This document shows positions 1-31,083 of a DNA stretch of 31,083 bases, in pieces (within the stretch, counting starts at the first letter, position 1; each line of letters begins with the position of its first letter). Source of the stretch: a virus. Location of the stretch: positions 1-31,083 of IMG/VR virus record IMGVR_UViG_3300009169_000064, one strand, 5' to 3'. The translations under genes and the position numbers were made by a program. A model generated the notes under the pieces. That model searched no databases, was not told the DNA's origin, and was given only the letters and a program-made list of their open reading frames with translations.

Positions 1-2
1 AT

Positions 3-89
3 AACTATCGTATAGACGAAGTAGATTTAAAAAACAAAATAAGTATTATCTATTGCGTTTATACTAAGTTAAAATTATTATATTTGTAA
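3..89 (+). CDS. Possible 3' end of an upstream gene (partial)
   Basis: One frame is open from the window edge for 28 codons and stops at 87-89. It would end in a Lys/Leu/Tyr-rich tail. It overlaps the promoter proposed for the SSB-like gene, so it may be chance in AT-rich DNA. No family is recognisable from so short a piece. Confidence 0.2.
   Translation, partial: NYRIDEVDLKNKISIIYCVYTKLKLLYL
53..86 (+). promoter_or_regulatory. Promoter for the SSB-like gene
   Basis: A -7 box TATATTTG lies at 79-86, matching the Bacteroidota consensus TAnnTTTG. A TTG at 53-55 could be the -33 element, although the 23-base spacing is long. GTTAAAAT at 68-75 resembles the motif upstream of other promoters in the window. 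The implied leader before the ATG at 142 is about 50 bases. Confidence 0.55.
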
Positions 90-141
90 AACTGAATAGC
101 TGACAACAGTAAAAAAAGGTAAGCAATAAAAAACAAATAAT

Positions 142-438
142 ATGAGTGCATTAATTAATTTAAGTTTAAGAGTTGACAAGTTACCAAAAGAGAAATTTGT
201 ACAAGGTAAAGATGGGGCAGTTTATTACAATTTTACAATTGGAGTAAATGATGATTCAAATCAATGGGGTCAAAATGTTTCTGCTACTGATTCACAAACA
301 AAAGAAGAGCGTGAAGCTAAAAAGCCAAAGTCTTATTTAGGAAATGGTAATGTAGTATGGACTGATGGTAACATTAAACTTGCTGATAAAAAAGTAGAAG
401 TTACTGCAAAAGAAGTAGAATCGGATTTACCGTTCTAA
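142..438 (+). CDS. ssb: Single-stranded DNA-binding protein-like (short SSB)
   Basis: A 98-residue protein. The last four residues, DLPF preceded by Glu-Ser, match the acidic-Pro-Phe C-terminal tip with which bacterial SSBs recruit partner proteins. The N-terminus (LRVDKLPKEKF, then YYNFTIGVND) reads like the first strands of an OB fold, and the central part is polar and linker-like. It is short for an SSB (usually 120-180), so the OB fold may be reduced. It has its own promoter and is followed at once by an intrinsic terminator, which fits high, separate expression of a protein needed in stoichiometric amounts. It heads the replication block. The SSB call rests on tip and context; the fold is inferred. 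Confidence 0.6.
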   Translation: MSALINLSLRVDKLPKEKFVQGKDGAVYYNFTIGVNDDSNQWGQNVSATDSQTKEEREAKKPKSYLGNGNVVWTDGNIKLADKKVEVTAKEVESDLPF

Positions 439-445
439 ATTTAAT

Positions 446-469
446 AGGGGTGTAAAAGCCCCTTTTTTT
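446..469 (+). terminator. Intrinsic terminator after the SSB-like gene
   Basis: The stem AGGGG (446-450) pairs with CCCCT (459-463) around an 8-base loop and is followed by a T run at 463-469. It starts 8 bases after the stop codon. Being a 5-bp stem, it may allow partial read-through into the ATPase gene. Confidence 0.75.
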
Positions 470-488
470 AAACAAAGAAAACAATAAT

Positions 489-1331
489 ATGGATAAAGAA
501 GCACAAAGGTTATTAATGCAGTTATACGAAGAGGAATGTTTTATAAATCCTTTAGAAAAAATAGTACACCCAAAACCAGCAATATCATTTGGATTTAAAA
601 GTTATGAAACTAAAGATGGTAAAATAGAATATCCAACTCCAATAGGAACATACGGAAATTTTAGTTTTGTACAAGCACCACCAAAAAGTAAAAAAACGTT
701 TTTTGTATCATTACTATCAGCAGTATATTTAGCAGATGAATTAGAGTCATTTGGAGGAGATTTAAAAGCAAACAGAAACAATAAGCACTTAATACACTTT
801 GATACAGAACAAGGCAATTTTCACGCTGCAAATGTATTTAAAAGACCTATTGATATGACTGGTATAAAATCAGATAAATATCATACTTTAGCTTTAAGAC
901 AATTATCATTTAAAGAACGTATTGAATTTATAGAATATTACCTTTATGATAAATTAGAAGCTACAAATGTTGGTTTAGTTATTATTGATGGAATTGCAGA
1001 TTTATGTAGTGATGTAAATAACATAGAAGAAAGTAATGCAGTAGTTCAGAAGTTAATGAAATGGACAAAAGAATTAAATTGTCATATAATAACTGTTATA
1101 CATTCTAACTTTGGAACAGATAAACCAACAGGGCATTTAGGTTCATTTTTAGAAAAGAAAACAGAAACGCAAATACAATTAGAATTAAATACAGTAAACA
1201 AACAATTAGTAACAGTAAGTTGTAAACGTTCAAGAAACGCACCATTTGAAAACTTTAGTTTTAAAGTAAATAGTTTTGGATTGCCACAAGTTGAAGGAGC
1301 ATTTTATGACCCATTAAAAGATATATTTTAA
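489..1331 (+). CDS. RecA/RepA-fold ATPase with a degenerate P-loop
   Basis: A 280-residue protein that looks like the RecA-fold AAA_25/RepA group used by phages in replication or recombination. Visible motifs are a P-loop-like segment APPKSKKT (63-70), HFDTEQ (103-108), a clear Walker B strand LVIIDGIADL (163-172) and ITVIHSN (201-207), which fits the sensor strand of RecA-like helicases. The P-loop is unusual: the canonical GxxxxGK[ST] becomes A-P-P-K-S-K-K-T, keeping the final Lys-Thr but losing both glycines. It sits between SSB and a string of small early genes, consistent with a helicase, helicase loader or recombination mediator. The exact role is inference. Confidence 0.65.
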   Translation: MDKEAQRLLMQLYEEECFINPLEKIVHPKPAISFGFKSYETKDGKIEYPTPIGTYGNFSFVQAPPKSKKTFFVSLLSAVYLADELESFGGDLKANRNNKHLIHFDTEQGNFHAANVFKRPIDMTGIKSDKYHTLALRQLSFKERIEFIEYYLYDKLEATNVGLVIIDGIADLCSDVNNIEESNAVVQKLMKWTKELNCHIITVIHSNFGTDKPTGHLGSFLEKKTETQIQLELNTVNKQLVTVSCKRSRNAPFENFSFKVNSFGLPQVEGAFYDPLKDIF

Positions 1332-1333
1332 TT

Positions 1334-1432
1334 ATGAAAAATAAAGACGGTATTATATTAGGATTAGAAATAGTAATTTCATTTATTTTAAGTGTAGGTT
1401 TTTGGTATTTATTAATTAAATTTATATTTTAA
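1334..1432 (+). CDS. Small single-pass membrane protein (32 aa)
   Basis: The start is 2 bases after the ATPase stop and the stop is 2 bases before the next ATG, so it fills the gap exactly as a real gene in a packed operon would. The product begins MKNKDG and is otherwise almost one hydrophobic helix (residues about 7-31). No family recognised. Confidence 0.5.
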   Translation: MKNKDGIILGLEIVISFILSVGFWYLLIKFIF

Positions 1433-1434
1433 TT

Positions 1435-1650
1435 ATGAAAGAATTAGAAAAATACAATAGAAAAGCGGTTTTTTGTTCTTTAAAAGAGTATGATTTTGCA
1501 TCAAAAGAACATAGTTATGTTGAAATAACTGAATGGAAAAATGGTGAAGGAATAGATATAAATGCTTATAATTATACTGATAGAAATATTTCATTAAGTT
1601 ATGGTGAATTTAAATTAATAAAAAAACTTGTAAAACAATTAGAGAAATAA
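1435..1650 (+). CDS. Hypothetical protein (71 aa)
   Basis: Begins MKELEKYNRKAVF, mixed charge, with a soluble alpha/beta look: two short hydrophobic strands and a Lys-rich C-terminal helix ending KKLVKQLEK. The stop codon shares one base with the next start (TAATG at 1648-1652), so translation is probably coupled. No recognisable motif. Confidence 0.6.
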   Translation: MKELEKYNRKAVFCSLKEYDFASKEHSYVEITEWKNGEGIDINAYNYTDRNISLSYGEFKLIKKLVKQLEK

Positions 1651-1946
1651 TGCAAACAACAATTAAAACACATTTAGAAGAATTACAATTATCAGCAGCT
1701 AAAATGCTACTGTATCATTCAGACAATAAAATGTTAATAAGTTATTTTAAAGATTTAAATGAAAAGATTATATATTTACAACAATTAACAGATATGGAAG
1801 CAAAGTATAATTTAACTTCTATTTCTGATTACATAGAAGAACTAACTAAAATTGATTCTGAATTAACACATATTGATATTTCAGTACAAATTAAAGAAGT
1901 AGCAAGAGAAAAAAAAGTAGCTAAAGTAAACGCAAAATTATTTTAA
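1650..1946 (+). CDS. Hypothetical helical protein (98 aa)
   Basis: Mostly helical by composition, with heptad-like Leu/Ile spacing over residues 5-75 and a basic C-terminus (REKKVAKVNAKLF). It is coupled to the preceding gene through TAATG. No known family; a small early phage protein by position. Confidence 0.6.
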   Translation: MQTTIKTHLEELQLSAAKMLLYHSDNKMLISYFKDLNEKIIYLQQLTDMEAKYNLTSISDYIEELTKIDSELTHIDISVQIKEVAREKKVAKVNAKLF

Positions 1947-1947
1947 T

Positions 1948-2019
1948 ATGATAACCGTATTAGAACTTATATTAACATCTTTAATTATATGGGCGATTTT
2001 AAATGGCTTGAAAAGGTAG
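1948..2019 (+). CDS. Very small hydrophobic ORF (23 aa), uncertain
   Basis: The start lies one base after the previous stop; the product MITVLELILTSLIIWAILNG plus three residues is a near-perfect membrane helix. It overlaps the first 31 bases of the sigma-like gene in another frame. It may be a real micro-membrane protein or only a coupling ORF that delivers ribosomes to the start at 1989. Confidence 0.35.
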   Translation: MITVLELILTSLIIWAILNGLKR

Positions 2020-2531
2020 CACAACATCATAAAGAATGGATTGAAATAATTAATAAATTTGGCGAGTATGATTATGCTGAAGATATAGTTCAAGAATCCT
2101 ACATAGCTTTAATTAAATATGCTGATGCTACAAAATTAATAGATGCAAATGGAAAAGTTAGAAAAGGTTATATGTTCTTTACATTAAAATCTTTGTTCTT
2201 TCAGTTCTACAATAAAAAAATGAAAATAACTAAAGTTCCAATTGATGGATGCTGGGAATTATTTGACGATTCAAACGTAGAAGAACACAAAGCGTATAAT
2301 GATATTTGTATGTTAATAGATGATGAGTTAGAAAACTGGCATTGGTACGATAGAAAACTATTTAAATTGTATAGAGATACAGATATGTCTATGCGAGATA
2401 TTGCAACTGAAACAAATATAAGTTTAATATCAATATTTCATTCATTAAAAAATCACAAAGAAATATTAAATAAAAAATTTCAGAAACAATATACTGATTA
2501 TATTGAAAATGATTACAATCAAATTTACTAA
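1989..2531 (+). CDS. Phage sigma-70-like transcription factor
   Basis: A 180-residue protein with the two-domain plan of a small sigma factor. Residues 28-44 (DYAEDIVQESYIALIKY) match region 2, where extracytoplasmic-type sigmas carry D-AED-LVQE-F. Residues 133-160 (MSMRDIATETNISLISIF and on) form a helix-turn-helix in the place of region 4. The segment between them includes an aromatic-rich stretch (FFTLKSLFFQFY, 63-74) that could be region 2.3/2.4. Such factors redirect host RNA polymerase, commonly for late genes. No anti-sigma is seen. It is shorter in region 4 than host sigmas and could instead be a non-sigma DNA-binding relative. Confidence is good for the fold and moderate for the function. 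Confidence 0.7.
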   Translation: MGDFKWLEKVAQHHKEWIEIINKFGEYDYAEDIVQESYIALIKYADATKLIDANGKVRKGYMFFTLKSLFFQFYNKKMKITKVPIDGCWELFDDSNVEEHKAYNDICMLIDDELENWHWYDRKLFKLYRDTDMSMRDIATETNISLISIFHSLKNHKEILNKKFQKQYTDYIENDYNQIY

Positions 2532-2546
2532 TTAAAAATAATTAAA

Positions 2547-2918
2547 ATGGCAAAACAAAAATCAAAAGGATTAGGAGATTCAATAGAAAAACTAACCGAA
2601 GTAACAGGAATTAAAAAAGCAGTTGAAATTTTTAGCGAAGCAACTGGAATAGATTGCGGTTGTGATAAAAGAAAAGAAACGTTAAACAAATTATTTCCAT
2701 ACAACAGAGATATTAATTGTTTAAATGAAACTGATTATAATTCATTAACTAAGTATTTAGATGCAAATCAAACAACGTTAAATGCAATAGAACAACAAGA
2801 AATAAGTAATATATATTATAATGTATTTAATTATCGTTTGCAAATAAGTTCTTGTGCAAGTTGTTGGAAAGGTAAACTTGATGAATTAAGAAAAGTATAC
2901 AACGAATATGGAAAATAA
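2547..2918 (+). CDS. Conserved Cys-containing phage protein, unknown function
   Basis: A 123-residue protein with the N-terminal pattern KGLGDSIEKLTEVTGIKKAV followed by GIDCGCDKRKETLNKLFPY. I recall this arrangement from hypothetical proteins of flavobacterial phages. Two Cys pairs, CGC near residue 38 and SCASCWKGK near residue 103, could together bind a metal. It overlaps the next gene by 11 bases. Function unknown. Confidence 0.65.
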   Translation: MAKQKSKGLGDSIEKLTEVTGIKKAVEIFSEATGIDCGCDKRKETLNKLFPYNRDINCLNETDYNSLTKYLDANQTTLNAIEQQEISNIYYNVFNYRLQISSCASCWKGKLDELRKVYNEYGK

Positions 2919-3267
2919 TATAATACAACAAGAATACTTAAAAAGTGTATTGTTAAGTCAATTATTATTGGAAGCAAATGAAAGTTTATTCTTTACAAAA
3001 CAGTACAAACAAAATATTAAAAACAAAATCAATAGTTTAAATAAAGACTTGGAAACTGTAGTAGAAAATGAATTTAAAATAATTTATAATACAGATGCAG
3101 AAACAACTACTAACATTTTAAGAAGCATTGAAGAAATAGTTGCTAAACTACAAACAAGTTCTTTAGATGAATTAGTGTTTATAAATGCAGTAATTGATAA
3201 ATACAAAGAGAACAAAGAATGGTTTAAAGAATATGGTGAAACTGAATTTTTAAAATTAGACAAATGA
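2908..3267 (+). CDS. Hypothetical helical protein (119 aa)
   Basis: Begins MENNIIQQEYLKS; almost wholly helical, with coiled-coil potential at residues about 25-65 (KQNIKNKINSLNKDLETVV). It overlaps both neighbours by a few bases, as expected for coupled early genes. No family recognised. Confidence 0.6.
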   Translation: MENNIIQQEYLKSVLLSQLLLEANESLFFTKQYKQNIKNKINSLNKDLETVVENEFKIIYNTDAETTTNILRSIEEIVAKLQTSSLDELVFINAVIDKYKENKEWFKEYGETEFLKLDK

Positions 3268-3431
3268 AAATAACATATACTACAGATGGATTGACATCTA
3301 CAATAGAAACAGAACACGATGATATTAATATTAATGAATTAGGGCAAATGCTTTATAATTTATGTTTAACACAAACTTGGACTCCAGAAGTATTAAAACT
3401 TATATTTAAAAAGGAAATTACTAATGTCTAA
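3264..3431 (+). CDS. Hypothetical small protein (55 aa)
   Basis: Starts at the ATGA overlapping the previous stop and ends 8 bases inside the next gene, so it links two genes without a gap. The product begins MKITYTTDGLTSTIETEHDD, acidic first half, then a helix with a Cys and Trp (LCLTQTW). Unknown function. Confidence 0.55.
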   Translation: MKITYTTDGLTSTIETEHDDININELGQMLYNLCLTQTWTPEVLKLIFKKEITNV

Positions 3432-3684
3432 AAAACAATCTGAACAATATTCTCCAAAAGAATATGAAATAGAAGCAATGCGTTTGTGTTGGAAAAATGA
3501 TTTAGCCTATGTAGTACAACCAGTAAAAGGTTCAGTTAAATATAATATAGTTAAATTTCAGTTATCAAATCATTTAGAAGTTCATACATTGAAAGAAAAT
3601 AATATTGATGTAGAATTTACAGATTACGATGCAGGAAAAAAAGTTATGCAGTTATACACACAACATTCTAAAAGATTTAAATGA
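3424..3684 (+). CDS. Hypothetical protein (86 aa)
   Basis: Begins MSKKQSEQYSPKEYEIEA; short alpha/beta protein with a single Cys-Trp near residue 23. It is linked to the next gene by an ATGA overlap. No motif identifies it. Confidence 0.6.
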   Translation: MSKKQSEQYSPKEYEIEAMRLCWKNDLAYVVQPVKGSVKYNIVKFQLSNHLEVHTLKENNIDVEFTDYDAGKKVMQLYTQHSKRFK

Positions 3685-3893
3685 AAGATACAATAGTAGA
3701 ATCAGTAATAGAACAATTTAAACAACGTTCTGAAGTAGGAATAAATAAATATGGTGTAACACTTGATAGAACAGATTTAACACGTTTAGAATGGCTACAA
3801 CACGCACAAGAAGAAGCAATGGATATGATATTATATTTAGAAAAATTAAAGCAATATGAAAAGCAAACAATCAGCACTACAGCGAATAAATAG
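3681..3893 (+). CDS. MazG-like nucleotide pyrophosphohydrolase-like small protein
   Basis: A 70-residue protein. The segment R-TDLTRLEWLQHAQEEAMD (residues about 30-48) has the E-x-L-Q-H-A-x-E-E-x-x-D layout seen in small all-alpha NTP pyrophosphohydrolases, where Glu and Asp bind magnesium. The start (ESVIEQFKQRSEVGINKYG) is typical of a phage family I recall as MazG-like. Full MazG domains carry two ExxE/ExxD helices; only one is evident here, so it may be a half-domain that dimerises or a catalytically inert relative. A role in trimming nucleotide pools during replication is inference. Confidence 0.55.
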   Translation: MKDTIVESVIEQFKQRSEVGINKYGVTLDRTDLTRLEWLQHAQEEAMDMILYLEKLKQYEKQTISTTANK

Positions 3894-3987
3894 AATAATG
3901 GATTTTTTATGGAAACGTGGAAACAATAAAGAATCAGTAAATGAAGTGTACAGAAAAATAATAAATGAAAGGCTATCTAAACGATAG
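3856..3987 (+). CDS. Hypothetical basic small protein (43 aa)
   Basis: Overlaps the end of the MazG-like gene by 38 bases in another frame. The product begins MKSKQSALQRINRIMDFLWK and is strongly basic and helical. Its stop codon lies inside the right arm of the terminator hairpin at 3972-3988, so translation to the end would disturb the hairpin. Confidence 0.45.
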   Translation: MKSKQSALQRINRIMDFLWKRGNNKESVNEVYRKIINERLSKR

Positions 3988-3998
3988 CTTTTTTTTTA
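3972..3998 (+). terminator. Strong intrinsic terminator closing the first operon
   Basis: A perfect 6-bp stem, GCTATC (3972-3977) with GATAGC (3983-3988), around the loop TAAAC, is followed by about ten T. It overlaps the last codons of the small ORF at 3856. A new promoter follows directly, so this is an operon boundary. Confidence 0.85.
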
Positions 3999-4007
3999 TG
4001 TTAATTT

Positions 4008-4049
4008 TTTGTTAAAATGTATTTTATAAACAATATATGTTTATATTTA
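4008..4049 (+). promoter_or_regulatory. Promoter plus upstream motif for the FEN/ABC-GNAT operon
   Basis: The -7 box TATATTTA is at 4042-4049, one base off TAnnTTTG. An upstream element TTTTTTGTTAAAATG spans 4005-4019; its TTTG (4008-4011) is 30 bases from the -7 box, the same spacing as at 9838-9879. That is too far for a -33 element, so it may be a regulator site. Confidence 0.5.
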
Positions 4050-4081
4050 CAAAATAATAATAACAACTTAAAACAAACAAA

Positions 4082-4291
4082 ATGGACAAACTACAAATTT
4101 TATTCAAATTAGAAAATTGCATTTCATTAATTAGTAATACAGACAATGTATATGTTAGAAAGCAATTAGAAGCTATTGCAGACGAATTAAAAGAACAATG
4201 GGATAAAGATGATATTTATATGCAAGAAATTAAAAACGTTCTTAATTACGATGAAACAATGGAAAATTTAAACAATATAAAAATAAGATAA
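4082..4291 (+). CDS. Hypothetical acidic helical protein (69 aa)
   Basis: First gene behind the promoter, with a leader of about 30 A-rich bases. The product begins MDKLQILFKLENCISLISN; acidic and helical. Its last base is the first base of the next start codon. No family recognised. Confidence 0.6.
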   Translation: MDKLQILFKLENCISLISNTDNVYVRKQLEAIADELKEQWDKDDIYMQEIKNVLNYDETMENLNNIKIR

Positions 4292-4494
4292 TGAACGAAG
4301 CAGCATTAATAAAAATACAATCAAAAATAATAGGATTGGATAGACATTTACATACATTAGTTAAAGAACTAATAAGCAATGATGGTATAACAAGTGATGA
4401 ACATTTAACTATAATGATAAATAGTGCTGAACGTGAATTAGCTATTTACAATCATATTTTAAATTTATTAATCAATAATCAACAAGTAAACTAA
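4291..4494 (+). CDS. Hypothetical helical protein (67 aa)
   Basis: Begins MNEAALIKIQSKIIGLDRHL; helical, with a possible short coiled coil. It shares one base with genes on both sides (TAATG junctions), so it is a coupled member of the operon leading to the flap endonuclease. Unknown function. Confidence 0.6.
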   Translation: MNEAALIKIQSKIIGLDRHLHTLVKELISNDGITSDEHLTIMINSAERELAIYNHILNLLINNQQVN

Positions 4495-5207
4495 TGGTAA
4501 TATTATTCGATGCAGATAGCTTGGTTTATTCCAGCTGCTACAGAAAAAAAGAAAATGAAACAGACGAACAATTCTATACTAATATAGATGATGCAACTGC
4601 TAAATTTGACGAAGTGTTTATGTCTATTGTAAATTATTTAGAGGACATTTACGAAATTAACGAAGTAAAAGTATTTTCAGGTTCACGTGGTAACTTTAGA
4701 AAGTTTATAACACCAACTTATAAAGCAAACAGAAACTATAATGATTTACCTCCTTTGTTAAATGAAATGCATACATACGTTAAAGAACAATATAATTCTA
4801 TTTCAGGTTATGGTGTAGAAACAGATGATGTAGTTGCGAAATACTGGTATGAGTTATCTAATACAATAGGTAGAAACAATGTTATAATAGTATCAATAGA
4901 TAAAGATTACAAACAGTTTCCAGCATTGATTTATAATTACCATTATAAACATAAATGCATTTACGATATAAGCGAAAAAGAAGCTATATATAATTTTTAT
5001 GAACAAATGATTATTGGTGATGGTGCAGATAATGTAAACTATTGCAAAGGTTATGGTAAAAAGTATGCAGAAAAGTATTTAAAAGATTGTAAAACACAAT
5101 ACCAATATACAAAAAAGGTTTACGAATTATTTAAAACAATACACAAAGGAAAAGCAAAACAACGCTATATTGAGTGCTGGAACTTATTAACACTAAAAAC
5201 AAACTAA
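4494..5207 (+). CDS. 5'-3' exonuclease / flap endonuclease (T5 exonuclease family)
   Basis: A 237-residue protein with the acidic metal-binding motifs of the FEN family in order: FDADS (5-9), FRKFITPTYKANR (68-80, the arch/basic motif), GVETDDVVA (107-115), SIDKDYKQF (134-142) and GDGADNV (175-181) leading into the helix-hairpin-helix-like KGYGKKYAEKYL. These enzymes remove 5' flaps and RNA primers and resect DNA ends. The length is slightly below T5 exonuclease (about 290) because the C-terminus is short. It is coupled to the downstream ABC-GNAT gene by TAATG, so the two are probably translated together. High confidence for family. Confidence 0.88.
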   Translation: MVILFDADSLVYSSCYRKKENETDEQFYTNIDDATAKFDEVFMSIVNYLEDIYEINEVKVFSGSRGNFRKFITPTYKANRNYNDLPPLLNEMHTYVKEQYNSISGYGVETDDVVAKYWYELSNTIGRNNVIIVSIDKDYKQFPALIYNYHYKHKCIYDISEKEAIYNFYEQMIIGDGADNVNYCKGYGKKYAEKYLKDCKTQYQYTKKVYELFKTIHKGKAKQRYIECWNLLTLKTN

Positions 5208-6382
5208 TGAAAATAAATTTAACACATAAAATAAACAACGATAAATATACAGAATATATTTATGAAGCATTTGATATACAAAATAAAGAACAATCAAATG
5301 TAATAGTAGAAGCTAATTTAGAACATTTACCAAAAGAATGGAATATTGGTGTTGTTTATGGTGGTTCTGGAACAGGTAAAACAACTATATTAAAAAACTA
5401 TTTCAAAAAAGAAATGGACAAATCATATTTTGATAATTCAAAATCTTTAATAAGTAACTTTGATTGGTTAGAACCTAAAGATGCTACATTTTTATTATCT
5501 GCTATGGGTTTAAGTTCTGTTCCAACTTGGTTGAGACCATTTAATACTTTATCGAATGGTGAACAATACAGAGCAAACCTTGCTTATATCGTAGGAAGTG
5601 CGTCAGAAAACGAAGTAATTTTAATTGATGAATATACTTCAGTAGTGGATAGAGATGTTGCAAAAGCAATGAGTAATGCATTACAAAAATATATTAGAAG
5701 AACAAACAAAAAAATTGTACTTGCATCTTGTCATTTTGATATAATGGAATGGTTACAACCTGATTGGATTTATTCACCATCTAAAGGGCGTCTTGAAATA
5801 GCGTCACAACTTCGGCAACCAAGAATTGAACTTCAGATATTTCGATGTAGATATGAAACTTGGAAATTATTCAAACAACATCACTATTTAAGTGAAGAAC
5901 TTAATTTAGCTGCTAAATGTTATGTAATTACTTTTAATGATAAACCTTGTGCATTTATAGCAATATTACCAATGCCAAGTGGAACAGTTCAAAATGCTTA
6001 TAGAATTTCAAGATTGGTTGTATTACCTGATTTTCAAGGGTTAAGTATTGGAATTAAATTATTAAATTATTTTGGTTCTTTATATTTAACTGACAACAAA
6101 ACTTTATATATTAAAACTTCCAATCCATCTTTATTTAAAGGAATGGAATATAATAAAAAATATTGGAAATTATCAAGAGAAGAAAATAATATTCAGCAAA
6201 TAAAAAAGACTAATAAAAAACTTATTGATGATGGAAAAGATAATGGAATGAAGTTATTAAAAGAAAGCATAACAAAATCTTATAAATACATTGGAGAACT
6301 TTCAAAAGATAATTTATCAATAATAAAATTCAAAACAGAAGTTTATAGAGATGTTGCACAAAATCAAATATCAATGTTTTAA
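5207..6382 (+). CDS. ABC-type ATPase fused to a GNAT acetyltransferase-like domain
   Basis: A 391-residue protein. I chose the start at 5207 because it forms TAATG with the FEN stop; an upstream in-frame TTG at 5174 would lie inside FEN. Residues 1-200 form a compact ABC ATPase: Walker A GGSGTGKT (52-59), signature LSNGEQ (115-120), Walker B VILIDE (137-142) and an H-loop His (176, ASCHF). Residues about 215-325 form a GNAT fold: HHYLSEELNLAAKCYV, then ISRLVVLPDFQGLSIG (267-282), the acetyl-CoA-binding motif. That motif has Ser280 where QGLGIG usually has Gly. The C-terminal 60 residues are Lys-rich. This domain pair matches the COG2401 description (ABC-type ATPase fused to acetyltransferase). 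The GNAT part also recalls the Mom DNA-modification family, so nucleic acid modification is possible, but the substrate is unknown. Confidence 0.8.
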   Translation: MKINLTHKINNDKYTEYIYEAFDIQNKEQSNVIVEANLEHLPKEWNIGVVYGGSGTGKTTILKNYFKKEMDKSYFDNSKSLISNFDWLEPKDATFLLSAMGLSSVPTWLRPFNTLSNGEQYRANLAYIVGSASENEVILIDEYTSVVDRDVAKAMSNALQKYIRRTNKKIVLASCHFDIMEWLQPDWIYSPSKGRLEIASQLRQPRIELQIFRCRYETWKLFKQHHYLSEELNLAAKCYVITFNDKPCAFIAILPMPSGTVQNAYRISRLVVLPDFQGLSIGIKLLNYFGSLYLTDNKTLYIKTSNPSLFKGMEYNKKYWKLSREENNIQQIKKTNKKLIDDGKDNGMKLLKESITKSYKYIGELSKDNLSIIKFKTEVYRDVAQNQISMF

Positions 6383-6393
6383 AATAAATAAAA

Positions 6394-6852
6394 ATGCAAA
6401 CAAGAAAAAAATTTAATCCAAGTTATCACAACAATGAATTCAATTATCTTATTAGTGAATTAACAGATACAAGCCGTTCAATAATGGATATTGATTGTGT
6501 ATTAAGTAAATTTAATTTTAATACATTTATGGTAGACCATAAGAAGAATGAAGATACAACATCATTAAATACATTATTACAACTATCAAATTATTCAGGA
6601 GTATCTTTAAATAATAAATCTAAAATACAATCTTTTATAATACGTTCAAATGTAAATACAGAAGTATGTGAAACAGTAAATGGAACAACAATGATTTATG
6701 AAATTAAAAACATAAATGATGTAAAAGATAAAAAGAATAAAACAGACTTTATAAAAGGAATATTTAAAACAACTAATGATAATGATTTAAAACTATTCTT
6801 TCAACAAGAAACACACGAAGCAGTAAAAGAACGATTAAGATTTGAATTTTAA
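6394..6852 (+). CDS. Hypothetical protein, possible PD-(D/E)XK nuclease-like
   Basis: A 152-residue protein. IMDIDCV (31-37) followed by TFMVDHKKNED (44-54) has the spacing of the D...(D/E)xK active-site strands of restriction-endonuclease-like nucleases, with Asp-His-Lys as the second motif. The rest, including NVNTEVCETVNGTTMIYEI, is beta-rich. It lies between the ABC-GNAT gene and a DNA-binding protein, which fits a DNA-handling role. The nuclease reading is only a motif impression. Confidence 0.45.
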   Translation: MQTRKKFNPSYHNNEFNYLISELTDTSRSIMDIDCVLSKFNFNTFMVDHKKNEDTTSLNTLLQLSNYSGVSLNNKSKIQSFIIRSNVNTEVCETVNGTTMIYEIKNINDVKDKKNKTDFIKGIFKTTNDNDLKLFFQQETHEAVKERLRFEF

Positions 6853-6865
6853 ATAAATAAATAAG

Positions 6866-7399
6866 ATGGAAATAACAGAAAGATTAAAAGACATAATATT
6901 ATCAGAAACTAATGTAGATATAAAAGAAGTATCAAGAAATAGAAATATAATCGAATTGCGTTCTTTATATTATCATTTAATTAAACATTTTAAACCTAAA
7001 TTAACTTTAATGGATATAGCTGAATCAGTAAATAAGAATCACGCTACTGTAATTCATTCTTTAAATAATTATAAAATGTATGAAATGTATAATGATGAAT
7101 TAAAACAATTAAGAAATTTAATTATAACACAAATAGAATTAGAAAACATATTACAAACAAAAGATAACAATACATTAAAGTTAGCAATAAAACAAAAGAA
7201 TATAAAAATATCAGAATTAGAATTACAATTAGAAGAAATAAAACAAAAATTAACTACATTTGAAAAGTCTGAATACGATATAATAAATAAACTAAAAGAA
7301 CTATTAAACAATACAAAAGAAACAGAATTACACGACCTTATAAAAATAAGATTAAAAGCTATGTATGATATGAATATAAAAGTAATGAAACAAAAATAA
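6866..7399 (+). CDS. DnaA domain IV-like DNA-binding protein with coiled coil
   Basis: A 177-residue protein. Residues about 18-68 follow the plan of DnaA domain IV: R-N-R-N-IIELRSLYYHLI, then TLMDIAESVNKNHATVIHSL. The HATVIH element is the DnaA signature in the helix that contacts DnaA boxes. No AAA+ ATPase domain is present. Residues about 85-175 are Lys/Glu/Leu-rich and strongly coiled-coil. Phages and plasmids carry such stand-alone domains as origin-binding or regulatory proteins. Here it could recruit replication proteins to a phage origin or compete with host DnaA; this is inference. It is coupled to the next small gene by TAATG. Confidence 0.72.
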   Translation: MEITERLKDIILSETNVDIKEVSRNRNIIELRSLYYHLIKHFKPKLTLMDIAESVNKNHATVIHSLNNYKMYEMYNDELKQLRNLIITQIELENILQTKDNNTLKLAIKQKNIKISELELQLEEIKQKLTTFEKSEYDIINKLKELLNNTKETELHDLIKIRLKAMYDMNIKVMKQK

Positions 7400-7548
7400 T
7401 GGGAATATACATAATAAGTAAAACAAAAGAAGAACACGCTGCTTATATGCGAGAATATAGACTAAACAATAAAGATAAAATTAAAGCTATTAATAAGAAA
7501 TGGTGGGAAGCAAACAAAGACTTTATTAAACTAAAAAAATCATTATGA
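7399..7548 (+). CDS. Hypothetical basic protein (49 aa)
   Basis: Starts at TAATG with the DnaA-like gene and ends with an ATGA overlap into the next one. The segment AAYMREYRLNNKDKIKAINK followed by KWWEANKD resembles short basic motifs found beside zinc-finger/HNH proteins in phages, but no Cys or His cluster is present. Probably nucleic-acid associated; unproven. Confidence 0.55.
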   Translation: MGIYIISKTKEEHAAYMREYRLNNKDKIKAINKKWWEANKDFIKLKKSL

Positions 7549-7781
7549 AACAAGAAACACTTCAAGATGCTGCTGTAATAAATTACAAAAAATTATATGA
7601 AGGAGAGCCACTTACACAAGATGTACCAATTGATGCTTTTAAACAGGGTGCTAAATGGCAACAAAAAAGAAATGAGGAAGATTTAAAAACCGCTTTCCTT
7701 GATGGCTGGCAATTAAGAAATGGAGATTTACCTTTTCCTAAAGCAAAGAAAAAATGGTTTGAACAATTTAAAAAGAAATAA
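7545..7781 (+). CDS. Conserved hypothetical phage protein (78 aa)
   Basis: Begins MKQETLQDAAVINY; contains IDAFKQGAKWQQKRNEEDL (28-46), a string I recall from many small Bacteroidota phage proteins, and a Lys/Phe-rich end. Function unknown. Confidence 0.6.
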   Translation: MKQETLQDAAVINYKKLYEGEPLTQDVPIDAFKQGAKWQQKRNEEDLKTAFLDGWQLRNGDLPFPKAKKKWFEQFKKK

Positions 7782-7782
7782 T

Positions 7783-7935
7783 ATGCCAGATATAACAATG
7801 TGTTCAGGAAACAACTGCGAACTATCAACTTTATGTTATAGATATAAAGCAGAACCAAGTCAAAGACAATCGTACTTTTGTAAACCACCAAATAATGATT
7901 TAGAATGTGAATACTTTTGGGAAATAAAAGAATAA
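7783..7935 (+). CDS. Small Cys-rich protein, putative metal-binding (50 aa)
   Basis: The start at 7783 is chosen over an in-frame ATG at 7720 that would overlap the previous gene by 62 bases. The product has Cys at CSGNNCELSTLC (7, 12, 18), FC (33) and LEC (42), and RQSYFC is characteristic of a small family common in Bacteroidota phages. It may fold around a metal ion. Function unknown. Confidence 0.6.
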   Translation: MPDITMCSGNNCELSTLCYRYKAEPSQRQSYFCKPPNNDLECEYFWEIKE

Positions 7936-7937
7936 AT

Positions 7938-8063
7938 ATGAAAGATAAAATAATAAATAAAATGAATGAAGGCAAAGAATCAGATGTAGCTTTATACAAC
8001 TGGCAAACAATACCTGAAAGTTTAAAACAATTTTGGACAAATTATTATGAAACCAATACATAA
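7938..8063 (+). CDS. Hypothetical small protein (41 aa)
   Basis: Starts 2 bases after the previous stop. The product begins MKDKIINKMNEGKESDVAL and contains two Trp. It overlaps the next gene by 17 bases. No family recognised. Confidence 0.45.
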   Translation: MKDKIINKMNEGKESDVALYNWQTIPESLKQFWTNYYETNT

Positions 8064-8202
8064 ATTTAATAATGGAAATGGTGCAACACTATGTCATAAA
8101 TGTAGTAAGATTATAACTGTAGGATTTACTAATGATTTATACTGTAGCAAACAATGTGAAGCAAAACATAGAGCAGAAATTACAATGCGATTAAAACAAT
8201 AA
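8047..8202 (+). CDS. Small zinc-ribbon-like protein (51 aa)
   Basis: Cys16-x2-Cys19 and Cys33-x3-Cys37 (LCHKCSK, then YCSKQCEAKH) form a probable four-Cys zinc site, with a basic helix to follow. The likely role is DNA or protein binding. It is the last gene before the terminase block; the 44 bases after its stop hold no clear promoter box. Confidence 0.55.
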   Translation: MKPIHKFNNGNGATLCHKCSKIITVGFTNDLYCSKQCEAKHRAEITMRLKQ

Positions 8203-8246
8203 ACTATTTTGTTTATTTTTAAATTGAATAATCAAATTATTTCAAG

Positions 8247-8504
8247 ATGGAAAATAGTAAAAATTATGGAGGCAAAAGAGAAAATGCTGGACGTAAATCA
8301 AAATCAGAAGAAGTTAAATTAATAGAAAAGTTATCTGCATTAGAACCTTTAGCATTTATGGCATTAGAAAAAGGATTAGAAAATGGCGACTTTAAATTTA
8401 CACAATTATTCTATAATTACTATGCTGGTAAACCAAGAGAAACAAAAGACATTACAGTTACGAATGAACAACCTATCTTTAATATTGATTTAGACGAGAT
8501 TTAA
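8247..8504 (+). CDS. Candidate terminase small subunit
   Basis: An 85-residue protein directly upstream of TerL. The N-terminus NYGGKRENAGRKSKSEE is the GGxRxGAGRK basic start often seen in phage small terminases, followed by a helical middle (ALEPLAFMALEKGLENGD) and an acidic end (NIDLDEI) that could contact TerL. Small terminases recognise phage DNA and feed it to TerL. It is shorter than classical TerS (about 130-180), so the call leans on position. Confidence 0.55.
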   Translation: MENSKNYGGKRENAGRKSKSEEVKLIEKLSALEPLAFMALEKGLENGDFKFTQLFYNYYAGKPRETKDITVTNEQPIFNIDLDEI

Positions 8505-8515
8505 ACGATTATTAT

Positions 8516-9682
8516 ATGGAGTTTATAGTTACTACTGCAATTAAAAAGTTATTGCGTTTAAAACAACGTATTAAAGTTATTAGAGGTGGAACATCAGCTG
8601 GTAAAACATTTGGTATTCTACCTTTGTTAATTGATAAAGCAATAAAAGAACCAATGCTTGAAATAAGTGTTGTATCTGAATCTATTCCACATTTACGTAG
8701 AGGAGCATTAAAAGACTTTTTAAAAATTATAATGACACTTGGTAGATATAAAGATGAACAGTTTAACAAATCTACTTTAAAATATACATTTGCAAACGGA
8801 AGTTATATTGAGTTCTTTTCTGTAGACCAGCCAGACAAATTAAGAGGTGCAAGGCGTAACATTCTTTACGTTAATGAGTGTAATAATATAGATTTTGATT
8901 CTTATTATCAAATGGCTATTAGAACATCTGGTGATATATGGTTAGATTATAATCCTGCTTCAACTTTTTGGGTTGATAAAGAAATATTAACACAATCAAA
9001 CGTTGATTTTATAACATTAACTTATTTAGATAATGAAGCATTATCAGATACTATTATAAAAGAAATAGAATCAGCAAAAGTAAAAGCATTAACATCTACA
9101 TATTGGGCAAACTGGTGGCAAGTATATGGACTTGGACAAACAGGAAGTTTAGAAGGTGTATGTATTACAGATTGGAATGAAATAGATTTACCACAAGAAG
9201 CAAGAATATTATGTTATGGAATGGATTTTGGATACAGTAATGACCCTACAAGTTTAGTAGCAATGTATAAATATAATGATGCTTACATATTTGATGAAGT
9301 AATTTATAAGAAAGGATTGTTAAATAGTGAAATATCAAATCTATTAAAAGCAAATGAAGTTAAAGATATTGTTTATGCAGATAGTGCTGAACCAAAATCA
9401 ATAGCTGAATTAAATCAATATGGACATAATGTATTACCAGTATCAAAAGGAAAAGATTCAATCTTATATGGCTTGAATTTAATAAATCAAAACAAAGTAT
9501 ATATTACATCAAGAAGTAAGAACTTAATAAACGAATTAAGAAACTACATTTGGCTTACAGATAAAACAGGTGTAAAGATGAATAAGCCTATTGATTCTTA
9601 CAATCACGCAATAGATGCAATGCGGTATGCTATAATGAGTCAATTAGAAAAACCAAACAAAGGAAATTACTTTATATATTAA
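8516..9682 (+). CDS. terL: Terminase large subunit (packaging ATPase/nuclease)
   Basis: A 388-residue protein with both TerL activities. ATPase: Walker A GGTSAGKT (24-31) and Walker B ILYVNE (116-121), where Asn stands in for the usual Asp before the catalytic Glu. Nuclease (RNase H fold): MDFGYSNDP with Asp237, VYADSAEP with Asp289, and NHAIDAMRY with Asp367. The order, spacing and length fit the Terminase_6/PBSX-like group. It docks on the portal and pumps and cuts the concatemeric genome. It follows the candidate small subunit by 11 bases. High confidence. Confidence 0.95.
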   Translation: MEFIVTTAIKKLLRLKQRIKVIRGGTSAGKTFGILPLLIDKAIKEPMLEISVVSESIPHLRRGALKDFLKIIMTLGRYKDEQFNKSTLKYTFANGSYIEFFSVDQPDKLRGARRNILYVNECNNIDFDSYYQMAIRTSGDIWLDYNPASTFWVDKEILTQSNVDFITLTYLDNEALSDTIIKEIESAKVKALTSTYWANWWQVYGLGQTGSLEGVCITDWNEIDLPQEARILCYGMDFGYSNDPTSLVAMYKYNDAYIFDEVIYKKGLLNSEISNLLKANEVKDIVYADSAEPKSIAELNQYGHNVLPVSKGKDSILYGLNLINQNKVYITSRSKNLINELRNYIWLTDKTGVKMNKPIDSYNHAIDAMRYAIMSQLEKPNKGNYFIY

Positions 9683-9684
9683 TT

Positions 9685-9834
9685 ATGACATACGGACAAA
9701 TGATTTCCACAATACAATGCTACATACACCACAAAAAAGATGTAGAGGTAGTTATTAATTTACCACGTAATATAGGTGAAATTAAAAAGATGAATCAAAT
9801 GTATATGATTGCTTCTGCTTATTTGAATAGTTAA
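9685..9834 (+). CDS. Hypothetical small protein (49 aa)
   Basis: Starts 2 bases after the TerL stop. The product begins MTYGQMISTIQCYIHHKKDV and ends with a helix (KMNQMYMIASAYL). It is the last gene before a promoter region. Unknown function. Confidence 0.5.
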   Translation: MTYGQMISTIQCYIHHKKDVEVVINLPRNIGEIKKMNQMYMIASAYLNS

Positions 9835-9837
9835 ATT

Positions 9838-9879
9838 TTTGTTAAATGTATTGTATTATAAACAAAAAGTATATATTTG
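9838..9879 (+). promoter_or_regulatory. Promoter plus upstream motif before the small gene at 9905
   Basis: A perfect -7 box TATATTTG lies at 9872-9879 and a -33 TTG at 9851-9853 (18-base gap). The upstream element TTTTTGTTAAATG (9836-9848) again places its TTTG (9838-9841) 30 bases before the -7 box, as at 4008-4049. This is the best promoter in the window. Confidence 0.7.
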
Positions 9880-9904
9880 TACAAAATAACGAACATTAAC
9901 AATT

Positions 9905-10150
9905 ATGAAAACAACTAAAGAAACAGTAACAGTAAACTATTTAGGATTTAATTTTGATTTAACAGGTAATTATACAAGTGAAGAACCTATGGTTATGTAT
10001 TACAAAGATGGAAGTGGATATCCAGGAAGTAGTGCAGAATTTGAAATAACAGATGTAAGTTTATGCGGAATAGATGCAGAAGAATTAATAAACAGATTAG
10101 ATGCTTGGGAAGAATTAGCTTTATTAGCTGTTGAATATATTACTAACTAA
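9905..10150 (+). CDS. Conserved hypothetical acidic protein (81 aa)
   Basis: Begins MKTTKETVTVNYLGFNFDL. The core (GYPGSSAEFEITDVSLCG, residues 39-56) and acidic tail (AWEELALLAVEYI) match a small phage family I recall in several hosts, often annotated only as hypothetical. It stands directly behind a strong promoter, suggesting high early expression. Function unknown. Confidence 0.65.
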   Translation: MKTTKETVTVNYLGFNFDLTGNYTSEEPMVMYYKDGSGYPGSSAEFEITDVSLCGIDAEELINRLDAWEELALLAVEYITN

Positions 10151-10160
10151 AAAAACAAAT

Positions 10161-11036
10161 ATGAATAATTGGAAAGAATTTGATGCATATATTTTAGATT
10201 TAAAAAACAAACATTTTAACAATACAGAATTAGCTAAAGAATTATTTCCAAATGGAAGTTTTAAAGACATTGAAAATTTACGCAAATACATATCACGTAA
10301 ACGCAAATACAACGATTTTAAACCATTAAAAACTAAAAGTAATATAAACACATACAAAACAAAAATAGAACCTTTTAAAGGTGATTTAAATAACATTTTA
10401 ATTATAGGTGATTTACACGCTCCATTTACTTTACCAAAATATTTAAAGTTTTGTAGACAACAACAAGAACTATATAATTGTGGTACTGTAATATTTATTG
10501 GTGATATTATTGATAATCATTATAGTTCATATCACGAATCAGACCCTGATGGATATAGTGCAGGAGAAGAATTAGATAGGGCAATAGATATGATTTCAGA
10601 TTGGTATTATACATTTCCTAAAGCTACAGTTATAATAGGAAACCACGATAGATTAGTTTATAGAAAAGCATATAGTTCAGGAGTTAGTAAACGATGGATA
10701 CGAGAATATAAAGATGTTTTAAATACAGCTGATTGGAACTTTGTAGAAAACATAGAACTGTTTAGTGTTAATTTCAATCACGGAGAAGGTGGTACTGCAA
10801 TGAATAGAATAAAAACAGAATTACAATCACAAGTTCAAGGACATTTGCATACAGAATTATATGTTAAATATTTAGTAGGTGCTAATTTTATTGTTTATGG
10901 AATGCAAGTAGGTTGTGGTGTAGATATTAAATCATATGCAATGGCATACGGTAAGAATTTTAAAAAGAGTGCTATTGGTTGTGGTGTTGTTTTAAATAGT
11001 GGAACATTACCTATTGCTATTCCAATGAAAATGTAA
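10161..11036 (+). CDS. Calcineurin-like metallophosphoesterase with N-terminal DNA-binding-like region
   Basis: A 291-residue protein; the ATG at 10161 is preferred because the in-frame start at 10131 would overlap the previous gene. Metal-binding motifs appear in order: GDLHAP (83-88), GDIIDNH (114-120), GNHDR (160-164), His207 (NFNHGEGG) and GHLHTE (227-232). Residues 1-50 (NTELAKELFPNGSFKDIEN, then RKYISRKRK) look like a helix-turn-helix with a basic tail. Phage enzymes of this type may be nucleases or phosphatases; the substrate is not readable. It lies between terminase and tail genes and is followed by a structured terminator region. Family certain, role unknown. Confidence 0.85.
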   Translation: MNNWKEFDAYILDLKNKHFNNTELAKELFPNGSFKDIENLRKYISRKRKYNDFKPLKTKSNINTYKTKIEPFKGDLNNILIIGDLHAPFTLPKYLKFCRQQQELYNCGTVIFIGDIIDNHYSSYHESDPDGYSAGEELDRAIDMISDWYYTFPKATVIIGNHDRLVYRKAYSSGVSKRWIREYKDVLNTADWNFVENIELFSVNFNHGEGGTAMNRIKTELQSQVQGHLHTELYVKYLVGANFIVYGMQVGCGVDIKSYAMAYGKNFKKSAIGCGVVLNSGTLPIAIPMKM

Positions 11037-11044
11037 AAATACTT

Positions 11045-11090
11045 ATTTTACTTTATGTAAAATCTAAAAGGAGGTGCTAACCCTTAAAAG
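11045..11090 (+). other. Structured intergenic RNA region with SD-like sequence
   Basis: A perfect 7-bp inverted repeat, ATTTTAC (11045-11051) with GTAAAAT (11057-11063), is followed by a second possible hairpin (AAG, GGT / ACC, CTT around GCTA, 11069-11086). That hairpin contains AAGGAGGTG, a textbook Shine-Dalgarno core that is out of place in a Bacteroidota phage and leads to no convincing gene. Confidence 0.45.
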
Positions 11091-11117
11091 GACAATCAGA
11101 AATGGTTGTCTTTTTTT
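11091..11117 (+). terminator. Intrinsic terminator before the tail genes
   Basis: GACAATC (11091-11097) pairs with GGTTGTC (11104-11110), one G-T pair, around AGAAAT, followed by seven T. The flanking A run and T run extend the stem. It separates the metallophosphoesterase from the tail operon, which therefore needs read-through or its own promoter. Confidence 0.8.
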
Positions 11118-11163
11118 GTTTAATACAATTATAACTTTATTTTATTATTATAAAAAAATAAAT

Positions 11164-11844
11164 ATGAAATTAAAAATAACAGTACCAAATAAATTATCTG
11201 AAATAAATTTATTACAGTATCAAAAGTTTTTATCTATTGCTAAAGACAATGAAGATTCAGAATTTTTACATCAAAAGATGGTTCAGATATTTTGTGGAAT
11301 AGATTTAAAAGAAGTAGCACAAATTAAATATAAAGATGTAGCTGAAATAACAACTACTATTAGTACTATGTTTAATGTTAATCATAAACATATACCAACG
11401 TTTAAAATGGGTGGAGTTGAATTTGGATTTATTCCTAATTTAGATGAAATGACATTTGGAGAATATACAGATTTGGATACATACATAACTGATTGGGATA
11501 ATATGCATAAAGCAATGGCTGTTTTATATAGACCTATTACAAAAAAAGGTTTAAACAATACATATGAAATTGAAGAGTACAAAGGTAGTGCAACTTATTC
11601 AGATGTAATGAAACATATTCCATTAGATGTTTGTTTAGGTGCAACGGTTTTTTTTTACAGTTTAGGCAACGAATTATTGAAAGCTACGATTCACTATTTG
11701 GAGAACAACAAGGAGATTCAGGATATTCTGCAACATCAAACTTTGGAATTAAATGGGGTTGGTATAGTTCAATCTATGCTATTGCTCAAGGAGACCTTAA
11801 CAGATTTGACGCAGTTACAAGATTACAGATTCATCAATGCCTAA
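11164..11844 (+). CDS. Tail-assembly chaperone, 0-frame product (gpG-like)
   Basis: A 226-residue protein starting at the ATG at 11164; the longer frame from a GTG at 11074 would run through the terminator and is rejected. The N-terminal half (LKITVPNKLSEINLLQYQKF) is typical of tail chaperones in Bacteroidota phages. Codon 164 lies on a nine-T run (11648-11656). The 62 residues beyond it (for example LKATIHYLENNKEIQDIL and LLLKETLTDLTQLQ) look like genuine protein, although the same DNA is also read in the -1 frame. As in lambda gpG, this form is probably the abundant one that coats the tape measure during tail assembly. It is not part of the virion in known cases. Confidence 0.78.
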   Translation: MKLKITVPNKLSEINLLQYQKFLSIAKDNEDSEFLHQKMVQIFCGIDLKEVAQIKYKDVAEITTTISTMFNVNHKHIPTFKMGGVEFGFIPNLDEMTFGEYTDLDTYITDWDNMHKAMAVLYRPITKKGLNNTYEIEEYKGSATYSDVMKHIPLDVCLGATVFFYSLGNELLKATIHYLENNKEIQDILQHQTLELNGVGIVQSMLLLKETLTDLTQLQDYRFINA

Positions 11845-11912
11845 CATATTTGACATTTGAAAAAGAAAAAAATAAAATAGAATCAGATTTAATTAAAAGA
11901 CAAAATAAATGA
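11164..11912 (+). CDS. Tail-assembly chaperone, -1 frameshift product (gpGT-like)
   Basis: A -1 shift on the T run after codon 164 joins an 85-residue extension read from 11655, giving about 249 residues. The extension contains SNFGIKWGWYSSIYAIAQGD and FEKEKNKIESDLIK, which resemble T-domains of flavobacterial phages. Its stop TGA (11910-11912) overlaps the ATG of the next gene, as expected if this frame is translated and coupled. The -1 frame has no good start of its own near the T run. In lambda, the T extension recruits tail tube protein to the tape measure-chaperone complex. The stretch 11656-11844 would be coding in both frames. Confidence 0.75.
11648..11656 (+). promoter_or_regulatory. 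Programmed -1 frameshift slippery site (T9)
   Basis: In the 0 frame the codons are GTT TTT TTT TAC, so T-TTT-TTT is a perfect X-XXY-YYZ heptamer with identical re-pairing. It is the only plausible switch point joining the chaperone N-terminus to the -1 extension. Confidence 0.75.
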
Positions 11913-12364
11913 CATCACATTATTACGAAATAACACAAGCAATTAAAGACCAATTAAAGGAAGATTTATTTGTAAATACAGTTACTATTGGAGATATATT
12001 TAAAGTTGATTTAAACAAGCTTACAATCTTTCCTTTGTCACATATTATGATAAATTCAGCAACGTATCAAGGTCCAACTTGGATTTATAATGTTTCTATT
12101 TTATGTATGGACGTAGTAGATGAAAGTAAAGAACTAACTACAGATATATTTTTAGGAAACGATAACGAACAAGATGTGTTAAACACTCAACTAATGGTTG
12201 CAAATAGATTTTTAGAAGTATTAAGACGTGGAAATATGTCTGAAGATTATGAATTATCAGGAACACCAACAGTTGAATTTTTTGTAGAAAGATTTGAAAA
12301 CAAATTAGCTGGTATAACTTTAACTTTTGATATTGTTATACAAAATGAAATGACGAAATGTTAG
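11909..12364 (+). CDS. Putative tail terminator / tail completion protein
   Basis: A 151-residue protein. It begins MTSHYYEITQAIKDQLKEDL and includes HIMINSATYQGPTWIYNVSI and NTQLMVANRFLEVL, an alpha/beta layout (N-terminal helix, beta sheet, helix, strand) like small proteins that cap the tail or join head and tail. It is coupled to the frameshifted chaperone by ATGA and overlaps a gp10-like gene, the usual neighbour. No motif proves the role. Confidence 0.5.
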   Translation: MTSHYYEITQAIKDQLKEDLFVNTVTIGDIFKVDLNKLTIFPLSHIMINSATYQGPTWIYNVSILCMDVVDESKELTTDIFLGNDNEQDVLNTQLMVANRFLEVLRRGNMSEDYELSGTPTVEFFVERFENKLAGITLTFDIVIQNEMTKC

Positions 12365-12909
12365 AAGTAGAAAAGGTATTAAAAAGGTTTAAAGATTATG
12401 TAATTCAACAATCAAGAAGTAATTTATCAAAAGACAAAAAAAATAATACTAAAGCATTATATAATAGTATTAAAGGTGAAGTTGTTTCTGAAAAAGGATA
12501 TTCTATTGTTGGTTTTTCAATGGATAACTACGGACAGTTTATTGATAAAGGTGTTAAAGGTGCTGACCCGTCTAAAGTTTCTAAAAACGCAAAAATAACA
12601 GGGCAACAAGCACCAAATAGTCCATATAGTTTTAAAACAAAAAGACCTCCGAGTAAATATTTAGAACAATGGGCAAAGCAAAAGAACTTTAGATTGCGAG
12701 ATGAAAAAGGAAAGTTTACACAAGGTAATTATAAAACAATAGGAATTATTTTAGCTAAAAATATATGGGCAAGAGGAATTAAACCAAGTATGTTTTTTAC
12801 AAAACCATTTGAAGCAGGATATAAGAAATACATTGATGTAGATTTAATGAAAGCATTTGGAGAAGATATTGAAACAATAATAGACTATAATTTAAAAAGT
12901 ATAAAATGA
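12358..12909 (+). CDS. HK97 gp10-like tail completion protein
   Basis: A 183-residue protein of a family common in Bacteroidota phages: YGQFIDKGVKG (60-70), QQAPNSPYSF, the variable FRLRDEKGKF segment, and the C-terminal IWARGIKPSMFFTKPFEAGY. The GIKP-FFTKPFEA motif near the end corresponds to the (R)P-FL-PA element of gp10-like neck/tail-completion proteins. It probably acts at the head-tail junction or in tail completion. It overlaps neighbours by 7 and 4 bases. Confidence 0.65.
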   Translation: MLEVEKVLKRFKDYVIQQSRSNLSKDKKNNTKALYNSIKGEVVSEKGYSIVGFSMDNYGQFIDKGVKGADPSKVSKNAKITGQQAPNSPYSFKTKRPPSKYLEQWAKQKNFRLRDEKGKFTQGNYKTIGIILAKNIWARGIKPSMFFTKPFEAGYKKYIDVDLMKAFGEDIETIIDYNLKSIK

Positions 12910-13967
12910 ATATAATAAAAGTACGAAGTCCGTTCTTTGTAACTGTTAATGAAGCAGCACAAATAGGCAGCAAAGTTGAATTGTTTATTTGGAATAAAGG
13001 AACAACCGAACCAGCAACTGCAACTTATATTTTATCTAAAGCTATTCCAAGTGTAGCGCAAATAGATAATGTTTATAATATATCTAATTATATTAAAGAA
13101 TATATATCAAATATAAAACCAATTACAGTTTCAGTTCACGCAGTTGAAGATAACACTAATTGGGTATATTGTAAAGTGAAAAGATATAAATTAGTTGGTG
13201 TAACTTATACTTTATTAGATACAATAGAATATGTATGTGTTGATGGATTTACACTTTATAATGATGGAAAACAATCAGCTATAAATACAAATGCTTTAGC
13301 TTTAAGCAATGCAAATATAATTTCTACATATACAGGTATTCCATATATAAATGTATTAGCACAACAAATAGCAACGTATGATTTTACTGCTAATTATTAT
13401 ACAAAAGCAAATGTATTAATTGAACAAAGAACATTAATTTCAAATGGAGCTGGTAGTGAATCATTTTTATTTAAAGTTCCAGTTCGTTCTACATTATCAA
13501 CTGATGATTATCAAAATTTAATTTTAAAATACAATACAAATGTTTTTGAAAAAGCAACTTTAAAAACAGAGGAATGTAAATATACACCTGTAACTTGTAC
13601 TTTTATAAATAGATATGGTGGCTGGGAATTTTTAACCTTTTTTAAACAACAAACTAATTCTATTAATGTAAAAGGAACAGAATTTAAATTAATGCCTTCA
13701 TCTGTTAATTATAATGTTTCTATTGGGCAATCAAAAACATTTAATATTAACGGAACACAAATTGTTAAATTAAATACTGGATTTGTTAATGAAAACTATT
13801 CAGAATTAATTACAGATTTATTGTTATCAGAAACAGTATTATTAGATAATAAACCAGCAACTGTAAAGACGCAATCAAGTGATTTAAAGACTGTTTTAAA
13901 AGACAGAATGATAAACTATGAATTAGATTTTGAATACGCTTACAACCTTATAAATAACGTTATATGA
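12906..13967 (+). CDS. Tail structural protein, unknown role (353 aa)
   Basis: Begins MNIIKVRSPFFVTVNEA; beta-rich throughout, with segments such as KVELFIWNKG, NVYNISNYIKEYI and CTFINRYGGWEFLTFF. I recall such proteins next to tail genes in flavobacterial phages. It is read by ATGA coupling into the 714-residue protein. It could be a tail-tip or distal tail component; position and composition are the only evidence. Confidence 0.55.
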   Translation: MNIIKVRSPFFVTVNEAAQIGSKVELFIWNKGTTEPATATYILSKAIPSVAQIDNVYNISNYIKEYISNIKPITVSVHAVEDNTNWVYCKVKRYKLVGVTYTLLDTIEYVCVDGFTLYNDGKQSAINTNALALSNANIISTYTGIPYINVLAQQIATYDFTANYYTKANVLIEQRTLISNGAGSESFLFKVPVRSTLSTDDYQNLILKYNTNVFEKATLKTEECKYTPVTCTFINRYGGWEFLTFFKQQTNSINVKGTEFKLMPSSVNYNVSIGQSKTFNINGTQIVKLNTGFVNENYSELITDLLLSETVLLDNKPATVKTQSSDLKTVLKDRMINYELDFEYAYNLINNVI

Positions 13968-16108
13968 TTACAGTTGGTTTATATATTTATGTAGATAGTT
14001 TGTTAGATATATCTGATGAATTAATTGGTAATTTTAGAACAAGAATTGAAAGTGATGGAGCAACTTTTGAAGGTGGTACTTGTATTAAAACATTATTTGA
14101 ATCATTAGGAGGTTCGTTTGACACAAGGTTATCAGCACAAAGAATAGAATTATTTAACGACGAAAAAATATCTATAAATAGTTCAATTCAAAATATTAAT
14201 GATATATCTAAAACTTTTACAGATTATAGTCAAACATTTACTATTCCAGCATCAAAGCAAAATAATAAAATATTTAAACATTGGTATGAAAACAGTTTAA
14301 ATAATTCATTTAGCACGTTAATTAAGTCTAATGCATATATTGAATTGGATACTATACCATTTAGAAGTGGTAAAATACAATTAGAAAGTTGTAATATAGT
14401 AAACGGACAGCCTGAAAATTATAGCATTACATTTATTGGGGCATTAGGTAGTTTAAAAGATAAATTTGCTGGTTTATTTTTAAAAGATTTAAACACTACT
14501 TTTTATGATTTTAATTATAGTACAGTTATTGTTAAAGATAAAGTAACTACAACAGCAGCAAGTTCTGATATTATGTTTCCTTTAATTAGTTCTAATAGAT
14601 ATTGGAATTATAATAAAGGTGGTGATGATGATATTACTGTAAATTCTAATCCAATAAGATACAATGAATTGTTTCCTGCTATAAAATTATCAGCAGTATT
14701 TGATATGATTGACCGAGATAGCAAATGGAATATAAATTTTAATGGTTCATTTTTATCAGACCCTAAATTTACAAGTGCGTATTTATATTTAAAAAATGCT
14801 GATTTGTTTAAAACACAAGGGCAGATACAGAAAATAAATTATGCAAGTCAATCAGGAACTACATCATATATGGAATATGATTTTACAAATAACAAATTAA
14901 AGTTATTTCCTATTCCTGCTGTAACTGGGATTTTCTTTTCATCAAGAAGTGTTACATTAGATTTAACTTTTTCAGTTGCTGGTGTTCAATATTATTGCTA
15001 TTGTTATAAAAACGGAATATTATTTAATACAGTTTCAAATGTAAGTATAATAGGAACGCAAATTAATAGCGTATTTGGAACAAATGAAAATTTTGCTGAT
15101 GAAAATGATTTATATGATTTTTATATTAGTTCTGATATACCATTAACGTTTACAGGTGTAGCAACTTTAGGTTTAGAATACGAAGATTCATTAGGATATA
15201 CAACTGAATCTTCTACATTAATACAAACTATTTCATCTATAACTACATCTGCTTTATTATCAGTTAATAAATATTTTCCTGAAATAAAAATAGAAGATTT
15301 CTTTAGTGGTATTTTAAAAATGTTTAATTTAACTTGTTATTCTGCAGATGGAATAAATTATACAATAGAACAATTAGAAGATTATTATAATACTGGAAAT
15401 AAAATTGACATTACAAAATATATTAAATCTGATAACATAAATTTAAATAGGGTTAAATCATATAAAAAAATAAACTTTGAATATGAAAAAAGCGAATCTT
15501 TAGTTAATGTAGGTTTTAAAAGTGCTAATGGTGTTGAGTATGGTTCTTTGTTATATGATACAGGAAACGATGGCGAAGAATACAATATAAAATTACCTTT
15601 TGAAAATTTAAACTTTAGTAATTTATCAGGACTTTTACAAGTTGGTTATTGTTTAAAAACTGACTTACAAAAATACATTACAAAGCCTATAATTTTATAT
15701 GATTACAATCCAAGTGCATTAACTACCGCTCCTACATTTTATTTTTCAACTGCTTTAAGTGGAACAGGAACAGCGTATACAACTTATAAAGCATTCGGAC
15801 AAGAATATTATAATGGTACAGAAACTTTTGGTTTGAATTTTAACGAACAACAAAGCACATTAACAAATGAATTAATTGCAAATAGTTTATATCAAAAATA
15901 CTATCAAAATTATTTAATTAATATATTTAATTTTAAAGCACGATTAATTAAATTTAGTGGTATACTACCAGTATCATTATTAACGTCTTTAAAGCTAAAC
16001 GATAGACCTATAATAAGAGATAAAAGATACTTAATAAACAACCTTGTTACAGATTTGACAACTGGCGAAGTAGAGTTTGAATTACTAACTGATTTTAGAG
16101 AATTATGA
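13964..16108 (+). CDS. Large tail / tail-tip protein (714 aa)
   Basis: The N-terminal module (NFRTRIESDGATFEGGTCIK, residues about 23-42) is a short segment shared by other Bacteroidota phage surface proteins. Then follows QRIELFNDEKISINSSIQNI with FTDYSQTFTIPASKQNNK, a conserved opening of a tail-associated family that I recall but cannot name. The rest is beta-rich and Ser/Thr/Asn-rich, ending DLTTGEVEFELLTDFREL. Similarly placed large proteins in siphophages form the hub or baseplate. Start and stop overlap neighbours by 4 bases each (ATGA). The function within the tail is inferred. Confidence 0.6.
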   Translation: MITVGLYIYVDSLLDISDELIGNFRTRIESDGATFEGGTCIKTLFESLGGSFDTRLSAQRIELFNDEKISINSSIQNINDISKTFTDYSQTFTIPASKQNNKIFKHWYENSLNNSFSTLIKSNAYIELDTIPFRSGKIQLESCNIVNGQPENYSITFIGALGSLKDKFAGLFLKDLNTTFYDFNYSTVIVKDKVTTTAASSDIMFPLISSNRYWNYNKGGDDDITVNSNPIRYNELFPAIKLSAVFDMIDRDSKWNINFNGSFLSDPKFTSAYLYLKNADLFKTQGQIQKINYASQSGTTSYMEYDFTNNKLKLFPIPAVTGIFFSSRSVTLDLTFSVAGVQYYCYCYKNGILFNTVSNVSIIGTQINSVFGTNENFADENDLYDFYISSDIPLTFTGVATLGLEYEDSLGYTTESSTLIQTISSITTSALLSVNKYFPEIKIEDFFSGILKMFNLTCYSADGINYTIEQLEDYYNTGNKIDITKYIKSDNINLNRVKSYKKINFEYEKSESLVNVGFKSANGVEYGSLLYDTGNDGEEYNIKLPFENLNFSNLSGLLQVGYCLKTDLQKYITKPIILYDYNPSALTTAPTFYFSTALSGTGTAYTTYKAFGQEYYNGTETFGLNFNEQQSTLTNELIANSLYQKYYQNYLINIFNFKARLIKFSGILPVSLLTSLKLNDRPIIRDKRYLINNLVTDLTTGEVEFELLTDFREL

Positions 16109-16254
16109 TAAAACACATTTTAGATTTATTAGCATTAGATGAATTCTACGGACAAAGTGAATTGATTGAAATAGCAAAAGGAAAACATAAAAGAATAACA
16201 ACTTTTAAAGAAGGATTTAAACAATTAAAAAGACAATTAAAATGGCTGAAGTAA
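16105..16254 (+). CDS. Small basic helical protein (49 aa)
   Basis: The ATGA overlap with the tail-tip gene and a 13-base overlap with the tape measure gene make it part of the coupled series. The product begins MIKHILDLLALDEFYGQSEL and ends in a Lys-rich amphipathic helix. Unknown function. Confidence 0.5.
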   Translation: MIKHILDLLALDEFYGQSELIEIAKGKHKRITTFKEGFKQLKRQLKWLK

Positions 16255-18002
16255 AAGTTATAGAAGTACAAATAAAATCAAATTTAGATGAAACTAATAA
16301 TGATGTTTCTAAATTAAAAACTAATCTTAAAACCGCCACTAATGAAGCTAAAGACTTTGACAAAGCTATTGGAAGTAAAAAGGGAGCAAGTTTTACAGAA
16401 TTAAAAGATAGCATTGGTGGTTTAGTTCCTGGATTTGATAAAGCAAGTACAGGTGCTAATTCATTTAATAAACAGCTTTTATTATTAGTCGCTAACCCTA
16501 TTGGTGCTGTAGTTGCAGCAGTTGTTTTAGCAGTAGTAGGTTTAGTTGCTATATTTAAAACATTTCAACCTGTAGTAGATAAAGTAGAACAATCTGTTGC
16601 TGCGCTTGGTGCTGTTTTAAATGTAATTAAAAATACTTTTATAGCAGTTTTTACTGGAACTAAAAGTTTAGGACAAGCATTTAGCGGTTTAGGTAGTGAT
16701 ATGAGTTCTGCAGCAAAGCGAACAATGGAACTTGTAAAAGCACAACAAGATTTAGAAGATGTTTTAGCACAACAAGAAGTCCAAACTTCAAGAACAAGAG
16801 CAGAAATAAATAAATTAAATGTACAAGCAAAAAATAGAGCATTATCAGAAGAAGAACGTTTAAAATTATTGCAAAGAGCAAGTGCATTAGAAAACCAAGA
16901 TTTTTTACAAAGACGTAAAAATGCAGATGAACAAGTTAGACAAGCACGTGAAGCAATCGCAATAAAAGCTGGGTTTAGTAAAGCTGAAATAAAACAATTA
17001 AAAGAACAAGGGTTAGCAGCAAAAGAATTAGCAGAAAGCAAAGGGGGTAATTTTGATGAAGAATTTAAAATATTAGCAAATGCTCAAAAAAATAGAATTG
17101 GATTAGAAGATGAATCAACTGCAAATTTAGAAAAAAATCAGAATAAGCAAGATGCACTTTTTGATGCACAACAAGCCAAAAGAGAAAGTCAAGCGGCAGC
17201 AGCTAAAGCAAGACAAGAAAAAATAGATGCTGATAGAATAAAAAATGAAGAAAAAGCAATTTCAGATAGAAAAGCATATTTAGAAAAAGCTAATTTAGTT
17301 GAAGAAGAATTTAATTTAAATGCTGTAGGTACAGAACAACAAAGAAAAGATGCTAATATTTTAGCAATGCAAAATGACTTATCTAAAAAAGTTGAAATAC
17401 AAGCACAAAATACAGCTAATGAAAAAGAACAATCAGAAATAAGGATAAGAATAGCAGAAGCTGAAGCACAACAAAAGAAAGATATTCAAAATGCTGGTTT
17501 TGCATTAGCTGATGGAGCAGTTAATTTTTTAAAACAAATAGCAGGTAAAAATAAGGCAATACAAAAAGCAGCTATAATAGCTGAAAATGCAATAGGTATT
17601 GGTAAAATGATTATTGCAAATAATGCTGCTAATATTGGTGCATTAGCAACTCCACAAGCTATATTAACATCAGGAGCAAGTGCAATTCCAGTAATAGCAA
17701 TGAATAATATAACAACCGCATTAGGTGTAGCAACTACAATAGCTTCAACTGCTAAAGCATTGTCTGCAGTAGGTGGTGGTAGTGCTGGTTCCGCTCCAAG
17801 TGTTGGTGGAAGAGGTGGTAGTTCAAATACAAGTATGACACCACCAGCATTTAACGTTGTAGGTGCAAGTTCAACAAATCAATTAGCGCAAACAATAGGT
17901 AACCAACAAAATCAACCAATTAAGGCTTATGTAGTAGCAAATGATGTTACAACCCAACAAGGTTTAGATAGAAATATAGTTAAATCTGCTACAATAGGAT
18001 AA
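16242..18002 (+). CDS. Tape measure protein
   Basis: A 586-residue protein. The features of a tape measure are present: an N-terminal variable helix, a strongly hydrophobic segment (79-106, LLLLVANPIGAVVAAVVLAV and on), a long coiled coil rich in Gln, Lys, Glu and Ala (about 150-425), a second alanine-rich segment (about 440-520), and a Gly/Ser-rich linker near residues 508-530. The protein sets tail length and passes with DNA into the host. By the usual 1.5 angstrom per residue rule the tail would be about 90 nm; this is an estimate. It is the last gene of the tail block before the head genes. Confidence 0.88.
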   Translation: MAEVKVIEVQIKSNLDETNNDVSKLKTNLKTATNEAKDFDKAIGSKKGASFTELKDSIGGLVPGFDKASTGANSFNKQLLLLVANPIGAVVAAVVLAVVGLVAIFKTFQPVVDKVEQSVAALGAVLNVIKNTFIAVFTGTKSLGQAFSGLGSDMSSAAKRTMELVKAQQDLEDVLAQQEVQTSRTRAEINKLNVQAKNRALSEEERLKLLQRASALENQDFLQRRKNADEQVRQAREAIAIKAGFSKAEIKQLKEQGLAAKELAESKGGNFDEEFKILANAQKNRIGLEDESTANLEKNQNKQDALFDAQQAKRESQAAAAKARQEKIDADRIKNEEKAISDRKAYLEKANLVEEEFNLNAVGTEQQRKDANILAMQNDLSKKVEIQAQNTANEKEQSEIRIRIAEAEAQQKKDIQNAGFALADGAVNFLKQIAGKNKAIQKAAIIAENAIGIGKMIIANNAANIGALATPQAILTSGASAIPVIAMNNITTALGVATTIASTAKALSAVGGGSAGSAPSVGGRGGSSNTSMTPPAFNVVGASSTNQLAQTIGNQQNQPIKAYVVANDVTTQQGLDRNIVKSATIG

Positions 18003-18043
18003 TTATAACAAAATAAAGTTTAATTAATTATAATAAAAAAATA
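18003..18043 (+). other. AT-rich leader shared with other late genes
   Basis: TTATAACAAAA (18003-18013) followed by TTTAATTAAT and an A-rich run (18019-18043) precedes the protease gene. Nearly the same elements occur at 18809-18850. It may be a late promoter or translation leader; it does not fit the TAnnTTTG promoter form. Confidence 0.3.
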
Positions 18044-18047
18044 TAAA

Positions 18048-18632
18048 ATGCGAATAGTAGAACTAATAATTGACGAAAAAGAAGATTTAAATGGAATTGA
18101 AGCAGTTTCAATAGTTGAATTTCCAGCAATAGAATCTAACTTTATCGCATTAAGCGAACATTTAGAACTTGCAAAAGTAGATGAAGAAAAACGTATTTTA
18201 ATGGGTGCTGCATTAATACCTAATAAAAATATTTATCGTAGAAATGGAAACGATGAATATTATATTTTCTTTTCAGATGATACAGTTAGAAAAGCAAGTG
18301 AATTATTTTTAATGAATAGCAATCAAAACAATGCAACATTAGAACACGATAAAAAACTAAAAGATTTAAGTATAGTAGAATCTTGGATTGTAGAAGATAC
18401 TGAAATGGATAAATCTAAAAAGTATGGTTTAAATGCTCCTGTAGGAACTTGGGTTGTATCAATGAAAGTTAATAATGATGCTATTTGGAATGACTTTGTA
18501 AAAACTGGTAAAGTTAAAGGATTTTCAATAGAAGGATATTTTGCTGATAAATTAGAAATGAGTTTACAAGTTGAAAAAGAATTAGAATTATTAGAAAAAA
18601 TTAAATCAATAATAAATAAAAATGGGAAATAA
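18048..18632 (+). CDS. Prohead maturation protease (XkdF-like, Peptidase S78_2)
   Basis: A 194-residue protein matching XkdF-type phage serine proteases: ATLEHDKKL with His100, VESWIVEDTEMDKSKKYG (110-127), GTWVVSMKV (133-141) and KGFSIEGYF (157-165) with the candidate nucleophile Ser160. These proteases cleave the scaffold and capsid N-termini during head maturation. It stands first in the head block, upstream of the scaffold candidate and the capsid, as expected. The C-terminus is a charged helix. Good confidence; catalytic residues are assigned by pattern. Confidence 0.8.
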   Translation: MRIVELIIDEKEDLNGIEAVSIVEFPAIESNFIALSEHLELAKVDEEKRILMGAALIPNKNIYRRNGNDEYYIFFSDDTVRKASELFLMNSNQNNATLEHDKKLKDLSIVESWIVEDTEMDKSKKYGLNAPVGTWVVSMKVNNDAIWNDFVKTGKVKGFSIEGYFADKLEMSLQVEKELELLEKIKSIINKNGK

Positions 18633-18807
18633 AACAAGTTCACCAAAAGGTGGTAAAAGAGGGTGTTTATGCGAAGATTCAACTTATAGTGTTGATTGTT
18701 GTCAAGAAGAATTAATCCAACAAGGTATTGGAAGTACTTTATCGCAAGGAATTAGTAATGTTACAAACACAATCGAAGAACGTGTTTTGGTTCGTTCTAA
18801 CGGTTAA
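18622..18807 (+). CDS. Conserved small Cys-rich phage protein (61 aa)
   Basis: Overlaps the protease gene end by 11 bases. GGKRGCLCEDSTYSVDCCQE (residues 10-29) places four Cys in 13 residues, and the family start K-SSPKGGKRGCLC is one I recall from Bacteroidota phage head regions. Probable metal or disulfide site; role unknown. Confidence 0.65.
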   Translation: MGNKTSSPKGGKRGCLCEDSTYSVDCCQEELIQQGIGSTLSQGISNVTNTIEERVLVRSNG

Positions 18808-18808
18808 T

Positions 18809-18850
18809 TTATAACAAAACTAAATAACTTTAATTAATATAAAAAAAATA
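18809..18850 (+). other. Second copy of the AT-rich late leader
   Basis: TTATAACAAAA (18809-18819) and TTTAATTAATATAAAAAAAA (18829-18848) repeat the leader elements at 18003-18043 with 4 extra bases between them. The copy precedes the coiled-coil gene at 18853. Confidence 0.3.
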
Positions 18851-18852
18851 GT

Positions 18853-19191
18853 ATGACAACTGAAAAATTAGTAAACAAAGCATTGTTTAGAAAAACAGAA
18901 TTAGCAAGTGTAAAATTAGAATTAGCAAGTGCCAAAGATTTAGAAAATATTTTAACTAAAATTTATGCTGAACAAGCTAAAACGGATAAAATTAAAGATA
19001 TTTATGAAAAATCTATAAAAGATTTACAAAATTCAAAATTTAATCTTCAAAGTCAAGTTAATACAAGTGAAAATTTATTAAATGATTTTTTAAAACAAGC
19101 TAATGATTTAGGTATAAGTGCCGATTCAGTTCCTTCTTATAAAAAATTAGTTATTGAAGTTCAAAACACAAAATCAGAATATCTTAAATAA
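18853..19191 (+). CDS. Coiled-coil protein of the head block (112 aa)
   Basis: Begins MTTEKLVNKALFRKTELASV with an imperfect repeat (ELASVKLELASAKDL), then Lys/Glu/Gln heptads to about residue 85. Position before the capsid and lack of other motifs suggest an assembly or scaffold-associated protein. Unproven. Confidence 0.55.
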   Translation: MTTEKLVNKALFRKTELASVKLELASAKDLENILTKIYAEQAKTDKIKDIYEKSIKDLQNSKFNLQSQVNTSENLLNDFLKQANDLGISADSVPSYKKLVIEVQNTKSEYLK

Positions 19192-19197
19192 GTAAAT

Positions 19198-19737
19198 ATG
19201 AATGTAATTAATGAAATTAAAACTCTTTTGGGTATGGAAGTAAAACTTGCCCAAATGAAACTTAAAGATGGAGTTACTATTATAGAAGCAGATGCTTTTG
19301 AAATGGATAACAATGTTTTTATAGTTAATGGTGAGGAAAAAATTCCTGTACCAGTTGGAGAATACGAATTAGAAGACGGAATGATTCTAATTGTAGCAGT
19401 TGAAGGTGTTATAGCTGAAATTAAAGAAGCTGCAGTTGTAGAAGAAGAAGCACCTGAAGCAGAAGTTGAAGTAGAAGTTGAAGCACAAGCTGAAACAGTT
19501 GCTACACCTAAAAGAATTGTTGAATCAGTTTCAAAAGAAATGTTCTTTGCAGAAATTGAAAAATTAAGAACTGAAATTGCTGAATTAAAATCAGTAAAAC
19601 AAGAATTAAGTTCAGAAGTTGTTGTTGAACCATTAACACATTCTCCTGAAGTTAAAACACAAGTAAAACTAAATAAATTTTCACCTAATCGCCAATTAAC
19701 GACCAAAGATATCGTAATGGCTAAACTTTTTAATTAA
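19198..19737 (+). CDS. Scaffold protein candidate
   Basis: A 179-residue acidic protein ending 6 bases before the capsid gene. A small beta-rich N-terminus (KDGVTIIEADAFEMD, then PVPVGEYELEDGMILIVA), a very acidic Glu/Val/Ala linker (about residues 78-100), a coiled coil (FFAEIEKLRTEIAELKSV, about 117-134) and a basic C-terminus (NKFSPNRQLTTKD) form the typical layout of an internal scaffold whose basic tail binds the capsid. The protease upstream would remove it. Confidence 0.65.
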   Translation: MNVINEIKTLLGMEVKLAQMKLKDGVTIIEADAFEMDNNVFIVNGEEKIPVPVGEYELEDGMILIVAVEGVIAEIKEAAVVEEEAPEAEVEVEVEAQAETVATPKRIVESVSKEMFFAEIEKLRTEIAELKSVKQELSSEVVVEPLTHSPEVKTQVKLNKFSPNRQLTTKDIVMAKLFN

Positions 19738-19743
19738 TAAATT

Positions 19744-20688
19744 ATGGCTACTGTAACATCAATTACTACCACCTATGCAGGTGAATTTGCTGGAAAATAT
19801 ATTTCTGCAGCATTGCTTTCAGGTTCTACAATCGCTAATGGCGGTATTGAAGTAAAACCAAACATTAAATTTAAAGAAGTAATTAAAAGAATTGCTACAG
19901 ATGCTATTGTTAAAAATGCAACTTGTGATTTTGATGCTACTTCTACTGTAACACTTACAGAAAGAATTATTACACCTGAAGAATTTCAAGTAAATTTACA
20001 ACTTTGTAAAAAAGACTTCAAATCTGATTGGGAAGCAGTTCAAATGGGATATTCTTCATTTGATAATTTACCTCCTGCTTTTGCTGATTTCCTTTTAGCA
20101 CACGTTGTTTCTAAAGTTGCTGAAAAAACAGAACAAAACATTTGGAAAGGTGCTACTGCTACTGCTGGTGAGTTTGACGGATTGGTAACACTTGCAACTG
20201 CTGATGCTACTGTTCTTGATGTAGCTTCTCCTATTTCAGGTGGTATAACTGCTGCAAACGTAATTACTGAACTTGGAAAAGTTGTTGATTTGATTCCTGC
20301 TTCATTATACGGAAAAGAAGATTTGTATCTTTATGTTTCACAATCAGTAGCTCGTGATTATGTACGTGCTTTAGGTGGATTTGGAGCATCAGGTTTAGGT
20401 TCTAATGGTACTAATGCAATGGGAACACAATGGTTTAACAATGGAAGTTTATCTTTTGATGGTGTTAAAATCTTTGTTGCAAATGGAATGGCTAATGATT
20501 ACATAATGGCTGCTCAAAAATCTAACTTGTATTTTGGAACTGGTTTACTTTCAGACCAAAACGAAGTAAAAGTAATTGATATGGCTGACATTGATGGTTC
20601 AGAAAATGTAAGAGTTGTAATGAGATTTACAGCTGCAGTTCAATATGGTGTTGGTTCTGAAATTGTACTTTACACTCCTGCTGCATAA
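19744..20688 (+). CDS. Major capsid protein (HK97 fold)
   Basis: A 314-residue protein. Evidence is position (protease, scaffold candidate, capsid), length, a Gly/Ala-rich composition with Thr-rich N-terminus, and segments consistent with an HK97 fold: EEFQVNLQLCKKDFKSDWEA (a spine-helix-like region), NLYFGTGLLSDQNEVKVIDM and a final FTAAVQYGVGSEIVLYTP strand. It uses more G/C-ending and T-ending codons than its neighbours, consistent with strong expression, and is followed at once by a good terminator. Confidence 0.85.
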   Translation: MATVTSITTTYAGEFAGKYISAALLSGSTIANGGIEVKPNIKFKEVIKRIATDAIVKNATCDFDATSTVTLTERIITPEEFQVNLQLCKKDFKSDWEAVQMGYSSFDNLPPAFADFLLAHVVSKVAEKTEQNIWKGATATAGEFDGLVTLATADATVLDVASPISGGITAANVITELGKVVDLIPASLYGKEDLYLYVSQSVARDYVRALGGFGASGLGSNGTNAMGTQWFNNGSLSFDGVKIFVANGMANDYIMAAQKSNLYFGTGLLSDQNEVKVIDMADIDGSENVRVVMRFTAAVQYGVGSEIVLYTPAA

Positions 20689-20710
20689 TTTAAATTGAAT
20701 ATTAAACAAA

Positions 20711-20738
20711 GGGTAGGTAAAAGTGCCTACCCTTTTTT
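20711..20738 (+). terminator. Terminator directly after the capsid gene
   Basis: A perfect 7-bp stem, GGGTAGG (20711-20717) with CCTACCC (20726-20732), then six T. It starts 22 bases after the capsid stop and likely ends most capsid transcripts, giving capsid more mRNA than downstream genes. Confidence 0.88.
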
Positions 20739-20761
20739 ATTAACTTTAAAAACATAAAACT

Positions 20762-21307
20762 ATGCCTTGCGATATATCATTAGGACGTGCTGAACAATGT
20801 AAAGATTCAGTAGGAGGATTAAAAGCGGTGTACTTCATTAATTGGGGTGATGCCACAACGGTTACATATTCAGCAACTGCTGGACAAGAAGATGTTATAA
20901 CTGCATTAGGTGGAACGCCTGTTGGTTATAAATATGAATTAAAAGGAACTTCTACGTTTGAACAAACTGTTACAAGTTCAAGAGATAATGGAACTACATT
21001 TGTAGACCAGAAATTAACATTGAATTTAAAAAAATTATCTGTTGCTGACCACAAACAAATTAAACTTTTGGCATATGGTAGACCTCAAATCATTATAGAG
21101 GACAACAACGGTAACTTCTTTATGTCAGGTTTAACTTTAGGAATGGATTTAACAACCGCTGCTATCACTACTGGTGCTGCAATGGGAGATGCTTCGGCTT
21201 ATAACTTGGAATTTCAAGGTATGGAACCTAAACCAGCTAATTTTATTGTTCCTGTAGCGGGTACATTAGTTTCAGCAGTTTTAGCTTCTATCGTTTTTGG
21301 TTCTTAA
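20762..21307 (+). CDS. Tail tube-like structural protein, copy 1
   Basis: A 181-residue protein. It opens with CDISLGRAEQCKDSVGGL and includes STFEQTVTSSRDNGTTFVDQ, LNLKKLSVADHKQIKLLAYG and MGDASAYNLEFQGME. This family is frequent in Bacteroidota phages, and the beta-rich plan with a central helix fits a tube protein, although I have not confirmed that. A close paralogue follows 16 bases downstream, about two-thirds identical by eye. It has a unique hydrophobic end (TLVSAVLASIVFGS). Which copy forms the tube is unknown. Confidence 0.6.
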   Translation: MPCDISLGRAEQCKDSVGGLKAVYFINWGDATTVTYSATAGQEDVITALGGTPVGYKYELKGTSTFEQTVTSSRDNGTTFVDQKLTLNLKKLSVADHKQIKLLAYGRPQIIIEDNNGNFFMSGLTLGMDLTTAAITTGAAMGDASAYNLEFQGMEPKPANFIVPVAGTLVSAVLASIVFGS

Positions 21308-21323
21308 TTAAAAAAATAAAATT

Positions 21324-21851
21324 ATGGCTTGTGATATATCATTAGGAAGAAGTGAACAATGTAAAGATAGCATTGGCGGTTTATCTGCTGTGTATTTTAT
21401 AAATTATCAGGATGTAGGAACAATTTCATATGTTGAAGCTGGTTCAGATGTAATAACAAGTTTAGCTGGTGGAGACCCTGTAGATGCTTATAAATACGAA
21501 TTAAAAGGAATATCTACATTTGAGCAGACGGTAACTTCATCACGTGAAAACGGGAGCACATTTGTAGACCAAAAACTGACTTTAAATCTAAAAAAACTAA
21601 CTATTGCTGACCATAAACAATTAAAATTATTAGCTTACGGAAGACCAGTAATAGCGGTTCAAGATAGAAATGGGAATTATTTTATAGCTGGATTGACTAA
21701 AGGAATGGATTTAATTTCGTCTACAATTTCAACTGGTGCTGCAATGGGAGATTTATCAGGATATTCATTAGAATTTCAAGGAATGGAATTAAAACCAGCA
21801 AATTTTTTAGATGATGCCATAAATGAAATATTAGACATTATTACTGGATAA
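21324..21851 (+). CDS. Tail tube-like structural protein, copy 2
   Basis: A 175-residue paralogue of the preceding protein: CDISLGRSEQCKDSIGGL, YKYELKGISTFEQTVTSSRE, KLTLNLKKLTIADHKQLKLL and AMGDLSGYSLEFQGMELK. It ends differently (LDDAINEILDIITG), so the two copies differ mainly at the C-terminus and in an insert near residue 45. The pair lies between terminators at 20711 and 21871, consistent with a separately controlled, high-copy structural unit. Tube role inferred. Confidence 0.6.
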   Translation: MACDISLGRSEQCKDSIGGLSAVYFINYQDVGTISYVEAGSDVITSLAGGDPVDAYKYELKGISTFEQTVTSSRENGSTFVDQKLTLNLKKLTIADHKQLKLLAYGRPVIAVQDRNGNYFIAGLTKGMDLISSTISTGAAMGDLSGYSLEFQGMELKPANFLDDAINEILDIITG

Positions 21852-21870
21852 ATTATTATTTGTTTTTTTT

Positions 21871-21906
21871 AAAAGGGTATGCTTTAATTAGTGTACCTTT
21901 TTTTTT
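21871..21906 (+). terminator. Terminator after the tube-like pair
   Basis: GGTATGC (21876-21882) pairs with GTGTACC (21891-21897) through two G-T pairs, closed by AAA/TTT flanks, with loop TTTAATTA and a run of nine T. The loop is identical to that of the terminator at 29354-29384. Confidence 0.78.
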
Positions 21907-21948
21907 AAAACAATTTTATAATTAAATTATTATTAATAAAAATAGAAT

Positions 21949-22362
21949 ATGATAATTTTAAAAGAGCAAATACAAGCGCAAACAATAAAATTTATACCGA
22001 GATTTTACTCGGCTGATATTCTTATTTTAAGAAATGAAACTACAAATGTTTCAACAACATATAATCCTACATTTACAACTGATGGTTATTATTTAAAATG
22101 TAATTTAGTTTTAGATTTAAAAGAAAATACTTTTTATAATTTAACGGTTTTAAATAGTGCTTTACCATTTACTACTGATAATAATATCATTAAAGTTGAT
22201 AGCGATATTTTGACTGCTGATATGACAACATTTAGCGATGAAAATTCTTTAATTTATAGAGATAAAATATTTTGTACAAATCAAAACAAAGATGATTATA
22301 CTGTTAATCAAAATCAATATGTAGCAAACGTTACAATAAACGAATTTAAAATATATGAATAA
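21949..22362 (+). CDS. Conserved structural protein candidate (137 aa)
   Basis: Begins MIILKEQIQAQTIKFIPR; beta-rich with SLIYRDKIFCTNQ (95-107) and a C-terminal NVTINEFKIYE. I recall the YRDKIFCTNQ element from a recurrent Bacteroidota phage family next to the portal. Overlaps the portal gene by 8 bases. Role not known. Confidence 0.55.
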   Translation: MIILKEQIQAQTIKFIPRFYSADILILRNETTNVSTTYNPTFTTDGYYLKCNLVLDLKENTFYNLTVLNSALPFTTDNNIIKVDSDILTADMTTFSDENSLIYRDKIFCTNQNKDDYTVNQNQYVANVTINEFKIYE

Positions 22363-24133
22363 TATATCAATAATAAATTTAAGTGCTTATACAAGTCCTG
22401 TAATACAAGAAAATAAAAAAAATGATTTTATTGAATATGGAATTGATAACAATTATTTCCAATATTTAATAGATAGATATTTGTATAGTGCAACAAATGG
22501 TGCAATTATAACAGGTGTTGCTAATATGATTTATGGTAAAGGTTTAGATGCTTTAGATTCTAATAAAAAGCCAAATGAATATGCACAAATGAAGTCTATT
22601 GTTAAAGATTCTGATTTAAAGAAAATAGCATTAGAAAGAAAATTGCTTGGAATGGCTTGTATGCAAGTTGTAATGGAAAAAAAGAAAGTAAAACAAATTT
22701 TACATTTTCCAATGCATACTTTAAGAGCAGGAAAGTGCAACGATAAAGGACAAATAGAAAACTGGTTTTATCATTCAGATTGGAAAAATAAAAAACCAAG
22801 CGAAGAATTAAAATCAATTCCTGCTTTTGGATTTGGAAATGGAAACGAGGTTGAAGTATATATTTTAAAACCCTATGTAAGTGGATTTGATTATTATAGT
22901 CCTATTGATTATAGCGGTGCTTTGCCTTACGCTTTATTAGAAGAAAACATTGCAGATTATCAAATTAATGATTGTCAAAACGGATTTAGTGGAACTAAAA
23001 TTATTAACTTTAATAATGGTGTACCTGATGAAGAGCAAAGAGAAAAAACTAAACGTGATGTTTTAAATAAATTAACAGGAGCAAAAGGCGAAAAAGTAAT
23101 TATTGCTTTTAATGACAATGCAGAAAGCAAAACAACTGTAGAAGATTTACCTTTAAATGATGCACCAGCACATTATGAATATTTAAGTAAAGAATGTTTT
23201 GACAAATTAATAGTAGGACATAGAGTTACAAGTCCAATGCTTTTAGGAATTAGAACTGGTGATGGTGGTTTAGGTAACAATGCAGACGAAATAAAGACTG
23301 CTACGCTATTATTTGACAATATAGTTATAAAACCATACCAATTAGAAATAATTGAAGCATTAGATGAAATATTAGCTATTAATAATATATCATTAAAATT
23401 ATACTTTAAAACAATACAGCCTTTAGAATTTGTAGATACTGAAGGAATGAATACACAAACAAAAGAAGAAGAAACTGGTGTTAAAATGTCTGCTGAAAAT
23501 AATATTGAATTAGATGATTTTTTAGCATCTAAAGGTGAAATATTATCAGAAAATTGGGTATGTGTAGATGAAACAGAAGTTGATTATGATACAGAAGAAG
23601 AATTAGATTTAGAAATTAATAATCTAAATAAAAAAAGTATATTATCAAAACTTGTAAAATTTGCAACAAGTGTTAATTCAAGACCAAATGCAAAGTCTGA
23701 ACAAGATAAAGAAATAGATGGTTTTAAATTTATTACAAGATATTCTTATACAGGAAATCAAAGTCCAGAAAGAGAATTTTGTCAAAAAATGATGACTGCT
23801 TCTAATAACGGAAGGGTTTATAGAAAAGAAGATTTAAAAAATGTAAATTCTAAATTAGTAAATGATGGATTTGGACACAATAATCAATCATATAATATCT
23901 TCCTATATAAAGGAGGGCCAAGATGCCACCACAAGTTTTTAAGAAAGACTTTTGTAAATATGGAAGGAGTTAAAATTGATGTAAATAATCCAAATGCAAA
24001 AACAATATCAGTAGCAAAAGCAGAAAAATATGGTTATAGAATTAGAAATGAAAAAGAAGTTGCAATGATGCCAAACGATATGCCTTTGAAAGGATTTCAC
24101 CCAAACAATAAAAATTTACCTAAAGACGTATAG
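22355..24133 (+). CDS. Portal protein with a C-terminal Mu F-like head module
   Basis: A 592-residue protein. Residues 1-390 read as a portal: NGAIITGVANMIYGKGLDAL, then the crown and wing region and a late VGHRVTSPMLLGIRTGDG segment with NNADEIKTATLLFD typical of portal C-domains. Residues about 456-592 form a second module with SYTGNQSPEREFCQKMM (464-480) and YKGGPRCHHKFLRKT (518-532), recalling the Cys/His pattern of Mu gpF/SPP1 gp7 minor head proteins. A low-complexity acidic linker (about 400-430) joins them. The portal is the dodecameric entry for DNA and binds TerL. The fusion would place the minor head protein on each portal subunit. Confidence 0.8.
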   Translation: MNNISIINLSAYTSPVIQENKKNDFIEYGIDNNYFQYLIDRYLYSATNGAIITGVANMIYGKGLDALDSNKKPNEYAQMKSIVKDSDLKKIALERKLLGMACMQVVMEKKKVKQILHFPMHTLRAGKCNDKGQIENWFYHSDWKNKKPSEELKSIPAFGFGNGNEVEVYILKPYVSGFDYYSPIDYSGALPYALLEENIADYQINDCQNGFSGTKIINFNNGVPDEEQREKTKRDVLNKLTGAKGEKVIIAFNDNAESKTTVEDLPLNDAPAHYEYLSKECFDKLIVGHRVTSPMLLGIRTGDGGLGNNADEIKTATLLFDNIVIKPYQLEIIEALDEILAINNISLKLYFKTIQPLEFVDTEGMNTQTKEEETGVKMSAENNIELDDFLASKGEILSENWVCVDETEVDYDTEEELDLEINNLNKKSILSKLVKFATSVNSRPNAKSEQDKEIDGFKFITRYSYTGNQSPEREFCQKMMTASNNGRVYRKEDLKNVNSKLVNDGFGHNNQSYNIFLYKGGPRCHHKFLRKTFVNMEGVKIDVNNPNAKTISVAKAEKYGYRIRNEKEVAMMPNDMPLKGFHPNNKNLPKDV

Positions 24134-24134
24134 T

Positions 24135-24635
24135 ATGGCTACAGCATTATTCATAACAACAAATGACATAGTTAAATTTACTAATTTAAATGGTAATTTA
24201 GACCCTGATATATATACACAATATATCTATCAAGCACAACAATTACACATTCAAAATTATTTAGGAACTAAACTATATAATAAAATTAACGATGGAATTG
24301 TAGCTGGTAATTTAGCAAGTCCATATACAACGCTTTTAAGCACTTATATTAAGCCTATGGTAATACATTGGGCAATGGTAGAATTTTTACCTTACGCAGC
24401 TTATAAAGTATCAAATAAAGGGGTATTTAAACATAATTCTGAAAACAGTTCTACAGTTGATAAAAATGAAATAGATTTTTTAATTGAAAAAGAAAGACAA
24501 GTTGCACAAAGTTATACAAACAGATTTATAGATTATATGTGTTTTAATCAAGTTTCTTTTCCTGAATATAACAGTAATTCTAATGCTGATATGTATCCAG
24601 ATAAAGACGCAAACTTTTCAGGATGGGTACTATAA
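24135..24635 (+). CDS. Head-tail connector / head completion protein (DUF6712-like)
   Basis: A 166-residue protein starting one base after the portal stop. It begins MATALFITTNDIVKFTNLNG and has a helical core (YIYQAQQLHIQNYLGTKLYN, then PMVIHWAMVEFLPYAAYK) typical of gp6/gp15-like adaptor rings that bind beneath the portal. I recall this arrangement as DUF6712. Moderately sure. Confidence 0.65.
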   Translation: MATALFITTNDIVKFTNLNGNLDPDIYTQYIYQAQQLHIQNYLGTKLYNKINDGIVAGNLASPYTTLLSTYIKPMVIHWAMVEFLPYAAYKVSNKGVFKHNSENSSTVDKNEIDFLIEKERQVAQSYTNRFIDYMCFNQVSFPEYNSNSNADMYPDKDANFSGWVL

Positions 24636-24724
24636 AAGAAACATATAAACCGAAGGAATCTAATATAAAAAAATTACAAGTTTTTTTAAATAAAATAAAT
24701 AAAAATAATGATACAAACAATTAA
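24623..24724 (+). CDS. Possible small Lys/Asn-rich protein (33 aa)
   Basis: Starts within the last codons of the connector gene and ends 17 bases inside the fibre gene, so it spans the 72-base gap. The product begins MGTIKETYKPKESNIKKLQV. Composition is close to what AT-rich DNA gives by chance, so support is weak. Confidence 0.35.
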   Translation: MGTIKETYKPKESNIKKLQVFLNKINKNNDTNN

Positions 24725-25316
24725 TATAGGTACAACTGCAAATGATGGAACTGGAGATACTATTAGAAATGCTTTTGACAAAGTAAATGATAATTTTATA
24801 GAAGTTTCAAAAGGTTTATATGCACAAACTGCATTAGGTAATAATATAACTTCATCAAGTGGTGAAGCTTCTTTAATAGGAACTGGAGTTGGTTCTTTAA
24901 TTGTACCAGCAAATGCTTTTAAAATTGGTGATTCATTTACTGCTAAAATGTGTGGACAATTATCTTGTGGTAATAATCAAATACTACATATTAGAGTACG
25001 TTCAAATGGTGTTATTATAATAGATGCTTTACAGCATACATTATCAACTACAACAAGTAAGTTTTTTGATTTGATATTAGATTTTACAATAACTAAAATA
25101 GGTGCTGCTGGAGTTGCTGAATTGTTTGCAAATGGAGTTTTTACATATAATAAAAATGCTTCTAATGCTATTGAAGGTGTTAATTTTGGATTAATTGATA
25201 GTACATTATTTAATACAACTGTATCTAATACTTTAAATATTACTGCTGAATGGGTAACATCAAACGTAGCAAATACTATACGCTCACAAAATTTTACATT
25301 AACTAAAGTTTATTAA
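24708..25316 (+). CDS. Tail fibre / virion decoration protein
   Basis: A 202-residue protein with the N-terminal motif INIGTTANDGTGDTIRNAFD followed by KVNDNF (residues 5-30), found at the start of many phage fibre and attachment proteins. The remainder is a beta-rich Ser/Thr/Asn-rich body (SGEASLIGTGVGSLIVPA and others) that resembles a jelly-roll. It heads the receptor-binding cluster. Confidence 0.65.
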   Translation: MIQTINIGTTANDGTGDTIRNAFDKVNDNFIEVSKGLYAQTALGNNITSSSGEASLIGTGVGSLIVPANAFKIGDSFTAKMCGQLSCGNNQILHIRVRSNGVIIIDALQHTLSTTTSKFFDLILDFTITKIGAAGVAELFANGVFTYNKNASNAIEGVNFGLIDSTLFNTTVSNTLNITAEWVTSNVANTIRSQNFTLTKVY

Positions 25317-25317
25317 T

Positions 25318-25566
25318 ATGGCAAATAATATAGGTTGGGGACAAGGTGCTGTAAATAATGCTATTGGTTGGGGTCAAGGTGCAATTAACAATCTTATTGG
25401 CTGGGGTTCAGTTTATTTTAACAGTTATTCTGGAGAAACAGATATAATAGGTTCGCCTGTTCCAAGTTTAATAATTAATTTTAAATCAAGAGTATTAACT
25501 GATTTAGGTTTATTTGAATCAGAATCTTGTTTAAATACTACATTAACAAATTTAAATAATATATAA
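25318..25566 (+). CDS. Small protein with IGWGQGA repeats (82 aa)
   Basis: The first 33 residues contain three near copies of NNxIGWGQGA/S (IGWGQGAVNN, IGWGQGAINN, IGWGSVYF), a tandem decapeptide-like repeat common in Bacteroidota phage fibre clusters. The rest is strand-like. It sits between two fibre genes and shares one base with the next start. It may be a structural adaptor; unproven. Confidence 0.6.
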   Translation: MANNIGWGQGAVNNAIGWGQGAINNLIGWGSVYFNSYSGETDIIGSPVPSLIINFKSRVLTDLGLFESESCLNTTLTNLNNI

Positions 25567-26807
25567 TGAGTTTATTAGATAAAGCGAGTTTAATTGTAAC
25601 TCCAAATGCATATAAAACAAGTAAATTATATTCTGTAGTGCCAAGTACTGGAACAGGTGATATGGATGTAGTTCGTGATACAACAGCAACAAGAGTTAAT
25701 TCATTAGGGTTAATTGAAAGTGTAGGAAATAACATTCCACGTATTGATTACTCAAATGGTAGTTGTCCGAGTTTATTAGTAGAGCCACAAAGAACAAATT
25801 TATTGACTTACAGTAATGATTTTAGTAATTTTGTTTGGCAAAAATTATTTTCATCTACAATTACTTTTGATTCAGCTATTTTAAATCCTGAAGGTAATGG
25901 TAGTTATTATTTTACGGCTTCTAATTTACAATTTGGTAGTATATTAAGACAAACAAATATTTTTTCTATAGGTGAAACACATACCATTTCTTTTTTTGTT
26001 AAAAAAGGAAATTATAGATATGTAGGTTTTAGAGTAGGAAATTCAGTAAATGTATTAAGATACCCAACATACGATTTTGATACAGATACATTAAATAAAC
26101 AAGGTGTAACTTGTACTTTTAATAGAACTATATTAAATAATGGGTGGGTAAAAGTAACTTTAACATTTACTCAAACAGATTCAGCTGTATCTTGTGATAT
26201 AGCATTAGTACCTTCAGACGGAGATATATCTACAACATTAAGTGGAGGTCAATTTGTATATGTTTACGGTGCTCAATTAGAATTAGGCTCTTACCCAACC
26301 TCATACATTCCAACAGTTGCTTCTACAGTAACACGTAACGCTGATATAATTTCTAAAACAGGAATAAGTAGTTTAATAGGACAAACAGAAGGAACTTTGT
26401 TTTCAGAAATTGACTTAAATAAATCTTTTGGCTCTGACCTTATTGTATGTTCTTTAGATACTATATTTTCTACAAGTATTCAAATAAGATTAAATAGAGC
26501 TACTAATATTATTGAAGGTACTTTTTACGATGGTTCAAATTATATTGGAGCAATAAGTAGTTCATCATACACAAGCGGAATAGTAAAAATAGCATATATT
26601 TATAAAAGTGGTTCGTTTAAATTATTTATAAATGGAACTTTAATTGGAACAAATTCAAATACTTATAGTGGACAAACTTTTAATTCATTATCTATAAATT
26701 CATTATGGGGATTGGAAGGGTTTATATTTAAAACATATATTAAGTCAGTTCAAGTATACAAAACAGCTTTAACAGACCAAGAATGTATTAATTTAACAAC
26801 ACTATAA
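25566..26807 (+). CDS. Receptor-binding / tail fibre protein with lectin-like domains
   Basis: A 413-residue protein. ATRVNSLGLIESVGNNIPRI, CPSLLVEPQRTNLL and VYVYGAQLELGSYPTSYIPT with STVTRNADII form a signature shared by many phage spike and fibre proteins that carry carbohydrate-binding modules. The C-terminal half (GTLFSEIDL ... FKLFINGTLIGTNS ... QVYKTALTDQECINL) is a LamG/concanavalin-like jelly roll. It most likely binds the host surface and decides host range. Start codon shares one base with the previous stop. Confidence 0.75.
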   Translation: MSLLDKASLIVTPNAYKTSKLYSVVPSTGTGDMDVVRDTTATRVNSLGLIESVGNNIPRIDYSNGSCPSLLVEPQRTNLLTYSNDFSNFVWQKLFSSTITFDSAILNPEGNGSYYFTASNLQFGSILRQTNIFSIGETHTISFFVKKGNYRYVGFRVGNSVNVLRYPTYDFDTDTLNKQGVTCTFNRTILNNGWVKVTLTFTQTDSAVSCDIALVPSDGDISTTLSGGQFVYVYGAQLELGSYPTSYIPTVASTVTRNADIISKTGISSLIGQTEGTLFSEIDLNKSFGSDLIVCSLDTIFSTSIQIRLNRATNIIEGTFYDGSNYIGAISSSSYTSGIVKIAYIYKSGSFKLFINGTLIGTNSNTYSGQTFNSLSINSLWGLEGFIFKTYIKSVQVYKTALTDQECINLTTL

Positions 26808-26808
26808 A

Positions 26809-27162
26809 ATGAACATATACAAATTAAATTACACAGACAAAGAAACTGCTTTAAAAGACCTTTTAAACAAAAAAGTTTATATTGAAGTAGAAAACCTTGA
26901 CAAAGAAATTATATTGTCATACGGTAAAGGAATACACGCTATTGTTGAAATTGGTAAAATTGTTTCAACAAATGGAACATACGATAAAGATTTTAAAGAA
27001 TTAACTGCACCTGTTTATGCTGAAGGATATCATTATGATATTATGGCTGAACAAGAAATAGACTTTGCAGAAAATGCAATACAAGTAAACAATCCTAAAC
27101 ATTCATTTGCTGGATATGAACCTATAAAAGAAATTGAATATGATATTGATAGAACAAGATAA
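26809..27162 (+). CDS. Fibre-associated conserved protein (117 aa)
   Basis: Begins MNIYKLNYTDKETALKDLLN; has LSYGKGIHAIVEIGKIV (36-52) and NPKHSFAGYE (98-107), a set I recall next to fibre genes in flavobacterial phages. It may be a fibre assembly helper or attachment part; no evidence beyond position. Confidence 0.6.
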   Translation: MNIYKLNYTDKETALKDLLNKKVYIEVENLDKEIILSYGKGIHAIVEIGKIVSTNGTYDKDFKELTAPVYAEGYHYDIMAEQEIDFAENAIQVNNPKHSFAGYEPIKEIEYDIDRTR

Positions 27163-27358
27163 AGCAAATCATTTCATTTACGGGTTCTTTATATTCGTTT
27201 TAAGCAACTATTTTCTAAATGACTTATATTCTATTGGAATAGTATTTTTAATCGCTTTAGGTAAAGAAATAAGGGACCAAATAGTGTACAAAGGTTTTGA
27301 TTATAAGGATTTAATTGCAACAATGATTCCTTCAATAATTTTACATTTTTTAAAATGA
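27140..27358 (+). CDS. Small membrane protein of the lysis region (72 aa)
   Basis: ATG at 27140 chosen over an in-frame TTG at 27134. The product starts MILIEQDKANHFIYGFFIFV and has two to three hydrophobic segments with ALGKEIRDQIVYKGFDYKDL between them, a pattern seen in phage membrane proteins near endolysins. It overlaps the preceding gene by 23 bases and the next by 4 (ATGA). Holin or lysis-associated candidate. Confidence 0.6.
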   Translation: MILIEQDKANHFIYGFFIFVLSNYFLNDLYSIGIVFLIALGKEIRDQIVYKGFDYKDLIATMIPSIILHFLK

Positions 27359-27537
27359 GTAAAGAACAATTTGATTTAATATTAAATAAATGGATATCAC
27401 GTAAATTACTGGTATTTATTGTGGCTTGTAGTGGTTTATTTTTTGGCACATTAACTTCATCTGATTGGGTTATTATTGCAACTGCATACATAGGAATAGA
27501 AGGAGTTACAAACATTGTAGAAAGATTAAAAAAATAA
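27355..27537 (+). CDS. Holin candidate (60 aa)
   Basis: Begins MSKEQFDLILNKWISRK; two hydrophobic stretches (LLVFIVACSGLFFGTL, 18-33, and WVIIATAYIGIEG, 38-50) and a charged tail (VERLKK). Size, topology and position just upstream of the lysozyme fit a small holin. No sequence motif defines holins, so function is inferred. Confidence 0.55.
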   Translation: MSKEQFDLILNKWISRKLLVFIVACSGLFFGTLTSSDWVIIATAYIGIEGVTNIVERLKK

Positions 27538-27558
27538 ACACTAATTGAATACCCCGAA

Positions 27559-27852
27559 ATGACAAAATACGAACAAGAAAGATTTGATAGAGTAGACCAA
27601 CATTTAAAATTAATGAAGTCAGATGTTAATGATGTATTAACTGCTTTAGTTGGTACTAATGCAAATGGTAAAAAAGGTTTAATTTCTGATGTAAATAAAA
27701 TAGAAGCAGAAGTCAAATTAATCAAAGCAGAAATAGAATTAATAAAATTAGAAAACGGAAAAAAAGATGTTGTTTTCGAGCAGTTAAAATATGGTTTTGC
27801 TGCAGTTTTTGTTGGCTTTGTAGGTGTAATTATAAAATTAATTTTTACATAA
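27559..27852 (+). CDS. Coiled-coil protein with C-terminal membrane anchor (97 aa)
   Basis: Residues 1-70 are a charged coiled coil with a Lys/Glu/Ile heptad (NKIEAEVKLIKAEIELIKLE), and residues 75-96 form one membrane helix (FAAVFVGFVGVIIKLIF). This is the layout of XhlA-type holin-associated proteins. It shares one base with the lysozyme start (TAATG). A lysis accessory role is inferred. Confidence 0.6.
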   Translation: MTKYEQERFDRVDQHLKLMKSDVNDVLTALVGTNANGKKGLISDVNKIEAEVKLIKAEIELIKLENGKKDVVFEQLKYGFAAVFVGFVGVIIKLIFT

Positions 27853-28298
27853 TGAAATTAGATATAAACGGAATAAATTTACTTGTAGAATTAGAAGGAT
27901 TAAAACTTAATGCTTATAAATGTTCTGCTAATGTTTGGACTATTGGATTAGGAAATACTTTTTATGAAAATGGAACTAAAGTAAAAGAAGGAGATAAAAT
28001 AACAAAAGACGAAGCATATCATTTATTTTATATGATTGCAACTAAATTTGAAAAAACAATTAATGATAATTTAAAAATTGAAATTAATCAAAATCAATTT
28101 AATGCATTATTTTGTTTATGTTATAATATTGGACAAGTTGGTTTTAAAAACAGTACACTTTTAAGATTAGTTAATATAAATCCAAATGATGGTAATATTG
28201 CTAAAGAATTTTTAAAATGGAATAAAATTAATAGAATACCTTCAAAAGGTTTAACTAATAGAAGAATTAAAGAATCTGCTTTATACTTTACAAAATGA
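27852..28298 (+). CDS. Endolysin, GH24 phage lysozyme
   Basis: A 148-residue protein. LVELEGLKLNAYKCSANVW with TIGLGNT gives the GH24 triad pattern Glu15, Cys24, Thr30, aligned by spacing with T4 lysozyme Glu11, Asp20, Thr26. Position 24 is Cys instead of Asp, as in a recognised branch of the family; in T4 lysozyme an Asp20-to-Cys change is known to keep activity. FNALFCLCYNIG and NRRIKESALY are typical of the C-terminal lobe. It cleaves peptidoglycan and depends on a holin because no signal peptide is visible. Overlaps the spanin gene by ATGA. Confidence 0.88.
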   Translation: MKLDINGINLLVELEGLKLNAYKCSANVWTIGLGNTFYENGTKVKEGDKITKDEAYHLFYMIATKFEKTINDNLKIEINQNQFNALFCLCYNIGQVGFKNSTLLRLVNINPNDGNIAKEFLKWNKINRIPSKGLTNRRIKESALYFTK

Positions 28299-28753
28299 AA
28301 TATATAATTATAATAATATCGTTTTTATTTTTATCTTGTGTTTCAAGAAAAGTTGTAGTTGATAAAAGTTATATTAAAACAGATAGTATAACACAAGAAT
28401 CAACTAATATATCTATAAAAGAAATTGATGGAACTAAAGTTGAAAATAATATAATAATAGATGAATTTAAAATAGTTCCTTTAGATAGTACAAAGGAAAT
28501 TGTAGTTAATGGTATAAAATACAAAAACGTTGTTTTAAGCTATAAAAAAACAAAAGACAATAGTTTATACTCAAATAAAAAAACTATTCATTACAATCAA
28601 TCTAAACATCAAAATAATAGTGTTTCAACAATAAAAAAAGAAAAGAAAAAAGAAATAGATAAAAAAGCTAATTATTTTATTTATTTATGGCTTTTATTAA
28701 TACCAGTTATTTTATATTTATTTAAAAGATTAAAATCAAGTTTGTTTATTTAA
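28295..28753 (+). CDS. Unimolecular spanin candidate (u-spanin)
   Basis: A 152-residue protein overlapping the lysozyme gene by ATGA. The N-terminus MKYIIIIISFLFLSC is a lipoprotein signal with the lipobox Cys at 15. Residues about 127-143 (NYFIYLWLLLIPVILYLF) form a C-terminal membrane helix. The middle is a charged, Lys/Ser/Asn-rich periplasmic stretch. A lipid anchor in the outer membrane and a helix in the inner membrane is exactly the plan of phage T1 gp11-type u-spanins, which fuse the two membranes at the last step of lysis. Sequence similarity to known spanins is not visible; the topology and position carry the call. Confidence 0.65.
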   Translation: MKYIIIIISFLFLSCVSRKVVVDKSYIKTDSITQESTNISIKEIDGTKVENNIIIDEFKIVPLDSTKEIVVNGIKYKNVVLSYKKTKDNSLYSNKKTIHYNQSKHQNNSVSTIKKEKKKEIDKKANYFIYLWLLLIPVILYLFKRLKSSLFI

Positions 28754-28930
28754 TAATTAAACATAACTTTTTCTAAAATTTTTGTTTTTTATTTATTTTT
28801 TTTAAATATTTATTTTAATTTATTTTTTTATATTTATTTTAGTTTTTAAAACATTACAAATTTACGGTTTTTTTTTGACAAAATTGCAATATTTTAAATT
28901 TATTTATTGTATAGTAATGTTAATAAAGTA
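28754..28930 (+). other. Extremely AT-rich, T-dominated intergenic region
   Basis: The gap between the lysis genes and ninG is almost free of G and C; on the + strand it is dominated by long T runs (28773-28860 and 28867-28876). No ORF, clear hairpin or tRNA is seen. It could act as a terminator-like region for lysis transcripts or as an easily melted origin region. Confidence 0.4.
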
Positions 28931-28942
28931 AATATATATTTG
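28907..28942 (+). promoter_or_regulatory. Promoter adjoining the ninG start
   Basis: A perfect -7 box TATATTTG is at 28935-28942, with TTG at 28907-28909 as a distant -33 candidate (25-base gap). The box ends only 4 bases before the ninG ATG at 28947, so transcription would start on or near the start codon. Confidence 0.5.
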
Positions 28943-28946
28943 ACAA

Positions 28947-29330
28947 ATGAAAAAGCCAACACGTAAATCATTAGTAACTAAATTAGATACTGTATTCTCA
29001 CAATACATTAGACGAAAAGATGCTGTTAATGAAATAGCTACTTGTGTAACTTGTGGTAAAAAAGACCATTATAAAAAATTGCAATGCGGTCATTTTATGT
29101 CACGTAGACATTATTCAACACGATGGGAAGAAAATAATGTTGGTGTACAATGTTATGGTTGTAACATAACTAATCAAGGAATGCAATATGCTTTTTCAAA
29201 GTATTTAACAAAGATTGATAATAACTTACCTGATGAACTTTTAATTAAATCAAAACAAATAGTTAAATTTGCTGATGTAGATTTGATTGATATGATTAAT
29301 AAATATACTTCTTTGTTGGATTCTTTATAA
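28947..29330 (+). CDS. ninG: NinG/Rap-like recombination nuclease
   Basis: A 127-residue protein of the lambda NinG (Rap) family. It has a four-Cys metal site, CVTCGKK (33, 36) and VQCYGCN (69, 72), around CGHFMSRRHYSTRW (47-60), whose Cys47/His49 is HNH-like. The basic N-terminus KKPTRKSLVTKLDTVFSQYI matches the family start, so the ATG at 28947 is probably right despite its closeness to the promoter. Rap cuts recombination intermediates in the phage Red-type pathway, consistent with the ERF annealing protein downstream. It is followed by a terminator. Confidence 0.85.
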   Translation: MKKPTRKSLVTKLDTVFSQYIRRKDAVNEIATCVTCGKKDHYKKLQCGHFMSRRHYSTRWEENNVGVQCYGCNITNQGMQYAFSKYLTKIDNNLPDELLIKSKQIVKFADVDLIDMINKYTSLLDSL

Positions 29331-29353
29331 TTGTTGTTTGATTGTTTGTTTAA

Positions 29354-29384
29354 ATGGGTACTTTAATTAGTATCCATTTTTTTT
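29354..29384 (+). terminator. Terminator after ninG
   Basis: ATGGGTAC (29354-29361) pairs with GTATCCAT (29370-29377), one G-T pair, with the loop TTTAATTA, then eight T. The loop equals that of the terminator at 21871-21906. Confidence 0.85.
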
Positions 29385-29399
29385 GTAATATGTTAAAGT

Positions 29400-29452
29400 T
29401 TTGTTAAAATTTATATTTATAGTTTTTTATCTTAAAAACAGTTATATATTTG
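29400..29452 (+). promoter_or_regulatory. Promoter plus upstream motif for the recombination operon
   Basis: A perfect -7 box TATATTTG lies at 29445-29452. The upstream element TTTTGTTAAAATT (29399-29411) recurs from the promoters at 4008 and 9838; here its TTTG (29400-29403) is 41 bases from the -7 box, one helical turn more than the 30 seen there. A second GTTAAAG lies at 29392-29398. Confidence 0.6.
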
Positions 29453-29479
29453 TACTCAACAAACAAACAAATAGAAATT

Positions 29480-29626
29480 ATGAGATATTTACACTACGTT
29501 TTAGACCAAGAAGGAAATCAAATTGAAACAGTTTATTCTGCAAACAATACACCAAAATTTTCAATGGAATGTTTAGCAAAAATAAAAAATGGAGAATATA
29601 AAATTTGGGATAGAGAAACAAAATAA
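29480..29626 (+). CDS. Hypothetical small protein (48 aa)
   Basis: First gene behind the promoter. The product MRYLHYVLDQEGNQIETVYS, then a short mixed segment and KNGEYKIWDRETK, reads like a small alpha/beta early protein. No family recognised. Confidence 0.5.
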   Translation: MRYLHYVLDQEGNQIETVYSANNTPKFSMECLAKIKNGEYKIWDRETK

Positions 29627-29679
29627 AAACAAAGTGGAGCAGCATACTATAAACTGCATTAACAATAAAAACAAATATT

Positions 29680-29973
29680 ATGAAATGCGAATATTGTTTA
29701 AATAATTCTGTTACTATTTTCAACAATGAATTACTTTGCGAAAAGCACTACTATAATTTTTATAATGAAAAAATTGAAATAAATCAATTACAAGAAGTTT
29801 ATAAAATTAAAGAAGAAATAGCATTGAATAAAAAATATACTGAATTTATGAATAATTTTGATTTTTATAATTTAAGTAATTCAAATCAAAACAAACTAAA
29901 AAAAGTATTAAAAGACTTTAACAAATCAGTAAAAATAATTAAAATTAAAAACAAACTTTATAAACAAATTTAA
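29680..29973 (+). CDS. Small zinc-binding-like protein (97 aa)
   Basis: MKCEYCLNNS (Cys3, Cys6) with LLCEKHYYN (Cys20, His23) forms a candidate CCCH zinc site, followed by a Lys/Asn-rich helical region with basic C-terminus. Probably binds nucleic acid or protein; unknown. It follows a 53-base gap with no clear signals. Confidence 0.55.
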   Translation: MKCEYCLNNSVTIFNNELLCEKHYYNFYNEKIEINQLQEVYKIKEEIALNKKYTEFMNNFDFYNLSNSNQNKLKKVLKDFNKSVKIIKIKNKLYKQI

Positions 29974-29974
29974 A

Positions 29975-30058
29975 ATGAAAAACAATTTAACAGACATCGG
30001 ATTAGCATTTATTTTATGGATTACATTTTTAACAATAGTATTAACATTAACAAATTAA
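29975..30058 (+). CDS. Tiny single-pass membrane protein (27 aa)
   Basis: Starts 1 base after the previous stop and ends 3 bases before the next ATG. MKNNLTDIGLAFILWITFLT and a few residues more form one hydrophobic helix. It sits in a row of packed genes, which supports it. Confidence 0.45.
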   Translation: MKNNLTDIGLAFILWITFLTIVLTLTN

Positions 30059-30061
30059 ACA

Positions 30062-30241
30062 ATGGAAGATTTATTAGATTACAACAGATTTAGAATTGAA
30101 GCAATGCAAAAAGAAATTTGCGAATTAAAAAGTACATTAAATACTTTAGAAACTTACTGCTTTGAATTAGCAGATGACAAATGTCCAAGAGAATATAAAC
30201 AAGTAATTAAACAAGAATTGTATAACTTAAATATTAAATAA
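30062..30241 (+). CDS. Hypothetical coiled-coil protein (59 aa)
   Basis: Begins MEDLLDYNRFRIEAMQKEIC; acidic and helical with three Cys (20, 33, 41) and a heptad pattern. Ends 1 base before the ERF gene. No family recognised; by position an early recombination-block protein. Confidence 0.55.
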   Translation: MEDLLDYNRFRIEAMQKEICELKSTLNTLETYCFELADDKCPREYKQVIKQELYNLNIK

Positions 30242-30242
30242 A

Positions 30243-30797
30243 ATGGAACTAACATTAAATCAAAAATTATCTTTAATTCAAAAAGAATTTAAAGCAAACA
30301 AATCAAAATTCAATTCATTCGGTAAATATAACTTTAGAAGTGCTGAAGATATATTAGAAGCATTAAAACCTTACAATGAAAAATATGGTGTATCTTTTAT
30401 TATAGAAGAAACAATTATTAAAAATTTTGACTTTCCAATTATAGAAAGTAAAGCTACAATTTACGATAATAATGGAATTAATGAATTATACGCAACCGCA
30501 ATAGTTGGTGTAGACTTAGAACAGAAAGGAATGCAAATGCCACAAAAATTTGGTTCTGCTTCAAGTTACGCTAAGAAGTACGCGTTAGGTAATTTATTAC
30601 TAATTGATGATTCACAAGATGCTGATGCAACAAATAAGCACGAAAAGAATACATCTAAAGAAGAATTAAAATGGTTAAATAAGAATACACCTGAATTTAA
30701 TAAAGCAATCGAATACGTTAAAGGTGGTGGTTCTGTTTCTGCAATAGAAGCTAAATATAAAATGACTAAAGAAGTTAAAGACGAATTATTAAAATAA
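30243..30797 (+). CDS. erf: ERF-family single-strand annealing protein
   Basis: A 184-residue protein with the ERF signature: FNSFGKYNFRSAEDILEALK (residues 21-40), YGVSFIIEE, then the core QMPQKFGSASSYAKKYAL and GNLLLIDDSQDAD. ERF (from P22) anneals complementary single strands for phage recombination and circularisation. Residues 130-184 form a separate Lys-rich C-terminal helix unit (SVSAIEAKYKMTKEVKDELL) that may bind partner proteins. It fits with NinG and SSB in one recombination pathway. High confidence. Confidence 0.88.
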   Translation: MELTLNQKLSLIQKEFKANKSKFNSFGKYNFRSAEDILEALKPYNEKYGVSFIIEETIIKNFDFPIIESKATIYDNNGINELYATAIVGVDLEQKGMQMPQKFGSASSYAKKYALGNLLLIDDSQDADATNKHEKNTSKEELKWLNKNTPEFNKAIEYVKGGGSVSAIEAKYKMTKEVKDELLK

Positions 30798-30930
30798 GTT
30801 ATAACGTATGGTGCTATGAGAAGTAGCGGATTAATAAAAACTAAACTTTTAATTTATGACTGATTTTAAAAATACACCTGAACTTTCAGAAAGCACCGAA
30901 CCCGCTATTTCTTATAGCACGTGTTATGCC
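30798..30930 (+). repeat. Asymmetric inverted repeat resembling an integron attC site
   Basis: The left arm GTGCTATGAGAAGTAGCGG (30811-30829) pairs with CCGCTATTTCTTATAGCAC (30902-30920) over 19 bp with two G-T pairs. Outer boxes ATAAC (30801-30805) and GTTAT (30923-30927) also pair, separated from the arms by 5 bases on the left and 2 on the right. Total length near 130 bases, the AAC/GTT box ends and the unequal spacers fit attC architecture. The central 72 bases are unpaired. The homology call is inference. Confidence 0.5.
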
Positions 30931-31083
30931 TCGTTTTTGTACGTGGTTTTGTTTTCAGGTGGTCGTACTTCTGCATTTTTAGCAAAGTATATGAAAGAAC
31001 ATCCGCATTATAAAAACTGCATTTTTGTTTTTATGAATACTGGAAAAGAACGTGAAGAAACTTTACAATTTGCCGATAAATGC
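30856..31083 (+). CDS. PAPS reductase-like / PP-loop family protein (5' part, runs off the window)
   Basis: Seventy-six codons are open to the window edge. VVLFSGGRTSAFLAKYM (30-46) is the SGGxTS PP-loop of PAPS reductases and related adenine nucleotide alpha-hydrolases, and CIFVFMNTGKEREETLQF follows as the second conserved block. The ATG at 30856 lies inside the inverted repeat, so the first about 25 residues may be spurious; TTG at 30937, GTG at 30943 or TTG at 30949 are possible starts just past it. Codon use (CCG, GTG, TTG, TCG) differs from the AT-rich genes to the left. Phage relatives are linked to sulfur metabolism or DNA modification; the role here is open. Confidence 0.65.
   Translation, partial: MTDFKNTPELSESTEPAISYSTCYASFLYVVLFSGGRTSAFLAKYMKEHPHYKNCIFVFMNTGKEREETLQFADKC

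Follow-up and report, generated by a model that had tools for sequence, protein, structure and literature searches.

A G/GT-like gene with a putative -1 frameshift and a long overlap under selection in both frames in probable flavobacterial phages

Frameshifted tail chaperones are already known, and their 0-frame ends have been published as short. In lambda, a small tail gene lies upstream of the tape measure gene, and a -1 shift close to its end gives a minority product with a T extension; the roles of G and GT have been reviewed (PMC5009743). In published chaperones, the mean distance from the slip site to the in-frame stop is 26 nt (SEA-PHAGES) or 36 nt (Xu et al. set) (PMC10885494). According to the authors of PRFect, distances above 30 nt and low GC are behind most of the chaperone shifts which their tool missed (PMC10885494). 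Hence, genes such as the one described here will probably be missed.

Shigella mxiE undergoes transcriptional slippage at a homopolymer of nine A or T. In Thermus dnaX, transcriptional slippage likewise occurs at a homopolymer of nine (PMC5009743).

The window, i.e., the whole stretch of DNA analysed here, is IMG/VR virus record IMGVR_UViG_3300009169_000064 with a length of 31,083 nt and a GC content of 26.5%. Judged by sequence, it holds a long-overlap variant of the known G/GT frameshift, which is real, conserved, and selected in both frames. As in lambda, a small gene is predicted to give a minority product with a T extension by a -1 shift close to its end; a tape measure candidate lies downstream, with four ORFs between. 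Unlike in published chaperones, the distance to the 0-frame stop is 146-287 nt in the large majority of the family, and both frames are selected. Also unlike lambda G/GT, the slip site is T9 or A_AAT_TTT, and there is no sequence family match.

The Nonlabens phages P12024S and P12024L (Inhavirus) share homologous G and T domains with the window, the same T9, and a T domain in the -1 frame. In contrast to the window, their 0-frame tail is merely 77 nt long after T9, and their chaperone gene directly follows the terminase, whereas a metallophosphoesterase gene lies between the two in the window. In the deposited records, G and part of T appear as separate hypothetical proteins (genes 38/39 of P12024S and 40/41 of P12024L; our loci L082 and L083, 2501-3195), and neither record carries a frameshift annotation.

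In the literature searched, which largely lacks subscription journals, we came across no account of chaperone ends with long dual coding. Here, most members of a diverse flavobacterial phage family retain about 50-95 codons in two frames. Such a long selected overlap implies that the G-only product has a functional end of its own, which is absent from the lambda model. The family also offers a large natural alignment on which selection in two frames can be measured, and its natural exchange of slip sites could separate ribosomal from polymerase slippage.

Anatomy of the locus and proposed expression

The features of the gene are as follows (window coordinates).

11164..11844, plus strand: 0-frame ORF (G-type product) with ATG at 11164 and TAA at 11842-11844; 226 aa, including a 62-codon tail after the slip site
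11648..11656, plus strand: slip site T9 with the 0-frame reading GTT TTT TTT TAC; T_TTT_TTT is in register at 11649-11655
11655..11912, plus strand: -1 frame T-type extension; first codon TTA at 11655, 85 codons, then TGA at 11910-11912
11657..11844, plus strand: dual-coded stretch of 188 nt (62 codons) with purifying selection in both frames
11909..12364, plus strand: next ORF, whose ATG overlaps the TGA of the -1 frame (ATGA)

The initial annotation had described T9, the two open frames, and the -1 stop overlapping the next ATG, and its positions and descriptions are correct. Further T9 runs of the window are found only at 3989-3997, 21898-21906, and 28868-28876, and these are located outside plus-strand ORFs of at least 50 aa.

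We consider it probable that the gene encodes a tail-assembly chaperone of the G/GT type, belongs to a flavobacterial tailed phage, and relies on ribosomal slippage. Most ribosomes would stay in the 0 frame and produce G (226 aa), with its last 62 residues encoded past the slip site. A minority would slip by -1 at T_TTT_TTT within T9 and produce GT with a predicted length of 249 aa (164 + 85), in which the first 164 residues are common with G and are followed by a helical T domain of 85 residues. If lambda is a guide, G would cover the tape measure protein, with T bringing in the tail tube protein. Functional protein would be specified in both frames by the 188 nt past the slip site; hence, two products with different selected C-termini would arise from the same DNA.

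Relatives, slip site, and the agent of the proposed frame change

A first scan yielded 80 close relatives with 70-91% identity. As 0-frame peptides could enter its query, further scans took as query either just the portion of G that precedes the slip site or just the -1 domain. All 80 close relatives have the exact T9 and a full-length 0-frame ORF with a tail of 53-62 codons; their -1 frame is open for 82-85 codons wherever the contig is long enough, and the ATGA-type junction with the next ORF is found in close relatives as well. The combined scans gave 347 loci with both domains, not all of them independent because some contigs were fetched more than once. Two error-prone records were set aside, leaving 345 usable loci. 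By HMM, the -1 frame holds the T domain next to the G domain in 346/347 loci; the sole exception, a long-read plasmid record, has an indel. The slip site is present in 345/345 usable loci; this conserved -1 site joins two overlapping ORFs, as in G/GT-type genes.

The -1 T extension is conserved as far as Nonlabens phage P12024S/L, and the median identity of G between lineages is 41% (89 lineages). T9 is not a metagenome artefact since both cultured Nonlabens phages and the isolate genome of Flagellimonas onchidii (L248, with 212 nt of 0-frame tail) carry it. Besides the Nonlabens phages and F. onchidii, relatives are found in a Flavobacterium MAG and a Bacteroidetes MAG. Hence, the hosts of the gene family are probably Bacteroidota, mainly Flavobacteriaceae.

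A run of at least nine Ts is found in 330 of the 345 usable loci, including the window (T9 in 319, T10 in 10, and T12 in 1), and T7 or T8 sites in none of them. The long run occurs in all three codon phases. The remaining 15 loci (L185, L249-L262) have A_AAT_TTT at the same position and no T run longer than four. The canonical heptamer X_XXY_YYZ is, thus, given either by A_AAT_TTT or by T_TTT_TTT, the latter being in register in every phase checked. The codon before A_AAT_TTT varies (GTA, ATA, GCA), and its final A is always kept; elsewhere in these genes, AAT and AAC are used about equally (49:53). Two representatives of the A_AAT_TTT loci group together (support 0.996) and are nested among T9 lineages, with weak support for the deeper nodes on the path (0.435-0.572). 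Tandem ribosomal slippage predicts just such a change from a homopolymer to a slip heptamer of two codons; this subclade, therefore, favours ribosomal over polymerase slippage, while T9 members could use either.

A serious but rather unlikely possibility is that RNA polymerase slips at T9, so that mRNAs with T10 (or T7) are translated normally into GT and the ribosome shifts only in the A_AAT_TTT subclade; the dual coding and the two products would be the same. Polymerase slippage is possible for the T9 members because T7 and T8 sites, which would indicate that the heptamer by itself suffices, are absent outside two error-prone records. It is also consistent with the three codon phases of the run and the tolerance of T10 and T12, and nine Ts slip efficiently in bacteria and are a known length for polymerase slippage (PMC5009743). 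Related loci totalling 1.1 Mb contain 167 T9 runs, and as 151 of these are the slip site, T9 seems to be avoided elsewhere, which fits this reading too. The same holds for downstream RNA structure, which has no excess stability (mean z about 0.2 for 70-nt windows at several offsets in 62 lineages). Against polymerase slippage stand the 15 loci within the T9 lineages, which use a canonical heptamer and no homopolymer, and the in-register T_TTT_TTT which every T9 phase also holds. The family resembles mxiE and dnaX in its nine-base homopolymer, in having no obvious stimulator, and in an extended product from a frame that is reached by one inserted base. Unlike these genes, it has one subclade without the homopolymer.

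We regard it as unlikely that two chaperones with alternative functional C-terminal domains arise from one DNA by RNA polymerase slippage on T9 in most lineages and by ribosomal slippage on A_AAT_TTT in one clade.

The two error-prone records are 66-67 kb "plasmids" of Lysinibacillus (L244, CP045836.1) and Escherichia fergusonii (L245, NZ_CP040811.1), each with two matches to the family. They are 99.7% identical over 2 kb and have broken short ORFs and T8/T7 where T9 is expected. Both look like head-to-tail dimers of one flavobacterial phage of about 33 kb with long-read errors and are probable contaminants filed as plasmids. We, therefore, read their T8 and T7 sites as long-read homopolymer errors and not as genuine slip sites.

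Gene neighbourhood and protein models

The genes around the locus which bear on its assignment are the following.

8516..9682, plus strand: terminase large subunit (phrog_2, E 1.9e-37; Pfam Terminase_3C), upstream of the chaperone gene
10131-11036: gene for a metallophosphoesterase (phrog_221, E 2.3e-53), flanked by the large terminase and the chaperone gene
16242..18002, plus strand: putative tape measure protein (phrog_1538, E 4.8e-10), downstream in the same gene block

The neighbourhood also holds capsid-protease and portal genes. A 402-aa ORF at 5174-6382 has an AAA/ABC-type ATPase region and a GNAT acetyltransferase region.

The AF2 model of G has a mean pLDDT of 83.7. A helix at residues 154-181 runs through the slip site; helices 183-195 and 201-216 come next, with lower confidence. 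T is modelled as a helical domain (pLDDT 84.0), and both C-termini are predicted to be helical. With VIA-align, the HK97 tail chaperone 2ob9 aligns to G residues 1-74 (Z 4.0, rmsd 3.7), a weak match, as unrelated rows score similarly; T has no match. A Foldseek search against the PDB gave nothing significant for G or T. Pfam has no family for the G/T pair, and PHROGs places G in phrog_32199, a family of unknown function, and has none for T. Flavobacterium phage 6H came up through a weak fold match (BFVD), but we set it aside, as no clear -1 slip site is seen in it.

The initial annotation had proposed a tail chaperone with a -1 frameshift. The proposed frameshift is supported by the conserved slip site and the selected -1 frame; the chaperone role is likely, given the G/GT-like design, the nearby tail genes, and, more weakly, the fold match to the HK97 chaperone. 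The order of large terminase, phosphoesterase, and then a G/GT-like gene is not the usual tail order, and the pair may, therefore, be some other structural gene with a frameshift rather than a tail chaperone, which we consider improbable. The missing Pfam or named PHROG family, the position directly after the terminase in the Nonlabens phages, and the four ORFs before the tape measure candidate are in line with such a gene. The G/GT-like design, the tape measure match downstream in the same block, and the VIA match of the N-terminal part to the HK97 chaperone argue against it and for the tail chaperone.

Length of the 0-frame tail and selection in both frames

We define the tail length as the distance in nt from the slip site to the 0-frame stop. 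In all but 15 of the 345 usable loci, it is 146-287 nt, and in the A_AAT_TTT subclade 243-246 nt. The long tail is almost universal among the loci which were fetched without the 0-frame tail as a criterion. The exceptions are seven loci with 50 nt, five with 77 nt, and three with 95, 113, and 116 nt. The 12 loci with 50 or 77 nt are Nonlabens-like, and their representatives group with the Nonlabens phages in a single clade that sits on a long branch (support 1.0). The initial annotation had named early stops of homologues in the 0 frame as a point against its own proposal; such stops are found in this clade and in three further loci. The long tail is, therefore, a feature of the large majority and not of every member. 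The claim that the overlap is far longer than in lambda G/GT agrees with the 146-287 nt measured here as compared with the means of 26-36 nt in published chaperones.

Codon-position entropy was compared along the gene in the close clade. For 0-frame positions 1/2/3, it is 0.18/0.11/0.66 in the G-only part, 0.30/0.38/0.39 in the overlap, and 0.06/0.32/0.11 in the T-only part past the 0-frame stop. Variation is, thus, found at the 0-frame wobble position upstream of the overlap and at the -1 wobble position after the 0-frame stop, and it is even across positions within the overlap. The pattern in the overlap is intermediate or lowered in most other groups, including the A_AAT_TTT subclade.

In a recoding null, the -1 protein was kept, codons were drawn from the usage of the family, and we recorded how far the 0 frame stays open. 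For 62 lineages, the median opening is 19 nt versus 185 nt observed (mean P 0.024). For 89 lineages (less than 70% identical), the mean P is 0.035, and P is below 0.05 in 74/89; these probabilities were not multiplied because the lineages share ancestry. The residues of the 0 frame are conserved as well, with a mean BLOSUM score of 1.06 versus 0.576 ± 0.031 in a null with stops avoided. One 0-frame position, at which the -1 residue (mostly Ala) leaves the wobble free, is Leu in 49/60 lineages (z 16).

Both frames are under selection, which we state with high confidence. Two-frame coding over some 190 bases, as claimed from the window, holds up in that both frames are conserved over 89 lineages and the codon-position and recoding tests show selection. 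The suggested comparison of homologues in both frames gave the same answer, with even entropy in the overlap and 0-frame residues conserved beyond the constraint of the -1 frame. It is very improbable that only the -1 frame matters and that the 0 frame past T9 is open as a side effect of codon choice in the -1 frame and yields an inert tail: the stops after 50-77 nt in Nonlabens-like phages and a -1 wobble as variable in the overlap as in the T-only part would fit, but the recoding null rarely keeps the 0 frame open as far as observed, and the 0-frame residues, such as the Leu above, are conserved in excess.

The dual-coded stretch can be even longer than in the window. In 57/324 complete loci, the 0-frame stop is at most 12 nt from the -1 stop or lies past it, and practically the entire T extension is, hence, dual-coded in these loci.
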